Positions 1 through 64,000 of a stretch of DNA of 64,000 nucleotides are shown piece by piece (within the stretch, counting starts at the first letter, position 1; the number at the start of each line of letters is the position of its first letter). The stretch spans positions 310,001-374,000 of the forward strand of contig NZ_FOHQ01000002.1 in NCBI RefSeq assembly GCF_900111645.1. The letters are read 5' to 3'. This DNA comes from Methanococcoides vulcani. GTDB taxonomy: Archaea > Halobacteriota > Methanosarcinia > Methanosarcinales > Methanosarcinaceae. Made by a program: the position numbers and the translations under genes. The notes under the pieces were generated by a model that saw only the letters and a program-made list of their open reading frames with translations, did no database searches and was not told the origin of the DNA.

Positions 1-137
1 TCACAGGCGACCCGATCCATGAAGCAGAAGAGGGTACTGATGTCAACGCTATTGAGAATGGTCACATATCTGTTACACCTATCTCGCTGGATGCGACATC
101 TCCGATAAAGTTCTCAGATATAGAACATCTGGTCTGA
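1..137 (+). CDS. surE: 5'/3'-nucleotidase SurE, C-terminal end (partial)
   Basis: The window opens inside this gene; frame 3 gives the last 44 residues, ending in TGA at 135-137. The tail contains a G-T-D-V-x-A-I-x-N-G-H-I-S-V-T-P-I-S-L segment, the usual close of SurE, a metal-dependent phosphatase of the survival-protein family that removes phosphate from nucleoside monophosphates. The metal-binding N-terminus is outside the window. The call rests on this short tail only. Confidence 0.75.
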   Translation, partial: TGDPIHEAEEGTDVNAIENGHISVTPISLDATSPIKFSDIEHLV

Positions 138-174
138 TGGTTTGATACCTCTGACCGGATGAAAATTGTTCGAT

Positions 175-324
175 TTATTTTTTCAGTTTGATGGTGAGGT
201 CTTTCCAGTCTGCATTGACACCGTGAAGTGTCTCCACAGAAGAACTTGCCATTGCTCCAAGTATCTTCTGTACGAAATGGTTGATCTCGATATCATTACT
301 GTCAACTGTAAGCTCGACTTCCAT
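175..324 (-). CDS. Small conserved archaeal protein, 49 aa
   Basis: A longer reading frame exists, but the start is placed at the ATG at 322-324 because GGAG lies about 10 nt upstream and because moaA ends at 326, leaving a one-base gap typical of translational coupling. The protein is short and soluble: a beta-strand-like start (MEVELTVDSNDIEIN), a helix with FVQKILGAMASS, and a W-K-D-L-T-I-K-L end. It looks like a small archaeal family I cannot name. Co-transcription with moaA suggests, but does not show, a role near molybdopterin or tungstopterin synthesis. Confidence 0.7.
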   Translation of the reverse strand: MEVELTVDSNDIEINHFVQKILGAMASSSVETLHGVNADWKDLTIKLKK

Positions 325-325
325 T

Positions 326-1282
326 TTATTTATCTCCGATGATCGTTCTTTTCTCAATGATCGTTCTTTCTTTAGAGTCCGTGTAGAAAGGTATTCTACG
401 TTCGATAGATGCCCTAAGAAGCTCGGGAAAGTCCTCCGGATCAGCATTAGAGAAATCTATTAGATTATCATTGACAAGAAGGCAGGGTTTTAACTTACCA
501 TCCGCAGTTATCCTGAGCCTGTTGCAATTAGCACAGAATTCCGCATTGTCAATAGGTCGTACGAACTCAACTTCTGCCCCGTCGATAATATAGCTTTTAC
601 GGTGATGCATTTTGCGCATCTTAATTTCATCTGCACGCCTTTCAAGCTTTTTCTCGATCTCTTCAGCATCCAGGTTGTATTGTGCACCGTCCCTGAAGTC
701 CATGACCTGTATAATTTGCAACACAAGATCGCCCTTGTGACCTCGAACGAACTCCAGCATATCGTCGATCTCATTCTCATTGATGCCTTTGAGAAGTACC
801 ATATTGATCTTCACAGGGGTCAGGCCAGCATCTATGGCTGTGTTTATTCCCTCAAGTACATCATTCAGGTTTTCCGGTCTTCCATGTGTGATATAAGCAT
901 ATTTTTCCGGGTCAAGGGTGTCAAGACTGACATTGACGCGGTCCAAACCCGCTTCTTTAAGACTGTAGGCCCGGTCCTTCAGGAGAACGCCGTTGGTTGT
1001 CACTGATACGTCCTTAAGTTCCGGCAATGCCCTGAGGATCTCCTCAAAATCTTTCCTGACAAGAGGTTCCCCGCCTGAGAACTTGACCTTATTGACGCCG
1101 AACTTTGCTGCTGTGGTCACTATGTCGGATATAATTCCAACCGTCATCTCATTTCTGCTGCCTTCATCTCCTTCACTGTGACAATAGATGCAGTCAAGGT
1201 TGCAGCGGTTGGTAAGTGATATCCGAAGACTTCTGACCGTTCGGCCGAACTTGTCTGTAAGAAGATCATTTGAAGTTTTCAT
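326..1282 (-). CDS. moaA: GTP 3',8-cyclase MoaA
   Basis: Radical SAM enzyme that rearranges GTP to the precursor of cyclic pyranopterin monophosphate, the first step of molybdenum/tungsten cofactor synthesis; methanogens need the cofactor for formylmethanofuran dehydrogenase. The N-terminal motif CNLDCIYC is the CxxxCxxC radical SAM cluster, and the C-terminal CANCNRLR with a following Cys is the second 4Fe-4S site specific to MoaA. At 318 aa it has normal length. ATG at 1280-1282 is preferred over an in-frame GTG four codons upstream. It ends one base before the following small gene. Confidence 0.93.
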   Translation of the reverse strand: MKTSNDLLTDKFGRTVRSLRISLTNRCNLDCIYCHSEGDEGSRNEMTVGIISDIVTTAAKFGVNKVKFSGGEPLVRKDFEEILRALPELKDVSVTTNGVLLKDRAYSLKEAGLDRVNVSLDTLDPEKYAYITHGRPENLNDVLEGINTAIDAGLTPVKINMVLLKGINENEIDDMLEFVRGHKGDLVLQIIQVMDFRDGAQYNLDAEEIEKKLERRADEIKMRKMHHRKSYIIDGAEVEFVRPIDNAEFCANCNRLRITADGKLKPCLLVNDNLIDFSNADPEDFPELLRASIERRIPFYTDSKERTIIEKRTIIGDK

Positions 1283-1330
1283 GTTCGTATACACTAGAAT
1301 GGATTAAGTTATGAACAGGAATGGTAATGG

Positions 1331-1341
1331 ATATATATAAA
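1331..1341 (+). promoter_or_regulatory. TATA box of the CbiA/CfbB gene
   Basis: ATATATATAAA is centred about 24 bases before the ATG at 1360. That distance matches archaeal TATA-to-transcription-start spacing and implies a leaderless or near-leaderless mRNA. It also argues against the upstream in-frame ATGs at 1321 and 1327, which would lie before the transcript start. Confidence 0.55.
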
Positions 1342-1359
1342 ACCAACTCAATTGGTATC

Positions 1360-2679
1360 ATGAAACGATCGGTCCTAATTGCAGGAACGCATAGCGGCGT
1401 AGGCAAAACAACTGTAGCCATGGGTGTTATGGCCGCCCTTACGAAAAGGAATATGAAAGTCCAGCCTTACAAGGTTGGTCCTGATTACATAGATCCTACT
1501 CATCATACTGCTATCTGTGGCAGGTCCTCCAGAAATCTTGATACATTCATGATGGGTGTTGATGGTGTTCGCAGAACTGTTGATAGCAGCTACAAGGATG
1601 CTGACATCTCTGTCATCGAAGGCGTAATGGGTCTTTACGATGGTATGAACTCAACGGAGATCGCCAGTTCAGCCCATGTTGCCAAGTCCCTTGATATCCC
1701 TGTTATTCTGGTAGTGAACGTGCACGGCATGTCCAGAAGTGCAGCAGCCATAGTCAAAGGCTTCACCGAGTTCGACAAGGATGTGAACATTGCCGGTGTC
1801 ATTCTTAATAGGGTGGGAAGCCCCCGCCATGCCCAGATGATCAAGGATGTGCTTCCCGACATTCCTGTTGTGGGAACTGTTCCAAGGAACAACGATATAA
1901 AGGTTCCTTCAAGGCATCTTGGTCTGCACATGGCCTCAGAACAGGATTATGATGTTGGCAAGCTTGCAGAGTTCATTGAGGAAAATATCGATATCGATGC
2001 GATCCTCTCCCTTGCTTCCGAGCCAAAGAAGCCTGAGGTCGAAGATGAAAGGTGTGTTGGTAATATGTCAGAGGTGACCATTGGTGTTGCCCGTGACAGT
2101 GCATTTTGTTTCTATTATGAAGAAATGTTCGACATGTTCCGGAAATGTGGTGCAAAGATCGAGTTCTTCAGTCCACTTGACGGTGACATTCCTGAAGTGG
2201 ATGGCATGTACTTTGGTGGCGGATATCCTGAACTTAACATTGCCAAGCTTGAAAAGTCCAGGACAACAAAAAAACTCAAAGACCTCTCAGCAGATGGCAT
2301 GCCGATCTATGGTGAATGCGGAGGCTTGCAATACCTCTGTAGTTCCTATGAGATCGAGGACGTTGTTTATGGGATGGCAGACCTTTTCCCTGCAGAGACG
2401 GTCCTTACAAAGAGACTTCAGGCACTGGGATACACTGAAGGTGTTGCAAAGGGCAAGTTCATAAAAGGACCTGTCAGGGGACATGAGTTCCACTACTCGC
2501 TCACAGAATGTGACAGTGATTCAAGACTTATCTATGAAATGTCACGTGGAAAAGGCATCATGAATGGCAAGGATGGTATCACAGAGCACAATTCACTGGC
2601 AAGTTATATGCATGCACATCCAGGTTCTTTCCCTGTGGACAGTTTTGTGGAACAGTGCCGCAAATATGGTCGAAAATAA
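1360..2679 (+). CDS. Cobyrinate / Ni-sirohydrochlorin a,c-diamide synthase (CbiA/CfbB family)
   Basis: Glutamine-dependent amidase that converts the a and c acetate side chains of a tetrapyrrole to amides. The N-terminal half is a dethiobiotin-synthetase-like ATPase with P-loop GTHSGVGKTT and KVGPDYIDPTHH. The C-terminal half is a class I glutamine amidotransferase with the nucleophile in YGECGG and a late His in the H-E-F-H-Y region. Methanogens have two paralogues, CbiA for cobamides and CfbB for coenzyme F430, and they cannot be separated by eye here. Start chosen at ATG 1360 (439 aa) from the TATA spacing. Divergent from moaA. Confidence 0.88.
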   Translation: MKRSVLIAGTHSGVGKTTVAMGVMAALTKRNMKVQPYKVGPDYIDPTHHTAICGRSSRNLDTFMMGVDGVRRTVDSSYKDADISVIEGVMGLYDGMNSTEIASSAHVAKSLDIPVILVVNVHGMSRSAAAIVKGFTEFDKDVNIAGVILNRVGSPRHAQMIKDVLPDIPVVGTVPRNNDIKVPSRHLGLHMASEQDYDVGKLAEFIEENIDIDAILSLASEPKKPEVEDERCVGNMSEVTIGVARDSAFCFYYEEMFDMFRKCGAKIEFFSPLDGDIPEVDGMYFGGGYPELNIAKLEKSRTTKKLKDLSADGMPIYGECGGLQYLCSSYEIEDVVYGMADLFPAETVLTKRLQALGYTEGVAKGKFIKGPVRGHEFHYSLTECDSDSRLIYEMSRGKGIMNGKDGITEHNSLASYMHAHPGSFPVDSFVEQCRKYGRK

Positions 2680-2724
2680 AGCATAAGAAATGCAGAAACT
2701 AATTACAGATCAAAAGGAAGGTCT

Positions 2725-3783
2725 TCAAGCCTTCTTTTCCTTTTCTTTTTCCATTTTGTTCTTTAACCACATTCTTCTGCTGTAATAACCTAAAGGATGT
2801 TTTGTGTTCTTGCATATCTCATCCGGGTTGTAGCAGTTGCCGTATGTTCGCATCGTGTTGCAGGAGGGTGGCTTGTAGGTGGTACCCGAAGAGCCAGCAA
2901 TATGCTGTATCTGGTATCTTGTCTTCTCCTCGTCAAAGTCAGGAGACACATTGAACATAGCTACGACCTCGTCCACGGTCATTCCAATGTTCAACAGGAA
3001 CGATGTCATTGCAAATCTCATTGAATGGGCAAGGTTCACTCCTGCCCTGACATTTGCAATAGCCTGCACGATACATGGGGGGAACAGTTCACTTTCCACT
3101 TTCTGGAACTCTCCAACGCCAAAATCGGATTTTTTCTCCTCAAGGGTCTCGTTGATCTCTGCAAGGTATGGTGTGCATGCCTCGCTGATCTCTTCAGGGA
3201 CTGAAAGTGGAAGGGCATTCTGTATGCGTGAACGTATGGCTTCCTGCAGCAGGCGGGCGAACTCTTCCTTGCTGATCCTCACATGGCCTGCTTTCATTTT
3301 CCTGTTGACCAGTTTCCAGTTCAGGTCCTTTAAGGTAGTTGCAAGTTTGATGTAATCCGTAAAATGAAGGTCAAAAAGGATATCGTGGGATTCCATATTT
3401 TCGTAGGTCTCGGCATTGATCTGGAAATCAAGGCCAAGTTCCTGCAGGAATTCCGGTTGCTGCGTCTTAAGAAGCCTGTATGCAGCTTTTGCTTCTGCAA
3501 GTGCATATTTTCTCGTCAGGAACTGGTCGTCGATACAGGATACCAGTATCCTTGCAAAAGGGTAGGACAACAGTTCAGTGAGGATCTTTCCCTCTTCCGA
3601 ACCGGAAGGTGACGGCTTTTCGATCTCTCCTGTCAGCGACTGTATTACACGTTCCTTTCCCCTCAGGCGGGCAGAGTCAAGTGCACGGGAGGATAGGAGT
3701 TTCTCTGGTGAAAAACCGAGGCCACCGACATATTCGGATGCCTCGGATACAAACGGATATAAGGCGAGATATCTGCTATCCAT
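2725..3783 (-). CDS. priL: DNA primase large subunit PriL
   Basis: Regulatory, iron-sulfur-containing subunit of the archaeal primase that works with catalytic PriS at the replication fork. The C-terminal third carries the expected Cys set: PPCIVQAI, PPSCNTMRTYGNC and ICKNTKHP, which ligate one 4Fe-4S cluster. The end is Lys/Glu rich. ATG at 3781-3783 gives 352 aa; upstream residues in the open frame overlap PCNA and are not expected in the family. The start follows the PCNA stop by one base, so primase and clamp are co-translated. PriS is not in the window. Confidence 0.92.
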   Translation of the reverse strand: MDSRYLALYPFVSEASEYVGGLGFSPEKLLSSRALDSARLRGKERVIQSLTGEIEKPSPSGSEEGKILTELLSYPFARILVSCIDDQFLTRKYALAEAKAAYRLLKTQQPEFLQELGLDFQINAETYENMESHDILFDLHFTDYIKLATTLKDLNWKLVNRKMKAGHVRISKEEFARLLQEAIRSRIQNALPLSVPEEISEACTPYLAEINETLEEKKSDFGVGEFQKVESELFPPCIVQAIANVRAGVNLAHSMRFAMTSFLLNIGMTVDEVVAMFNVSPDFDEEKTRYQIQHIAGSSGTTYKPPSCNTMRTYGNCYNPDEICKNTKHPLGYYSRRMWLKNKMEKEKEKKA

Positions 3784-3784
3784 T

Positions 3785-4522
3785 TTAGTCAGATTCGATC
3801 CTTGGTGCCAGGAGATATCCGATAGTACCGGCTCCGTTAGCAATGGAGAAGTTGATCTTTATCGGGAAGTCCTTTCCAAGGTGTAGTGTTACTTCATTGG
3901 ATTTTGAGGCAGGTTTGATTATGTCTGACAGGTAGTCCAGTGAGAACAGTGAACGTGTATCATTTGCCTTGATATCAATCAGCTGGTCGCGTGACATTGT
4001 GAGTTTCACACGGTCAGTATCGCCTTCGGCTTCCATGAAGAAATTCTCTCCTTCAACGCCAAGTAACATGTGATCACTTATCTTCTCTGCAGCTTTGACA
4101 GCCTTCTGGAGGTCCTTGCCGTTGAGGACGATCTCAGCTGGAAGCTCGAGCTGTGGGATCCTTGGCTCTGCACGGATAGTTGACGGGTCAAGTAATGAGA
4201 GGGTGTATGAGAAACCACCGATCTGGATCATCAGTTTTTTTGCATCTTCATCAAGTTCCATGTGGACCTTGTCGTCCCTGTCTGCAACTGCAAGTATGTC
4301 AGTTACCCTTGAGAGGTCCAATCCCAATTCGCAGTCGTCTCCACTGAAATCCTCAAATGCATCTGTTGCCAGGTCAAAGCTGACCATTGCAACGTTTGCA
4401 GGGTCTACTGCCCGGACCGCGATTCCTTCCGGTGATATCCTGAATCTTGCTTCATCCACGAGTACAGATAGTGTTTCGATTGAATCTTTTAGAAGATATG
4501 CATCAATTGTCGCCTTGAACAT
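3785..4522 (-). CDS. pcn: DNA polymerase sliding clamp PCNA
   Basis: Homotrimeric clamp that encircles DNA and tethers polymerases, FEN1 and ligase. The 245 residues match the family length; the start MFKATIDAYLLKDSIETL and the pattern VRAVDPANVAMVSFDL are typical of archaeal PCNA. The interdomain loop and the C-terminal LAPRIESD are present. It sits between TFS and PriL in one minus-strand operon. The RfcL clamp loader subunit at 22.2-23.7 kb carries the C-terminal peptide that should bind this protein. Confidence 0.95.
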   Translation of the reverse strand: MFKATIDAYLLKDSIETLSVLVDEARFRISPEGIAVRAVDPANVAMVSFDLATDAFEDFSGDDCELGLDLSRVTDILAVADRDDKVHMELDEDAKKLMIQIGGFSYTLSLLDPSTIRAEPRIPQLELPAEIVLNGKDLQKAVKAAEKISDHMLLGVEGENFFMEAEGDTDRVKLTMSRDQLIDIKANDTRSLFSLDYLSDIIKPASKSNEVTLHLGKDFPIKINFSIANGAGTIGYLLAPRIESD

Positions 4523-4609
4523 GTTGTTTCTCCGCCAAATAGTTTCGATTTCAACTTCTTTATATCATTTACAGTATATATGCTTTCACTGTTCTTCGCG
4601 CACATATCT

Positions 4610-4921
4610 TCAGTCGTATTCACGCCATGTGAAGCTGCATTTGGTACACTTGAAGAACCTGGTCTCGGATTCATCAGCAGACCTTAGCTGTCTTAGCCAC
4701 CAGTATGCTACGTTGTTCCCACATTCAGAGCATCTTGCTGTAGCTGTCGGGAGTCCTTCATCAATATCGCCTTCAAGTACCGTAACTTCTCTTTCTTCAC
4801 GGTTCGATCTTGATACAAGTTCAGGGTTTGTTTCCTTCTCTTTTACGTACCCGCATTTTTTACATTTCAATGAGCCTTCCATGGGGGTCATCATGCTCTT
4901 ACATTTTGGACAGAATTCCAT
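4610..4921 (-). CDS. tfs: Transcription factor S (TFS)
   Basis: TFIIS-like cleavage factor that rescues backtracked RNA polymerase. Two zinc ribbons are visible: an N-terminal CPKC...CKKC ribbon and a C-terminal CSEC...CTKC ribbon with the invariant RSADESETRF loop that carries the catalytic acidic pair. ATG at 4919-4921 (103 aa) is chosen over an upstream in-frame start because AGGAG sits about 9 nt before it. This start lies inside the end of the Nudix gene (23-nt overlap), so the two are coupled. Confidence 0.94.
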   Translation of the reverse strand: MEFCPKCKSMMTPMEGSLKCKKCGYVKEKETNPELVSRSNREEREVTVLEGDIDEGLPTATARCSECGNNVAYWWLRQLRSADESETRFFKCTKCSFTWREYD

Positions 4922-5318
4922 TAATATCATCTCCTGCGTCGTCAATCATTTTTCGGTGGTCGAAAGCTATGTCCGGTAGCTCCTTCAGGTCGAATGGGGC
5001 TACTTCAGCTGCGTCAGTGGCGGCTTTTGGTTCGCCGTGGCCGATCGCAAGGTAGCATACAGATACGGTATGTCCTCTCGGATCGCGCGAAGGCTCTGAA
5101 TATACTCCTATCAATTTGACAAGATCGATAGATAGTCCGGTCTCTTCATATGCTTCCCGAATTGCCGCAGCTTCGGTCGTCTCGCCTATCTCCACGAAAC
5201 CACCTGGTAGTGCAAATCTGTTTTTGAAAGGGGGATTCTTCCTTTTTATCAGTATAATCTTACCATTTAAGATGATTACGGCATCAACTGTGAGCAGGGG
5301 AGTGGTGGGAACTGTCAT
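4899..5318 (-). CDS. Nudix hydrolase, ADP-ribose pyrophosphatase-like
   Basis: A complete Nudix box is visible at about residues 39-61: GGFVEIGETTEAAAIREAYEETGL, matching Gx5Ex7REUxEExGU. The enzyme hydrolyses a nucleoside diphosphate linked to another moiety; short archaeal forms like this are often active on ADP-ribose, but the substrate cannot be read from sequence. The 139 residues contain only the Nudix domain. First gene of the Nudix-TFS-PCNA-PriL operon. Confidence 0.88.
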   Translation of the reverse strand: MTVPTTPLLTVDAVIILNGKIILIKRKNPPFKNRFALPGGFVEIGETTEAAAIREAYEETGLSIDLVKLIGVYSEPSRDPRGHTVSVCYLAIGHGEPKAATDAAEVAPFDLKELPDIAFDHRKMIDDAGDDINGILSKM

Positions 5319-5350
5319 TTGAACAAAACCTTAATACAATTAGCAAGATA

Positions 5351-5358
5351 CTATATAT
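5351..5358 (+). promoter_or_regulatory. Probable TATA box for the artA operon
   Basis: CTATATAT lies 34-27 bases before the artA ATG at 5385, in the divergent interval after the Nudix start. AGGTG at 5373-5377 gives a Shine-Dalgarno with about 7-nt spacing, so the leader is short but not absent. Confidence 0.4.
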
Positions 5359-5384
5359 GATACCTGTGATAAAGGTGTTTGATA

Positions 5385-6197
5385 ATGATAGAAAACGTAC
5401 TATGGATCGCAGTTGCCCTGATGGTATTATCCTCGGTCATACCTGCAACAAGAGGCATAAAGTTCCTCACAGGCGGGGTGGGGTGGATATTCTTTTCTCT
5501 TCATTGGGCATACCAGCCGCTCCATTATATTGAGATCAGTGACTATTTCAATGTAGTACTGACCCTGGCAATTGCTGCCTTCTGCCTTTTCATGGCACAT
5601 AATATGATACGGGAGTACAGGGAACCTTCGACATCCGGACTGAGCCAGAATACTAATGTTATTCTTATGGTTACGAGCGCAACGGCAATAGGTTCGTTGT
5701 TCTACTTCCCTTTCGCGAACATTCCTTCTCTGAACCAGTGGCTCATATCCAATGTGACCAATGCTACAGCCGGTTTGCTTGGCTTCCTGGGTTACAATGT
5801 AGAATCAACATGGCATAAGATCACCTATAACGGTTATACTGTACAGATCATACTTGCCTGTACTGCGATCGAAAGCATTGCCCTGTTCACGGGATTGATC
5901 CTCTCCATCAATGCGCCTTTCAAAAGGGTCATGTCAGCTTTCATGGTCTCTGTACCTGTAATATATATGCTGAACATCGTCAGGGATGCCTTTGTGATAG
6001 TGGCCTATGGGGATCAGTGGTTCGGAGCTGAAAGTTTTGAGATCGCCCATCATGTGATCGCAAAGATCGGTTCAGCCATTGCACTCTTTGTGATCGCTTA
6101 CGTTGTGATGCGAATATTGCCTGAACTTCTTGACATGATCGATGGATTGTGGCAAATGACAACTAAGCAGATCAGGGAAATAGTACGGAAAAGCTAA
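5385..6197 (+). CDS. artA: Archaeosortase A
   Basis: Polytopic membrane transpeptidase-like enzyme that removes the C-terminal tripartite signal of PGF-CTERM surface proteins and allows lipid attachment. About eight hydrophobic segments are visible; the catalytic Cys is in IILACTAIES (about residue 160), followed by the conserved Arg in MLNIVRDAFV and a His-rich AHHVIAK segment, the order seen in exosortase/archaeosortase proteins. ATG 5385 is chosen over the TTG two codons earlier because AGGTG precedes it. It is followed by the archaetidylserine decarboxylase and synthase genes, whose product lipid has been linked to ArtA-dependent anchoring in haloarchaea. Confidence 0.93.
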   Translation: MIENVLWIAVALMVLSSVIPATRGIKFLTGGVGWIFFSLHWAYQPLHYIEISDYFNVVLTLAIAAFCLFMAHNMIREYREPSTSGLSQNTNVILMVTSATAIGSLFYFPFANIPSLNQWLISNVTNATAGLLGFLGYNVESTWHKITYNGYTVQIILACTAIESIALFTGLILSINAPFKRVMSAFMVSVPVIYMLNIVRDAFVIVAYGDQWFGAESFEIAHHVIAKIGSAIALFVIAYVVMRILPELLDMIDGLWQMTTKQIREIVRKS

Positions 6198-6208
6198 GGA
6201 CCTCTGAA

Positions 6209-6832
6209 ATGTTAGCTAAAGATTCGACCTCATGGATCGCCGTTGTGGGCTTTTTTGCTCTGGCAAGCACAATAGCATCCTATCTTACAGGTCTTGCATT
6301 AGTTCGTTACCTGTCATATCTTGGTCTTGCTCTCTTTGTCTTTATGATCTGGTTCTTCAGGGACCCTGAAAGGACAACAAAGATATGTGACCATTGTCTG
6401 TTCTCTGCCGCTGATGGTAAGGTCATAGATACAAGCAATGGCAAGGTCTGCGTTTTCATGAACGTTCACAATGTTCATGTCAACCGTGCCCCTATCACCG
6501 GAACCATCCGTAGCATAACCCATAAAAAAGGCGGGCATATACCAGCTTTCAATAAGGATTCCGAAAGGAACGAGCGTACGATCACAGTTATTGAAAGCAG
6601 CCACGGGGATGTGGAAGTGACCCAGATCGCTGGTGTCCTGGTGCGCAGAATTGTATCATATTTGCAGGTGGGGGACAAGGTGGCTAGCGGACAAAAGATC
6701 GGGATGATACGCTTCGGTTCCCGTGTCGATGTGACCATTCCTTCTGATTTTGAGATATCATGCAAGGTCGGTGATCGTGTGTATGCAGGGGTAACCATAA
6801 TTGCAAAAGAAAAAGGATTCAAGAGGAAATAA
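6209..6832 (+). CDS. Archaetidylserine decarboxylase (PSD family, pyruvoyl enzyme)
   Basis: Membrane-linked decarboxylase that makes archaetidylethanolamine from archaetidylserine. Two N-terminal membrane segments precede the catalytic body. The self-cleavage site is the FGSR motif near residue 169: cleavage between Gly and Ser leaves the pyruvoyl prosthetic group. NVHNVHVNRAP and GHIPAFNKDSERNERT are typical family stretches. At 207 aa it is the short archaeal/PssD form. It lies 11 nt after artA and 2 nt before the synthase gene. Confidence 0.92.
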   Translation: MLAKDSTSWIAVVGFFALASTIASYLTGLALVRYLSYLGLALFVFMIWFFRDPERTTKICDHCLFSAADGKVIDTSNGKVCVFMNVHNVHVNRAPITGTIRSITHKKGGHIPAFNKDSERNERTITVIESSHGDVEVTQIAGVLVRRIVSYLQVGDKVASGQKIGMIRFGSRVDVTIPSDFEISCKVGDRVYAGVTIIAKEKGFKRK

Positions 6833-6834
6833 CA

Positions 6835-7515
6835 ATGATGTTCAAAACCCTCCGGGTCCCGGATCTTGTGACACTTGGAAATGCTCTTTTCGGCATGATG
6901 GCGATCTTCAGTGCATGCTCCGGGCATACTGACCTTGCTTTTATATTCATTCTTTTCGCAGCTATTGCTGATGGCATGGATGGTTTCCTGGCACGCAGGC
7001 TTCCTAACAGTGCTATCGGTGAGTATCTGGATTCCCTTGCAGATGCCATCTCCTTTGGTGTTGCACCTGCTGCAGCCTTATATTTTATCTATGGGTATTC
7101 TCATCCTTATATAATGGCCATTGGAGCATGCTTCTATCTGTTCTGTGGAATAATCCGCCTTGCAAGGTTCAACACAAAACAGAAAACCATCCCTGATTTT
7201 GAAGGTCTGCCTATAACCGCATCTGCTGTAGTGATCGCTTCCTATCTGCTCATGGCAGACAGGTATGTCCAGTTCTACGGAGTTATTGCAATTATGCTGT
7301 TGCTCTCTTTCCTTATGGTAAGTGAGTATCCTTATCCTAAGTTGAGGGGTCTAAAATCAATGGCTTTTGTAGCCATCGTATTCATTTTACCCATAGCATC
7401 TTACATTGTATTGCCTGCATATCTTCCAATATTCTCAACAGCAATGTTCCTGCTTCTACTACTTTATCTTGAATCTCCGATAATGAGGATTCCAAGGAAG
7501 TATTATGAGGACTGA
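6835..7515 (+). CDS. Archaetidylserine synthase (CDP-alcohol phosphatidyltransferase)
   Basis: Integral membrane enzyme expected to join CDP-archaeol with L-serine. The CDP-alcohol phosphotransferase signature is at about residues 43-67: DGMDGFLAR, then G, then DxxxD in GEYLDSLAD. Several hydrophobic helices follow. Immediate coupling with the decarboxylase points to the serine-specific (PssA-like) branch rather than glycerol or inositol. The start is 2 nt after the decarboxylase stop. Confidence 0.9.
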   Translation: MMFKTLRVPDLVTLGNALFGMMAIFSACSGHTDLAFIFILFAAIADGMDGFLARRLPNSAIGEYLDSLADAISFGVAPAAALYFIYGYSHPYIMAIGACFYLFCGIIRLARFNTKQKTIPDFEGLPITASAVVIASYLLMADRYVQFYGVIAIMLLLSFLMVSEYPYPKLRGLKSMAFVAIVFILPIASYIVLPAYLPIFSTAMFLLLLLYLESPIMRIPRKYYED

Positions 7516-7562
7516 TGGGGCTTAAGTGGGAAGCTAAAATCGAAATGGGGTTGTCAGCCCCC

Positions 7563-10178
<2,616 letters not shown>

Positions 10179-10414
10179 TCGAACCTCCTTATGTTATGGT
10201 CATGTAATGGTTTGTTCTACTTCATGTGATCAATATATGGATTACATGCGCGTACTCAACAATGACCCAATTGCATCTTGAAGCATACTCCCCTTGCTCA
10301 CTTGATGGCATAATTGTAGTTTCAGGTCACAACTGGTCATATTTGTGAACTGCATGATTTAACACTTCAAATTATCTATCTTGGTATTTAAACGTTGTGT
10401 ACAAATTGCAAATT

Positions 10415-10433
10415 AAACTATATTTTATAGTTT
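10415..10433. promoter_or_regulatory. Inverted repeat between clpB and the HTH gene, putative operator
   Basis: AAACTATA, three T, TATAGTTT form a perfect 8-bp inverted repeat 74 bp before the HTH start. On the clpB side a TTTAAATA-like element (10386-10393, minus strand) lies close by. The AT-rich dyad could be bound by the HTH protein itself. This is inference from position and symmetry; the rest of the 10179-10506 interval shows only AT-rich promoter-like sequence. Confidence 0.4.
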
Positions 10434-10476
10434 TCATATTCATTTTATCGACATGATATGTACAAAAGTAAAAAGG

Positions 10477-10484
10477 TATATATG
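10477..10484 (+). promoter_or_regulatory. TATA box of the HTH regulator gene
   Basis: TATATATG is centred 27 bases before the ATG at 10507, so transcription should begin at or within a few bases of the start codon. No Shine-Dalgarno is present, consistent with a leaderless mRNA, and this spacing decides the start codon. Confidence 0.5.
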
Positions 10485-10506
10485 TTTTGAAAGCAATGTA
10501 TTTTTG

Positions 10507-10914
10507 ATGGCTCGTCAGATCATCCTTATCAATATCGAAAAACCTGTAGAAAAGGACCTCGAGAAAGACATTCATTGGTTTTGTGATAGTTTTGGGCTTT
10601 CCTCAGGTAGGGATGTCGAAGATATTTCCAAAAAGATTGTCATGGACCTGCTTTCAAATCTGGCTCGTGATGAAGGAGTTACTTCTGAAATGCTTGCAAG
10701 ATCCTTGGATATAAGTTTATCCAGGGTAAATCATCACCTTCGCAACCTTATGGGTTCGGGTCTTGTCTATCGAAGGAAAAAAATGCTATATCTTCGTGGC
10801 GGGAGCCTTAAAACTGCTGTCTGTGAAATGAGAAAAGATTCTGAAAGAATATTCGATGAGCTGGAAAAGATCGCAGAAGAGATCGATGATGAGGTTGGTC
10901 TGAGGAGCAGATGA
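10507..10914 (+). CDS. Winged-helix transcriptional regulator, putative heat-shock regulator
   Basis: A 135-residue protein with an ArsR-like winged helix in the middle (about residues 45-100: LARDEGVTSEMLARSLDIS, then SRVNHHLRNLMGSGLVYRRK, a recognition helix and wing) and a C-terminal helix KDSERIFDELEKIAEEID that probably dimerises. The start is set by TATA spacing; the open frame continues 18 codons upstream across the promoter. Divergence from clpB recalls archaeal heat-shock repressors that control adjacent chaperone genes, but no direct evidence exists here. The stop is one base before a CTT microsatellite. Confidence 0.75.
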   Translation: MARQIILINIEKPVEKDLEKDIHWFCDSFGLSSGRDVEDISKKIVMDLLSNLARDEGVTSEMLARSLDISLSRVNHHLRNLMGSGLVYRRKKMLYLRGGSLKTAVCEMRKDSERIFDELEKIAEEIDDEVGLRSR

Positions 10915-10915
10915 G

Positions 10916-10960
10916 CTTCTTCTTCTTCTTCTTCTTCTTCTTCTTCTTCTTCTTCTTCTT
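10916..10960. repeat. CTT trinucleotide microsatellite, 15 units
   Basis: Fifteen perfect consecutive CTT units, 45 bp, begin two bases after the HTH regulator stop codon at 10912-10914. On the minus strand the tract is AAG. It lies outside any credible gene. As an mRNA 3' end it would be a long U/C tract and might act as a terminator; as DNA it is a slippage-prone tract. No interruption is seen, which suggests recent expansion or constraint. Confidence 0.95.
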
Positions 10961-11100
10961 GATTTTCGATTGTCTGGTTTCATCCTTAGGTAGCCTTATA
11001 TATTGCCTGCTTATATATTATCTATTGAATTATTGTGGGGTACAATTGTTCATATTGGGTTTCAGGGAGGCCTTCTATTACTGTAAATGGTGAATCTGAT

Positions 11101-12270
11101 GTGAAAGATGAGCTTGGTGTAGATTCGCTGGGATCTTGTCTTAAAGAAAGGTGCAAGGAAGAAATAGCCGGGCACCATGGTACAGAGGACCTGATCAAAG
11201 AGAATGAGACCCTTCTAAGGAACGTCTTGGAATCTACTGATGATGGTATCTCCTTTTTTGATAACGACGGGACTATCCGGGTAGTGAACAACAAATTCAG
11301 AGAGATCTGGAATATTCCTGATGATGCAGACACTGGGAAGAACTATGTTGATGCATTTGTAAAATATGGTGTACCTCAACTGGAAAATGCTGATCATATC
11401 CTTTCAAAGGTCCGCAGATTTTCGACTTTGATGGAATATGATTCCGATGTCCTTTATTTCAGGGACGGTCGCATCTTTGAGTACCATCTTTTTCCTGTTA
11501 TTACTGATGGTGAAGTCAAGGGACATGTCTGCAGTTACCGGGACATAACGATTAGAAAGAAGGCAGAATCGAATCTTCAGGAATATGCACGGGAACTGGA
11601 ACATTCAAATGAGCTTAAAGATCTCTTCACTGACATTATACGTCATGACCTGCTGAATCCTGCAGGTCTGGTTAAAGGATTTGTGGAGATCTTGCTTAAA
11701 AGGGAGTTCGATCCGGATACCACTGAAAAGCTCCGTACCATTAAAAGAAATAATGGAAAGCTTATTGATATGATCGAATCGGCTTCCAAGCTTTCAAGAC
11801 TGGAATCTATCAGTGAGCTGGAATTCAAAGAACTGAATGTTGCTGCTGTTCTGAGGCTTGCAATACAGGTTCTCAATAGTCAGTTTGCTAGTAAACATAT
11901 CATTCTTGAGAACAATGCAGCCGGAAAATACAATGCAAAGATAAGTCCGGTGTTGGAAGAGGTTTTTGTGAACCTGCTTTCAAATGCGATAAAATACAGT
12001 CCTGAGGAAAGCAGGGTCATTATTGACATCCTGGATAATGGCGATGAGTGGAAGATAACGGTAACTGATTTTGGAGAAGGAGTTGCTGATGAGGACAAGC
12101 CTTTCGTGTTCGAGAGGTTCAAACGTGCTACTAAGGCTGCTGTGAAAGGTACAGGTCTGGGTCTTGCTATTGTCAAAAGGATAATTGACCTTCATGGTGG
12201 CGAAGTGGGAGTTGAGGACAACCCTAAAGGAAAAGGAAGTGTTTTCTGGGTGACTGTAAAGAAGGCCTGA
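11101..12270 (+). CDS. PAS-domain sensor histidine kinase
   Basis: Cytoplasmic two-component kinase without membrane segments. A PAS domain (about residues 40-150, starting ENETLLRNVLESTDDGISFF) is followed by HisKA with the H-box IIRHDLLNPAG (His182) and HATPase_c with the N-box FVNLLSNAIKYS, the G1 box DFGEGV and the G2 box KGTGLGLAIVKRI. There is no receiver domain and no adjacent response regulator. The start is uncertain: GTG 11101 has GGTGA about 7 nt upstream (389 aa), while a GTG at 11035 would give 411 aa but lies at the expected transcript start of TATA elements near 10997 and 11012. Confidence 0.88.
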   Translation: MKDELGVDSLGSCLKERCKEEIAGHHGTEDLIKENETLLRNVLESTDDGISFFDNDGTIRVVNNKFREIWNIPDDADTGKNYVDAFVKYGVPQLENADHILSKVRRFSTLMEYDSDVLYFRDGRIFEYHLFPVITDGEVKGHVCSYRDITIRKKAESNLQEYARELEHSNELKDLFTDIIRHDLLNPAGLVKGFVEILLKREFDPDTTEKLRTIKRNNGKLIDMIESASKLSRLESISELEFKELNVAAVLRLAIQVLNSQFASKHIILENNAAGKYNAKISPVLEEVFVNLLSNAIKYSPEESRVIIDILDNGDEWKITVTDFGEGVADEDKPFVFERFKRATKAAVKGTGLGLAIVKRIIDLHGGEVGVEDNPKGKGSVFWVTVKKA

Positions 12271-12363
12271 GGATAACTATTGCTTTCATGGGTTTCAGGT
12301 AACCGTATTGGCTTTATATTTTCAGGTCAATTTCGTTGCAGTAATGATCATGGTAGGTAACAT

Positions 12364-12720
12364 ATGGCCGAAAACACAATAACCGAAAGGGATAACGTAT
12401 TTTTTGAAGCTGGAATCAAACTTGGAGCTTTGTATCATCAGTTCACCGGCTCTCCTGTGAGCCTGAAGACGGTGGAAAGTCTTGAGACTGCTATTGCACA
12501 GAGTATCTCCGTGCAGCCTTGTGTGGAGCAGATTACTGTTTCTATCGACAGGGATATGGTACGTTCAAAGCTTAATGATGAGTTCGGTTACTGTGAATTG
12601 GAAGGTCGTATGCTCAATGTCCAGATCGATGTAAAATACGGGTCCGTAAGAGCTCATGTCTCAATGGAGTTCAATAAAGAGCTGGATTACCCGTTAATGA
12701 AAATAGATAAGGTCTACTGA
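12364..12720 (+). CDS. mptD: Dihydroneopterin aldolase MptD
   Basis: Archaeal-type aldolase that cleaves 7,8-dihydroneopterin to 6-hydroxymethyl-dihydropterin on the route to tetrahydromethanopterin/sarcinapterin. The 118 residues match the small archaeal family; the block FFEAGIKLGALYHQFTGSPVS is its hallmark. It is unrelated in sequence to bacterial FolB. AGGT precedes the ATG, and CTTTATATTTT near 12313 could be the TATA box. It converges with hisC. Confidence 0.85.
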   Translation: MAENTITERDNVFFEAGIKLGALYHQFTGSPVSLKTVESLETAIAQSISVQPCVEQITVSIDRDMVRSKLNDEFGYCELEGRMLNVQIDVKYGSVRAHVSMEFNKELDYPLMKIDKVY

Positions 12721-12752
12721 CCGCTTTTTTAGTCAGTCTAATGGGAAAGGGG

Positions 12753-13841
12753 TCAGATGGAAGTGAAACCTTCCACGACCTTTTTGTTCTGCTCTTCTGT
12801 TCCAATGGTAATACGTATGAGTGAATCTCCTGCATTGGCAAAGGAAGTACAGTCACGCACAATGATCCCTTTTTTGAGCAATTCTGTGGTAACATCACGT
12901 GCCTTGTGCGGAGCTACGTCAACAAGGATAAAGTTTGCCTGGGTGTCATATACTTTGAACGGGATGTTATCCTGAAGATATTTCTTGCCCGTACGTGCCA
13001 GCTCAATGCTTTTGTTGAGGTGCTCGGTATCTGATAGTGCAGCAACACCTGCAGCGACTGCTGCGGAGCTTACATTGAATGGAGTTGCTATCTTCATGTA
13101 TTCTTCCTTGAGCCATATTGGAAGCATGCCGTATCCGATCCTCATGCCAGCAAGGCCGAATGCTTTTGAGAATGTCCTTCCGACAATGATGTTGTCATAT
13201 TTTGGAACAAGGTGTGCGATATTCTTGTCAGAAAATTCCACGTATGCTTCATCAACGAATACAAGGGCTTCAGTGGCTTCTGCGATTCGTAGTATATCCT
13301 CTTCCGGTACTACATTACCTGAAGGGTTGTTGGGTGAACACAGGAAGATGATCTTTGTCCGTGGTGTGATAGCATCGAGTACTTTTTCAACGTCCACTGA
13401 GAAATCCTCTTCACGCTGTACGTAAGCAGGAACTGCGCCGTTTGCACGTGCGGATATCTCGTAGTAGGAGAACGTCGGTGTTGTAAGGATGACCTCATCA
13501 CCACGGCTTATGACAAGTCTTGTGAGTCCGTCCAGAAGTCCGTCCATACCGGGACCTGAAGCCACAATATGATCTGCAGGTATGCCGGTGTATTCGGATA
13601 TCGCTTCCACGAGCTCACGTGCATCGGCTGAAGGATAAATGCTGATCCCCTGTGCATCTTTTATGAGCGCTTCCACTGCTTTTGGTGACGGTCCCAGAGG
13701 GTTCTCGTTCGAACCGAGTTTAATGACTGACGCAGGGTCCAGTCCGTATGCTTTTACAATATCATCAATTGATTTGCCGGGAACATATTTTGCAATTGAT
13801 GCAATCTCTTCTTTTATCAGTTCATATCTGGGCAAGCACAT
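12753..13841 (-). CDS. hisC: Histidinol-phosphate aminotransferase
   Basis: PLP enzyme of histidine synthesis that interconverts imidazole-acetol phosphate and histidinol phosphate. Fold type I motifs are clear: [11 protein letters not shown] near the N-terminus, [15 protein letters not shown], and the PLP lysine in [17 protein letters not shown]. Length 362 aa is normal. It overlaps the end of argD by 20 nt, so the two aminotransferases are translationally coupled although they serve different amino acid pathways. Confidence 0.94.
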
Positions 13842-14994
13842 CCACCACCATGTCGATCTGTTCTTTGGTGATCACAAGAGGAGGTGCGATACGGATGACT
13901 TTCTCGGATGTGCAGTTAAGGAGTATGCCATTTTCCCTTGCAAGATCCACGATGTCTGCACAGGGCTTGTTGATCTCCACGCCGATCATGAGACCGCGTC
14001 CGCGAACTTGCACTATGTTGTCGAGTTCAAGTGACCTGAGCTTGTCCATGAAATACTCGCCCATCTGTGCCGAGCGTTCCACAAGGTTCTCGTCCCTGAT
14101 CACATTGATGGATGCAAGAGATGCAGCACATGCCAGTGGTCCGCCTCCGAAGGTTGCAGCGTGCTGGCTCTTTCCAAAGGATACGCCATCACGTGCCACA
14201 ATAGCACCCATTGGGAATCCTCCACCTATTGCCTTTGCCATGGTCATAATGTCAGGAACTACCTTTGAATGGTCTTTACAGAACCACTTTCCTGTCCTGC
14301 CAAAACCGGTCTGGACCTCGTCGAATATCAGGAGCATGTCGTTTTCATCACAGATCTCACGTACCTCTTTGAGGTACTCATCAGATGGGACATTGATACC
14401 ACCTTCTCCTTGTATGGGTTCGACAATGACTGCTGCAGTGTCTTCTGTTATTGCATCCCTGATCGCCTGTGCATCGTTGTAGGCAACGAACTTTTCCCCC
14501 TGTATAAGAGGTTCAAATGGTGTCCTGTAAATGGATTTGTGTGTTACTGTGAGGGAGCCCATTGTCCGGCCGTGGAATGAGTGTTCCGCTGCGATGAACT
14601 CGGTCTTTCCTGTTGTGACCCTTGCCAGTTTCATTGCAGCCTCAACGGCTTCGGTACCGGAGTTACAGAAGAATGCACGGCCCATGCCGGTAATATTGAC
14701 AAGTTCCTCGGCAAGGCCTGCCTGCACATCGGTATAATAAAGATTTGATACGTGTATGAGCTTCTCCGCCTGCTTGCTGATCGCTTCGACGACGCGAGGG
14801 TGGCAGTGTCCCACATTGTTCACGGCAATTCCTGCCACACAATCAATGAACTCATTACCGTTGATGTCGCGGACAACTGAACCTTTCCCGCTCTCAAGTG
14901 CGATGGGCTGGCGTGTGTATGTCTGCATTACGTACTTTTCATCCTGTTCTACAATTGATTCGTAATCTTTTGATAGGGTAGTCTCTTTGGTCAT
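13822..14994 (-). CDS. argD: Acetylornithine aminotransferase
   Basis: Class III PLP transaminase of arginine synthesis (N-acetylglutamate semialdehyde to N-acetylornithine). Diagnostic stretches: [27 protein letters not shown], the [11 protein letters not shown] aspartate contacting PLP, and the PLP lysine in [12 protein letters not shown]. The 390-aa length is normal. AGAGGT lies about 7 nt before the ATG. It follows the bactofilin-like gene by 28 nt and overlaps hisC. Confidence 0.94.
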
Positions 14995-15021
14995 AGAATA
15001 CCTCTGAATTAGTTATGTTCG

Positions 15022-15852
15022 TCAAATATCGAGTGTCATCAATTCTTTCTCATTGAGGACATCCTCTTCTTCACGCTCGAAGACGATCCCGCCTGATGCT
15101 CTCATGACACCGTCCACACGTGCGCTTTCATGTATCCTTATGGAATTGGCATTGATCTCTCCAAGGACGTGTGTACCTTTATTGATGTGTACATTTCCAC
15201 GTGAAACGATGTTACCGTGTATGGTGTTGTTCTCACCAAGGTTCACTGTGTTCATGGTACGTATACTTCCGTAGAGCGTAGTGCCATTTGCCAGATCAAG
15301 TGAAGTGGCGCGGATGTTTCCCACAAGGCGGCAATCACTTCCGATAACCGCATTTGAAGGAACTCTTATTGAATCGATGGATATCTTGGAGCCGTTTGGT
15401 ATGATCATGGCAGCAGTGCCGATGGTCTCAACTTCTTCGTCGAACATCTCACTTAATGCCTTTTCGACCTCTTCGTCCTTGCCCATGCGTAAAAGTTCGG
15501 TCAGGTACAGGAAAAGATATGCTATTACAGGGACCGGATTCCTTACAACGATCCATCCCTTTGCCTCGAATCCGTCACTGATCTTTACATTGTTGCCTAT
15601 ATCAAGGTCACCTTTTACCACAAGTTTCCCGTCAATGGAGACAAACTCTCCGATGTAGGCGTTCTCTTTGGTCTTGACAGTTCCGCCAATGTGGGACCAG
15701 ATATCGATCCTGATGTCTGATCTGGCATTGATATCGCCGGAAACCTCGACCCTTTCTCCGAGGATCGCAGAATCAGCTATCAGGCCATATCGTACATCTG
15801 AATGGTTACCTACTATGATGTCTCCATCCAGCACGATATTGTGCTCTTCCAT
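15022..15852 (-). CDS. Bactofilin-like polymer-forming protein (left-handed beta-helix)
   Basis: Repeated short strands with V/I-x-G-D/N spacing (VDGDIIVGNH, VSGDINARSD, VVKGDLDIGNN, LVGNIRATSLD, LYGSIRTMNTV, IHGNIVSRGNV, VLGEINANSI) indicate two beta-helical halves split by a helical insert at about residues 108-145. Such proteins are annotated as polymer-forming or acyltransferase-like; no catalytic residues are recognised. The first ATG is at 15852, but the frame stays open and protein-like for 18 further codons (IIAEEELFKTFVIPDNTK) without ATG, GTG or TTG. A GGAG six bases before ATC at 15904-15906 suggests a noncanonical start, so the true protein may be longer. Confidence 0.75.
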   Translation of the reverse strand: MEEHNIVLDGDIIVGNHSDVRYGLIADSAILGERVEVSGDINARSDIRIDIWSHIGGTVKTKENAYIGEFVSIDGKLVVKGDLDIGNNVKISDGFEAKGWIVVRNPVPVIAYLFLYLTELLRMGKDEEVEKALSEMFDEEVETIGTAAMIIPNGSKISIDSIRVPSNAVIGSDCRLVGNIRATSLDLANGTTLYGSIRTMNTVNLGENNTIHGNIVSRGNVHINKGTHVLGEINANSIRIHESARVDGVMRASGGIVFEREEEDVLNEKELMTLDI

Positions 15853-15934
15853 TTTTGTATTGTCCGGAATGACAAACGTTTTAAAGAGTTCCTCTTCTGC
15901 GATGATTTCACTCTCCGACGAGATGAATTTGAGG

Positions 15935-15944
15935 CGATATATAA
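15935..15944 (-). promoter_or_regulatory. TATA box upstream of the bactofilin gene
   Basis: Read on the minus strand the sequence is CTTATATATC. Transcription would start near 15913-15916, next to a GGAG motif at 15913-15916 and just before the ATC pair that could open the extended reading frame. Confidence 0.4.
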
Positions 15945-16027
15945 GTTCACAGCTTATTTAACCTGTTGCTATATGTATATTTTGACGTTAGGTACTTACC
16001 ACAGGATCCTTTGGATGCCTGCAGGAT

Positions 16028-16498
16028 TTACTGCTCACATCCGCAACGTACATCCACTGCAGCGCCTGTATCAAGCGCTTCTACCTCATCGGGTGAAAGC
16101 AGGAGCTGTCCGGTAGCAATGGCCTTATCGTTCTCATCAACAATGATGACCTCATCACCGCTTCGAAGACCGGGGTCTATGGATGTCACATGTTTTGCGA
16201 ATGTGGTCTTTCCCTTTGAAACAAAAGGTACTGCATCATCGCATACTGCCACCCTTAAGGCTGGCGCAGGAACATGTGCGTGGATCGCTGTAGCCGCTTC
16301 CATGCTAAGTGTGAGCATTCCATCCCTTGCTCTTGCTGTTGCAATACGCTTGCCATCGATCATGATCTGCCTGATGCGTTTTGTCCTTGAGAGCTGGAAG
16401 GTTACGTCATCAGAAAAAAGAATGTCTCCGCATCCCTTGCCGAACTGGTAGTCAGCCATAATACGAACTTTTTTGATCATCTTCGCTTTTTTATCCAT
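16028..16498 (-). CDS. PUA-domain RNA-binding protein
   Basis: A C-terminal PUA fold is visible from about residue 75: VSKGKTTFAKHVTSIDPGLRSGDEVIIVDENDKAIATGQLLLSPDEV, closely resembling the C-terminal domain of archaeosine tRNA-guanine transglycosylases and related RNA-modifying enzymes. The N-terminal 70 residues (DYQFGKGCGDILF) resemble the domain that precedes PUA in those enzymes. With 156 aa there is no catalytic domain, so an RNA-binding adaptor or partner is more likely than an enzyme. The protein ends in a Cys-containing CGCEQ. Confidence 0.75.
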   Translation of the reverse strand: MDKKAKMIKKVRIMADYQFGKGCGDILFSDDVTFQLSRTKRIRQIMIDGKRIATARARDGMLTLSMEAATAIHAHVPAPALRVAVCDDAVPFVSKGKTTFAKHVTSIDPGLRSGDEVIIVDENDKAIATGQLLLSPDEVEALDTGAAVDVRCGCEQ

Positions 16499-16636
16499 GG
16501 GCGCAAGATTAAGGATAGAACTTAAAATGGTTGACGGTCGGATATTAAAAAAGGCGTTGCAATAAAATCGTCCTAGCCTCTTTTATATTTAAATGATATC
16601 GAACATCTTTAAATATTATTATACCAATCTATTATT

Positions 16637-16729
16637 TGAGGAAGCGGACAGATTGCTTGCAAACTTTTGTGTTGTAAATGACTGTAATCAAGCAAACCAT
16701 TCATCCCCTCAAACAAAGCCGTTTCCTCA
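16637..16729 (+). ncRNA. Candidate structured noncoding RNA
   Basis: The 375-bp gap between the PUA gene and rtcB contains two nested stems. The outer stem pairs 16637-16647 (TGAGGAAGCGG) with 16719-16729 (CCGTTTCCTCA), 11 bp with one G-U pair. The inner stem pairs 16653-16659 (TTGCTTG) with 16689-16695 (CAAGCAA). The G-U pair favours the plus strand as the RNA. TATA-like TTTAAATATTATT lies about 20-30 bases before the outer stem, and pyrimidine/T-rich sequence follows. No reading frame fits. I do not recognise a known RNA family. Confidence 0.5.
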
Positions 16730-16797
16730 CTCTCTTGTAGTCTTTTCATAATATCTTTCTACTGATCATTTCTTTGATGTTCTCTTAATTTCTCTTA

Positions 16798-16837
16798 ATA
16801 TTAGACAACTCTAAGCAAAGCTATGTTGTTCTAATAT
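16798..16837. terminator. Hairpin downstream of rtcB
   Basis: ATATTAGA-CAAC (16798-16809) pairs with GTTG-T-TCTAATAT (16825-16837), 12 bp with one bulge and a 15-nt loop. It lies 37 bases beyond the rtcB stop on the minus strand, so it may end that transcript; it could equally close a plus-strand transcript from the RNA candidate at 16.64 kb. Confidence 0.4.
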
Positions 16838-16873
16838 CCTGGCAGCTCTGTCCTTAAGATAATTTAGGTCAGA

Positions 16874-18334
16874 TCAGCCTTTAACAACACCAAGAGGCAT
16901 CATTCTGGCAACCTTTCTTGCGATACCAAGATCATGCACAACATTGACGACATCACTGCTGGACTTGTAAACGCTAGGTGCTTCCTCCGCGATCATGGAT
17001 GGATGTGCAGCCCTGACTATGATCCCGCTTTTCTCAAGTTCGCTCTTGATATCTTCCCCGTAGAATTCCTTCTTTGCATGGGCACGGCTCATGACCCTGC
17101 CGGCTCCATGGCATGCACTTCCGAAAGAGATGTCCATTGAAGCTTCCGCTCCGTGAAGTACGAACGAAGCTGTTCCCATACTTCCTGGTATCAATACCGG
17201 CTGGCCGACATCGCGGTATGCCTGTGGAACGTCCTTATGTCCCGGTGGGAATGCTCTTGTAGCTCCTTTCCTGTGGACGTAGACGTTCTTTTTCTTACCA
17301 TCCACGTTATGTTCTTCCAGTTTTGCCACATTATGTGCAACGTCATAGACAAGGTCAAGCCCGAGCTCATCGATGTCGGACCTGAATACTTCTGAAATGA
17401 TCTCCCTGGTCCAGTGGGTGATGATCTGCCTGTTGTTCCATGCATAGTTGGCAGCGCATATCATGGACCTGAAGTAGTTCTGTGCTTCATCGGACTGTGC
17501 CGGAGCACATGCAAGTTGTTTGTCAGGAAGTGCGATCTTGTACTTCTTTGCAGCCTGTGAGATGGTACGCAGGTGATCGGTGCATATCTGATGACCGGTG
17601 CCTCGTGAACCGCAGTGGATCATGAAGGTTACCTGTCCTTCTTCCAGACCAAAGTTATCAGCAACTTCCTGGTCGTATATCTTATCGATATACTGTGCCT
17701 CAAGGAAGTGATTGCCGCTGCCCAGGGTTCCTGCCTGCGGTCGTCCTCTCTTGCGGGCCTTAGCGCTGATGTGCCTTGTATCCCCGCCTTTTATGCATCC
17801 GCCACCTTCACAGTGTTCGAGATCTGCCTCCACACCATATCCATTCTCAACAGCCCAGCGGGAACCATGCAGGAAAATATCATCCAGCTCACTCTCAGAA
17901 GCCCTTATGCGGCTCTTGGAACCTACGCCTGCAGGCACGGCCTGGAAAAGTTTATCGGTGAGCTCTTTCATCACCGGGCGGACGTCTTCAACAGTGAGGT
18001 TAGATCGAATAAGGCGCACTCCGCAGTTGATATCAAACCCCACTCCTCCAGGGCTGATAACTCCTTCTTCCTCGTCAAAGGCGGCAACGCCTCCTATGGG
18101 GAACCCGTATCCAAGATGTGCATCCGGCATCGCCATGGAATATTTCTGTATTCCTGGGAGCATTGCCACGTTTGCAACCTGGTCGAGTGCTTCCGGTTCG
18201 AGGTCGTGGATAAGTTTGTCTGAGAGGTATATCCTTCCGGGGACGTTCATTCCCGGTTTCGATCCGATCGGGATCTCCCATATATTATCGTCTATCCTTT
18301 TGAGTGATTCCTTTATGTTGCCTGCATCTTCCAT
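16874..18334 (-). CDS. rtcB: RNA-splicing ligase RtcB
   Basis: GTP- and manganese-dependent ligase that joins 2',3'-cyclic phosphate and 5'-hydroxyl RNA ends, sealing spliced tRNA halves in archaea. Metal-binding and nucleotide motifs are intact: FDINCGVRLIRS, GVEADLEHCEGGGCIKGGD, GTLGSGNHFLE, MIHCGSRGTGHQ, and the guanylylated His in HRKGATRAFPPGHKD. The 486-aa size is normal and no intein is inserted, unlike some archaeal RtcB genes. ATG 18334 is selected because GGGAGG precedes it by about 7 nt. It follows archease by 48 nt, the usual partner arrangement. Confidence 0.95.
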   Translation of the reverse strand: MEDAGNIKESLKRIDDNIWEIPIGSKPGMNVPGRIYLSDKLIHDLEPEALDQVANVAMLPGIQKYSMAMPDAHLGYGFPIGGVAAFDEEEGVISPGGVGFDINCGVRLIRSNLTVEDVRPVMKELTDKLFQAVPAGVGSKSRIRASESELDDIFLHGSRWAVENGYGVEADLEHCEGGGCIKGGDTRHISAKARKRGRPQAGTLGSGNHFLEAQYIDKIYDQEVADNFGLEEGQVTFMIHCGSRGTGHQICTDHLRTISQAAKKYKIALPDKQLACAPAQSDEAQNYFRSMICAANYAWNNRQIITHWTREIISEVFRSDIDELGLDLVYDVAHNVAKLEEHNVDGKKKNVYVHRKGATRAFPPGHKDVPQAYRDVGQPVLIPGSMGTASFVLHGAEASMDISFGSACHGAGRVMSRAHAKKEFYGEDIKSELEKSGIIVRAAHPSMIAEEAPSVYKSSSDVVNVVHDLGIARKVARMMPLGVVKG

Positions 18335-18382
18335 GCGTTTCCCTCCCACTGTAATGTTGAACTATTACGGTCCCTGATTTGA

Positions 18383-18823
18383 TCATGTGTCAACCGTTAC
18401 CTGTACCATGAAACCTTCCGGAATTTCCTCTGCCTTCAGGTTATTGTAGGTCACAGCTTTGACCTCGGTATCGATCTCGTGTTTTTCAAGATCGATCTCT
18501 TCACCGCTTGCGTGTGCTGATATTGTGTATTCGCTATCCACCTGTGTAATGCTCTCCACTTTGAACTCCCCGAAGGCTATGAAATCCACTTCGAAGAGGA
18601 ACAGAAGTTCTGAGAGCCAGTCAACCAAAAGATCGTCTATGTCAGGTGCTGTAAGTTTGATTTCCTCTGTGTGTTTGCAGTCAACCTTTGATGTATTGAT
18701 CATTACATTGAACATGGCAACAGCTGCGTTCTCAAAAGCCTCTTCCATTGTTTTCCCGTAGGCCTTGAACTTTGCATCCGCCGTGTGTTCAAGATATTCG
18801 TATTTCAGGTCAGGAAACTGCAT
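18383..18823 (-). CDS. Archease, RtcB activator
   Basis: Small protein that stimulates RtcB guanylylation and turnover. Family features are the N-terminal YEYLEHTADAKFKAYG with conserved H-T-A-D, the central DIDDLLVDWLSELLFLFE block and the C-terminal VKAVTYNNLKAEE. The 146-residue length fits. It lies directly upstream of rtcB on the same strand, which supports both assignments. Confidence 0.94.
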   Translation of the reverse strand: MQFPDLKYEYLEHTADAKFKAYGKTMEEAFENAAVAMFNVMINTSKVDCKHTEEIKLTAPDIDDLLVDWLSELLFLFEVDFIAFGEFKVESITQVDSEYTISAHASGEEIDLEKHEIDTEVKAVTYNNLKAEEIPEGFMVQVTVDT

Positions 18824-18892
18824 ATTTTTAAAATGGTCTTTGCTCTACTTTAAACTATTCCAAAAATAATCGGGATCAGAAGACTAAAACGA

Positions 18893-19501
18893 TTAGAGGC
18901 GCTTCCATATGCTGCCCATTCTCTGTATCGTTGTTATATGGCTTCCAAGTCCAATAACGATAATACTCCAGCCTATCATTGTGTATCCCAGGACAGGTTC
19001 GCTATAGATGTAATAGGCTACTGAAGCAAGCAGTATAAGTGCAAGTCTGTCAGCCCTGCCCATGATGCCACCGTAGAATCTTCCAATTCCAAGGGCCTGT
19101 GCCTGTGTTCCGAGATAGCTTACCAGCAAGACCAGAATGATGGTTATGGTGCCGATCTGCCACTGTACATGCCCGCCGAAGAACATTCCGCAGATGATGA
19201 ACACATCGGAATAACGGTCGATGACATGGTCAAGGAAGTCACCTTTCTTGCTATCGGTACGAAGATATCTTGCAACTGCACCGTCCAGGGCATCAAAGGA
19301 AGAATTGAGCCCGACAAAAAGGATGGCTGCAAGTGCAAAGAATGGTCTTTCGACCGAGAAGTAGAAGCAGATGCCTGCCAGTACTGCGAATCCAAGGGAA
19401 GCGAGTGACAGGGAATTTGGTGATATCCTCCTGTTTGCGAGTGCTATAGCTACCGGGTTCAATATCCTTGTAGCAGCTGGTCTTAATGCATCAATGGTCA
19501 T
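18893..19501 (-). CDS. Archaetidylinositol phosphate synthase-like CDP-alcohol phosphatidyltransferase
   Basis: Membrane enzyme with the CDP-alcohol signature DALDGAVARYLRTDSKKGDF followed by LDHVIDRYSD, i.e. DGxxAR, G and DxxxD. This form resembles the archaeal enzymes that couple CDP-archaeol with inositol phosphate, but the acceptor alcohol is not decided by the motif. Hydrophobic helices continue through the C-terminus. ATG 19501 (202 aa) has AGGA upstream; the frame is open to a TTG at 19570 that would overlap the aldolase gene. It is a distinct paralogue of the synthase at 6.8-7.5 kb. Confidence 0.82.
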   Translation of the reverse strand: MTIDALRPAATRILNPVAIALANRRISPNSLSLASLGFAVLAGICFYFSVERPFFALAAILFVGLNSSFDALDGAVARYLRTDSKKGDFLDHVIDRYSDVFIICGMFFGGHVQWQIGTITIILVLLVSYLGTQAQALGIGRFYGGIMGRADRLALILLASVAYYIYSEPVLGYTMIGWSIIVIGLGSHITTIQRMGSIWKRL

Positions 19502-19556
19502 GGACTTTCCTTTATTAGGCTCTTTCTTATTAGTTGTTATGGTTTTTCCTTGATCT

Positions 19557-20108
19557 TCACTTCTTTGCAAGATCGACCAGGTATTTGATCCTGCAGGAAT
19601 GCTCTATCTGTGTTGTTACCACGTAAGCATCAGCAAGCGTCTTGCCCACTGCGAAGGTGCCATGGCTGTATGCGATCGCTCCTCTGTGGTCGGATAATGC
19701 TTTTGCCGCCCCTTCTGCCAGTTCGGCGGACCCCATCATTCCCTTGAAAATGGGTATCTCATGAAGGAAGTGCATACCTTCACTGTCAATAGGGACAATG
19801 CTGTCCGAATCCGCAATAAGCGTCTGGGCTACCGAATAAGGGCAGTGTGCATGCAGGATAGCAAGCGCAGGCGTGTTCCTGTAAATGGCACGGTGCACGA
19901 TGGTCTCTGTGGATGCGATAAGGTCAAGTTCTGATGTTCCCTCAACGGGAACTTCCACCACACTGTTCTCAGTGATCTCATCAAGTGCTGCACCACTTCG
20001 TGTTATTATCATTTTGTTCGCGATACGCACGCTGATATTTCCAAAATTGGACTCGACCAATCCGTGGTCGACCAGCTTTTTCCCATATTTTGCCATTTCC
20101 TGCCACAT
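19557..20108 (-). CDS. Class II aldolase/adducin-family protein, fuculose-phosphate aldolase-like
   Basis: Zinc-dependent aldolase fold: the substrate loop VESNFGNISVRI, acidic residue in ASTETIVHRAIY, zinc ligands in HAHCPYS and a later His in AIAYSHGTFAVG. The 183-aa length matches archaeal homologues of FucA. The physiological substrate in methanogens is unsettled; a lactaldehyde-forming role toward F420 was proposed for a homologue. The promoter side is divergent from tRNA-Thr. Confidence 0.82.
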   Translation of the reverse strand: MWQEMAKYGKKLVDHGLVESNFGNISVRIANKMIITRSGAALDEITENSVVEVPVEGTSELDLIASTETIVHRAIYRNTPALAILHAHCPYSVAQTLIADSDSIVPIDSEGMHFLHEIPIFKGMMGSAELAEGAAKALSDHRGAIAYSHGTFAVGKTLADAYVVTTQIEHSCRIKYLVDLAKK

Positions 20109-20182
20109 GATGTTTCTACTATGCTAAAATCAACCATAACATTTATTTGTTATCATGCATTGTATGGGTACGTTTCAATAGC

Positions 20183-20256
20183 GCCTCGATGGCTCAGCCC
20201 GGCAGAGCGAGTGATTTGTAATCACTAGGTCGCGTGTTCAAATCACGCTCGAGGCT
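20183..20256 (+). tRNA. tRNA-Thr (anticodon TGT)
   Basis: Acceptor stem GCCTCGA (20183-20189) pairs perfectly with TCGAGGC (20249-20255), with discriminator T at 20256. The anticodon stem AGTGA/TCACT closes the loop TTTGTAA, giving anticodon TGT for ACA. The T arm GCGTG-TTCAAAT-CACGC is intact. CCA is not encoded; a run of six T follows directly and probably ends transcription. Confidence 0.95.
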
Positions 20257-20402
20257 TTTTTCTTATTTTCTTTAAGTTTTTTGATGCGTAGTGAAGGGTC
20301 GGTCTTTATTTCGGCCAATTTCTGCTAGCTATCTCTGAAACAGTGAAGTTAATTACACATCCATTCTTTCGACAACTAAAATCCCTTAAGGAATTTTCGA
20401 AT

Positions 20403-21569
20403 ATGATCTTTAAACCCCACCACCTCCTGTTCCTTGCAACAACCGTCTTCTTTGCAATGGCAGGGGGTGCCATACTTGCACCAGTATTGCCACAGATGGT
20501 GGAACCATTAAACAGCACTCCTAATGAAGTAGCACAGCTCATGGCGGTCTACACCATCTCCACAGCTATCTTCTCTCTTATCATCGGGCACTTTGTTGAT
20601 CGTGTGAACAGGAAGGCAGTGCTTGTACCCTGTCTTGTCATCAATGGATTGATGGGGCTTTTCAGTTTCTTTGCAACAGACCTGCAGACCCTGCTTATAT
20701 TGAGGTTTGTTCAGGGTATAGGGATCGCCGGGATGATGTCACTGGTGATGCTGGTGATAGGGGATGTTTATAAAGGGCTTGACCGGGTTCATTCAATGGG
20801 CAGGGTCAGTATGGCAATAGCCATTGGTTCGGTTACAGCACCCCTTATTGGTGGTGGGTTGGCCACCATCGGGTGGAACTATCCTTTCCTCTTCTATGTC
20901 CTGTCACTACCATTTGCCTTGTTGGTTTTCCTGTTGCTTCCTGAAACAAAGGAATGTGATGGATCCTATGGTGGCGGATTGGGAAATGCAGTTCGTGAAC
21001 TTCGGGATTTCAGGATACTTTACACCGTGTTCCTGAGCTTTGCTATCTTCTTCCTGTTGTTCTCGATCGTTGTCTTCCTTCCATTCATGCTCAAGGATGT
21101 TTTCGGATTTGCTGCAAAAGAGGCAGGGATGGTGCTTTCCATTCAGGGAATTGCCATCATCATGGTGGCATCTAACATAAAGAAGCTTGCAGAAAAACTT
21201 CCATTGATAGTCCTCATAGGTATAGGTTTTTCACTTGTAGGAATATCCATTTCCCTTATTTCATGGACAGGTTCTCTTCCTGTACTTTTCCTGTTATTGC
21301 TGGTGTTTGGCGGCGGGTTCGGGCTTTGCCAGACAGCTATTGACTCCCAGATAATCCAGATCTCACCACCACAGTCCCGCGGAGGGGTCCTTTCCATTCA
21401 CAATACCATGAAATATGTAGGTCAGAGTGCTTCACCTGTGGTCCTGGGCATCATATTGCTTTACTTCGACCTGCATATCGTGTTCCTGCTTTCAGGTATC
21501 TTTGGAATACTTGTGGCAGTCGCGACCCTGGTATTCAGGGGAAGGTTTGTCGTGGAAAGTAATATCTAA
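20403..21569 (+). CDS. Major facilitator superfamily transporter
   Basis: Twelve hydrophobic segments are discernible. The loop between helices 2 and 3 has GHFVDRVNRKAVL, the MFS signature with Asp and basic residues, and helix 5 has G-rich GSVTAPLIGGGLA typical of drug-efflux antiporters. A central cytoplasmic loop (LPETKECDGSYGGG) divides the two halves. The substrate is unknown. ATG 20403 (388 aa) has AAGGA about 10 nt upstream; a GTG at 20343 would add 20 residues not typical of the family. Confidence 0.88.
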   Translation: MIFKPHHLLFLATTVFFAMAGGAILAPVLPQMVEPLNSTPNEVAQLMAVYTISTAIFSLIIGHFVDRVNRKAVLVPCLVINGLMGLFSFFATDLQTLLILRFVQGIGIAGMMSLVMLVIGDVYKGLDRVHSMGRVSMAIAIGSVTAPLIGGGLATIGWNYPFLFYVLSLPFALLVFLLLPETKECDGSYGGGLGNAVRELRDFRILYTVFLSFAIFFLLFSIVVFLPFMLKDVFGFAAKEAGMVLSIQGIAIIMVASNIKKLAEKLPLIVLIGIGFSLVGISISLISWTGSLPVLFLLLLVFGGGFGLCQTAIDSQIIQISPPQSRGGVLSIHNTMKYVGQSASPVVLGIILLYFDLHIVFLLSGIFGILVAVATLVFRGRFVVESNI

Positions 21570-21591
21570 TTCAAAACTGATGATCTATTGA

Positions 21592-22095
21592 ATGTATTAT
21601 GATCTCATAAGGACGAAACTTGGAACTGTACTGGTAGCCGGAGATTCTGAAGGGTTGAAGGTGCTGAACATTCAGGGTGGCAAGAGGAAATATACCATTC
21701 CCTCTGACTGGGAGCAGAATAGGGCTTTCTTTAAGGAGGTCGGAGAACAGCTAAACCAGTATCTTGAAGGGGAGTTGAAGGAATTCGATGTAGAACTTTC
21801 GCCAGAAGGTTCCGATTTCCAAAAGGCGGTTTGGGATGCTTTAACAAAGATCCCTTATGGCAAGACTGTATCCTATGGGGCTGTAGCTGAAATGATCGGC
21901 AAGCCAAAAGCTGCAAGGGCAGTTGGGCTTGCAAATTCTTTGAATCCGATCCAGATCATCATCCCATGCCACCGTGTTGTTAGTTCTTCAGGAAAACTGG
22001 CAGGGTATGCCGGCGGACTTGATGTAATGATGGAACTTCTTGAGCTTGAAGGTATAAAGACCAAAGATAACGGGTCTGGGAAGTTCAGCATCTAA
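21592..22095 (+). CDS. ogt: Methylated-DNA--protein-cysteine methyltransferase
   Basis: Suicide repair protein that transfers the alkyl group from O6-alkylguanine to its active Cys in PCHRVV (about residue 124). The helix-turn-helix region YGKTVSYGAVAEMIGKPKAARAVGLANSLNP is intact, including the arginine finger. An N-terminal ribonuclease-H-like domain precedes it. At 167 aa this is the short Ogt form without an Ada regulatory domain. It is 22 nt after the MFS gene and may be co-transcribed. Confidence 0.94.
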   Translation: MYYDLIRTKLGTVLVAGDSEGLKVLNIQGGKRKYTIPSDWEQNRAFFKEVGEQLNQYLEGELKEFDVELSPEGSDFQKAVWDALTKIPYGKTVSYGAVAEMIGKPKAARAVGLANSLNPIQIIIPCHRVVSSSGKLAGYAGGLDVMMELLELEGIKTKDNGSGKFSI

Positions 22096-22217
22096 CTAAT
22101 GGGATCTTCATCAGTGAAAAGTAGATATTCCATTTATGGTATATGCCTGTGAAAAAGGATATTATGGGACATGGGTCGATCCATTGTCCCATTGATCATT
22201 ATCCACCCGAAGATGTC

Positions 22218-23738
22218 TCAGAAGTCGAATAAGGTCCTTTGAGGCTTTGCTTTTGCAGCTGGTTTTTGGTCTGGCTTTGGATCATCCTTTGGAGCCGAGT
22301 TCACTGTCTTTGAAGTTTCTTCAGCTTTTGAATTTCCGTTGGAAGCAGCACTTTGCATTATCTGGTTCAGGTCCATCTGCTTTTTATCCTGTACCTTCTT
22401 CACTGCTTTCTTCTCAAAGAAGACCGGAGCATCGTCATTGCCATAGGTGCTGCGTTGTGCCTGTGCAAGATCATTGATCTTCTGTATTCCTTTTGTGACC
22501 TTCTTGCCACCGGTAAGGTACACCATCTCATCGACGTTCAGGTCAAGGTTCACAGCAACGTCTACTGCATAGGCATCGTCCTTCAGCATCCTGCCGTACA
22601 GGTGCGCCAGGTCTGTGCGGGAATATCGCATGGACTCGTTGCAATGGTCACCGATCCTGGAGGCAATATTGTCCCTCATGTCACGTTTTGACCTTAGCTG
22701 ACCCATTTTACGCCAGAATGACGGTGGCTGGTATTTTGTAAATCCACGACTGACATGTGACTTAGATACTACTGTCCCGCAGGTCATGAGGACGCCTGCA
22801 TACCTCCAGAGGCGGTAGCTCTGTCGTTTTCTCACACGACCAAGATACCTGTCTGCCTTTGAAAGATGCCTGTATCCAGTTATCAAATCCTCTTCGGTTC
22901 CTTCCTGGGTGCCATATTGTAATGGCAGGTTCTCATCGATCCAGTGTATAAGGTTCTCCGGTGTCTCATCCAGGCCATATGTTGCCTGCAATGCGCTTTT
23001 TGGGTCAGTGCTCTTGAAGATCTTCCCGAGGGCTTTGAAGATCGATTCCTTCGTATCCCTCTCGGATGTGGCGATGTCTTCAATGTAGATCTCGTCCCTT
23101 CCCAATGCCACAGCCTGAAGGTCCTTGACAGCACTTCGCATGTCTCCGCCGGCGTTGTCGGCTAATTTCTCAAGGACACCAACACCGCACATGATCTTCT
23201 CTTCAACGCATATTTTCTTGAGCGCCGGTATCATTGACCTGCCCTGCACAGAATTGAACTTCAGCTCAATGCAGCTGGAGCGTATCGAAGGTGTAAGTCC
23301 GTAGAGGTCGTTGGCAATGAGCACGATGGGCTGGTCAGTTGTTTTGATAATGCTGCCCACAGCACGGGCTCCTCCCCTGTCTGCATTTCCGTGCATGTTG
23401 TCAGCTTCGTCCAGAATGATCAGTCTCTTTGTGGAAGTGCCGGTAAGTGAGCTCATCTTTGCTGCAGAACCTGCGACCCTTTCAATAGCACCGGCTGTTC
23501 GCTGGTCGCTTGCATTCAGCTCGATGGTCTCCCAGTCGAAATCCTTTGCAAGTGCATGCGCTGCGGATGTTTTTCCAACTCCGGCAGGTCCGTGAAGTAT
23601 AACTGCACGCTTTTCCGGCACTCCGGAGAGCCATGACTCTGCCCACTCGCGCATATCAACGATTGACTTCTTGTTCCCCACAAGATCTGATAGGGATTTG
23701 GGCCTGTATTTTTCAACCCATTCGATAGATTCTTCCAT
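22218..23738 (-). CDS. rfcL: Replication factor C large subunit
   Basis: AAA+ clamp loader subunit that opens PCNA with RfcS. It has Walker [13 protein letters not shown], Walker [13 protein letters not shown], and a sensor-1 region with IRSSC. The 506-aa length is normal for methanosarcinal RfcL. The Lys/Gln/Pro-rich tail ends QRTLFDF, a PIP box that binds PCNA. The small subunit is not in this window. Confidence 0.94.
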
Positions 23739-23858
23739 CTGTGATCATACCTTCAATAAAAGGGAAAATTAATTAATGTTTGCATCTCTTTGTTGATTCT
23801 GATTAATATCATTTCTGGCAGGTGACCCGGCATGTAGAACAATAGCACGACAAGTCTT

Positions 23859-24683
23859 ATGGATGTTGTCCGGAAAAGGGCTCTTTCAAACACTGCAAAG
23901 GTGGCTATTGGTGTACGTGATCCGACACCTAAGATGATCTCCAGTATTGAGAATGCACACAATGAAGGATATGCACACGTTATTCTTGTAGGGGATAAGC
24001 AGGAGATCGATGTTATTGGCACTTCCCTGGAGATCATTAACACCCATGAGCCGGAGATCGTTCTTGGTGACCTGTTGGCATCGGGTTCAGTTGATGCAGC
24101 GGTCAGAGGGACTGCGAAAGCCTCGGATACTCTTTCCCATCTTAAGAAGGTACTGAAGATAGAGCGGTTGCACCGGATGGCCTTTCTTTTGACCTCCGAA
24201 GGTGTGCCATTTTTCCTCGCACCTGTGGGGATCGATGAGGGCAATGACCTCTCGGACAAGATAACCCTTGTTAAGCTTGGTGTGGAGCATATGCGCAGGT
24301 TTGGAGTTGAGCCGGTGGTAGGGGTGCTCTCGGGTGGCAGGATGGGCGATCTTGGAAGGCATGAGAAGATCGATCGCACACTTGCAGATGCTGACTTCCT
24401 TGCAAGCAGGCTTCGGGAAAATGGTATATGTGCAAAGCATTATACAATACTCATTGAGGACGCCATAAAGGAAGCGAACTTCCTCTTTGCTCCGGATGGA
24501 ATTACCGGTAACCTGATATTCAGGACACTTGTGTTCCTTGGAGGAGGAGACGGTATTGGTGCACCGGTATTAATGGACGACCATGTCTTCGTGGACACAT
24601 CACGTGTGGGTGGTCACTACACAAAGGCGATCATGCTTGCAAGTGCCCTTGTGGATATGAAAAACGAGAGAAACAGATCTTGA
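23859..24683 (+). CDS. mtxX: MtxX, methanogen-specific methyltransferase-related protein (marker protein 4)
   Basis: First gene of the mtx cluster, known from Methanosarcina and restricted to methanogens. The 274 residues resemble phosphotransacetylase/PlsX-like Rossmann folds: VAIGVRDPTPKMISSIENA, HVILVGDKQEID and the closing GGHYTKAIMLASALVDM. Function is unproven. The stop is 17 bases before the likely start of mtxA, which implies coupling. It is divergent from rfcL across about 120 bp. Confidence 0.85.
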   Translation: MDVVRKRALSNTAKVAIGVRDPTPKMISSIENAHNEGYAHVILVGDKQEIDVIGTSLEIINTHEPEIVLGDLLASGSVDAAVRGTAKASDTLSHLKKVLKIERLHRMAFLLTSEGVPFFLAPVGIDEGNDLSDKITLVKLGVEHMRRFGVEPVVGVLSGGRMGDLGRHEKIDRTLADADFLASRLRENGICAKHYTILIEDAIKEANFLFAPDGITGNLIFRTLVFLGGGDGIGAPVLMDDHVFVDTSRVGGHYTKAIMLASALVDMKNERNRS

Positions 24684-24700
24684 TTATATGAGGTGTTGAC

Positions 24701-25294
24701 ATAGAAAACGTTGCATGTGGCTGGCCTGTTGTGAAAGGAGATTGCATTGCCGGAAATAACGATTCCTGTATTGCAGTTATAACCCTTGCAAGCTCATTTG
24801 AACCTTATGAGGAAGCTGCCATGTGGGGTAGCTGCAAGACCGAGAACCTTGGTGCAGAGAAGATCATCATAAACACGGTCTCAAATTCAAATATCAGGTA
24901 TCTCCTTATATGTGGCAATGAATCCAGAGGTCATCTTGCAGGTAGAACACTTATTGCACTTCACAAGAACGGCATAGATGAGGATGGGCGGATCATCGGG
25001 TCGGATGGCGCGATCCCCTTTATCGAGAATATCAGCAGGGATGTCATTGAGCGTTTCCAGAATCAGGTACGTCTCATTGAGCACATAGGCTTGGTCGACA
25101 TTGATGAGATCCGCCGGATCGTTGATGAGTATAAAGAAAAAGAAGGTCCGTATCATGAAGCAGCTTTCGTTGTCGAGAGCGCCAAAAAGAAAAGTAGGCC
25201 AGTTATGGATGTCACTTCCGGTGATATCATGGTATCAGGCAATGTAATGCTGGATTCAACTTCCGGTATTGTCTGTGAGGTAAAGTCGAATTAA
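24701..25294 (+). CDS. mtxA: MtxA, MtrA-like corrinoid protein (probable ATA start)
   Basis: Homologue of MtrA, the cobamide-binding subunit of methyl-tetrahydromethanopterin:coenzyme M methyltransferase, without the C-terminal membrane helix, so probably soluble. Conserved blocks: CGWPVVKGDCIAGN, GSCKTENLGAEK, NIRYLLICGNESRGHLAGRT with the candidate cobalt-binding His, and GSDGAIPFIENI. The only ATG/GTG/TTG that opens the frame is GTG 24731, which would remove the conserved GWPVV segment. AGGTG at 24691-24695 is 5 nt before ATA 24701, which gives the full 197-aa protein. I therefore place the start at ATA, with less certainty than the gene itself. Confidence 0.82.
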   Translation: MENVACGWPVVKGDCIAGNNDSCIAVITLASSFEPYEEAAMWGSCKTENLGAEKIIINTVSNSNIRYLLICGNESRGHLAGRTLIALHKNGIDEDGRIIGSDGAIPFIENISRDVIERFQNQVRLIEHIGLVDIDEIRRIVDEYKEKEGPYHEAAFVVESAKKKSRPVMDVTSGDIMVSGNVMLDSTSGIVCEVKSN

Positions 25295-25346
25295 GTATCA
25301 TTTAATTGTTATTTTCTCATTGTTATATTTCGTAGAGGTAATGTTC

Positions 25347-26279
25347 ATGTTCAGGTTCCAGAAAGAGCAGGAGATCGTTAATATTGCAGGTGTTAAGATC
25401 GGAGGTCAGCCCGGTGAGCTGGCAACAGTGCTTGCAGGTACTATATTCTATGAAGGTCACAGCATCGTGGAAGATGCAGATGCCGGTATATTTGACAGGA
25501 AAGAGGCAGAGGCCCTTGTGAACATGCAGGATTCCATGTCCGATGAGACTGGAAATCCATCGATCGTCCATATCTTTGCCAACACTTTTGAGAGTATGCA
25601 GAAGTACATCGATTTTGTTACCTCCGTAAGCGATTCTCCATTTATCATCGATTCCCCACAGCCTGCTGTGAGGATGGCTTGCGCAGAATATGTGACCGAC
25701 ATCGGACTTGCCGACAAGACTATCTACAATTCTATTAATATGAGCATCACCGACGACGAATTCGCTTCCCTGGCAAATTCCGATATTGACAGCTCCATTA
25801 TTCTAGGTTTCAATGCAATGGACTCCTCCCTTGATGGCAGGATGGCATTGCTGGAGAACGGCGGTAAACTGATGGACAGGGGTCTGCTGGATATTGCTGA
25901 GGAATGTGGTATCAAGAACATCCTGATCGATCCGAGCATTACTCCTATGGGTGATGGTGCAGGCATTGCTCTTCGTATGACCATGACAGCAAAGGCGAAA
26001 TGGGGATATCCCGTAGGTTCCGGGATCCACAATGCTCCTTCTTCCTGGAGCTGGCTCAAGGCTAAAAAGAAGGAAGATCCACTGGTCTATAAGATGTGCG
26101 ATATAGGTACGGTTTCCATGCAGCAGCTTGCAGGCGGTGATTTTGTGCTCTATGGCCCTATCGAGAATGCACGTTACACCTTCCCGCTGGCCGCCATGGC
26201 TGACATCATGATCGCAGAGGCATCTTCAGATCTTGATATCGAGCCATCATCCTCACACCCCCTTAACCTGCTGGTGTGA
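25347..26279 (+). CDS. mtxH: MtxH, MtrH-like methyltransferase subunit
   Basis: Homologue of MtrH, the TIM-barrel subunit that transfers a methyl group from tetrahydromethanopterin to the corrinoid. It has EIVNIAGVKIGGQPGELATVLAGTIFY at the start, SPFIIDSPQPAVR and ILIDPSITPMGDGAG, all characteristic. ATG 25347 (310 aa) follows GAGGT by 7 nt; upstream in-frame TTG and ATG are less well placed. With MtxA it would form a two-component soluble methyltransferase lacking the sodium-pumping membrane subunits. The methyl donor and acceptor are unknown. Confidence 0.88.
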   Translation: MFRFQKEQEIVNIAGVKIGGQPGELATVLAGTIFYEGHSIVEDADAGIFDRKEAEALVNMQDSMSDETGNPSIVHIFANTFESMQKYIDFVTSVSDSPFIIDSPQPAVRMACAEYVTDIGLADKTIYNSINMSITDDEFASLANSDIDSSIILGFNAMDSSLDGRMALLENGGKLMDRGLLDIAEECGIKNILIDPSITPMGDGAGIALRMTMTAKAKWGYPVGSGIHNAPSSWSWLKAKKKEDPLVYKMCDIGTVSMQQLAGGDFVLYGPIENARYTFPLAAMADIMIAEASSDLDIEPSSSHPLNLLV

Positions 26280-26349
26280 TCTCCTTTTTGGAAATGCTTA
26301 TGTATCCCCTGCACGCATATTCTTTTTAGCTTTCCAGGGTTGATGCAGC

Positions 26350-27642
26350 ATGAAAGAACTTAAGATCAGTATATCTGATGAGTTGTATGAGGAACTATCT
26401 ACTGTTCCTGATAAGGATTCCTTTTTGATAGAACTTCTTGAGAACAAGCTGAAAATATCTGGTGAGGATAATGCCGGCTCTGTGGAAGATGCCGAAGAGC
26501 CTTGTTTTGAAGAACCGCAGGACATTGCTGGAATAACAGATGATGTTCCTGATGGTGGCAATGATATTGACGATCAGGCTACAGAAGTTACTGGTGCTGA
26601 GGATGCCGGTGAAGAAATTCCTGAGGAAGCATACTTTGAACTTGAAGACGTCTTTGAAGAGGAAGACATAATCGCTGATGATGAGGAAAATGAGCTTACT
26701 TTATGTTGCAATTGCAGTCTTGTAGGTCCGGATGATCTTGAAGATTGCAAAGGACCTGTCCTCGATGTCGACTTTGCAGATCCTGGTGAGGAGAGTTCAA
26801 AGTCAGTTTCAGAGTTAATTCCTTCTACTGAAAAGGAAAACAATTCCTCTATTGAAAAGATGGCCTGTTTCGAGAGCATCATCGTTGATCTTATAGATCG
26901 TATCTGTGAGCTTGAGGGGCAGATCATTGATATGAGTACCAACGTTCAGTTCCTTAAGGAGAGGTCCATCTTATCCGATATTGGGGGCAATAAAGCCGAG
27001 TCGGATCCAGTCTTTCCGGCAAGATCCGGTAGCATTGTGGCAGAAATACATGAAGAAGCAGTTCCATATGCTACTCTTTCCTTTCCGGAGTTGAAGATCC
27101 CGCCGGAATTGCTATCTGATGTTGAAGTTCCGGTAGCAGAAATTGAACACGATGATGTTATGGAAACTCCAATGGAGAGTCGTTCTCCGAATGTTCCGGA
27201 AGCTGCCGTTAAAGAAGCTTCTTTTTCGGAACCATTTAAACCTGTGCTATTCGATACTGATACCTCATCACTAACCTCTTCACAGACTCCAACGGCAATT
27301 CCAGTGCAGCAAATCCCATCATTACAGGATAGTGAGATTGCTACTGATAATATGAAGAATGATGGTCTTGAGCAACATCCTTCCCAGGCAGCTAAGCCCG
27401 ATGCACCTGTTCCGGCTGTAAATGCTCCGGTTGCGGACAAGCTTGAAAGCTGTATATTTGCTTATCTTTCATCTGGTTCTGAGGTTAAGAAAGATGTGAT
27501 CAAAAGTCTTCTTTCCAAGAGATATCTGGATAACGAAGTGGAGTCTAAGATAGATCAGCTTCTTTCAGCAGGGAAGATCTCCAATATTGTAAAGGATGAC
27601 AGGGTCTACCTTATGAGGCTTCCTGAAAAGGAATCTGCATGA
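26350..27642 (+). CDS. Unknown acidic protein with an N-terminal ribbon-helix-helix-like and a C-terminal winged-helix-like region
   Basis: Not recognised. Residues 1-35 (KELKISISDELYEELSTV then FLIELLENKL) resemble a ribbon-helix-helix segment. About residues 40-160 are very acidic and contain a Cys cluster LCCNCS and a later Cys. About residues 165-205 (FESIIVDLIDRICELEGQI) are likely a coiled coil. A long Pro/Ser/Thr-rich linker follows to about 360, and the last 65 residues (ESCIFAYLSSGSEVKKDVI, LLSAGKISNIVKDDRVYLM) look like a small winged helix. This suggests a DNA- or RNA-associated scaffold. It lies 70 nt after mtxH. Confidence 0.6.
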   Translation: MKELKISISDELYEELSTVPDKDSFLIELLENKLKISGEDNAGSVEDAEEPCFEEPQDIAGITDDVPDGGNDIDDQATEVTGAEDAGEEIPEEAYFELEDVFEEEDIIADDEENELTLCCNCSLVGPDDLEDCKGPVLDVDFADPGEESSKSVSELIPSTEKENNSSIEKMACFESIIVDLIDRICELEGQIIDMSTNVQFLKERSILSDIGGNKAESDPVFPARSGSIVAEIHEEAVPYATLSFPELKIPPELLSDVEVPVAEIEHDDVMETPMESRSPNVPEAAVKEASFSEPFKPVLFDTDTSSLTSSQTPTAIPVQQIPSLQDSEIATDNMKNDGLEQHPSQAAKPDAPVPAVNAPVADKLESCIFAYLSSGSEVKKDVIKSLLSKRYLDNEVESKIDQLLSAGKISNIVKDDRVYLMRLPEKESA

Positions 27643-27686
27643 TCTTGTTTTGCAAATTGCATCAGGCTATAGTTCAAAGATCATAA

Positions 27687-27705
27687 CTTATGATCGGATC
27701 ATAAG
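27687..27705. repeat. 19-bp near-perfect palindrome between convergent genes
   Basis: CTTATGATC, one G, GATCATAAG: 9-bp arms with a single central base, between the ends of the unknown acidic gene and ilvD. It could terminate the plus-strand transcript or be a protein site; there is no T run directly after it. Confidence 0.6.
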
Positions 27706-27733
27706 CTTGTCATAATCTGAGATTAAAAATAAG

Positions 27734-27771
27734 GATGTAAAAAAAGGAATAAGCTGCTTAAACAGCAGCTT
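27734..27771 (-). terminator. Intrinsic-type terminator of ilvD
   Basis: On the minus strand AAGCTGCT-GTTTA-AGCAGCTT (plus-strand 27751-27771) forms a perfect 8-bp hairpin that begins at the ilvD stop codon, followed by ATTCC and seven T. This is the classic stem plus U-tract arrangement. Confidence 0.7.
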
Positions 27772-29432
27772 TAGTTCCTGATAGCTCCCCTGTTTGCGGA
27801 GCTAACTGTTTTTCGATATCTTGAAAGGTAGCCGGTGACTTCCTTCTCGACCGGTTTGAAATCTGCCCTTCTCTTTTCCAGTTCCTCTTCTGAAACATTG
27901 AGCTCAAGCTTCCTTGCAGGCATGTCGATCTCAATGATGTCGCCTTCCTGTATCAGACCGATAGGTCCGCCTTCGTAGGCTTCCGGTGAAATGTGACCGA
28001 TACATGGTCCTCTTGTACCGCCTGAGAATCTTCCGTCTGTGATAAGTGCTACTGAATCGATAAGCCCCATTCCTGCAATGGCTGATGTTGGTGAGAGCAT
28101 CTCACGCATACCGGGACCTCCTTTTGGTCCTTCGTACCTGATGACAACAACATCTCCTGACTTGATCTCGCCTTTCATGATGGTAGACATTGCATCTTCT
28201 TCACTATCGAATACCCTTGCAGGACCTGTGTGCCTGAGCATCTTCTCATCTACAGCTGCCTGCTTGACAACTGCTCCGTCAGGTGCAAGGTTCCCTTTCA
28301 GGACCGCAATTCCGCCTTCTTCGTGGAGTGGAGCGTCAAGTGTTGTTATGATACGGGCGTTCAGTTTCGGGTTGACGATCACGAATTCCTCGACATTTTC
28401 GCCAATGCTCTTTCCGGTGATGGTCTTCTCATCAAGATTGAGCTTTGTTCTAAGCCTCTTCATGATCGCATGAACTCCACCGGCTCTCTCAAAGTCTAGC
28501 ATGAAATTCTCTCCACCTGGTCTGAGTCCGATCAGGTGTGGGGTTGTCTTGCTAAGATCATCGAACTTCTCAAGTGGAAGCTCAATTCCGAATTCATGGG
28601 CGATGGCAGGTAGGTGAAGTGTGGTGTTTGTGCTGCCTCCGACTGCAAGGTCTACCATGATGGCATTCTCAAAGGACTTCTCTGTGACGATCTGGCGTGC
28701 AGAAACTCCTTCTTTTACAAGCTCTACGATCCTTTCACCGGAATCTTTTGCAATACGCATCTTCTTTGCATCAACTGCATGTGCAGTTGCACAACCGGGC
28801 AGACTGAGTCCCAGTGCCTCTGTCATGCATGCCATGGTATTGGCTGTGAACATTCCGGCACAGGATCCTGCACCACAGCAGCAGAGATCTTCAAGCTGTT
28901 TCAGTTTTTCGGATGAGACCTTACCGCTCTGGCATGATCCTACGCCTTCGAAGACGGAAACGAGGTCAGTATAATTGTCATCGACATATCCTGGCAGCAT
29001 TGGACCGCCTGTGACGACTATTGCCGGGATGTCAACTCTTCCTGCAGCCATGATGTGTGCAGGTGTGATCTTGTCACATGATGTTACCATGACCATACCG
29101 TCCATCTGCTGACCCTGTATCATGATCTCAATGGTGTCCTCGATGGCTTCCCTGCTTGGGAGGGAATATTTCATTCCTTCATGTCCCATCGCGATACCAT
29201 CACAGATGCCTATGGTATGGAATTCGAAAGGAACACCGCCTGCATTGCGAATGCCGGCCTTTACCGCTTCTGCAACCTTGTCAAGGTGGATATGTCCCGG
29301 AATGAACTCTGTCCAGGAATTCACAACAGCTATGAACGGCTTCTTCATTTCAGAATCGGTAACCCCTATCGCTTTCAAAAGCGAACGGTTTGGTGCACGT
29401 GCATCTCCTTTCTTTGTATTGTCACTTCTCAT
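27771..29432 (-). CDS. ilvD: Dihydroxy-acid dehydratase
   Basis: Iron-sulfur enzyme of branched-chain amino acid synthesis that dehydrates dihydroxy acids to 2-oxo acids for valine and isoleucine. Cluster and metal motifs: [37 protein letters not shown] and [21 protein letters not shown]. Length 553 aa is normal. AGGTTAT lies about 7 nt before the ATG. Promoter elements lie in 29433-29490, next to the first copy of the 52-bp direct repeat. Confidence 0.95.
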
Positions 29433-29490
29433 ATGATAACCTCAGTAAAACTCCATGACGTACTATCCTACATGATTAAAGTATAAGTAT

Positions 29491-29542
29491 ACTATGATAA
29501 TCTGATATTCAAAAGGTTCATTTATAAGGTATCCTTCCATTC
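29491..29542. repeat. Direct repeat copy 1 (about 52 bp)
   Basis: Nearly identical to 30992-31043: both share ACTATGATAA, then TTCAAAAGGTTCATTTATAA, then GTATCCTTCCATTC. Copy 2 is the promoter region of the radical SAM gene, including its TATA box TTTATAAT. The two copies bracket 1.5 kb that contains the cas1-like fragments and the secreted protein, so they look like the footprint of an insertion or duplication. Confidence 0.8.
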
Positions 29543-29593
29543 CTGGAAATCGGGGATACTGAAGTTCACACAATTGAGAGCGAAGAGTGCCGG

Positions 29594-29722
29594 ATGTTGG
29601 GATGGGAGAACGAAATGCTTGGGGCGAAGGTCTCGAAAATGGAGACTTTGATTGGTGATGTTATTGCAAGGGTTGTTGAAGATGCACTTGCAGATAAGAT
29701 GAAAAAGAGTGAGTTTCTGTGA
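29594..29722 (+). CDS. Short ORF, 42 aa, unknown, possibly a gene remnant
   Basis: ATG 29594 opens MLGWENEMLGAKVSKMETL and runs to TGA at 29720-29722; the frame is open upstream to a TAA near 29523, so an earlier protein tail is possible. It is helical and Lys/Glu rich at the end. It lies downstream of the copied promoter repeat. It may be a real small protein or the remains of a displaced gene; there is no clear Shine-Dalgarno. Confidence 0.35.
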   Translation: MLGWENEMLGAKVSKMETLIGDVIARVVEDALADKMKKSEFL

Positions 29723-29751
29723 TCAGGGACTAACAAAATACAAATCTTGTC

Positions 29752-29838
29752 TGTCGTACTTTACATTACCTGAAGCAGAATGCAGGAGCGATAAGCTGTT
29801 TACTCTTAATGCTCATGTTCGGGGAAAAGCTGGATGAA
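29752..29838 (+). pseudogene. cas1 C-terminal remnant, copy A (frameshifted)
   Basis: The nucleotide sequence aligns with the tail of the fragment at 30.6-30.8 kb (GTACTTTACATTACCTGAAG against GTACATTGCATTACATGAAG). It reads LHYLKQNA, then after a two-base disturbance SDKLFTLNAHVR. The pattern S-K-x-T-L-H-Y-x-K-Q-N-A ... L-N-x-H-V-R resembles the C-terminal end of Cas1. It is frameshifted and lacks everything upstream, so it is not functional. Confidence 0.55.
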
Positions 29839-29928
29839 TGAGAACAGGATGTTTCTGTTAATGATTGCAAAAAAAATGAGGGGAGTAAAAACCCTCTCCT
29901 CTTAACTCCAATTCTATTTATGGTTCAC

Positions 29929-30486
29929 TTACTTGGGTGGTGGTGGCACATAGCAGTGCGTTACGACGGTGCCCTCAAGAGTACCGTCTTCAAAATAAAA
30001 CTCAGCCACCCAGGCAAAATCGCCCTGACCTTTGATGTGCCACTCAATAGCTTTTGACTGGCCTTTGTTATCTTTACCAAATGTGGCCATGTGCTTTATG
30101 CTTGGTTCAGCACCATTGGCTTCGGTGTACTTGATCTTCAGCCCAAAGTCATAGGAAGTATTGTGAATTTTAGTACTGTTGTTGACCAGGAACGGTCCAA
30201 ATGATGTATCATCGGTCGTGTTGTACACATTGTCGGCACCCTTGTCGACCACAGTAATATTCACCCATGCGATGTCCGGTCCGGCTAAGGCACTTAAATT
30301 ATAGAACCCGTCATCATTCTGCCCGCCCTTTGGTCCAGGTAGTGTGGAATATCCTGCCGGTGGAACTGTTTTCCCATGGGGATTCACAGTCTCAGTACAA
30401 TTGGCTTGATGGGCCATTGCAGCTGGTATGCAGCCTAGCATGGCTACCACCATCAATAAAGCCACCACAAGCTTAACTCTTTTCAT
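29929..30486 (-). CDS. Secreted protein of unknown function, 185 aa
   Basis: Clear signal peptide: KR, then a hydrophobic stretch LVVALLMVVAMLGCIPAAMA with a likely cut after AMA. The mature part is beta-rich with many Asn/Thr glycosylation-type sequons (NLS, NIT, NTT, NNST, NTS), a C-terminal Cys partnering an early Cys (possible disulfide), and a PPPPK end. GGGGG lies about 9 nt before the ATG and an AT-rich TATA element precedes it. It is enclosed by cas1-like remnants and direct repeats, so it may have arrived with that interval. Confidence 0.7.
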   Translation of the reverse strand: MKRVKLVVALLMVVAMLGCIPAAMAHQANCTETVNPHGKTVPPAGYSTLPGPKGGQNDDGFYNLSALAGPDIAWVNITVVDKGADNVYNTTDDTSFGPFLVNNSTKIHNTSYDFGLKIKYTEANGAEPSIKHMATFGKDNKGQSKAIEWHIKGQGDFAWVAEFYFEDGTLEGTVVTHCYVPPPPK

Positions 30487-30580
30487 GGTATTTTCCCCCT
30501 TATATTATATTTTTATTAGATGGTCTATTCGGATCATCTGATAATTAAATAAAGTTATATATTTATTATCATATATACTC

Positions 30581-30778
30581 TTTGCAAAAATAGAAACAGA
30601 TGCGCATTATCATCATAATGATACCATCTGGATCGAACACTGGAGTACACTGAAGAAGATCCTTGGAATGCCTTATGCTGAATGGGAAACGATGGGGTTC
30701 TCCAAGGGTACATTGCATTACATGAAGCAGAATGCCAAGAGTGATAAGGTTTTTCCCCTGAATGCTCATGTGGGGTAA
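30581..30778 (+). pseudogene. cas1 C-terminal remnant, copy B
   Basis: An open frame without a good start reads ...EHWSTLKKILGMPYAEWE, then TMGFSKGTLHYMKQNAKSDK, then VFPLNAHVG and TAA at 30776-30778. The block GFSKGTLHYMKQNAKS...LNAHV is strongly reminiscent of the last 35 residues of archaeal Cas1 integrases. At most 65 codons remain and no other cas gene or CRISPR repeat is visible, so this is a relic. Confidence 0.6.
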
Positions 30779-30991
30779 CGGGTATCCTGGAAATAGATAC
30801 TCAGAATTTTAGTATGTTTATGTATTAATATTTAGCTCCGTAGAAATCCTCTTCCCTAAATTCGAACCCTAAAATAGCTCAAGCGTTTACAAAATACAAA
30901 TGCTGCCTGTCCGGACAACATGTCCAGTTCAATTTTCATGCGTTGGATACGATCACAACAATATGAGTGCAATACTCCGAAATATTGACAC

Positions 30992-31043
30992 ACTATGATA
31001 AACTCCCTTCAAAAGGTTCATTTATAATGTATCCTTCCATTCT
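30992..31043. repeat. Direct repeat copy 2 (about 51 bp), promoter of the radical SAM gene
   Basis: Partner of 29491-29542. It includes TTTATAAT at 31021-31028, centred about 27 bases before the ATG at 31051, which indicates a leaderless transcript of the downstream gene. A shorter second repeat pair (AACAAAATACAAAT-type, near 29731-29758 and 30887-30914) lies between the two copies. Confidence 0.8.
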
Positions 31044-31050
31044 AATTCCT

Positions 31051-32745
31051 ATGAGAACTGTGATCGTAGACGGTTATGTGGATGAGCCTGCATGTTTCGG
31101 GGTCCCGCCATATATCTCCCCATACATACGTTACATAGCCGGTGCCATGCGTGAAAGGGGTATAACAGAGGATGATATCCATTATTTTACCATCGATGGT
31201 CTGAGGACAGCAACTCCAGAAGATGTGCTTGCGCTTAAAAAAGCCGACCTTGTGGTCATATTGTCAGGTATCACGGTACCGGGTAAATACCTTCGATCAT
31301 CTCCCATAACTCCCGGTGAGATCGAGAACATCTGCAGTCTTTCATCAGGTCTGAAAGTCATCGGTGGTCCCATACGTCTTGGTTTCAGCAAAGAAGGTGG
31401 TACAGGTGCCAAAGAACTTGGCATCGAAGCAGAAGATGTTGTCATTGCAAAGAAGGACATCGAAGCTTTTGTTTACGATCTCTTCGAGAACGTTTCTTTG
31501 CTTGATCCAGAGGATATCGAGCACAGGCTGAGGACAGTAGAAGAGATCGGGATGTGGTCTCGTCTTGGTGCTTTCATCATCGAAAGACATCCGGATTATC
31601 CGTATGTCATGTGTGAGCTTGAAACCTATCGTGGATGTGGTCGTAAGATCCACTGCTCTTTCTGCACCGAAAGGTTCTACGGTCCTTCGGATTATCGTCC
31701 GGTATCTGATGTGGTCGATGAAGTCTCTTCCCTCTATGCTGCAGGTGCCCGGTATTTCCGTATCGGCAGGCAACCTGATCTGTTTAGTTTCCATGCAAGG
31801 GATATCGGTGCGGATATACTGCAACCGGACCCATCTGTCCTGGAATTGCTCTATAGCGGCATACGTAAGGTGGCACCTGAACTTAAGGTCCTTCATATGG
31901 ACAACGCAAATCCGGCAACCATTGCTGCGTATCCTGAACAGAGCCTTGAGATTATGAAGACCATTATTCGCCATCATACATCCGGTGATATTGCTGCTCT
32001 TGGAATGGAAACTGCTGATCCCAATGTGGTGCGTGCTAATGACCTTAAGGCAATGCCGGAAGATGTGCTGGATGTTATCAAAATGATAAATGAAGTTGGT
32101 GCTTCAAGGGGTAGCAGTGGACTTCCGGAGCTATTGCCAGGGTTGAACTTCGTTCATGGTCTGCCTGGTGAGACAAAGAATACATTTGGGATGAACTATG
32201 CTTTTCTCAAAAGCGTGCTGGATTCAGGTCTTCTTGTGAGAAGGATCAATATCCGTCAGGTCATGGCATTTCCGGATACCCGGGTCTATGGCAACGATGA
32301 GCTTGTGGGGAAACACAAGAAGGTATTCCTGAAATACAAGGAAAAGATACGAAAAGAGATAGACCTGCCAATGCTTCGGAAGGTCGTTCCTAAAGGTACT
32401 GTACTTCGGGATGTGATGTGTGAAGTACACGATGAGAGTTCAAAGAATGAGCTGACATTTGGCAGGCAGTTCGGTTCCTATCCTTTACTTGTCGGGATAC
32501 CGCTTACTCTTCCTCTTGGTAAGTTCACTGACGTGGTTATTGTGGGGCATGGTCAGCGTTCTGTAAAGGCCATTCCTTATCCACTTGAAATAAACTCTGC
32601 ACCTCTGTCTGTTATCAGGGAAATTCCCGGTATAAGTGATCTTGAAGCTTCAAACATCTACAGTGGTGTGCCTTATGCAAATGAAAATGAGATACTGGGG
32701 AAAGTGCAGGACGTGGAGAAATTATTGAAATATGTAGTAGTGTGA
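31051..32745 (+). CDS. Archaeal radical SAM protein with CX5CX2C motif
   Basis: Iron-sulfur SAM enzyme of unknown reaction. The N-terminal 170 residues resemble a cobalamin-binding-like Rossmann region (MRTVIVDGYVDEPACFG, ADLVVILSGITVPG). The cluster motif is CGRKIHCSFC (Cys196, 202, 205), a CX5CX2C spacing instead of CX3CX2C. After the barrel, a helix-hairpin-helix-like end (IREIPGISDLEASNIYSGVP) could bind nucleic acid. Start at ATG 31051 (564 aa) from TATA spacing. Archaeal homologues exist as uncharacterised proteins. Confidence 0.8.
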   Translation: MRTVIVDGYVDEPACFGVPPYISPYIRYIAGAMRERGITEDDIHYFTIDGLRTATPEDVLALKKADLVVILSGITVPGKYLRSSPITPGEIENICSLSSGLKVIGGPIRLGFSKEGGTGAKELGIEAEDVVIAKKDIEAFVYDLFENVSLLDPEDIEHRLRTVEEIGMWSRLGAFIIERHPDYPYVMCELETYRGCGRKIHCSFCTERFYGPSDYRPVSDVVDEVSSLYAAGARYFRIGRQPDLFSFHARDIGADILQPDPSVLELLYSGIRKVAPELKVLHMDNANPATIAAYPEQSLEIMKTIIRHHTSGDIAALGMETADPNVVRANDLKAMPEDVLDVIKMINEVGASRGSSGLPELLPGLNFVHGLPGETKNTFGMNYAFLKSVLDSGLLVRRINIRQVMAFPDTRVYGNDELVGKHKKVFLKYKEKIRKEIDLPMLRKVVPKGTVLRDVMCEVHDESSKNELTFGRQFGSYPLLVGIPLTLPLGKFTDVVIVGHGQRSVKAIPYPLEINSAPLSVIREIPGISDLEASNIYSGVPYANENEILGKVQDVEKLLKYVVV

Positions 32746-32755
32746 TCCTGGTGCT

Positions 32756-33790
32756 TTACTTGTCAATTGAATTGCTCATGATATCTGCATCTTTCAGTAC
32801 CTTCAGGCTCACAAAACTCCCTGCGACTATGTTCGTATAATATGTGAGTGCTCTCCAGGTCAGCACAGTTATACCTATTAAAGCAGGGGATGCAAGCAGT
32901 ACCGAGAACAGTGAACTTGCACCTAGTTCTGCCACCCCGCTTGCACCAGGGGTTGCAGGTATTATCATTACTATCGTCAGCAGTATCTGTGCTGTGAAGG
33001 CAAGCACAATTTGTGGTGGCTGGTTCAGTCCTACTAATATGACCGGCAGGATCGAATAGAGGGCGCAGCGATAGATGATGGTACATATCATCCCGTAGAA
33101 AAGTCCTCTTCTTCCCTTTTTCAGCAGATATCGAAGTCCATAGTGGAAATCATCCAGTTCGGTGTCCACTTTCTTTAACAGGTGTGAGATCGCTTCATCG
33201 GTTTTCTTTCCATGAAAACGGGTAGTTCTGTTCACCAGAAAATGAATCGTGCTCTTTGTTCGATCAGGCTTCCATATCCCATATATCAGTATTCCAAGGA
33301 CTGAGAGCAGTACTGCTTCTCCTGTGATAAGTAGAATGTCAAAATTCTCTCCGGGGATAACGCCTCTGAAGATATAGAGTGCCACAGGTGCTGTCAGGAG
33401 TATCAAAAAGGCATCAGTGAGCCGCTCACCAATTACCACTGCCGTTGCCTGCCCGATAGGTATCTCGTTCTTCGAAAGAAGATGGACCCTTAGGGCCTCT
33501 CCTCCGGCGGAAGATGGTGTGACCGCAGCTACGAGGAGACTGGATATAGCGATCTCAGTGGTTTTAAATGAGCTGATGTCATGACCCATGGATTGGCACA
33601 TGAACTTTGTGCGAAGTCCCCAGATTATATAAGAAAACACCTGAAGTGCGATGGCAGCGACGATCGCTTCTTTTTTGATGTTAAGGATCGCATCGATGGT
33701 GGTCGTGTCCACTGTGAAGAACAGTAGAATTACAATTGATGTAAAGCTTAACAGCAATGAGATTACGAGCCACTTAAAGAATCGATTCAT
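32756..33790 (-). CDS. UPF0104 / lysylphosphatidylglycerol synthase TM-region family protein
   Basis: Integral membrane protein with about eight hydrophobic segments; TPSSAGGEALRVHLLSKNEI and IPATPGASGVAELGASSLF are the two conserved glycine-rich motifs of this flippase-like family (the membrane half of MprF; AglD-type in archaea). There is no catalytic synthase domain. A role in moving or modifying lipid-linked sugars is plausible because the next upstream gene is a sugar nucleotidyltransferase, 20 bases away on the same strand. Confidence 0.8.
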   Translation of the reverse strand: MNRFFKWLVISLLLSFTSIVILLFFTVDTTTIDAILNIKKEAIVAAIALQVFSYIIWGLRTKFMCQSMGHDISSFKTTEIAISSLLVAAVTPSSAGGEALRVHLLSKNEIPIGQATAVVIGERLTDAFLILLTAPVALYIFRGVIPGENFDILLITGEAVLLSVLGILIYGIWKPDRTKSTIHFLVNRTTRFHGKKTDEAISHLLKKVDTELDDFHYGLRYLLKKGRRGLFYGMICTIIYRCALYSILPVILVGLNQPPQIVLAFTAQILLTIVMIIPATPGASGVAELGASSLFSVLLASPALIGITVLTWRALTYYTNIVAGSFVSLKVLKDADIMSNSIDK

Positions 33791-33810
33791 ACTTTCAGGT
33801 GTTCTGTTAT

Positions 33811-34971
33811 TTAGTCTAATTCAGGGTTGATTATGGTCTCCTTTATCCTTGAGCCGGATTTGATATTGATCTCAGGCCATATCTTTACATCGGAGTGAAT
33901 GGTGGCATTATCATTGATGTTCACACGGGGACCGATGACCGTTCCGTTCTCCATGCTGCAGTTCCTTCCTATTACCGTATTGTTGTCGATTATTGAACCG
34001 GATGCATTGGAGTTGTTTCCGATGGTAACATCGTTGAAGATATATGATGATAATATTCTGCAGTTGTCTTTGATGACACAATTGGAACCAATGGCTGTGT
34101 ATGGTCCTATCAGGACGTTGTCTCCAATAGTTGTGTTTTCCCCTATGACAATTGGTCCCACAAGTGCAGAGTTCGAACCTACGACCACGTTGTTCCCTAT
34201 CTTAAGAGGTCCGACGATACGTGCATTTTTGGTTTTGAAGTTACCTTCGATGGAGGTTCCGGGAAGGGAGTCAAGCATCCATCTCTGTGCCTGTCTGTAT
34301 GCGTTTGCACTTCCCACATCTGTCCAGTGGCCACGCATAAGCATGCCATTGATCTTCCTGTCCTTTTCCATCAATGCAGGGAAAAGGTCCTTTGCGAAAT
34401 CATATTGTTTTCCTTCAGGTATCCAGTCGAAGATCTCCGGACTGCACATGTATATGCCTGTGCTGGCAAGATTGCTGAAAATTTCTCCAGGGCCTGGTTT
34501 TTCAAAAAAGCGGTGTATCCTGTTGTTGACATCCATGTCAGCGATACCGAACTCTCGCGGATCATCAATGGACATCAGTCCGATGGTCACCATGGCATCG
34601 TTGGTCTCATGGAAACGGTACATTGTACGGAGACTAAGGTCCATGACATGGTCTCCACCTACAATAATGAATGGTTCATCCTTAAGGTACTCCTCGGCAT
34701 TCTTCACGCCGCCTGCAGTACCGAGTTTTTTCTCTTCATAGACATAGTCGATATGCACTCCGAACATACGCCCGTCCCCAAGGCTTTCTTCTATCTTTTC
34801 TGCCATGTATCCGATCGTAATGACGATGTCGTTGAACCCTTCTTTTGCAAGGTGTTCTATCAGATGCGCAACTGATGGCTTGTTCAGAATAGGTATGCTT
34901 GGTTTTGGTCTTTCAAAGGTCAAAGGGCGAAGTCGTGTGCCTTCCCCTCCGCACATGATACATGCTTTCAT
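33811..34971 (-). CDS. Sugar-phosphate nucleotidyltransferase with C-terminal left-handed beta-helix
   Basis: The N-terminal pyrophosphorylase signature GGEGTRLRPLTFERPKPSIP binds NTP; GGDHVMD carries a metal Asp, and EKP and MRGHWTDVGSANAY bind the sugar phosphate. From about residue 250, hexapeptide repeats (I-G-N-N-V-V-V-G type) form a beta helix. The family includes mannose-1-phosphate guanylyltransferases and glucose/N-acetylglucosamine-1-phosphate enzymes; the sugar is not decided here. Likely supplies activated sugar for surface glycans, with the flippase-like protein downstream. Confidence 0.87.
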   Translation of the reverse strand: MKACIMCGGEGTRLRPLTFERPKPSIPILNKPSVAHLIEHLAKEGFNDIVITIGYMAEKIEESLGDGRMFGVHIDYVYEEKKLGTAGGVKNAEEYLKDEPFIIVGGDHVMDLSLRTMYRFHETNDAMVTIGLMSIDDPREFGIADMDVNNRIHRFFEKPGPGEIFSNLASTGIYMCSPEIFDWIPEGKQYDFAKDLFPALMEKDRKINGMLMRGHWTDVGSANAYRQAQRWMLDSLPGTSIEGNFKTKNARIVGPLKIGNNVVVGSNSALVGPIVIGENTTIGDNVLIGPYTAIGSNCVIKDNCRILSSYIFNDVTIGNNSNASGSIIDNNTVIGRNCSMENGTVIGPRVNINDNATIHSDVKIWPEINIKSGSRIKETIINPELD

Positions 34972-35024
34972 ACTTCAGAAAATGACCTTTTCACTTATAT
35001 TGTTACCGTTATGAGTTTTTGTAA

Positions 35025-35411
35025 TTAGCTTCTGAAGAATTTAACATCTTTTGCTTTCTGGACAATGATCTCCAGCTCACCTTCATATTCATCCAGTATG
35101 CCGGTAACACGCACCTGGTCATTGGTGGAGATCCTTTCATTGATCTCTTCAGCTCCACGGTTGTTTGGTATAAAAACAGTTATGGGTTGTGTGCTGTGGT
35201 CAACTTCCAGAATAAGGTGGTCTCCGGTATATGTGATCCGCTTGCTGAGCACCGTTCCTTCTACAAAGACCTTTTCCCCCAGTCCGGATGAATCTGTTAG
35301 TGGCCGGATATCTCCCGTCAACTCTCCTGGAAGGTAAGTAAAATAAGCTACTGCCAGTGACAGGATGGCCATCACCAGCAGGACTACTACGATCTTTTCT
35401 TCTTTTTCCAT
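35025..35411 (-). CDS. Membrane-anchored OB-fold protein
   Basis: An N-terminal transmembrane helix (KIVVVLLVMAILSLAVAYF) is followed by an OB-type beta barrel: VFVEGTVLSKRITYTGDHLILEV, TVFIPN and VRVTGILDEYEGELEIIVQKA, matching the nucleic-acid-binding tRNA_anti/OB pattern. The fold is predicted outside the membrane on the N-terminal anchor; small proteins like this may bind oligonucleotides or sugars. Unknown function. It lies 23 nt after the FKBP lipoprotein gene, on the same strand. Confidence 0.65.
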   Translation of the reverse strand: MEKEEKIVVVLLVMAILSLAVAYFTYLPGELTGDIRPLTDSSGLGEKVFVEGTVLSKRITYTGDHLILEVDHSTQPITVFIPNNRGAEEINERISTNDQVRVTGILDEYEGELEIIVQKAKDVKFFRS

Positions 35412-35434
35412 CCTTGATCCTTTATTGGTTTGGT

Positions 35435-35980
35435 TTATTCCTGTCCGATAGATACCAGTGTGATCTTGAAGACAAGTGTCTTTCCGGCAAGGTGATGGTT
35501 GTAGTCGATGAATGCATGTGTGTCGTTCATTTTAGCTACCGTTACCTGTCCGTGCTGGGTGTGTAGTGGCATTCCTACTTCAGGCTCGATCCCCATCTCT
35601 TTGAGATGATTGATCTCTATTGGCTGGACAAGTTCTTCGTCGTACTCTCCATATGCTTCTGCTGCCGGGATCGTGACCGTACGTTCCTCAGCGATCTCCA
35701 TTCCAAGTACGCCATCGTCGAAACCTTTGATCATCTGGCCAGCACCCACAGTGAAACCAAGCGGGCTGTAATCCCTTGCAGGGTTGTACTGTCCGGCTTC
35801 CTTTGCGGCTTCTTCCAGTGATGTGTCAAAAATTGTTCCATCTTCAAGCTGGCCAATGTAATTGACAGTGATATAATCTCCTTCGTTTACCATAGTATCT
35901 TCCTGATCCCCGGAATTGCTTGCACAACCACTAATAAGGACCATGCCTGCAAGTATAACAAGTAATATTGCTTTTTTCAT
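35435..35980 (-). CDS. FKBP-type peptidyl-prolyl isomerase lipoprotein (SlyD-like)
   Basis: Surface folding catalyst. The N-terminal KKAILLVILAGMVLISGC is a lipoprotein signal ending in the lipobox Cys. The FKBP domain follows: EGDYITVNYIGQLEDGTIFDTS, GAGQMIKGFDDGVLGM and IPAAEAYGEYDEE, then the insert-in-flap part characteristic of SlyD-like archaeal FKBPs (QHGQVTVAKMNDTHAFIDYN). ATG 35980 (181 aa) is preferred to 35992 because TATTATAAGG-like sequence at about 36005 sits 25 bases away. Predicted to act on exported proteins. Confidence 0.9.
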   Translation of the reverse strand: MKKAILLVILAGMVLISGCASNSGDQEDTMVNEGDYITVNYIGQLEDGTIFDTSLEEAAKEAGQYNPARDYSPLGFTVGAGQMIKGFDDGVLGMEIAEERTVTIPAAEAYGEYDEELVQPIEINHLKEMGIEPEVGMPLHTQHGQVTVAKMNDTHAFIDYNHHLAGKTLVFKITLVSIGQE

Positions 35981-36374
35981 TGGAATCAACATTTCTAACC
36001 TTATAATGTGTGATAAGTATTTTGATATTTTATATCTGAGTTTCTATATTGTTTGGCATGGTGTTCCTCTGTAAGACTTAGATGAAGGTTTGTAATAATA
36101 AGTATGATTTGATAAGTTATGTAGACTCTTTGTTGTATATCCAATAAATTATATTTCATTGTAACTTCAGTTGCATCGTTTTTAGGCTCATGTAATGGTA
36201 GATGCATAGTTATTATTGCTTCTATCGTTCGTTGCAACTTTATTTTTCTGATTTGGTCTGGTGTGCAATGTCTTAGGAATGTTTCTCATTTCATATCCTA
36301 TTTGACTAATATATACATTCTTCATGAAATACATTAATATCAAAAAGTAACACATATATGATTCAAAAAGACAG

Positions 36375-36383
36375 TTTTATATA
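36375..36383 (+). promoter_or_regulatory. Probable TATA box of the DUF2162-ExbB-DUF2149-CobN operon
   Basis: TTTTATATA in the 553-bp gap before the operon. A start about 25 bases downstream would give a leader of roughly 140 nt. The rest of the gap upstream (35993-36370) is AT rich with no credible gene. Confidence 0.45.
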
Positions 36384-36436
36384 CTATATCAGTTTTATTC
36401 GTGGCACTCAACTAAACTTGTCTGATTCAATGCAAG

Positions 36437-36507
36437 ATCATATTTGATTTAATATGATGTAAACATTATCAATTTGGGTGGTAGAAATGTTGTTAATAAC
36501 ATACATT
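36437..36507 (+). promoter_or_regulatory. Two dyads in the operon leader, putative operators
   Basis: Dyad 1 is ATCATATT-TGATTT-AATATGAT (36437-36458), perfect 8-bp arms. Dyad 2 is AATGTTGTTA-A-TAACATACATT (36486-36507), 5+5-bp arms with one extra T. Both lie after the probable TATA box and before the Shine-Dalgarno GAGGTG near 36533. They may bind a metal or haem-responsive repressor, or fold in the mRNA leader. Function is inferred from symmetry only. Confidence 0.45.
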
Positions 36508-36545
36508 CTAAAAGAGATGTTAATTTTTATAAGAGGTGCTTGTGA

Positions 36546-37220
36546 ATGAACATGGTACTTCTCACCGTTGTGGGGATACTGTTGGCCATTTTTCTATTTG
36601 GTATTAAGACCGGGATAGGCTGTGGATTTTCTAATCGCAGCACAAAAGAGATCCTTGCGATTGCAGGCAGCTATTTTATTTTATCACTGATAATTGGCAG
36701 TCTCATAGGATATGTGGACCAGTCCAATCTCGACCTTATTGCGAGCATGGGTATGTCTCTTCACGTCCTGGTTGCATTGCTCCTGATCGGGGCAGGCATC
36801 TATACCCAGAAACAGTGGAACTGTGGCTGTGATGTTTCTCATCGCACATTCCTTGTGATCTCCCTGCCCTGCCCTGTCTGCCTGACAGCACTCTTCATAT
36901 CCTGTATGCTTCTGGCAACATATATTGAGATAAGTGGGATCCTGATCGGACTGCTTGTGGGTAGTGTGTTCTTCATCTCTGTGGTTGCGTCTTCCCTTCT
37001 GTGCAAGATGCTGAACAAGACCCCGGAGACCCTTGGTAACGTCATGATGATCCTTGGTATCTACTATCTCATGGGCGCCATCATTGTGCCTGCTTACATT
37101 AAGACAAAACAGATGAACATTCCTGCGTATTCCGCACCGCCTGTGGAGATCCTTCCATTCGTGGCCTTTGCAGCACTGATTGCCGGGGGATTTGTTCTTG
37201 ATAAAATTAGGAGTAACTAA
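36546..37220 (+). CDS. DUF2162 membrane protein, putative transporter
   Basis: Six to seven hydrophobic segments. Cys-rich loops stand out: GIGCGFSN near the start, WNCGCDVSHRT and LPCPVCLTALFISC in the middle, suggesting metal or thiol chemistry at the membrane. The family resembles small metal/cofactor exporters and is normally found beside ExbB-like and DUF2149 proteins and a CobN homologue, exactly as here. GAGGTG precedes the ATG by about 7 nt. The stop is 2 bases before the ExbB-like gene. Confidence 0.8.
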   Translation: MNMVLLTVVGILLAIFLFGIKTGIGCGFSNRSTKEILAIAGSYFILSLIIGSLIGYVDQSNLDLIASMGMSLHVLVALLLIGAGIYTQKQWNCGCDVSHRTFLVISLPCPVCLTALFISCMLLATYIEISGILIGLLVGSVFFISVVASSLLCKMLNKTPETLGNVMMILGIYYLMGAIIVPAYIKTKQMNIPAYSAPPVEILPFVAFAALIAGGFVLDKIRSN

Positions 37221-37222
37221 AT

Positions 37223-37846
37223 ATGGCTATTGATTCTTCTTTGTTCCAGATCATGTATACTGCTTCATCAGCCCTGCTGTATCCTGTGGTAATACTTTTG
37301 ATCCTGGCAGTTACGGTATCGCTTGGTCTGATCGGTGAGTTCATCTCAGAATATGCAAAACGTCATCGAAATGTCAAGGAACTGGAACATATAGGCAGAA
37401 ACGTTCAGGAGAATGTCAACAATTCCTCCCACGATAATGCCGCATCACATCTTCTAAAACTTGACCAGAACCAGCTTGTTACATCTTTTGCACGTGATGC
37501 AGCAGAGCACCTGAAACAGAACTCGCTTTCCTCCATGGACTGGTTGTCCGAAGAATATGAAGTGAGAATGACAAAACGTCTGGAGCAGACCAAGATACTG
37601 TCTACGGTAGCCCCTATGCTCGGATTGATGGGAACTTTAATTCCATTGGGCCCTGCACTCATCGGCCTTGCACAGGGTGACATTCTCCAGCTTGCCAACA
37701 ATCTGATGATCGCCTTTGCCACTACAGTGCTTGGCCTTTTTGCAGGTATCGTGGGGTACACACTTACATTGATCAGGAAGAGATGGTACTGGCAGGATAT
37801 GGCAGACATCGATTATCTCGTTGATTCCATGGAGTGTAATCAATGA
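37223..37846 (+). CDS. MotA/TolQ/ExbB-type proton channel protein
   Basis: A 207-residue inner-membrane channel subunit: N-terminal helix at about 15-35, a long cytoplasmic region to about 120, then the conserved ILSTVAPMLGLMGTLIPLGP and IAFATTVLGLFAGIVGYTLT helices that define ExbB/MotA/TolQ. Such channels couple the proton gradient to mechanical movement. Archaea have no outer membrane, so a TonB role is not expected; the energised partner is probably the surface CobN-like protein. It overlaps the next start by ATGA. Confidence 0.87.
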   Translation: MAIDSSLFQIMYTASSALLYPVVILLILAVTVSLGLIGEFISEYAKRHRNVKELEHIGRNVQENVNNSSHDNAASHLLKLDQNQLVTSFARDAAEHLKQNSLSSMDWLSEEYEVRMTKRLEQTKILSTVAPMLGLMGTLIPLGPALIGLAQGDILQLANNLMIAFATTVLGLFAGIVGYTLTLIRKRWYWQDMADIDYLVDSMECNQ

Positions 37847-38199
37847 GAAGGAAACGGTATCATCGAACAGGCATCCTCTATGAGGAAGAAGACCAGAGCC
37901 CTCTTACCGGAGTGGCTAACCTCTTCGATGTTGCCATGGTGTTCTCAGTAGCTCTATTGGTAGCTCTTGTGATGTCTTACCAGCTACCTGAGCTGCTCAG
38001 TCCTACAGATATGACCATCGTAATGAATCCTGGCCAGGAGAATATGAAGATCATAGTCAAGGAAGGGCAGGAGATAGAAGTACTGAACATGACCGATCAG
38101 ATAGGCGGTGGTACCGGCGATGCTCTTGGAACCGCTTACAAGCTGGCGGATGGTCGTGTGATCTACGTTCCTGATTCCGGAAACGAAACGGGATCATGA
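37843..38199 (+). CDS. DUF2149 protein, ExbD-like single-span partner
   Basis: 118 residues: a charged cytoplasmic start, one transmembrane helix (VANLFDVAMVFSVALLVALVMSY) containing an Asp at its edge as in ExbD/MotB, and an external domain ending in a nucleotide-free strand-rich region. By size, topology and overlap with the ExbB-like gene it takes the place of ExbD. Experimental function of DUF2149 is not known to me. Confidence 0.78.
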   Translation: MRRKRYHRTGILYEEEDQSPLTGVANLFDVAMVFSVALLVALVMSYQLPELLSPTDMTIVMNPGQENMKIIVKEGQEIEVLNMTDQIGGGTGDALGTAYKLADGRVIYVPDSGNETGS

Positions 38200-38270
38200 T
38201 TCTTTCAAAAGTGTGTATGGAAACGAACAATAAGAAAATTGAATGAAAATGTGTAGATAATGAAAGTTTG

Positions 38271-38312
38271 AGACATCCCGGAACAGCCTCCAAGCAAAGT
38301 GCCGGGATGTCT
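38271..38312 (+). promoter_or_regulatory. Strong hairpin between the DUF2149 and CobN-like genes
   Basis: AGACATCCCGG (38271-38281) pairs perfectly with CCGGGATGTCT (38302-38312), 11 bp around a 20-nt loop, 11 bases before the CobN Shine-Dalgarno GGGTGG. No T run follows, so it is more likely an mRNA processing, stability or partial-termination signal that sets the CobN to channel ratio. Confidence 0.6.
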
Positions 38313-38334
38313 TACATATTATCGGGTGGATAAC

Positions 38335-41300
38335 ATGCGAAATATAAAACATCAATTATTACTATTAAGTGTATTGATTTTGCTGGCAGTTTCAATGCCA
38401 GTGGTATCGGCAGATGAAAACCAAACGAATGTAATGTTTGTGCTGGGCACGGATGTGAATGAAGCATCGTTAACAACTATGTCTTCGCACTCTAACATCA
38501 CATCCAACCTGACCGTAACGATCTTCAACAGTACCGAAATCGTTCCGGCAGGATTCAATTTCTCGAATTATTCTGTTATATTCATCGAATCACAGTCGGA
38601 GAGTGTTGTCAACGACTGGCAAGCGAACTTGACGTCTAATCTGACCACTGCAAAGGACAATGGCAGTGAGGTGATAGGATATAATCTCTCATCCGCTGTG
38701 GCCAATGTAGACCTGTATTCAAATGATTACACCGACATCGAACGGTACTGGGTACAGGGTGGCGACACCAACATGGAATCCATGCTCAAGTTCATGGGAC
38801 AGGAGTTCTGCGATGCATGGGCGAACGAGACCATTCCAGAACCTGTTATTCTGCAGTCCAAACAAAAGATCACCTATATTATCAACTCTGATGCCAGCAG
38901 GTACTATCTTTCTCAGGTCCTGTCAGAGAGAAGTGTGATCACAGACCGTTTCGATGTCACTGTAATGGATGGTGAAGAGGCTGCAGCAAACCTGACAGAT
39001 GTTTCTGACCAGGACGTTATCATGATGTATATGATCGGTGCCAATACGCTTCCGGAGTTCAAGGATGAACTTCTTGCTGCAAAAGCTAGTGGTACACAGA
39101 TCGGCATGTTTGGCATGAACGATGTGTATAACATCAGTACCATCGATATGAAGAACCCACCCCACAGTGCCATGCAGGATTACTTCTACAATGGTGGATA
39201 TGCGAACATGGAGAACTGGATTCGCTGCATAGGGGCAACTCTTGAAGAGGCCTACATCGAGTACTCTCCAGCAGGACCTCCATCGATTCCTAACAATGGG
39301 ATCTATCATCCAGATGCGTTCCCGAGGATCTTCGAGAACAGTTCAGAATACCTTGATTGGTACGCAGACAACGGATACAATGCATCTGCACCGACCATCG
39401 GTATAATCGCCTCCAGCAATATCGGAAAGACATCCATCGATTTCAATACCGATGATGAGATTATCAGGAATCTGGAATCAAAGGGATGTAATGTCATCTA
39501 TACCACCAAGAAGGTGTGTAGCGATGATGTGGAATATTTCACCAACAATGGTACAGTGCTTGTGGACTCCATAATCTCCCTGAAAGGGTTCTATTTCAAC
39601 TACTACCATCAGGATGAAGGTGTGGAATACCTGAAGGGTTACGATGTTCCTGTGATAAAAGCTGTGCTTGACTATTACAATACTCCTGATGAGTACAATG
39701 CCAGCGTACACGGAGTAAGCCCATCATCGCTCGCTTTCCAGGTGACCCAACCCGAGATCGATGGATGTATCGATTATATATGGATCGCTGGTAGGGCTAC
39801 AGACCCGGTCACCCAGCAGAAATACTATGAACCCCTGATGTACCAGTTGGACTGGATGTGTGACCGTGCGATCTCATGGGCAGAGCTTGGTCATGCCAGC
39901 AACGCCGATAAGAAGGTGACCATCATCTACTACAACCATGAAGGTGGCAAGAACAACATCGGTGCCAGCTACCTGGACATCTCTTCCAGTTTCACATTGC
40001 TGCTTGAACAGATGCGAACAGCAGGTTACGATGTAGGCAACGGTACCATTCCAAATGGCAGTGAGTTCATCGATCGTTTCATTGAGAGCAGGAATGTTGG
40101 ATCATGGGCGCCAGGTGAACTTGAGAAGGTTGTCAACTCAGGCAATGTCACGCTGGTACCAAAGGACGAATATCTTGCATGGTACAACACCCTGCCGCAG
40201 TCCGTTCGGGATGAGGTTGAAGCACGATGGGGTGAAGCACCAGGCAACATCATGGTGTATGAAGACAACTTTGTGATCCCCACAGTACAGCTTGGGAACA
40301 TCAACTTTATACCACAGCCGACCAGAGGCGACCTGTCCGATGAATCAGCCATGTACCACGACAAGGAACTGCCACCTACACACCAGTATCTTGCGACCTA
40401 TTACTGGATCAACAATGTCTATAATGCCGATGCCATGATCCATTTCGGTACGCACGGCACGCAGGAATGGCTGCCGGGCAAAGAGGTTGGCCTGTGGAAG
40501 TATGATTACCCATCCATCATGGTGGCAGATACACCTGTGGTATATCCATACATCATGGACAATGTTGGTGAGGGTACTCAGGCCAAACGCCGGGGCAATG
40601 CAGTGATCATAGACCACCTGGTTCCGGCAATAACAAATGCAGGACTGTATGGTGAACTGGCAACAATGCATGACAAGCTACATAGGTATGAAGAGGCCAA
40701 GAGTACCAATAATACTGCAATGATGGCACTCTATCGCGATAGTATGATCGGGCTTTACACAAATCTTTCAATGGAAAATGATCTTGGTGTAACTCCTGAT
40801 CAACTCAGGGCAATGACAGAAGATGATTATACGAACTTCATTTCAGTCACTCTCCATGACTATCTGCATAAACTGCAGGGTACGCTCATGCCTCTTGGAC
40901 TCCATACCTTTGGTGTCGCACCACAGGATGAGAAACTTGTCTGTATGGTCAAATCAATGCTTCGCAGCGGTTTCATTGATCACATAACAAATCTCTTTCC
41001 TTATGTCAGTGGACATGAAGATGATTGGGAGGTTGCAACCGAACAGCGTGCCAATGATTTGTTGAATGCCACATTACTCAATGGGACGGATGTTTCAACT
41101 GCTCAGTTAAATGTGCTGAACCTCACCGACGTGAACATCACGGCAGATCTGAATCTGGCAATCGAATATTCTGTATTCCTGAGCCAGACCTCTCGTGAGA
41201 TCGATGAGACATTGCATGCTCTCAATGCAGGATATATTGAGCCCGGTCCAGGAAATGATCCGATACGGAATCCGGAAGCTCTGCCAACAGGTAGGAACTT

Positions 41301-42939
41301 CTACAGTTTCGACCAGAGAAAGTTCCCTGATGTGGAAACAACAGCTATGGGTGCGACCCTTGCGGACCAGCTGGTGCAGCAGCACTATGACACACACAAC
41401 AACACCTATCCGAACAAGGTGGCTTATGTTCTCTGGTCTGTGGAGACAATGCGTCATCATGGACTCATGGAAGCTCAGATCTACTCTCTGCTTGGTGTCG
41501 AACCTGTACGAAGCTGGGGTAGGATCACAGGTTTTGAGGTTATTTCTCTGGAGAACATGACACATCCAAGGATCGATGTGGTCATTACACCTTCTGGACT
41601 GTACAGGGATACGTTCCCGTATCAGCTTGAGCTGATCGATGAGGCGGTCCGAACAGTTGCAGCACTCAACGAGACTAATCAAACGAACTATGTCAGGTGG
41701 AATTCCCTGAAGATGGAAGACGCACTTCTGGCCAGTGGGTACAATAACACCACGGCACAGGCGATCTCACAGTCCAGGATATTCAGTGAATCACCGGGTT
41801 CATACGGTACCGGACTTCCGGGTGTTGTAACTGCGAGTGAGACATGGGACAGTGAAGACAAACTTGCTGACCTGTACATGTCACGCATGTCCAACATCTA
41901 TGGGCAGGACATGTGGGGTGAGAGCTATGAAGACGTGTTCAGGATGAACCTGATGGATGTTGATGCAGCTGTACACAGTGATACCTCAAACCTGTACGGA
42001 CTCATCGATAATGATGACTTCTATCAGTACCTCGGAGGTCTTGGACTTGCGGTGAGGTCGCTGACAGGGGAGAATCCCGAAATGTATGTGGCCGACCTGA
42101 CAAGTGTGGATGATCCAGGGATCATTACCTTGAACGAAGCGTTCAGGAATGAATTGCGTGCACGGAACTTCAATCCTAAATGGATATCCGGAATGATGGA
42201 ATATGATTACGCCGGCGCCAGAGAATTCATGAAATTTACCGATAATCTGTGGGGCTGGGACGTCATGACACCCGACATGGTCACGGATTCTGATTGGAAT
42301 GAGATCTACGACATCTATGTTATGGATAAGTATGATCTTGATGTGGATGAGTTCCTCAAAACCGAGAATCCATATCAATATCAATCCATACTCACTAGAA
42401 TGATAGAGACTGACAGGAAAGAATACTGGGATGCATCGGATGAGACACTTCAGAACCTTGTGAGGGAATACGCCGAGTCTGTGGTTGAAGATGGTGTCAC
42501 GTGCTGTCACCATACCTGTGGAAATGCTCTGCTTAACGAGTACATACAGGGTATAATGTCCGTACCCGGAGTTGTGTCACAGGAAACCATCGATGAGTAC
42601 AACAGATTGATGGAAGAGGCCACACAGAGGAATGCTCAATCATCAGCGCCCAGTACACGCAGCAGCAGCGGATCGACTGCATCTGCTTCAATCGTCAATA
42701 GCACCAGCACAAGCAGTGATGATGGGGGATATGGAACTACAACCGACCAGCCAGCAGATGCTTCACAGCAAAGCACACCAGACAACTATGTTGAAGGGTA
42801 TGAAATGACAAAAGAATCCACAACAAGTGATTCAGCCTCGTCGTCTACATCCTTCTCCGGTGCTGATATTTTAGGCAGTGTGTTGGTAGTGTTAGCCGTT
42901 GCTGTCATAACTATCGGATTTAGAAGAAGGCGACTCTAA
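38335..42939 (+). CDS. Secreted, membrane-anchored CobN-like chelatase homologue
   Basis: 1534 residues. The signal peptide HQLLLLSVLILLAVSMPVVSA is followed by a body of the CobN/Mg-chelatase large-subunit family; the hallmark HFGTHGTQEWLPGKE is near residue 702. A Cys/His cluster VTCCHHTCGNALL lies near 1390. A Ser/Thr-rich stalk (about 1420-1500) and a final helix with RRRRL anchor the protein outside the cell. Classic CobN is cytoplasmic and inserts cobalt with CobS/CobT; export means a different job, such as removing metal from, or binding, external tetrapyrrole. ATG 38335 follows GGGTGG. Last gene of the operon. Confidence 0.88.
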   Translation: MRNIKHQLLLLSVLILLAVSMPVVSADENQTNVMFVLGTDVNEASLTTMSSHSNITSNLTVTIFNSTEIVPAGFNFSNYSVIFIESQSESVVNDWQANLTSNLTTAKDNGSEVIGYNLSSAVANVDLYSNDYTDIERYWVQGGDTNMESMLKFMGQEFCDAWANETIPEPVILQSKQKITYIINSDASRYYLSQVLSERSVITDRFDVTVMDGEEAAANLTDVSDQDVIMMYMIGANTLPEFKDELLAAKASGTQIGMFGMNDVYNISTIDMKNPPHSAMQDYFYNGGYANMENWIRCIGATLEEAYIEYSPAGPPSIPNNGIYHPDAFPRIFENSSEYLDWYADNGYNASAPTIGIIASSNIGKTSIDFNTDDEIIRNLESKGCNVIYTTKKVCSDDVEYFTNNGTVLVDSIISLKGFYFNYYHQDEGVEYLKGYDVPVIKAVLDYYNTPDEYNASVHGVSPSSLAFQVTQPEIDGCIDYIWIAGRATDPVTQQKYYEPLMYQLDWMCDRAISWAELGHASNADKKVTIIYYNHEGGKNNIGASYLDISSSFTLLLEQMRTAGYDVGNGTIPNGSEFIDRFIESRNVGSWAPGELEKVVNSGNVTLVPKDEYLAWYNTLPQSVRDEVEARWGEAPGNIMVYEDNFVIPTVQLGNINFIPQPTRGDLSDESAMYHDKELPPTHQYLATYYWINNVYNADAMIHFGTHGTQEWLPGKEVGLWKYDYPSIMVADTPVVYPYIMDNVGEGTQAKRRGNAVIIDHLVPAITNAGLYGELATMHDKLHRYEEAKSTNNTAMMALYRDSMIGLYTNLSMENDLGVTPDQLRAMTEDDYTNFISVTLHDYLHKLQGTLMPLGLHTFGVAPQDEKLVCMVKSMLRSGFIDHITNLFPYVSGHEDDWEVATEQRANDLLNATLLNGTDVSTAQLNVLNLTDVNITADLNLAIEYSVFLSQTSREIDETLHALNAGYIEPGPGNDPIRNPEALPTGRNFYSFDQRKFPDVETTAMGATLADQLVQQHYDTHNNTYPNKVAYVLWSVETMRHHGLMEAQIYSLLGVEPVRSWGRITGFEVISLENMTHPRIDVVITPSGLYRDTFPYQLELIDEAVRTVAALNETNQTNYVRWNSLKMEDALLASGYNNTTAQAISQSRIFSESPGSYGTGLPGVVTASETWDSEDKLADLYMSRMSNIYGQDMWGESYEDVFRMNLMDVDAAVHSDTSNLYGLIDNDDFYQYLGGLGLAVRSLTGENPEMYVADLTSVDDPGIITLNEAFRNELRARNFNPKWISGMMEYDYAGAREFMKFTDNLWGWDVMTPDMVTDSDWNEIYDIYVMDKYDLDVDEFLKTENPYQYQSILTRMIETDRKEYWDASDETLQNLVREYAESVVEDGVTCCHHTCGNALLNEYIQGIMSVPGVVSQETIDEYNRLMEEATQRNAQSSAPSTRSSSGSTASASIVNSTSTSSDDGGYGTTTDQPADASQQSTPDNYVEGYEMTKESTTSDSASSSTSFSGADILGSVLVVLAVAVITIGFRRRRL

Positions 42940-42944
42940 GTCAT

Positions 42945-42976
42945 GAACACCCATTCGGGTGTTCTTTTCTTTTTTT
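42945..42976 (+). terminator. Intrinsic-type terminator after the CobN-like gene
   Basis: GAACACCC-ATTC-GGGTGTTC is a perfect 8-bp hairpin (42945-42964) followed by TTTTCTTTTTTTT. It lies six bases after the CobN stop and clearly ends the four-gene operon. Confidence 0.85.
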
Positions 42977-43118
42977 TATTTCTCTGTTTTTCTCATTAAT
43001 TTGTTTTATTGCACAAATACCATCACGTAAAACAATTATAATTAAAAATAATTAAAGTTTGTTTTATTACGAATGAGTTTTTACTACTTCCTTATCTGAT
43101 CTTCTGGGGTTGATCAAA

Positions 43119-44279
43119 ATGATAACGGATCCAATTTGTAAAGCTCATGTAACTGAGAACAGTACTTATGTCACGGATTATGGCGGGAAGAGGTACTACT
43201 TTTGTTCTGCGGAATGCAAGAATAAGTTCGATCAGCTCGAAAAGAGTGTGATACGCCTGAAGCGTAACATTGGTGAGCGTGAGAGGATCTCTTTTGGTAA
43301 GCTCAAAAAAGAGATAATTAACCTTGGCATTTGCACTTTGTGTGGTGCCTGTGTTTCTTCCTGTGAATCCATAGCTTTTGTGGGCAATCAGCCCAAACTG
43401 ATCGATAAATGTACGGCATGCGGTGTTTGCTATAACCAGTGCCCGAGAACCGTTACAAGGGAAGAGGACCTTGTCGGGAAGCTCAGGTTCGGATATGCTG
43501 CCAGGTCTTCAATTCCCGGCTTTAAAGGGCAGGATGGCGGTGTTGTCACCTCACTGCTTGCATACGGGCTTGAGGAAGGCCTGCTGGATTGTGCCATAGT
43601 CACAAGGAGGTCGGAAGATGACCCCTGGAAAGCTGAACCTTTTATTGCAACTACCGCGGATGAACTCTTTGATTCTGCAGGAAGTATCTATTCTCACAGC
43701 ATGACCATGGAACCACTGATGAGCGCCATCAAGCAGGGTATGAGGAGCATTGCATTTGTTGGGCCGAGTTGTAATATAGATGCTGTTCACAAGATGCAGA
43801 CGAGCCCATATGGCTTCCTTCATCTGTTCCTGAGGGCAAAGGTCCTGAAGTTCGGCCTTTTTTGTATGGATAGCTTCGAGCATGAGGGTATAAGGGAATT
43901 TGTGGAAACACATGGAATGGACCTGAATGACATCGAGTCCATGAAGATCCGTAAAGGTGTCTTTGAATTTGGCATAGCTGACGGTATAAAGAGCTACGAT
44001 CTCTCAGAACTGGACCGGTACAGGTCTACCTCCTGCAAGTTCTGTACCGATATGGCTGCTGAGAATTCGGATATCTCCTTCGGGGGCGTGGGAACTCCGC
44101 AGGGCTGGAGTACTGTCCTGGCGCGCTCATCGATTGGATAGGAGATACTCTGTGAAGCGATCGACAATGGCTACATCGAGGCCAGACGTCTTGAGAATAA
44201 GGAAATGGACCGTGCCGTCAATCTTGCAAAGATGAAGAAGGTACAGATGTATGCCTTAAATCGCAGGCAGCAAGCCTGA
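43119..44279 (+). CDS. YHS-ferredoxin-FrhB/FdhB-type F420-dependent oxidoreductase subunit with in-frame UAG (pyrrolysine?)
   Basis: Residues 1-45 form a YHS/TRASH-like metal domain (DPICKAHV ... YYFCSAECKNKF). Two 4Fe-4S motifs follow (CTLCGACVSSC and CTACGVCYNQC), then FrhB/FdhB beta-subunit domains that bind F420 and flavin (FVGPSCNIDAVHKMQ, STSCKFCTDMAAENSDISFG, GVGTPQGWSTV). TAG at 44139-44141 would stop it at 340 aa, but the same frame continues EILCEAIDNGYIEARRLENK to TGA at 44277-44279, the expected FrhB tail. Reading UAG gives 386 aa with pyrrolysine or another residue at 341. The partner and substrate are unknown. Confidence 0.8.
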
Positions 44280-44342
44280 CTTCATGTTATATTTTCAAAA
44301 TATCCATTGGTGGAAATAGTTCAAAGTAAAAGAAATCAATAT

Positions 44343-44417
44343 TGGTGGACCGGTCGGGAATTGAACCCGAGGCCTCTACCATGCCAAGGTAGCGATCTTC
44401 CCCTGATCTACCGGCCC
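44343..44417 (-). tRNA. tRNA-Ala (anticodon GGC)
   Basis: Minus strand: acceptor GGGCCGG pairs with CCGGTCC (one G-U), discriminator A and an encoded CCA (44343-44345). The anticodon arm CTACC-TTGGCAT-GGTAG gives anticodon GGC. The T arm has TCGGG-TTCAATT-CCCGA. D arm AGATC...GATC. All arms are intact. Confidence 0.94.
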
Positions 44418-44593
44418 AATATCTAAACCATACTTACCATTATCTAAAATAAAGCTATCGCTGTATAATGCTGGCGTTTCTTCTCACACCATTTATTTTT
44501 TCATAATGACGGCATCTATGCGCGAAATGTTAATATACTAGAATGTGTATTGTGTAGCTCGTACGATGAACAACATCGTGCAAGATACGCATT

Positions 44594-44670
44594 GGGCCCG
44601 TAGCTTAGCTAGGTGGAGCGTTCGGCTGATAACCGAAAGGTCCTGAGTTCGAATCTCAGCGGGCCCACCA
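44594..44670 (+). tRNA. tRNA-Ile (anticodon GAT)
   Basis: Acceptor GGGCCCG pairs with CGGGCCC; the anticodon arm TTCGG-CTGATAA-CCGAA gives GAT; the T arm CTGAG-TTCGAAT-CTCAG is perfect; CCA is encoded at 44668-44670. It is divergent from tRNA-Ala. No rRNA gene accompanies the pair. Confidence 0.95.
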
Positions 44671-44818
44671 TCATTACTTTTCTGAAGATTTCTATATTTA
44701 TTGTTCTATCTACTTTATCTAAATTAGTTCATTGTTTTTCACGACTTTTCAAACTACATACATTCAACTAGTTCCTTCAATTAGCCATAGCTGATTGTTG
44801 TTTCTGCCTTCTCGTGAC

Positions 44819-44910
44819 ATTGGTAATACTGTATTTGAGGTGTTGAGCGAAGCGAAACATCTCGAACCGCGCTCCAGAAGCGTGATCTGGATCTGGGTGA
44901 GGTTACCGAT
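44819..44910 (+). ncRNA. Candidate three-way-junction RNA
   Basis: In the gap between tRNA-Ile and the HTH gene, three stems fit one fold. Outer: ATTGGTAA (44819-44826) with TTACCGAT (44903-44910), 8 bp, one G-U. Hairpin 1: GAGGTGTT (44837-44844) with AACATCTC (44856-44863), one G-U. Hairpin 2: CGCGCT (44868-44873) with AGCGTG (44879-44884), one G-U. All three G-U pairs suit the plus strand. The stretch is more GC rich than its surroundings. It could instead be a decayed mobile repeat; no family is recognised. Confidence 0.45.
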
Positions 44911-44980
44911 ATAATATAAAAAGAAAAACATAAAATTTATAAACCAATAGATAATATCCCCTTTATAAAATACCTACTAT

Positions 44981-45016
44981 AATGGTGGACATATGAATAA
45001 TGGTGGACATATGAAT
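44981..45016 (+). repeat. 18-bp tandem repeat carrying two Shine-Dalgarno/start pairs
   Basis: AATGGTGGACATATGAAT occurs twice in perfect tandem (44981-44998, 44999-45016) and a third partial copy follows. Each full unit contains GGTGG and an ATG four bases later, in the same frame. TATA-like CTTTATAAAA at 44961-44970 places the transcript start near the first ATG, so the first start would be leaderless and the second leadered. Confidence 0.9.
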
Positions 45017-45382
45017 AATGGTGAATATTATGTGGATGATGAAGACAGCGAGATGGTCTTGCTCCTTCAGAAACTGAATGTTTCAAAGCCTGTGGCAAAG
45101 ACACTTGCTTGTTTATTAACTGCTGAAAAGATAACTTCCCGTGAGGTCGAGATGATGTCACGTTTAAGGCAACCAGAGGTCAGTATTGCCATGACCTATC
45201 TTCAGAAGAACAACTGGGTAGAGGTCGAAGAAGTAAAGAAGAAACAGGGGAAGGGCAGACCTATTAAAGTGTATACTCTAACTGTTCCAATGGATGATAT
45301 CATTGATACCATAGAGCAGAAGGTTATATCTGAGAATCAAATGATGCTGGAGAACATTGAAAGGCTGAAAGGCCTTTCATGA
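44993..45382 (+). CDS. Winged-helix transcriptional regulator (ArsR/TrmB-like)
   Basis: 129 residues from the first ATG, 123 from the second at 45011. The HTH core is at about 25-100: VAKTLACLLTAEKITSREVE, MMSRLRQPEVSIAMTYLQKN (recognition helix) and the wing VEVEEVKKKQGKGRPIKVYTL. A C-terminal helix may dimerise. No effector domain is present. Its target is not evident; neighbours are tRNAs and leuC. The tandem-repeat start region could set expression level. Confidence 0.8.
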   Translation: MNNGGHMNNGEYYVDDEDSEMVLLLQKLNVSKPVAKTLACLLTAEKITSREVEMMSRLRQPEVSIAMTYLQKNNWVEVEEVKKKQGKGRPIKVYTLTVPMDDIIDTIEQKVISENQMMLENIERLKGLS

Positions 45383-45562
45383 TCTTCTTTTCTAATTACA
45401 TTCTATCTATTTATTTATCAAGTAATTCTATTGTCAATTATTTCAAGATCGTTTTTTGATCTATTATCTGTCCTATTTCTCCTGTTTGCAGCTGTGGACA
45501 GATACACATATTTATCTGTTTACTGTAGTATTCAGTAAGCAAGTGATACAGGAGTTAGTCTT

Positions 45563-46804
45563 TTGAGTACCATAAGCGAGAAAATATTTAGCAGGGCAAG
45601 CGGAAAAGAAGCAAAAGCAAACGAGTTTATCATGGCGAACGTGGACTATGCCATGGCTCATGATGGCACCAGTGTGCTTGCAGTAAGATCGTTCAAAAAA
45701 ATGGGCCTTGAAAAGGTATGGGACCCAAAACGTATTGTAATTCCATTTGATCATCTCACTCCGGCAAACACGGAAACAACTGCTGCATTGCATCACGATA
45801 TAAGGGAGTGGATCGCAGAGCAGGGAATCCCCAACTTCTTTGATGTGGGTGAAGGCATTTGCCATCAGGTGCTTCCTGAGAACGGCTTTGCAATGCCTGG
45901 TAAGCTTGTAGTTGGTGCAGATTCCCATTCATGTACTTACGGTGCTTTCGGGGCATTTGGGACCGGTGTGGGAGCTACTGACATGTCCGAGATATTTGCC
46001 GCAGGCAAGCTGTGGTTCAAGGTTCCTGAGACGATCAAGGTGACAGCCCGGGGTAAACTGGGTAAGCATGTGCTTGCCAAGGATGTGACCCTCAAGACCA
46101 TTGGTACAGTGGGTGCTGCCGGGGCTACATACAAGGCCGCAGAGTTTTATGGTGACACCATCACAGATCTTTCAATATCCGGCAGGATGACGCTGTGTAA
46201 CATGGCGATCGAAATGGGTGGTAAGGCCGGTATCGTACCGCCTGATAAGAAGACATTCGATTTCCTTGAAGGCAGGGCTGTTGAAGAGTATGAACCTGTC
46301 TACGCCGATGAGGATGCTGAATACTGCGCTGAATATGATATCGATGCAGCAAACCTCGAGCCGCAGGTTGCTCGTCCTCATCAGGTGGACAATGTATGTG
46401 ATGTCATGGAAGTTGCCGGCACAAAGGTGGACCAGGTGTTCATCGGCACATGCACCAATGGAAGGCTCGAAGACCTTGAAATTGCCGCTGATATCCTTAA
46501 AGGTGAGAAAGTGGCTGTCAGGACCCTCGTTATTCCTGCATCACGCTCTATAATGATCGAAGCTATTCGAAATGGAACTGCTGAAACATTATTAGAGGCA
46601 GGCGCGACCCTTGGAACTCCCGGATGTGGTCCATGTCTTGGAGGTCACATGGGTGTTATCGCTGAAGGTGAAGTGTGCATCTCTACAGCAAACCGCAATT
46701 TCAGAGGCAGGATGGGTACTGGTGGTCAGATCTATCTGGCATCCCCTGTAACAGCTGCAGCGTCTGCGCTGACCGGTGAGATCAGCGATCCAAGGACCGT
46801 TTGA
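45563..46804 (+). CDS. 3-isopropylmalate / homoaconitate-type dehydratase large subunit
   Basis: Aconitase-superfamily large subunit with 4Fe-4S ligands in [13 protein letters not shown] and [14 protein letters not shown], and the substrate signature [20 protein letters not shown]. At 413 aa it is the archaeal LeuC/HacA type. LeuC works in leucine synthesis and HacA in the 2-oxosuberate branch of coenzyme B synthesis; sequence inspection does not separate them. TTG start at 45563 is supported by AGGAG 8 nt upstream. The small subunit is not adjacent. Confidence 0.87.
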
Positions 46805-46829
46805 ATAGTATTTATGTGGAGGTAGTGAA

Positions 46830-47042
46830 ATGGTAGAAGAACTGGATGAAGGAAAACTGGAGCATCTTCTGGGACACTGGATAGAGCACAATGAAAGCCA
46901 CAGCAAAAGTTTCAATGACTGGATCGTCAAGCTTGAAGCTGCTGGTTTTGGGGAAGTTGCAGGCCATATCCGCACAGCTGCTACAAAGATGGATGAATGT
47001 ACTGAACATTTAAAACAGGCAAAAGAGGTCGTGAGGAAGTAA
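46830..47042 (+). CDS. Small conserved helical protein, 70 aa
   Basis: Fully helical, with a His-rich face in LEHLLGHWIEHNESHSKSFN and amphipathic helices after it, ending KQAKEVVRK. Similar short His-rich proteins occur in methanogens; no function is known to me. GGAGGT lies about 6 nt before the ATG. It follows the LeuC-type gene by 25 nt and is probably co-transcribed. Its last codons form one arm of a terminator hairpin. Confidence 0.75.
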   Translation: MVEELDEGKLEHLLGHWIEHNESHSKSFNDWIVKLEAAGFGEVAGHIRTAATKMDECTEHLKQAKEVVRK

Positions 47043-47065
47043 ATTTCCTCACGGACGACATTTTT
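47030..47065 (+). terminator. Terminator overlapping the end of the 70-aa gene
   Basis: CGTGAGGAA (47030-47038) pairs perfectly with TTCCTCACG (47045-47053) around a 6-nt loop that contains the stop codon. Five T occur at 47061-47065. Confidence 0.65.
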
Positions 47066-47170
47066 AGTTTGATTGCCGGCTTATTGGAAAGCCATCGATT
47101 TTTGGAAGATAAATTGCGGCAATGATATGCCACGATGGAATATCAATGCCTGACAATTAAATAACAACTA

Positions 47171-47314
47171 TCACTCAGCTACTTTCCGAGCGGAGCTTTC
47201 AAGAACGTAGTGTGCGTTGTGTTCTTCAACTGTTCTGTCGCTTAACCTGAAACCATGCAATGCATGTGGGAAAGGCGAAGCTGATACAACTCTTACTTCT
47301 ATCTTATTTGCCAT
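47171..47314 (-). CDS. Small protein, 47 aa, unknown
   Basis: Too short for standard ORF cut-offs. ATG at 47312-47314 is preceded by a strong AAGGAG with 8-nt spacing. The protein reads MANKIEVRVVSASPFPHALH, then GFRLSDRTVEEHNAHYVLES, then SARKVAE; it has four His residues and a mixed strand-helix pattern. TATA-like elements at about 47408-47418 and 47428-47443 (minus strand) lie upstream, giving a leader near 70-100 nt. It converges with the 70-aa gene. Codon pattern and ribosome site support a real gene. Confidence 0.7.
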   Translation of the reverse strand: MANKIEVRVVSASPFPHALHGFRLSDRTVEEHNAHYVLESSARKVAE

Positions 47315-47319
47315 AAGTG

Positions 47320-48100
47320 TTTCTCCTTCTTAATTTAAAATAATATTTGACTCCTTTATTTTGCCCTTTGCTCCTGTTGCAGTAGGCAATTACACACTAA
47401 TCTTCAAATATATATAGTTATTTGTTTTATTTATATATGCGCTTATTTTTCGAGTTGAAATATGGTTTTATTTATTAATTATTTTATAAACAAAAAAACT
47501 GGACTAAATCTGCCTGAATATAAATATTTCTATAATTAAGAGTTGGTACTTATAAACATTGGTGTTTAAAAAAACGATAAGTGTAGGCTTAATTGTCTGG
47601 GATTTTTTTGACAGTTGCAAGAAATAGATAAACATCTCCTCTTATTTTTGACAGCTGGCTTACTCAAAAAACGCAATCAATAAAACTTATGTTAAAATAT
47701 TATGCATATTATCTACTAATTTAATTAATTATAAACTATTTTAACGCCTTACCTATTAGTCACAGCTATTATGAATAAACTAAATAGTTATCAATAGACT
47801 TTTTTTTATCTAATATGGAAATCCAAAATTTCCAATTTTTTCCTGAAGATATCTGGTCAAACGATCTCTAGATCAAAAGCTTACATAACTTTCCATGTTT
47901 TTCTTCGAGATAATATTCTATGATGATGTAGTCGTTGCAATCTCTTTTTAAATTAAACAAGTCGATTTGTTTTAATAAAAAATCAATTGCAATTTAATTC
48001 AAAAGTTAAAAACAAGCATCTGTCGCCTTTATTCTTCTCATGCATGGACCTGCCGCATAATTCCTCGCTTACTCGACAGAAAGTTTCTAAAAATATTTTT
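47320..48100. other. AT-rich intergenic stretch with isolated hairpins
   Basis: About 780 bp without a credible gene. Two hairpins stand out: TAAACA-TTGG-TGTTTA (47553-47568) followed by an A run, and TGGAAAT-CCAAA-ATTTCCA (47816-47834) followed by six T (47836-47841), which looks like an intrinsic terminator on the plus strand with no recognised transcript before it. A TTTTTGACAG element occurs twice near 47605 and 47645. An untranslated RNA between 47.55 and 47.84 kb is possible but unproven. Confidence 0.4.
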
Positions 48101-48106
48101 ATTGCT

Positions 48107-49297
48107 TCAGAGGTCCTTATATTTCTTCCATGCGCTCTCTTCTGTGCGGCGCATAACTTCTTTCAAAGGCAACCCGGTAATGTCACTGACACGGCGGCAG
48201 TCTTCGTATTCCGCAGAAATATGAAGGATCTCTCCGCTTTTGTCCTGCGCGATCTTCACAGCAACCTTATACTCCTTGTCTGCAATTGCTATAGTGGCAC
48301 TGTCCATCCTGCGGTCGGCTATGAACCGGTGTTTTGTGGGAATGACGCGTACTCCCAGGGTGCCGGTCTGCCGCATAAGTTCTCCTGCAATGCGTGTACT
48401 GTCCTCCGGCTTTGCTATCACCTGGATTATATGACCACTACGGCCTTTCTTCATGGTAGTGGGTGTGATGGCAACATCTTTTGCTCCGGCTTCCATCAGT
48501 TTGTCGAACAGGTTTCCGAGGACCTCTCCCGTCACATCGTCCACGTTTGTCTCAAGCACTTCTATGGAATCGCGGGATAGCTCTCCGGTGACGTCCATTA
48601 GCATTGTACGAAGAACGTTCGGTATCTCTATATCAGCATCTCCTGCACCGTACCCGGTCTCAAGTATCTTTCCCATAGGCAGCCTGTCCACAGGTTCTGC
48701 AAAATATGCAAGTATGGCTGCACCCGTGGGTGTAAGTAGCTCCCGCTCACCCGAGCTGTAGATGTCCAGCCCGCTTCCCTTTAGTATCTCAAGAGTGGCG
48801 GGTGCAGGCACCGGGAATGTGCCATGGGCAGCTTTTACATTGCCACCACCAACGTTGACAGGGGTGCAGAATATGTGATCAGCTTTTATTTTATGGATGG
48901 CATAACAGGAACCAATTACGTCTGCAAGGGCATCATCCTGGCCTACTTCATGGAAGTGAAGCTCTTCGAGGGTTTTTCCATGTACCCTGGATTCGGTCTC
49001 TCCGATAAGTCTGAAAACACCAAGAGCACTTTTCTCGACCTCAGCAGGTAATGCTGCAGCTTTGACGGTATCGATAAGATCTGCATATTTTCTGTTGTTC
49101 TTATCATCATGTGTTTGGATGTGAACGTCCGTAGCTTCAATACCGCACTTATTTGCAGTTCCCACAGAAACAGTGACATCTACGACCGACTCAATGATCT
49201 CGCAAAGTTCAGATTCATCCACGCCAAGTCCTATTAGCCCCCCAACGATCATGTCTCCGGATGCACCTGAGAACGGCTCAAAGATAAGTGATCTCAT
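48107..49297 (-). CDS. larC: LarC-type nickel insertion protein
   Basis: CTP-dependent cyclometallase that inserts nickel into pyridinium-3,5-bisthiocarboxylate mononucleotide to finish the nickel-pincer nucleotide. Full-length LarC (396 aa) in one frame: FEPFSGASGDMIVGGLIGLG at the N-terminus, FHEVGQDDALADVIGSC, LLTPTGAAILAYF, and the C-terminal LETNVDDVTGEVLGNL and PTTMKKGRSGH blocks. It follows larB by 16 nt. Neither LarE nor LarA is in the window. Confidence 0.9.
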   Translation of the reverse strand: MRSLIFEPFSGASGDMIVGGLIGLGVDESELCEIIESVVDVTVSVGTANKCGIEATDVHIQTHDDKNNRKYADLIDTVKAAALPAEVEKSALGVFRLIGETESRVHGKTLEELHFHEVGQDDALADVIGSCYAIHKIKADHIFCTPVNVGGGNVKAAHGTFPVPAPATLEILKGSGLDIYSSGERELLTPTGAAILAYFAEPVDRLPMGKILETGYGAGDADIEIPNVLRTMLMDVTGELSRDSIEVLETNVDDVTGEVLGNLFDKLMEAGAKDVAITPTTMKKGRSGHIIQVIAKPEDSTRIAGELMRQTGTLGVRVIPTKHRFIADRRMDSATIAIADKEYKVAVKIAQDKSGEILHISAEYEDCRRVSDITGLPLKEVMRRTEESAWKKYKDL

Positions 49298-49313
49298 TCC
49301 ATCAACAACCCTT

Positions 49314-50093
49314 TTAATTATTGGAATTGCGTGCCTCAGCTACCTTGTTTGCAATTCTTGCTGCAAATGCGCCGGCAACGAACCCTGCATCAATATTGAC
49401 AACTGATATCACCGAGCAGGATTGTAACATAGATAACAATGCAGCTTCCCCTTTTGCACCGGCACCGTAACCAGTGGATACCGGTAATCCTATGACCGGT
49501 ACATCGACAAGGCTGGATACAACTGTTGGCAGGGTACCTTCTCTTCCTGCAGCCACAACAATGGAGTCCGGTTTGTGATCCTCGATATCTTCCATCTCTG
49601 AGATCAGCCTGTGGAATCCGGCCACACCCACATCGTAAATGGACAGTGTTTCACATCCCATCTCAGAAGCGACCATCCTGGCTTCCTCAGCAACGGTTAT
49701 GTCTGCGGTCCCTGCTGAAATGATCACAACCCTGCCGCCTGTTCTGGGTGCAGGGGTGCCGTTGTGTACAACAGCTGTTCTTGAATGCTTGCTCAATTCT
49801 ATATTGTCATTTCCGAAAGATCTTTTTAAAGCAGTGACCTTGTCTTCGTCAAGGCGTGTAATGAGTACTCTTCCTGTAGCATCGACCTGTGCCTTTGCTA
49901 TCTCTACTATATCATCGGCTTCCTTTCCTTCGGCTAATATAGCTTCCATTACACCGGTTCGACATTTGCGGAATGTGTCGAGTTTGGCGATATCCGATAT
50001 TTGCACATAGCCCATTGATCGTATCTGGCTTTCTGCAACCTCAAGGTCTGTCTTGTTGTCTTTTACCTGACGTAAGATCTTCTTTAATTCCAT
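49314..50093 (-). CDS. larB: LarB-type pyridinium-3,5-biscarboxylate synthase
   Basis: Carboxylates and hydrolyses nicotinate adenine dinucleotide, the first step to the nickel-pincer nucleotide. The C-terminal half resembles AIR carboxylase (PurE): VVIISAGTADITVAEEA, VVAAGREGTLPTVV and IGLPVSTGYGAGAKGEAALL. The N-terminal 100 residues are the LarB-specific part with RTGVMEAILAEGK. ATG 50093 (259 aa) has AGG 6 nt upstream. It forms an operon with larC. Confidence 0.9.
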   Translation of the reverse strand: MELKKILRQVKDNKTDLEVAESQIRSMGYVQISDIAKLDTFRKCRTGVMEAILAEGKEADDIVEIAKAQVDATGRVLITRLDEDKVTALKRSFGNDNIELSKHSRTAVVHNGTPAPRTGGRVVIISAGTADITVAEEARMVASEMGCETLSIYDVGVAGFHRLISEMEDIEDHKPDSIVVAAGREGTLPTVVSSLVDVPVIGLPVSTGYGAGAKGEAALLSMLQSCSVISVVNIDAGFVAGAFAARIANKVAEARNSNN

Positions 50094-50326
50094 ATTCAAC
50101 CTTTATAATAATGGAATGAACCTTATAAATAGAAGTCCCTTTCAGGCAAAGAATTATAACAATAAGAAGCCTAGGATGTAGCCAGAAGAAAGCGAAAAGT
50201 TAAAACATTCTTATTCCATGAATGTGATTATTACATCACTGTTCGGTATGTCCTCTAACCTTTGCATTGACAGGGCATCCCTGTGGTAATCAGGTGGAAA
50301 TCAGGTACAAATACAGGTTTACAATA

Positions 50327-52006
50327 ATGTCCAAAAGATCAAAAGATATGGCGCTTCGAAATTTCAACAAAGGCATGTCTCTCCTATATGATGGTCAGCA
50401 GGAGGATGCCCTTGAGTGTTTGATGAAAGCAGAAACTGATGCAAGGGGGACCGGTTCACCGGACCTGCTCGTCAATGTACTGCAGGCGATCGGAGGTATA
50501 ATGGAGTCAGATGGCAGGATAGGGAAAGCCATTGACATGTATGCAGAAGCATCTGAACTGCTTGAGGATATGGCAGGTTCAGACCCTTCATTTGCGGAGC
50601 ATAAGGCACTGGCCATGAACAAGACAGCTTCCCTTCTCTCAGAGCAGGGTGATATTCATAAAGCGATCCCTTTCTTTGAGAAAGCTGTTGTGTCCTACGA
50701 CAAACTCCTTGCCAAAGAACCCAAGAACGATGTTTACTGTTCAAGTGCTGCCTCTGCGATGAACGATCTTGCCACGATCCTAGCAGATGAAGGCCACAAT
50801 GATAAGGCAAAAGAGATGTTCGAAAAAGCGCTGAAGCTTTCCGGCAAGATGGTCGTGCTCGATCCGTTGAACAGGGAGAACAGCGCAAAGGCACTGACTA
50901 TCCAGGCCAATCTGGCTAATCTTCTCTATGAGATGGGGCTTATGCAGAATGCAAGGCTGAATCTGGAACATGCATTCGATGGTTATTCAGGGCTCATGAA
51001 GGATGATCCTTCAAACAGCATCTTACATGAGCAGTCGCTGGAACTCCTTGAGAAGCTTGTTAATGCCCTTATGGCCATTGGTGAATATGATCCAGCAAAA
51101 GAACGCATTTATGAGCTGGTGGAGTTGCTACCAAGAGCTACAAATAATGACCCCTCCTTTTCCAGAAAGGTCTCCGATATCTTCATGGGGCTGGCAGAAC
51201 TTGCATCCAGGCGTGCAGACGAAAATATGCTCGATGATACTCGTTCCATTTATGAAACGTCCATTATTGTGATCCTGAAGCTATTGGGGGAAGAACCCAA
51301 TAACAGCATCTATTTGGATATATTCAGGAATATATTACTTGATATGGAAAATTTGCTGGTAATGGATTCTCCCGAATCGGAAAAGGAAGCGGACCATAAT
51401 GTTCTGATCTCAATGTATGAGAAGCTCTCCCGGATGGTGCCTGCGGATCTTTCATATCGCACAAAGATCGCAACACTTTATGATGATAAAGGCAGGTTCC
51501 TGATGAAGGCAGGCAGGACAGACGAAGCCCGCCAGAGCTACAATATGTCACTGGGCATCAGGGATGAGCTGATAAAGGCAGGAGAATCCCCTCTTTTGCA
51601 TGAGTTCGGAATTGCTTCCATTAAAAACAACCTTGGTACCCTGTTAGCACAGGAGGGGTATTTTGGAGATGCAAAAACTATGTTCGAGGAATCCCTTGAA
51701 GGCTATATGGGTCTATTCGACCGTATTCCTGATGATCCTGCATATGAATATGGTGCTGCACTTACATTGAACAACCTTGCCAAGCTGCTTGCTGACATGG
51801 AGCGGCATGAGGATGCAAAGCGTATTTATGAATCCGCACTTGAGATCTATGCAGGGCTGCTAAAATCCGAACCTGAAAAGGTCGGTTACAAGAAGCATGC
51901 ATCCCGAACACTTGACAATCTGGCTTCCTTGCTTGGGAAGATGGGTCGTGAGGAAGATTCCCTGCGTATGCATGAGAGTGCCAGGGAATTATTAGAAGAC
52001 ATCTGA
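50327..52006 (+). CDS. Tetratricopeptide-repeat protein
   Basis: At least ten degenerate TPR units span nearly the whole 559 residues (for example ALSNLATIL-like: AMNDLATILADEGHNDKAKE, ALTLNNLAKLLADMERHEDA, TLDNLASLLGKMGREEDSLR). There is no signal peptide or catalytic domain, so it is a cytoplasmic scaffold. ATG 50327 has AGGT about 8 nt upstream; an earlier in-frame start at 50267 is less convincing. A hairpin with GGTCCA/TGGACC arms (52036-52058) follows its stop. Confidence 0.85.
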   Translation: MSKRSKDMALRNFNKGMSLLYDGQQEDALECLMKAETDARGTGSPDLLVNVLQAIGGIMESDGRIGKAIDMYAEASELLEDMAGSDPSFAEHKALAMNKTASLLSEQGDIHKAIPFFEKAVVSYDKLLAKEPKNDVYCSSAASAMNDLATILADEGHNDKAKEMFEKALKLSGKMVVLDPLNRENSAKALTIQANLANLLYEMGLMQNARLNLEHAFDGYSGLMKDDPSNSILHEQSLELLEKLVNALMAIGEYDPAKERIYELVELLPRATNNDPSFSRKVSDIFMGLAELASRRADENMLDDTRSIYETSIIVILKLLGEEPNNSIYLDIFRNILLDMENLLVMDSPESEKEADHNVLISMYEKLSRMVPADLSYRTKIATLYDDKGRFLMKAGRTDEARQSYNMSLGIRDELIKAGESPLLHEFGIASIKNNLGTLLAQEGYFGDAKTMFEESLEGYMGLFDRIPDDPAYEYGAALTLNNLAKLLADMERHEDAKRIYESALEIYAGLLKSEPEKVGYKKHASRTLDNLASLLGKMGREEDSLRMHESARELLEDI

Positions 52007-52080
52007 TAAGGGGGGTGTCTTAATTAGATGAAAGGTCCATTCAATGTATGGGTGGACCCCTTCCACAAGAATGTGATCTG

Positions 52081-54579
52081 ATGATATTAAAAAATGATAA
52101 AAAGGTCTGTGATGTTCCTCCTGAAGTCCTCGCCCCGGCAGGAGATATCGACGCGTTGATAGGTGCTATCAAGGGTGGTGCAGATGCGGTCTATTTCGGT
52201 GTGACAGACCTTAATGCAAGAAAAGGTGCGAAGAACTTCTCCATGGAAGACCTTGAAGATACTATTGATATGCTGCATTCCCATGGTGTAAAAGCATTTC
52301 TGGCATTGAACATACCTATCAAGCAGAAGGAGCTTCAGCATGCTCTGGATGTGGTGGACAAAGCCTATTCTTTTGGTGTGGATGCTATTATCCTGCAGGA
52401 CCTCGGTCTTCTGCGGATCCTTCATGAGACCTATCCTGATCTGGCGCTTCATGCAAGTACACAAATGACCGTCCACAGCATGAAAGGTGTTGACTTTATT
52501 GCAAACGAAGGGGCAGTTCGTGTTATTGTTTCACGTGAACTCACGGTGAAGGAACTTACTGACATCGTGGGGCATTCCGATACCGAGATCGAGATCTTCG
52601 TACATGGTGCTCTTTGCTATTCTTATTCTGGGAAGTGTCTTTTCAGCAGTTTCATGAGTGACAGGAGTGCTAACCGCGGAGCCTGTGCACAGCCCTGCAG
52701 AAGGCCATATAACTTCGTTGTGAACGGTCGTAATGTCAATGTTAAAGGTGTAGGCAGGTTCCCGATAAGCTGTGCTGAACTGTGCACACTTTCGGAACTC
52801 GATGAGATCGTTGGTACAGGTCTTCGAAGCCTTAAGATCGAAGGGAGGATGAAGAAACCGGAATATGTGACCGAAAGTGCAAGTGTGTACAAGCGGGCAG
52901 TCGAAGCGATATGTAATGGGGAAAAGCTTGAGGAGGCCGAGATCGAGGCGTTCGAAAAGGACCTTGCACAACTTTTCTACCGGGGATTTACAAAGGGATT
53001 CGTTCTTGGCGAAAGGGATGTCGTTCATTCTAAATACAGTTCAAGTTATGGTGTTTACCTCGGAAAGATCAAGGAGATTGAGACTTACAAGTATACTACC
53101 AGTTTAACCCTGACCTTGAAGGAAGATGTCCAGGTAAAGGATGGTGTAGGTATACACACAAAGGCAGGTGTGCTGGGTTCTGCGATCAACAAGCTTCTGG
53201 ATGCAAACGAGAATGAAATAAATACCGCGAAGAAAGGCGAGAAGGTCATTATTGAGATCAGCTCTAAGACCGGGAAAGCTGTTGCCAGGGGTAATGAGGT
53301 CTATCTTACAACCGATCAGAAGCTTCTGGAAAGCCTTCAGCGAACGAAGACAAAGGGACTTCCTGTAAGTATCGAAGTGATTGCTGAGGTTGGTGAACGA
53401 TTAAAGGTCAGTATGACCTCCGGTGAAATGAGCGTTGATGTCATTGATGAGTTTGAGGTTCAGGAAGCCAAGAAAGCCCCGATTTCTGAGGAACAGATCG
53501 TTTCAGCAATGGAAAAATTAGGAGATACTTCATTTTCGGCATCTTCGGTGGATCTGAAGATCAATGGAAACATCTTCATTCCTATTGGGGTGCTTTCAGG
53601 TGCGAGGAGGGAAGCTGCTGAAAAGTTGCTTGAAAAGGTCCTTGCACAATACAGGGAGGAAGAAAAACATCCGCAATTATCAGAGATATCATACTTCTGC
53701 ACAGACGGGGGATGTGAGGATAGTAGCTCCAAGGATGAAAAGCAAACTCCACTTCTGAGCGTAGAAGTAAAGAATGCAGGCACTTTTTTCGATGCTGTGG
53801 ACATGGGTGCGGACATACTCTACCTGCCTATCAGGAAGTTCCACGAGCTGATGCTGGAAGAGAATGCCGACAGACTGGAGGCTGCCAGAAGCAATTCTGA
53901 GATCGTTCTCATGGCACCACGCATAAGCCATGAGGCTGAGCTCATGGAGCTATTGCCGCTGATGGAAAAAGCAAAAGATGACGGTTTCCACATTGCCTGC
54001 TACACTCTGGGTCAGGTGGAACTTGCAAAACAGGTCGGAGTGCCGTTCGTGGTGCAAAAGGAGTTCAATACTTTCAATTCTTACACAGCAGATGAGTTCT
54101 ACAGGGCCGGGGCATATCGTGTCACACTGTCTACCGAACTGAACCTTGACGAGATCAGTGATGCTTGTGATGACATCTCCTGTCGTGGTAAGGAACATCA
54201 GCTGGAAATAGTTGTGCATGGAAGAGAACTGATGCTCATCACAGAGCATGACCTGTTGAAGCCTTTGCTTGAGCAGGGTAGTGCTACGGCCAGCAGTGAA
54301 GTGCTTATGGTAGATTCAAAGAGTGTGGAATATCCGGTAAAGCGTGTGGATGAAAGGACGCTGATCTACGATTCCAAAGTGCTGGACATGCTCGATAAAA
54401 TTGATGAACTGAAGAAATGCGGTGCAGATGTTATGCGTCTGGACCTGTCCCTGTATGGCAAGAGGGATGTAAAAGAGATCACTTCAGCATATCGAAGAAT
54501 GCTTGACGGTAAGCCTGCAGAACTTCGGCCCAGAAGAGGCGTGAAGTTTTCCAGAGGGCATTATTTTAAGGGTATATGA
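52081..54579 (+). CDS. U32 family peptidase-like protein
   Basis: 832 residues. The U32 signature is [20 protein letters not shown], followed by [15 protein letters not shown], Cys residues now linked to iron-sulfur and RNA-hydroxylation functions in bacterial relatives (RlhA/TrhP), so RNA modification rather than proteolysis is a fair alternative. The N-terminal barrel begins [27 protein letters not shown]. The last 260 residues are a second U32-like half. The start is uncertain between 52048 (inside a hairpin loop) and ATG 52081; the latter is used. Confidence 0.85.
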
Positions 54580-54583
54580 TAGC

Positions 54584-55171
54584 ATGCGGAGGATAGTTCT
54601 TGCATCAGCATCTCCTCGAAGAAAGGAGTTGCTAAAGCAGCTTATCGGGGACAATTTCGAGGTTTGTGTGAGCTCATACGATGAATCTCCTCAGGCCGGG
54701 ATGGATGCAACCGAACTGGTTGTACACCATTCCCTTTCCAAGGCACGGGATGTTGCCGGGAAGTTCGATTCAGGTATCATCATCTCGGCTGATACCATTG
54801 TTCTATGTGATGATAAGGTTCTTGGAAAGCCACACTCTCCTGAGAAAGCAAGGAAAATGCTTGATAGTATCAGTGGAAAGGTCGTGCAGGCTATCACGGG
54901 CATGACGGTTCTGGATATTGATTCCGGGGAGGATGTCAGCATTTCCGAGATCACGGATGTGAATATGAAAAAGATGTCCGGGGAGGAGATCGCATCCTAT
55001 GTAAGGTCAGGGGAACCGCTGGATAAGGCCGGAGCTTTTGCGATTCAGGGGAAAGGTGCGATACTTGTCGAAAGCATCAGGGGAGATTTCTTCAATGTTG
55101 TCGGTCTTCCACTTTTCAAATTGGGTTCTATCCTCGATGACATGGGTGTTCATGTCTTTGATTTTGAATGA
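54584..55171 (+). CDS. Maf-family nucleoside triphosphate pyrophosphatase
   Basis: House-cleaning enzyme that hydrolyses noncanonical or pyrimidine NTPs to NMP and PPi. Family motifs: [12 protein letters not shown] at the N-terminus, [16 protein letters not shown] with the catalytic Asp, and [28 protein letters not shown]. The 195-aa length is normal. It starts 5 nt after the U32 stop, so the two are co-transcribed. Confidence 0.92.
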
Positions 55172-55323
55172 TCTTGTTTCTCATTCAATAGGCTCGATCT
55201 TTCAACCATTTTCATATCTTAGGGTAGAGCTACAAACAAAAACTGATAAATCCAGCTGACCAAAATCCACATAAAGAATGCTTTACAACTTCTTTTAACC
55301 AGTTTTATAGGAGTGGATATACT

Positions 55324-55608
55324 ATGACAGTAGCAAAATGGAACGGGGCCATACTTGCAGAAAGTGATGCAGTGAAGGAGGTCGAAGGAAATCTTTACTT
55401 CCCGCCGGATTCGGTGAACAGGGAATACCTGCGTGAATCGGATACCCGTTCGACCTGTCCCTGGAAGGGTCTGGCATATTACTACGATATCGTTGTAGGC
55501 GACGATGTGAATAAAGATGCAGCCTGGAATTATCCCGATTCCAAGCCGGCTGCAAAAGAGATCACAGGTTATGTTGCATTCTGGAAGGGTGTGGAGGTAA
55601 CTTCTTAA
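55324..55608 (+). CDS. DUF427 family protein
   Basis: 94-residue single-domain protein with the family pattern: VAKWNGAILAESD, VEGNLYFPPDSVN, STCPWKGLAYYYDIVV, AAWNYPDSKPAAKEITGYVAFWKGVEV. Function is unknown. TTTTATAGG at 55297-55305 could serve as TATA box, and GGAGTGG about 10 nt before the ATG as ribosome site. Its end overlaps the convergent rubredoxin-ThDP gene by 4 bp. Confidence 0.9.
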   Translation: MTVAKWNGAILAESDAVKEVEGNLYFPPDSVNREYLRESDTRSTCPWKGLAYYYDIVVGDDVNKDAAWNYPDSKPAAKEITGYVAFWKGVEVTS

Positions 55609-57383
55609 TCCACCCTTTTTGTACTGGCAGCCGTCTTGTCGGGGTCAACGACCACGTCAATAAGTGCTGCTTTTTCTGAACTGAATGCTTTTTCCAGTGC
55701 ATCGTCCAGTTGTGCGGGGTCTTCTATCCTGTAGCCTTCCCCTCCGGCAGATCTTGCAAATCCTGCAAAGTCAGGGTTCGGGAAAGTGACTCCGTATTCC
55801 GGATAGTTGTCCCTTAATTGCTCTTTCTTGATGTTCTTGAGCTTGCCGTCGTTAAAGACAATGACGTTGATGCCAAGCTCTTCCCTTACAGCTGTGGTGA
55901 AATCGCCCATGAGCATCCCGAATCCACCATCTCCTGTCACACAGATGACCTGCTTGTCAGGATAGTCAAGCTTTGCTGAAAGGGATGCCGGAAGTGCAAA
56001 ACCCATGCTCGCGATGTTTGCTGACATGAATGTCCTCTGCCCTTCACAGACGAACTTCTTGTAGAACCAGTATGTATGGTCTCCGACATCGACACAGATG
56101 ATGGCGTCTTTGTTTGCATGGCGTTTGATGGCCTGCACAACGTAGCCGGGATTTATTGGTATGGACAGGTCATTGGCATCGGTCTCTAATTCTTCCCTGT
56201 GTGTCTTTTTCATCCGGTCGATGTTCTCCAGGAACTCTTTGTTCTCCTCCCTTTCATTTATATGAGGTAATAGTTCCTTAAGCACAAGGTCTGCGTCGCC
56301 GACAATGCCAACATCCACATCAAAGGTCTTTCCTATCTTTGTAGGGTCGATATCGATCTGGATTATCTTTATGCCAGTAGGTACGAGGTTAGCCTGTCTG
56401 AAACCGGAACCAATTATGACTATCAGGTCAGAATCCTTGATCGCCTGTGCAGAATGTTTTGATCCGATGGACCCCAGGACGCCTACGCTGAAGCGTTCGG
56501 TCTCATGGATCACACCCTTGGCTCTTGATGTGGTTGCAATGGGAGCTTTAATTTTTCGTGACATCTCCAGCAGCAGTTCCTTGCTGTGCCGGGAACCCCA
56601 GCCTGCAAAGAGGGTCACTTTTTTGCATCCATTGATAAGTTCCGCTGCCCTTAGTACATCCTCCTCCTTTGGAGATGTCTTGTTCATGAAAACTCTCTTT
56701 TCAGGCAAATATATCTTCTCACCAAGTTTTTCGGCAAGAATGTCTGTGGGAGTGCTAAGAACTGAAACTCCCGGTTTTCGGTGTGCGTACTTAACTGCCG
56801 TGGTGAGTAACTTTAATGCCTGGTTATCCCTGGCAATGGTCTCGGCAAATTCAGTGAATGGCTTGAACAGCTCGATCTGGTCGATCTCCTGGAATGCTTC
56901 GCTTCCAAGGTATACTTCCGGCACCTGACCTGCAAAAGCAAGTACGCAACTCCTGTCGGTGGCAGCATCCATCAATCCGGTTATCAGGTTGGTACAACCG
57001 GGTCCGGCAATGGAAATACACACTCCGAGTTCGGATGTCATTTTTCCATGTGCTGATGCCATGAATGCAGCTGTTTCCTCATGGCGTGTGAGAATGAAAC
57101 GTATATTTTCACTCCTTCTGATGGCATCGATAAGTGGAAGATTTGAATCTCCTGGTATGCCGTAAACATATCTGACACCAAAAGCTTCCAGTTGCTCGAC
57201 GATCTTGTCAGCAACAGTTGTCTTTATATCCTGGTCTTCCTTTGCACCGCCTTCCTTGACAAATGCGGATTTCGGTGCTCCGCAGACCGGGCAGGTGTAA
57301 GTATCGGGCAGGGAGTCAAAATCCTGCCCTTCTGCTTCTTCGTCATATGTCCAGTTGCAAACCGAACATTTGTATTTACCCAT
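55605..57383 (-). CDS. Rubredoxin-domain thiamine-diphosphate enzyme (pyruvate oxidase / acetolactate synthase-like)
   Basis: An N-terminal rubredoxin domain (YKCSVCNWTYDEEAEG ... YTCPVCGAP, residues 2-45) is fused to a complete ThDP enzyme: the catalytic Glu in ILTRHEETAAFMA, the middle domain and the ThDP motif VTGDGGFGMLMGDF...FNDGKL. The ThDP part is closest by eye to pyruvate oxidase/POX-type decarboxylases. The rubredoxin suggests that electrons from 2-oxo acid oxidation are passed to a one-electron carrier. ATG 57383 (592 aa) has GAGG upstream and overlaps nothing; the frame is open back into the CDGSH gene. Confidence 0.87.
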   Translation of the reverse strand: MGKYKCSVCNWTYDEEAEGQDFDSLPDTYTCPVCGAPKSAFVKEGGAKEDQDIKTTVADKIVEQLEAFGVRYVYGIPGDSNLPLIDAIRRSENIRFILTRHEETAAFMASAHGKMTSELGVCISIAGPGCTNLITGLMDAATDRSCVLAFAGQVPEVYLGSEAFQEIDQIELFKPFTEFAETIARDNQALKLLTTAVKYAHRKPGVSVLSTPTDILAEKLGEKIYLPEKRVFMNKTSPKEEDVLRAAELINGCKKVTLFAGWGSRHSKELLLEMSRKIKAPIATTSRAKGVIHETERFSVGVLGSIGSKHSAQAIKDSDLIVIIGSGFRQANLVPTGIKIIQIDIDPTKIGKTFDVDVGIVGDADLVLKELLPHINEREENKEFLENIDRMKKTHREELETDANDLSIPINPGYVVQAIKRHANKDAIICVDVGDHTYWFYKKFVCEGQRTFMSANIASMGFALPASLSAKLDYPDKQVICVTGDGGFGMLMGDFTTAVREELGINVIVFNDGKLKNIKKEQLRDNYPEYGVTFPNPDFAGFARSAGGEGYRIEDPAQLDDALEKAFSSEKAALIDVVVDPDKTAASTKRVD

Positions 57384-57405
57384 ATCGCCCTCGCAGTCGT
57401 TCGGA

Positions 57406-58041
57406 TCAGTTCTTCTCATCCTTGAACTCTACATACCAGTGTTCGCCATTACAGAACGGCTTGTTCTTTGAAGCACCACATCTGCAAAGAGTATAATGTT
57501 CCTTGGATTCAGGAGTATTTCCATCAGGATCATCAAGTTCGATACCGCCTACTACTTCATATGGTCCATCCTTTGAGATAGTAACTCCGGGTTCCTTGTC
57601 AAGTTCCTTGTGTAGCACACCATCCTTTGTGTAGCTAAGGGCACCTGATGGGCACATCTCGATAACTCTCATGATGTCTTCCACACTGGCTCCTTCAGGA
57701 TCGATCCACGGTTCCTGTTTCATCCTGAATACTGATGGGAGGTTGTCTGTACAGTATCCTCTGTGGGAACAGACTCCCCTATTGTCGTGGATAGTAATAT
57801 CTTTTCCAACATAGTCATCCACTTTGTCAGGTTGCCTGCCTTCGAGCTTCTCGCCGGTGAAACCTACCTTTACATGTGTACCGTCACAGAAAGGTTTGGT
57901 TGATGACTGTCCACAGCGACACAGGGCTACCATGGGCTTTGGTTCAAAAGTTTCTCCTTTTGAGTTCTTCAGGTTGTTAAGTTCCTTTGCAAGGTATGGC
58001 CCGTTCGTTGATGGCTGGATGCTTGTTTTGTTGTCTGTCAT
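57406..58041 (-). CDS. Double CDGSH iron-sulfur protein with a central ferredoxin-like domain
   Basis: Two mitoNEET-type motifs: LCRCGQSSTKPFCDGTH near residue 40-56 and LCRCGASKNKPFCNGEH near 185-201, each a C-x-C-x...-C-x2-x-H 2Fe-2S site. Between them is a divergent 4Fe-4S monocluster domain (GVCSHRGYCTDNLPSVF ... EMCPSGALSY). It is a likely electron carrier; upstream of and on the same strand as the rubredoxin-ThDP enzyme, with a 22-base gap, suggesting they work together. Confidence 0.87.
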   Translation of the reverse strand: MTDNKTSIQPSTNGPYLAKELNNLKNSKGETFEPKPMVALCRCGQSSTKPFCDGTHVKVGFTGEKLEGRQPDKVDDYVGKDITIHDNRGVCSHRGYCTDNLPSVFRMKQEPWIDPEGASVEDIMRVIEMCPSGALSYTKDGVLHKELDKEPGVTISKDGPYEVVGGIELDDPDGNTPESKEHYTLCRCGASKNKPFCNGEHWYVEFKDEKN

Positions 58042-58069
58042 TTCTTACTTCCCCCTTATGTCAGAAAAT

Positions 58070-58870
58070 TCATTCTTTGTCCATATGGACATCCAGTTGT
58101 GGATATGGTATCTCGATATCTGCATCTTTGTATGCATTCAGAATTCCATTGGTAAGATCGCCTTTGACTCCCCAGTAATCCGATGTATTTGCCCATGCAC
58201 GAAGCTGGAGATTTACAGATGAATCTGCAAGTTCAGTTGTGACAACAGCAGGTGCAGGGTCCCCAAGGACCATTGAGTTGTTCTTCATAAGGTCCATAGC
58301 AACCTGGATGGCCTGATCCAGCTTTGTGTCGTAACTGATGCCAACGTTAACATCAACTCTTCTGGTAGGCATTCTTGTTGCGTTCTCAATGGCACTTCCC
58401 CAAATTACCTTGTTAGGAATTGTAACTAACTTGTTATCGGGTGTAAGCAGTTCTGTTGCCATAAAACCAACAGCACTTACACTTCCTGAGTAGCCTGTCA
58501 CTGATACAAATTCCCCTTTGTCGAATGGTCTCAGTGTGGCGATCCATATGCCTGCTGCAAGATTTGTCAGTGTATCCTGCATTCCGAAGCCAAGTATCAG
58601 ACCTATGACTGCTGAAAGCCCGACTACTATCGAGCTAATATCAGGACCAAGTGCTGATACCGTTGCAAGTATGACTGCAACATACAACAATGCCAGAACG
58701 AACCTGGACAGGAATTCTGCTACAAGTTCGGGCAGTTCTGTTTTTTGAAGTCCACTCTTAAACATTCCTGCTATGATCTTTGCTATAATGATACCTACAA
58801 CAAGTATTACCAAGGCTGATAGCAAATCAAAATATGTCAGATCCATATATGGTAGATTTTGAGACAGCAT
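58070..58870 (-). CDS. Small-conductance mechanosensitive channel (MscS family)
   Basis: 266 residues with three N-terminal membrane helices and the pore-lining helix IVVGLSAVIGLILGFGMQDT, then the MscS beta domain (AAGIWIATLRPFDKGEFVSV, RRVDVNVGISYDTKLDQAI). It releases solutes on hypo-osmotic shock. There are 28 bases between its end and the CDGSH gene start, on the same strand; co-transcription is possible. Confidence 0.92.
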   Translation of the reverse strand: MLSQNLPYMDLTYFDLLSALVILVVGIIIAKIIAGMFKSGLQKTELPELVAEFLSRFVLALLYVAVILATVSALGPDISSIVVGLSAVIGLILGFGMQDTLTNLAAGIWIATLRPFDKGEFVSVTGYSGSVSAVGFMATELLTPDNKLVTIPNKVIWGSAIENATRMPTRRVDVNVGISYDTKLDQAIQVAMDLMKNNSMVLGDPAPAVVTTELADSSVNLQLRAWANTSDYWGVKGDLTNGILNAYKDADIEIPYPQLDVHMDKE

Positions 58871-59175
58871 GTAGTCAACTCCCTTAATTTTAAAACAATA
58901 CCCATTATTTGTTGGTGTTGATGGCTATATAAGGGTATTGTAAAATTCCCTGGCCGGGATGTGTTCTGTGATTCGGATATCATCTGATTATGGTGCGATG
59001 AGTTCGATTGATTATGTTTTGGTGTTTATATGTGTGGGGTCATGCTATTCATAAGTCATAATAAACTCTGATTTACTCCACATATTTCTTCATTCATTTG
59101 CATTATTTCTTGTTAGCTTACAAAATATCGTGAATAATCATTGACAAATATCTTTTTATAATATTACTCCTTCTA

Positions 59176-59255
59176 GGGGGCTGACTCCAAACGGGGAGGC
59201 GTGTCCAATGATACTCCTCCTCCAACTCTTTTATGCATATTCTCTGTTGTTTTAA
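59176..59255 (+). ncRNA. Small RNA or leader with self-sequestered ribosome site
   Basis: A GC-rich island in the 640-bp AT-rich gap after MscS. TTTTTATAATATTA near 59150-59163 would start transcription near 59176. GGGGAGG (59193-59199) can pair with the CCTCCTCC run at 59215-59222. The same GGGGAGG is a Shine-Dalgarno 8 nt before ATG 59208, which opens a 15-codon frame (MILLLQLFYAYSLLF, TAA 59253-59255). It may be a short RNA or encode a hydrophobic peptide whose ribosome site is hidden by its own codons. A T run follows at 59284-59290. Confidence 0.4.
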
Positions 59256-59406
59256 TTCACGTTTAAAGCGTTAGCTGTTGCTCTTTTTTAGAATTTGTAT
59301 CTGTTACTTTCTATGCATCTATTTCCAGTTAACTTTGAATCGGGTGCGCATATTTATCGACAAACGGCCGATATTATCGTCCCACCGGTTGACAATCTCA
59401 AAAGGC

Positions 59407-59463
59407 TTATATAAGAATTGGAATATTAGAAAATCTAACTATTAGTTTATCAAATGATTTGAT
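59407..59463 (+). promoter_or_regulatory. TATA box and operator dyads of the MarR-RND operon
   Basis: TTATATAA (59408-59415) is followed by TTAGA-AAA-TCTAA (59426-59438), CTAA-CTA-TTAG (59435-59445) and the perfect 15-bp palindrome ATCAAATGATTTGAT (59449-59463). They overlap the expected transcript start near 59435-59440, as expected for repression by the MarR protein encoded next. Confidence 0.55.
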
Positions 59464-59514
59464 TATCTAATTGTTGCAGTTTCAACGTTGAGTACTGGAT
59501 TCAGGAGGTACAAT

Positions 59515-60006
59515 TTGGATAAAATTGAGCAATTCGTCAAATTACATGTGGAAATTGAACATGTCAAAAGAAAATTAGAGGGTAACATGACTGAATGTTT
59601 CCTGAAAGATGAAGGTTGTACCAGTGCACATAAAACCATGAACAAGGCCCTTCTTCTCATATAGGAAGAAAGTGAGATCATGCCTTCGACACTTGCGAGA
59701 TTCCTGGAACTCAAAAAGAGCAGTGTTACAAGCCTTATCGACAGTCTTGAAAATGAAGGTTTTGTCTGTCGGAAAGACGATCCTTCCGATCGCAGGAAAG
59801 TGTTGATCTCTATTACTGAAAAAGGTGTGGAACACACTAAAAAGATCATCACTAAAATGCTTTCAGTAGCTAAAAAATGTATGAGCGATCTGGATGATGA
59901 AACGCTTGAAAAGGCTATTGAAGCACAGCTAATCCTACTCAAATTACAGCGCCACATGTATGATCGATCGGTTGAACTGCTCGATCAAAAATGTACTCCT
60001 GAATAA
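59515..60006 (+). CDS. MarR-family transcriptional regulator with in-frame UAG (pyrrolysine?)
   Basis: TTG 59515 follows AGGAGGT (59503-59509) by 5 nt and opens LDKIEQFVKLHVEIEHVKRK. The frame meets TAG at 59662-59664 (codon 50) between LLLI and EESEIMPSTLARFLELK, in the middle of a MarR winged helix, then continues SSVTSLIDSLENEGFVCRKD, DPSDRRKVLISITEKG and a C-terminal dimerisation helix to TAA. There is no frameshift. With the UAG read, the protein is 163 aa, normal for MarR; without it only the last 109 residues could start at ATG 59680, lacking the first dimerisation helix. It likely represses the adjacent exporter. Confidence 0.8.
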
Positions 60007-60040
60007 TACAGTCAATAATAAAAGATAGGAAGCGATTACC

Positions 60041-62428
60041 ATAAAGAACCTATTCGAAAAACTGGGAATCTTTATTGAGAACAATACGATCCCTATAATA
60101 GTAGTGGCATTATTGTTCGTACTTGTCTCTGTTCAGGGTGCACAGAACATCAGTATGGAATCCGGAACAGAAACATTTGTTGAGAAGACTTCCCAACTGT
60201 ATCAGGATTTTGATCATCTCTATATGAATATCTTTGGTACAGAGGCCATTGTCATAATAGTGGAGGACGGACCGGTAAGTGATCCTGCTTTGCTGCAGGC
60301 AATGGACCGACTGGATCACATGTCATCGTCACTGCCCGGTGTGGTAGGGGTGCAAAGTGTTTCATCGGTTGTCAAAGATGCCAATTTCGGTCTTACCGGT
60401 GAAGCAGCACTTCCTGAAGACAGGGTCGAATTGGAGTCCCTTATCACCCACTATGTTCCTGAACAACTGATGCCGGACAATACTCACACACTTATCTACG
60501 TTGAAATAGCAGGGTCGGTAAGTGATGACCAGAAACAGGAGATATTAAGGGAGATCGAGACATCAGTTGTCCTGGCGGAATTCCCTCCTGATTATAATAT
60601 TGTAGTAACAGGTGAGCCGGCTTTCATGGTTTCCATGAACAATGCCATGATGTCAAGTATGGCTGTACTGCTTGGGCTTTCGGTCGTCCTGATGATCGTT
60701 GTGCTATATCTTGTGTTCGGCCATGTCAGGTGGAGACTCATGCCCCTTGCTATTGTATTGCTAGGTATAATCTACACTTTCGGTGCCATGGGCTATCTGG
60801 AGATACCAATGACCATGGTCTCAATGGCAGCATTCCCTGTACTCATAGGGCTGGGTATAGACTATGCCATCCAGTTCCAGAATCGTATCGAAGAGGAACT
60901 CGAACGCGGCGAGACGCCGGCAGAGGCAGTGGTGGATACTATCAAACATACCGGTCCGGCTGTCCTGATCGCACTCATAATTACAGCACTGGGTTTCTTT
61001 TCCCTTGTGACCTCAAGCGTACCCATGATACAGGACTTTGCAAAACTGCTTCTCATAGGTATTGTGATGTGCTTCCTTGCATCCCTGTTCGTCGGAGTGA
61101 CTGTGATATACGGTCTTGACAACATGCAATCTATACGCAAGGAGAGGTTTGGGCATTTATCCCTGACCGGCAAAAATAAGTCAAAGACATCATCCTCAAA
61201 CTCCAAGGAGGCTAAGCCGGACATTCTGGACAGGATACTGGGTCGTACAACCCATTTCACTATCAAACATCCTTTCATGATCCTGTCTATTGCTGTTCTT
61301 GTCTGTGCTGGTGGTCTGCTGGCAGACACCCAGGTCCCTATCCAGACAGATACGGAAACCTTTGTACCGCAGGACCTGCCGGCATTGGTCGACCTGAAAC
61401 ACCTTTCTGATATTACAGGGGGCGAGGACCAGCTGAACATTATTATAAAGACCGACAATGTTGCTGATCCTAATACTCTGAAATGGATGGATGAGTTCAG
61501 CATTCATGAAGTGGATAACCGGAACAATATCCTCGGGGCGGAAAGCATGGCTACTATTGTTAAGTCAATGAACGGTGGCGTGATCCCCGAAAGTGAAGAT
61601 GAGATCAGATCACTGTATGAACAGATGCCTGCCCAGCAGAAAGACCGTTTCATGTATGGGGAGAATATGCTCTTGCTTAACCTGAATATTGGTGATGTAA
61701 TGGGAAGCCTTGGTATGGAAGGGGTCGAAGTTCTCACGGATGTTGTCAGGGATGACATGTTGTGGATGTCACCACCTCCCGGGCTGACTGCTACAATAAC
61801 AGGAAGTAATGTCGTGTTCACAGAGGTCATTGGAGCTCTCACTTCAGGAAGGGTCTTTATGACATATCTGGGATTGGGGCTGGTATTTGGTGGATTGCTT
61901 TTGATCTACCGTGATCTTCTCAAGGCCCTTGTTCCGGTAGTGACAATGTTCATGGTTGTCGGCTGGTCAGGAGGACTGATGTACCTGATGGGTATGGAAT
62001 ACACACCAATGACAGCTACACTGGGTGCACTTATCCTTGGTGTGGGTTCCGAGTATGCTGTACTTATGATGGAGAGATATTTCGAGGAAAAAGAAAAAGG
62101 TGCCACTCCTGAAGAAGCAATGACCGAAGCAGGTGTCAAGATCGGAAAAGCGATCATCACTTCCGGACTTACAACGCTGTTTGGTTTTTGTGCACTGGTA
62201 GCATCCGATTTCAATATTATCAGCAGTTTTGGAATGATCACTGTAATAGATGTAGGGCTTGCCCTGTTCGCAACATTTGTGATCTTCCCGCCTGTGATGG
62301 TATTGCTCGATAATTTCCGCGAAAAGAGGAAAGCAAAAAAGATAATACTTGATGGATCATTTGAGGATGATATATCAACGACAGAAACTGGAAAATATGG
62401 AACTGATCCGGGGGCTGATGCCTTTTGA
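60041..62428 (+). CDS. RND superfamily (MMPL-type) exporter, probable ATA start
   Basis: Twelve-helix proton-driven exporter: helix 1 (TIPIIVVALLFVLVSVQGA), a large extracellular domain, helices 2-6 with the GLGIDYAIQF proton-relay motif, a second half from about residue 400 and a matching VGSEYAVLM motif. Canonical starts fail: GTG 60104 would cut helix 1 in half. ATA 60041 after AGGA gives IKNLFEKLGIFIENN before helix 1, the usual N-terminus, and 795 aa. It overlaps the next gene by one base. The substrate is unknown. Confidence 0.88.
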   Translation: MKNLFEKLGIFIENNTIPIIVVALLFVLVSVQGAQNISMESGTETFVEKTSQLYQDFDHLYMNIFGTEAIVIIVEDGPVSDPALLQAMDRLDHMSSSLPGVVGVQSVSSVVKDANFGLTGEAALPEDRVELESLITHYVPEQLMPDNTHTLIYVEIAGSVSDDQKQEILREIETSVVLAEFPPDYNIVVTGEPAFMVSMNNAMMSSMAVLLGLSVVLMIVVLYLVFGHVRWRLMPLAIVLLGIIYTFGAMGYLEIPMTMVSMAAFPVLIGLGIDYAIQFQNRIEEELERGETPAEAVVDTIKHTGPAVLIALIITALGFFSLVTSSVPMIQDFAKLLLIGIVMCFLASLFVGVTVIYGLDNMQSIRKERFGHLSLTGKNKSKTSSSNSKEAKPDILDRILGRTTHFTIKHPFMILSIAVLVCAGGLLADTQVPIQTDTETFVPQDLPALVDLKHLSDITGGEDQLNIIIKTDNVADPNTLKWMDEFSIHEVDNRNNILGAESMATIVKSMNGGVIPESEDEIRSLYEQMPAQQKDRFMYGENMLLLNLNIGDVMGSLGMEGVEVLTDVVRDDMLWMSPPPGLTATITGSNVVFTEVIGALTSGRVFMTYLGLGLVFGGLLLIYRDLLKALVPVVTMFMVVGWSGGLMYLMGMEYTPMTATLGALILGVGSEYAVLMMERYFEEKEKGATPEEAMTEAGVKIGKAIITSGLTTLFGFCALVASDFNIISSFGMITVIDVGLALFATFVIFPPVMVLLDNFREKRKAKKIILDGSFEDDISTTETGKYGTDPGADAF

Positions 62429-63531
62429 TGACGAACTGTAAAAAAACACAAAAAAACAAATATGTGAATTCAGCGGTCATGATGGCTGTTCTGCTGACTG
62501 CGGCTTTGTTTGCGGTCACTGCATCTCCTGTAGGAGCAAAAGAGTTCATACAGCCGACCTATGAGTTCTCTACCAATTATTATGATGCCTACGGTGAACC
62601 TGATATCTATGCTTCCGTTCTCGGGGACACTGTGTTTGAAAGGGGTGAGACCGCACAGGTTCGCATTGTCCTTTCGAACAGGGGTGTACTGTATGGATTC
62701 AAGGCTAAGGCCGATGTAGGTACAAAAGAAAGTGATCATGCAAAGTCTTTAAAGGAAATTGAATATGAGTCTTTGAGGACGACTGCTTTTGGGGTTAAGG
62801 CTGAGATGGTCTCGATCACAGATAATATAGAGGTCGACCCGACAACAAGTGTCCAGACACTTGACAAGCTATACCCGGGAGTACTTCCAGATGATCCGAT
62901 GTCTTTTACCATCACTATCTCAGACAATGCACCTGCAGGGAGTTACGTGCTTTTGCTGCCTGTGAGTTACGAATATCAGAGTCAGGTCGAGATGACCGAT
63001 GGGAGTACTGTGAGGCTTGGCTTACCTGATCTTGACCATACCACATTCTACAAGACAAGGAATACGACCCTTCAGATACCGCTGGTGATCGAACCAGCTG
63101 CAAAGTTCGCGGTGTCCGATGTGGAAGGTGAACTTACATCCGGGCAGTCAGGCATCATTAATGTGACCTACACGAATGTGGGTGAGGTCGAAGCGGCTGA
63201 TGCGTTTGCCCGGATAATTGTGATGAAACCGTTGAGTTCTGACAGGTCAGTTGTAAACCTGGGTAATATTGCACCGGGGGAAAGTAAGACCGCATCATTC
63301 GATCTTGCTGCGGAGATCTCTGCAGTGGAGAAGAATTACGGAATTGATAGTGAGATCAAGTATTGTGATGAGGATGGCGAGATCGAGTTCTCGGACAACA
63401 TTATTGTTGAGGTTCCGCTCAGGTCAAGGGAAGCCCGTATCAGCATCACGACGCTGGCACTTGCAGGAATACTCCTGGTAGCAGCTTACATGGGATACAA
63501 TACGATACGCAGGAAGGATGACAAAAAATAA
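62428..63531 (+). CDS. COG1361-type secreted S-layer-related protein
   Basis: Signal peptide (VMMAVLLTAALFAVTASPVGA), beta-sandwich repeats typical of CARDB/COG1361 proteins (RGETAQVRIVLSNRGVLYGF, SGQSGIINVTYTNVGEVEA, NLGNIAPGESKTASF) and a C-terminal helix with RRKDDKK that anchors it outside the membrane. ATG 62428 overlaps the RND stop (TGATG), so the two are co-translated. Pairing of an RND exporter with such surface proteins suggests a combined export or surface-assembly complex. Confidence 0.85.
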   Translation: MTNCKKTQKNKYVNSAVMMAVLLTAALFAVTASPVGAKEFIQPTYEFSTNYYDAYGEPDIYASVLGDTVFERGETAQVRIVLSNRGVLYGFKAKADVGTKESDHAKSLKEIEYESLRTTAFGVKAEMVSITDNIEVDPTTSVQTLDKLYPGVLPDDPMSFTITISDNAPAGSYVLLLPVSYEYQSQVEMTDGSTVRLGLPDLDHTTFYKTRNTTLQIPLVIEPAAKFAVSDVEGELTSGQSGIINVTYTNVGEVEAADAFARIIVMKPLSSDRSVVNLGNIAPGESKTASFDLAAEISAVEKNYGIDSEIKYCDEDGEIEFSDNIIVEVPLRSREARISITTLALAGILLVAAYMGYNTIRRKDDKK

Positions 63532-63579
63532 CACTTTGGCTGAAAAATTATCGAATTAACACTATGAAGAGGACTAATT

Positions 63580-64000
63580 ATGTTTAAAATGACAGATTCC
63601 AGATACGCTGTGCCAATTATGGTCTCACTTGCAGTATTGCTGCTGTTTGCAGCTCCGGTCCATGCGGAGTTTACGGCAGCTAATGCGGAACTACCTGATT
63701 TCTTCAATTTTGATGAGAACTATTATACTGTATATGGTGGTCCCGATGTGACTGCGACCCTCGTAGGTGATAACGAGTTCGAACGAGGTGATTCCGTCAC
63801 ACTGAACCTCGATCTTATGAACAAGGGTATGATCACAGGTTTCAGATCAGAAGAGGATGATTTCTACCTTACTGAGCTGGAGCAGAAGTTGCAGAGTACT
63901 GAAATGTCCTATGAATCCCAGAGAACTACGGCTATCGGTATTGTTGCTGTTCTGACCCCTCTTGATCCTGCTGTTAAAGTAAAGTCCGGACCTCAGGAAG
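63580..64000 (+). CDS. Second COG1361-type secreted protein (partial, 5' end)
   Basis: ATG 63580 is preceded by GAGG. A signal peptide (VPIMVSLAVLLLFAAPVHA) leads to YYTVYGGPDVTATLVGDNEF and RGDSVTLNLDLMNKGMITGF, clear paralogues of YYDAYGEPDIYASVLGDTVF and RGETAQVRIVLSNRGVLYGF in the preceding gene. The two therefore arose by duplication. The gene runs off the window after about 140 residues. Confidence 0.85.
   Translation, partial: MFKMTDSRYAVPIMVSLAVLLLFAAPVHAEFTAANAELPDFFNFDENYYTVYGGPDVTATLVGDNEFERGDSVTLNLDLMNKGMITGFRSEEDDFYLTELEQKLQSTEMSYESQRTTAIGIVAVLTPLDPAVKVKSGPQE

Follow-up and report, generated by a model that had tools for sequence, protein, structure and literature searches.

The window, a 64,000-nucleotide stretch of the Methanococcoides vulcani genome, carries on its plus strand a tight cluster of four open reading frames in the order DUF2162, ExbB, DUF2149 and a CobN-family protein. 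On balance, we think that this cassette is the one-membrane, archaeal version of the BtuS and HmuS systems, with a CobN-family protein on the outer face that is driven by ExbB and DUF2149. Cytosolic class I chelatases have AAA+ proteins, ChlI/ChlD or CobS/CobT, as their motor, and there is no ATP outside the cell. In the simplest reading, the exported chelatase itself is powered by ExbB-DUF2149, in place of the ATP motor. In the mechanism we propose, a tetrapyrrole-handling protein of the CobN family would be held at the outer side of the cytoplasmic membrane. The proton-driven pair of ExbB and DUF2149 would stand in for the AAA+ motor and switch the CobN-like protein between open and closed, whereby a ligand is captured, processed, or released. 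The ligand would most likely be a corrinoid (a cobamide or precursor) or its cobalt, rather than haem, and DUF2162 would most likely carry the product, or needed electrons, across the membrane.

A four-gene operon in M. vulcani

The first-pass annotation, made from the sequence alone, had described four genes in one operon closed by a terminator, and both points hold. Pfam searches bore out its domain assignments: a polytopic DUF2162 membrane protein at 36546 to 37220 (PF09930, 1.9e-67), a proton channel subunit of the ExbB/TolQ/MotA family at 37223 to 37846 (PF01618, MotA_ExbB, 1.5e-10), DUF2149, the HmuV family, at 37843 to 38199 (PF09919, 3.2e-34), and an exported protein of 1,534 residues at 38335 to 42939, which matches CobN-Mg_chel (PF02514) with an E value of 0 and 1165 bits over model positions 2 to 1090 of 1090. 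All lie on the plus strand. DUF2162 and ExbB are separated by 2 bp, ExbB and DUF2149 overlap by 4 bp, and CobN follows after 99 bp if it starts at a GTG (38299) or 135 bp if it starts at an ATG (38335), the more plausible of the two. Six base pairs past the CobN stop lies a terminator-like element (42945 to 42977, plus strand), consisting of an 8-bp stem, GAACACCC-ATTC-GGGTGTTC, with a T-run downstream. In the 5′ leader, the palindrome ATGTTGTTAATAACAT (36487 to 36502) is a candidate operator: it is largely kept in 6 of 7 aligned loci of the genus and has one exact match genome-wide. As a regulon marker it was rejected, with 9 genome matches at two or fewer mismatches versus 11 for a reversed control. 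No cobalamin riboswitch (RF00174) was found in the window, which weighs against a corrinoid-related role, though archaeal members of the BtuS class need not have one. The gene content, including an S-layer protein (PF07752) and an acetyl-CoA decarbonylase/synthase-like cluster, fits the earlier call of an archaeon.

The CobN-family protein is predicted to be exported

Hydropathy analysis of the window CobN revealed membrane segments at both ends. The N-terminal one, MRNIKHQLLLLSVLILLAVSMPVVSA (38335 to 38412), resembles a cleavable signal peptide, and the C-terminal one (42868 to 42921) is a hydrophobic helix followed by RRRRL, a predicted membrane anchor. Both had been recognized in the first-pass annotation, and sequon enrichment agrees with them: the protein has 33 N-glycosylation sequons versus 16.0 expected (p = 0.0005, 2,000 shuffles). 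The M. vulcani genome encodes two cytosolic and two exported CobN-family proteins, and in the cytosolic pair sequons numbered 4 versus 4.7 expected and 2 versus 4.4. Signal peptide, anchor, and sequon excess thus set the window CobN apart from a cytosolic CobN. It shares with cytosolic CobN proteins, which work with CobS/CobT or ChlI/ChlD, the PF02514 fold, HxGxHG, and DDxxQ; unlike these ATP-driven proteins, it is exported and has no AAA+ partner nearby. ChlI/ChlD-type AAA+ genes lie within about 12 kb of both cytosolic paralogues, and no contig with either exported copy has a match to the Mg_chelatase family (PF01078), a pattern that speaks for a motor swap. A tree placed exported, ExbB-linked proteins and cytosolic CobN proteins on opposite sides (SH-aLRT 98 to 99).

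The cassette is widespread in archaea and recurs in bacteria

The cassette is widespread across the archaeal phylum and is not special to the M. vulcani genome. All 42 archaeal DUF2149 genes examined adjoin ExbB; 38/42 have DUF2162 within 1.5 kb, and 31/42 have a same-strand CobN-family gene within 2.5 kb. Every genome with a DUF2162 above the cutoff also has DUF2149 (69/69). In Methanosarcina acetivorans, a genetically tractable laboratory strain, control searches matched PF02514, PF01618, PF09919, and PF09930. In bacteria, ExbB and DUF2149 were linked to an exported CobN in all six loci examined. Exported CobN proteins of this type go by the name BtuS, which PMC6460266 takes from Rodionov 2003. 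Among bacteria, a cassette with all four genes turned up in one case only, Trichlorobacter lovleyi (pGLOV01/pSZ77). It resembles the archaeal cassette in gene order, in the DDxxQ and CC[HD]HTC motifs, and in having an export signal and a C-terminal anchor. It lies downstream of two cobalamin riboswitches, and the locus also has TonB receptors, a separate and complete ExbB-ExbD-TonB set adjoining the cassette, and cobamide genes; the archaeal cassette, in contrast, stands alone and has no riboswitch. That T. lovleyi keeps the same cassette beside an ExbB-ExbD-TonB set of its own strengthens the idea of direct action on CobN.

A close known relative is the hmu system of Bacteroidota, HmuS-T-U-V, which likewise combines an exported CobN-family protein anchored at both ends with an ExbB (HmuU) and a DUF2149 (HmuV) (PMC12583661, PMC10434189). 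The archaeal cassette has neither HmuY/HmuR nor TonB, nor an outer membrane, and carries DUF2162 where hmu has HmuT. The first-pass annotation had pointed to a similar gene set in hmu operons; this was right for HmuS, HmuU, and HmuV but not for HmuT, which is not detectably a DUF2162.

The ligand is more likely corrinoid than haem

The top PDB match of the window CobN is HmuS (9d26, 6.9e-138), followed by CobN (7c6o, 4.2e-131). The catalytic His538 and Glu577 of HmuS are kept, the former within an HFGTHG motif (40441 to 40458, His at 40453 to 40455) common to both proteins. With HmuU and HmuV belonging to the same families as the window ExbB and DUF2149, these matches would fit a haem de-chelatase like HmuS that, energized by the channel, removes iron at the cell surface from haem in the environment. 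Two further points favor haem: BtuS proteins of Methanosarcina barkeri change with the Fe/S source, which also counts against the corrinoid reading (PMC10846266), and three related archaeal paralogues (L072, L082, and L085) have an HmuS-like DHxxE/T and a 300-residue domain IV insertion. We nevertheless consider a haem de-chelatase unlikely, and the window CobN was rejected as an HmuS on its residues. The site 1 haem ligands Met79 and His254, found in 26/26 and 25/26 aligned HmuS rows, are Ile and Gly (Lys in another alignment). The HmuS motif LSLDHxxEFMGG, with His1209 and Glu1212, reads NDDFYQYLGG, and Gln1198 and Trp1202 are missing too. In place of the Met-rich domain IV insertion of HmuS (235 residues with 24 Met), the window protein has 79 residues with 2 Met. 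In the tree, it grouped with archaeal and bacterial BtuS, not HmuS (SH-aLRT 98), although an AU test rejected no alternative (p = 0.155 and 0.313).

We therefore favor a corrinoid-related ligand, because of the DDxxQ motif in the window CobN (NDDFYQY, 42010 to 42030) and the riboswitches at the T. lovleyi cassette. DDxxQ is common to the window CobN and most CobNs of cob operons, and two exported CobNs with cobalamin riboswitches immediately upstream of their cassettes have it as well; HmuS and BchH have DHxxE/D at this position. From the few sequences used, these residues suggest a rule, DHxxE for porphyrins and DDxxQ for corrins. The rule is imperfect, since the Azospirillum protein has DHxxE although a riboswitch adjoins the cassette; a search for Bacteroides BtuS1 returned only HmuS copies. 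Because cobalt is chemically very difficult to extract from an intact corrin ring, a corrinoid as ligand would speak for capture or insertion and against de-chelation. Of the ligands first suggested, haem, cobamide, or an F430-like compound, the motif and the T. lovleyi riboswitches thus point to the corrinoid, and the site residues speak against haem. Nothing was found in favor of F430 or nickel-tetrapyrrole use.

DUF2162 is a putative permease or a redox or metal conduit

The DUF2162 match spans the full PF09930 profile (positions 1 to 223 of 223), and the protein has seven predicted helices (AlphaFold pLDDT 83.9). The Cys-rich loops pointed out earlier are real and conserved: among 29 archaeal sequences, K21, G25, D96, and P108-C109-P110-C112 (PCPxC) are invariant, and GCG and C120 are kept in at least 90%. 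Based on the AlphaFold helices and the positive-inside rule, these loops probably face the cytoplasm. The fold had no PDB match at an E value of ≤0.001, the best being MFS-like with a TM score below 0.4. HmuT occupies the same slot in its cassette, but the idea that it is a DUF2162 was rejected, as HMM searches and hhalign (probability 2.9%) detected no homology. The window DUF2162 found no match among plasmids by tblastn, yet PF09930 clearly matches the T. lovleyi copy.

Methanogens need much nickel and cobalt, and another reading is that a metallophore or metal-tetrapyrrole gives up its Ni, Co, or Fe to CobN and that the free ion is imported by DUF2162. In Runella, the cassette has no DUF2162 and is embedded in a hyp hydrogenase maturation cluster; a marginal NicO/DsbD_2-type membrane protein takes the place of DUF2162. 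The Azospirillum cassette is near nikR. DUF2162 has invariant Cys and Asp residues, and only CobN proteins associated with DUF2162 carry the CCxHTC motif. In the window CobN, it reads CCHHTC (42502 to 42519, about 120 residues N-terminal of the anchor), a further difference from HmuS besides DDxxQ. The motif is present in the CobN rows of exported archaeal proteins, takes the form CCDHTC in T. lovleyi, and is not in 8 HmuS, 5 other bacterial exported CobN, or cytosolic rows; among the archaeal rows, two of the HmuS-like ones have CCCxLCC, and one truncated row was unscored. We regard metal scavenging as rather improbable. DUF2162 has no detectable homology to known metal transporters, its T. 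lovleyi homologue does not have the GCG Cys, and the predicted positions of CCHHTC, on the outside, and of the DUF2162 Cys, on the inside, do not support a direct relay.

A proposed proton-driven pair in place of an ATP motor

The window ExbB is the single PF01618 match in the whole genome. Its residues T138 and T167/T168 do not vary among 66 sequences from archaea and Bacteroidota, the transmembrane threonines T167-T168 being encoded at 37721 to 37726. DUF2149 has one transmembrane helix (residues 20 to 47) and an extracytoplasmic beta domain in a low-confidence model, which was too poor for a fold search. Its alignment with Bacteroidota HmuV is strong (hhalign probability 99.96%). In the transmembrane motif NLFDxAMVF, Asp29 (37927 to 37929) is a candidate proton-carrying acid: all sequences compared from archaea and Bacteroidota have it (64/64), and Asp or Glu occupies this position in 6 other bacterial rows examined. 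DUF2149 is the functional counterpart of ExbD. It is not an ExbD by sequence, as its profile matches no ExbD chain in the PDB, and this and the poor model count against the motor reading. ExbB-ExbD, TolQ-TolR, and MotA-MotB similarly pair an ExbB-family channel and a small partner that has a transmembrane Asp, and ExbB-ExbD also shares the transmembrane Thr of the channel; here, however, the partner is DUF2149, and we propose that a chelatase-like protein is driven rather than TonB, Pal, or peptidoglycan.

Both the ExbD family (PF02472) and TonB are absent genome-wide, and ExbB-DUF2149 therefore cannot serve an outer membrane receptor here. This supports the earlier argument that in a cell with one membrane the channel must act directly on the CobN-like protein. 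The linkage counts, together with the invariant Asp of DUF2149 and Thr of ExbB in archaea and Bacteroidota, also favor coupling. That HmuS alone de-chelates to some degree in vitro counts against it; purified HmuS by itself performed only 1 to 2 turnovers (PMC12583661), which would fit the lack of a partner. In archaea, 11 of the 42 ExbB-DUF2149 pairs lack an adjacent CobN, two genomes having the pair behind an S-layer/CARDB protein, so the pair can have other partners; it is very unlikely, however, that CobN is a chance neighbor and unenergized binding protein while ExbB-DUF2149 powers, for example, S-layer gating, because despite these two genomes and the loss of the catalytic His from some cassette CobNs (L078, L099, and L101), the pair recurs with an exported CobN in two domains of life.

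If ExbB-DUF2149 does drive CobN, the cassette suggests a purpose for the proton channel in the HmuS and BtuS systems. The 2025 HmuS study noted archaeal homologues without complete hmu operons and called their use unclear (PMC12583661), and the M. barkeri proteome study stated the same of its BtuS (PMC10846266). Archaeal homologues keep the energized core of CobN-like protein, ExbB, and DUF2149, and only the outer membrane parts are dropped. This natural experiment suggests that HmuU/HmuV have HmuS as their partner, which may explain why purified HmuS stalls. Tentatively, then, a class I chelatase could have come to run on proton motive force after an AAA+ swap on export, in which case HmuU/HmuV would be the motor of HmuS and not of the TonB receptor, revising the published view that they serve the outer membrane receptor. 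Such a chelatase would allow energized tetrapyrrole chemistry or capture outside the cell. DHxxE/DDxxQ offers a testable residue rule, and the cassette is a concrete lead on the multiple CobN paralogues of methanogens. The acetyl-CoA decarbonylase/synthase-like cluster, as read by eye, adjoins the CobN paralogue L007.

Results

The four genes lie closely spaced on the plus strand, where the first-pass annotation had placed them: gene calls give DUF2162 at 36546-37220, ExbB at 37223-37846, DUF2149 at 37843-38199 and a CobN-family gene at 38335/38299-42939. The operon-closing terminator is borne out by a stem and T-run that begin 6 bp past the last stop, and a domain search gave unambiguous assignments to DUF2162, MotA/TolQ/ExbB, DUF2149 and full-length CobN-Mg_chel. 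As had also been proposed, the CobN-like protein has a signal-peptide-like N-terminus and a C-terminal anchor, predicting export. It carries 33 N-glycosylation sequons, about twice the 16.0 predicted from composition (p=0.0005), an excess absent from the genome's cytosolic CobN paralogues. Among archaeal rows, the median observed/expected ratio was 2.21 for exported (n=36) versus 0.43 for cytosolic proteins (n=9; Mann-Whitney p=4.6e-6, indicative only because rows share kinship).

DUF2149 is present in 79 of 247 sampled genomes of the phylum; the 69 with DUF2162 above cut-off all fall within these. In a linkage sample of 41 loci holding 42 DUF2149 genes, ExbB adjoins every one (42/42); 38 have DUF2162 no more than 1.5 kb away, and 31 have a CobN on the same strand no more than 2.5 kb away. 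Asp29 of DUF2149, in the transmembrane motif NLFDxAMVF, is invariant in 64/64 archaeal and Bacteroidota sequences, as are ExbB T138, T167 and T168 in 66/66; an acidic residue occupies the Asp29 position in the other bacteria examined as well. At loci L083 (9419-13284) and L086 (9356-13162), ExbB-DUF2149 directly follows an 873-aa S-layer (PF07752) and CARDB protein with no CobN, so surface proteins other than CobN may be among the targets of the proton pair. Cassette CobNs at L078, L099 and L101 have an FSIFS-type sequence in place of the catalytic HFGTHG, which suggests a non-catalytic role.

The genome encodes four CobN-family proteins, two cytosolic and two exported. ChlI/ChlD-type AAA+/VWA genes lie close to both cytosolic copies on contig C5 (502-505 kb, beside CobN at 511 kb; 604-607 kb, beside CobN at 591 kb), and there is no Mg_chelatase-family match on C8 or C9, the contigs bearing the exported copies. 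There is a single ExbB, and a genome search found no ExbD or TonB. Related genomes have up to six CobN-family matches apiece, most of them exported. The simplest interpretation has the ExbB-DUF2149 pair powering the exported CobN, where it would replace the AAA+ motor of cytosolic chelatases. The gene set, topology signals, conservation and absence of other clients are observed; physical coupling, ligand and direction are what we infer. DUF2162 would carry the product, an ion or electrons through the membrane; its conserved cysteines probably face the cytoplasm.

HmuS and the exported CobN class, BtuS, have both been described before. Archaeal homologues had also been noted, with the remark that they lack the operon (PMC12583661, PMC10846266). 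Our search, which covered an open-access library, turned up no account of this cassette in archaea, of its missing TonB/ExbD clients or of the motor swap. The P. gingivalis authors went no further than saying that HmuT/U/V might influence HmuS activity (PMC13227078); Mesle et al. assigned HmuU/HmuV to the TonB receptor and reported hmu-like operons led by riboswitches in B. fragilis (PMC10100974). The HmuS head domain shifts between states (PMC12583661) and isolated HmuS performs 1-2 turnovers, so a conformation-cycling motor would make sense.

Comparison with HmuS

The Bacteroidota hmu operon encodes HmuY, a TonB receptor, CobN-like HmuS, hypothetical HmuT, ExbB-type HmuU and the DUF2149 protein HmuV (PMC10434189). 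The likeness to hmu proposed in the first-pass annotation stood in part. Homology of HmuU and HmuV to their archaeal counterparts is clear (DUF2149 versus HmuV, hhalign 99.96%), but HmuT, which fills the slot equivalent to that of DUF2162, showed no detectable homology to it (2.9%).

Among solved structures, HmuS (9d26, 6.9e-138) matches the window protein best, ahead of CobN (7c6o, 4.2e-131). The window protein retains the catalytic His538/Glu577 pair, but lacks the Met-rich insertion and differs at Met79 (Ile), His254 (Gly/Lys), His1209 (Asp), Glu1212 (Gln) and Trp1202 (Tyr). With these HmuS-defining residues unmatched, we do not regard it as an HmuS.

In a tree of 61 proteins, the exported ExbB-linked proteins (HmuS, bacterial BtuS and archaeal) stand opposite the cytosolic CobNs (SH-aLRT 98-99). 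The position of HmuS in this tree is insecure, as AU tests reject neither HmuS with BchH (p 0.155) nor HmuS with archaea alone (p 0.313). At HmuS 1208-1212, the porphyrin enzymes HmuS and BchH have D-H-x-x-E/D; the window protein, most cob-operon CobNs and the BtuS of Trichlorobacter lovleyi and Comamonadaceae have D-D-x-x-Q, Azospirillum (DHxxE) being an exception. We favor corrinoids as the likely ligand of the window protein. Cobalt is hard to take from a corrin, so capture, release or insertion is likelier than de-chelation.

Archaeal exported rows (with variants) and T. lovleyi, all DUF2162-bearing, share a CC[HD]HTC motif close to the C-terminus that is absent from every row lacking DUF2162; apart from the contrast among bacteria, ancestry confounds this association. 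Archaeal exported CobNs at L072, L082 and L085 have HmuS-like DHxxE/T and a domain IV insertion of ~300 aa that is not Met-rich; they branch within the archaeal group, so this likeness may be convergent.

Bacterial relatives

Searching plasmids by tblastn with the CobN of the window as query uncovered, on T. lovleyi pGLOV01, a DUF2162-ExbB-DUF2149-CobN cassette with unchanged gene order. A tandem pair of cobalamin riboswitches (2e-26 and 1.9e-14) precedes it, as does a TonB receptor; a second, complete ExbB-ExbD-TonB set follows, and cobT and bzaF lie alongside. The adjoining complete TonB energizer argues for another client for the cassette's own ExbB-DUF2149. The G. lovleyi genome paper had already noted this CobN without CobS/CobT and a possible relation to cobalamin (PMC3403914). 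On a Comamonadaceae plasmid, a riboswitch (2.4e-6) lies directly 5′ of ExbB-DUF2149-CobN, with no annotated TonB receptor in the vicinity; in Azospirillum, the riboswitch is 3′ of the cassette and nikR is nearby. Runella slithyformis pRUNSL01 carries ExbB-DUF2149-CobN within a hypABF...CDE nickel cluster, possibly a nickel version; the cluster also holds a TonB receptor and a NicO/DsbD_2-like protein.

Other CobN genes of the genome

The second exported CobN (L007, 6052-12309; 2085 aa) has repeated N-terminal domains and adjoins an acetyl-CoA decarbonylase/synthase-like cluster, distant from ExbB. One cytosolic CobN frame (L006, 7274-11032; C5 ~591-595 kb) is interrupted by a single in-frame TAG at codon 348, where a relative (L114) has Arg and no stop; sequencing error, a pseudogene or amber read-through are possible. 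Genes for CbiK, a NifD-like protein, a NifH-NifK fusion, a BtuFCD-like transporter, CbiZ, ChlI/ChlD and CobN cluster there (L006 11259-17933 and L172; C5 ~591-608 kb), possibly a locus for salvage or reduction of corrinoids or other tetrapyrroles.
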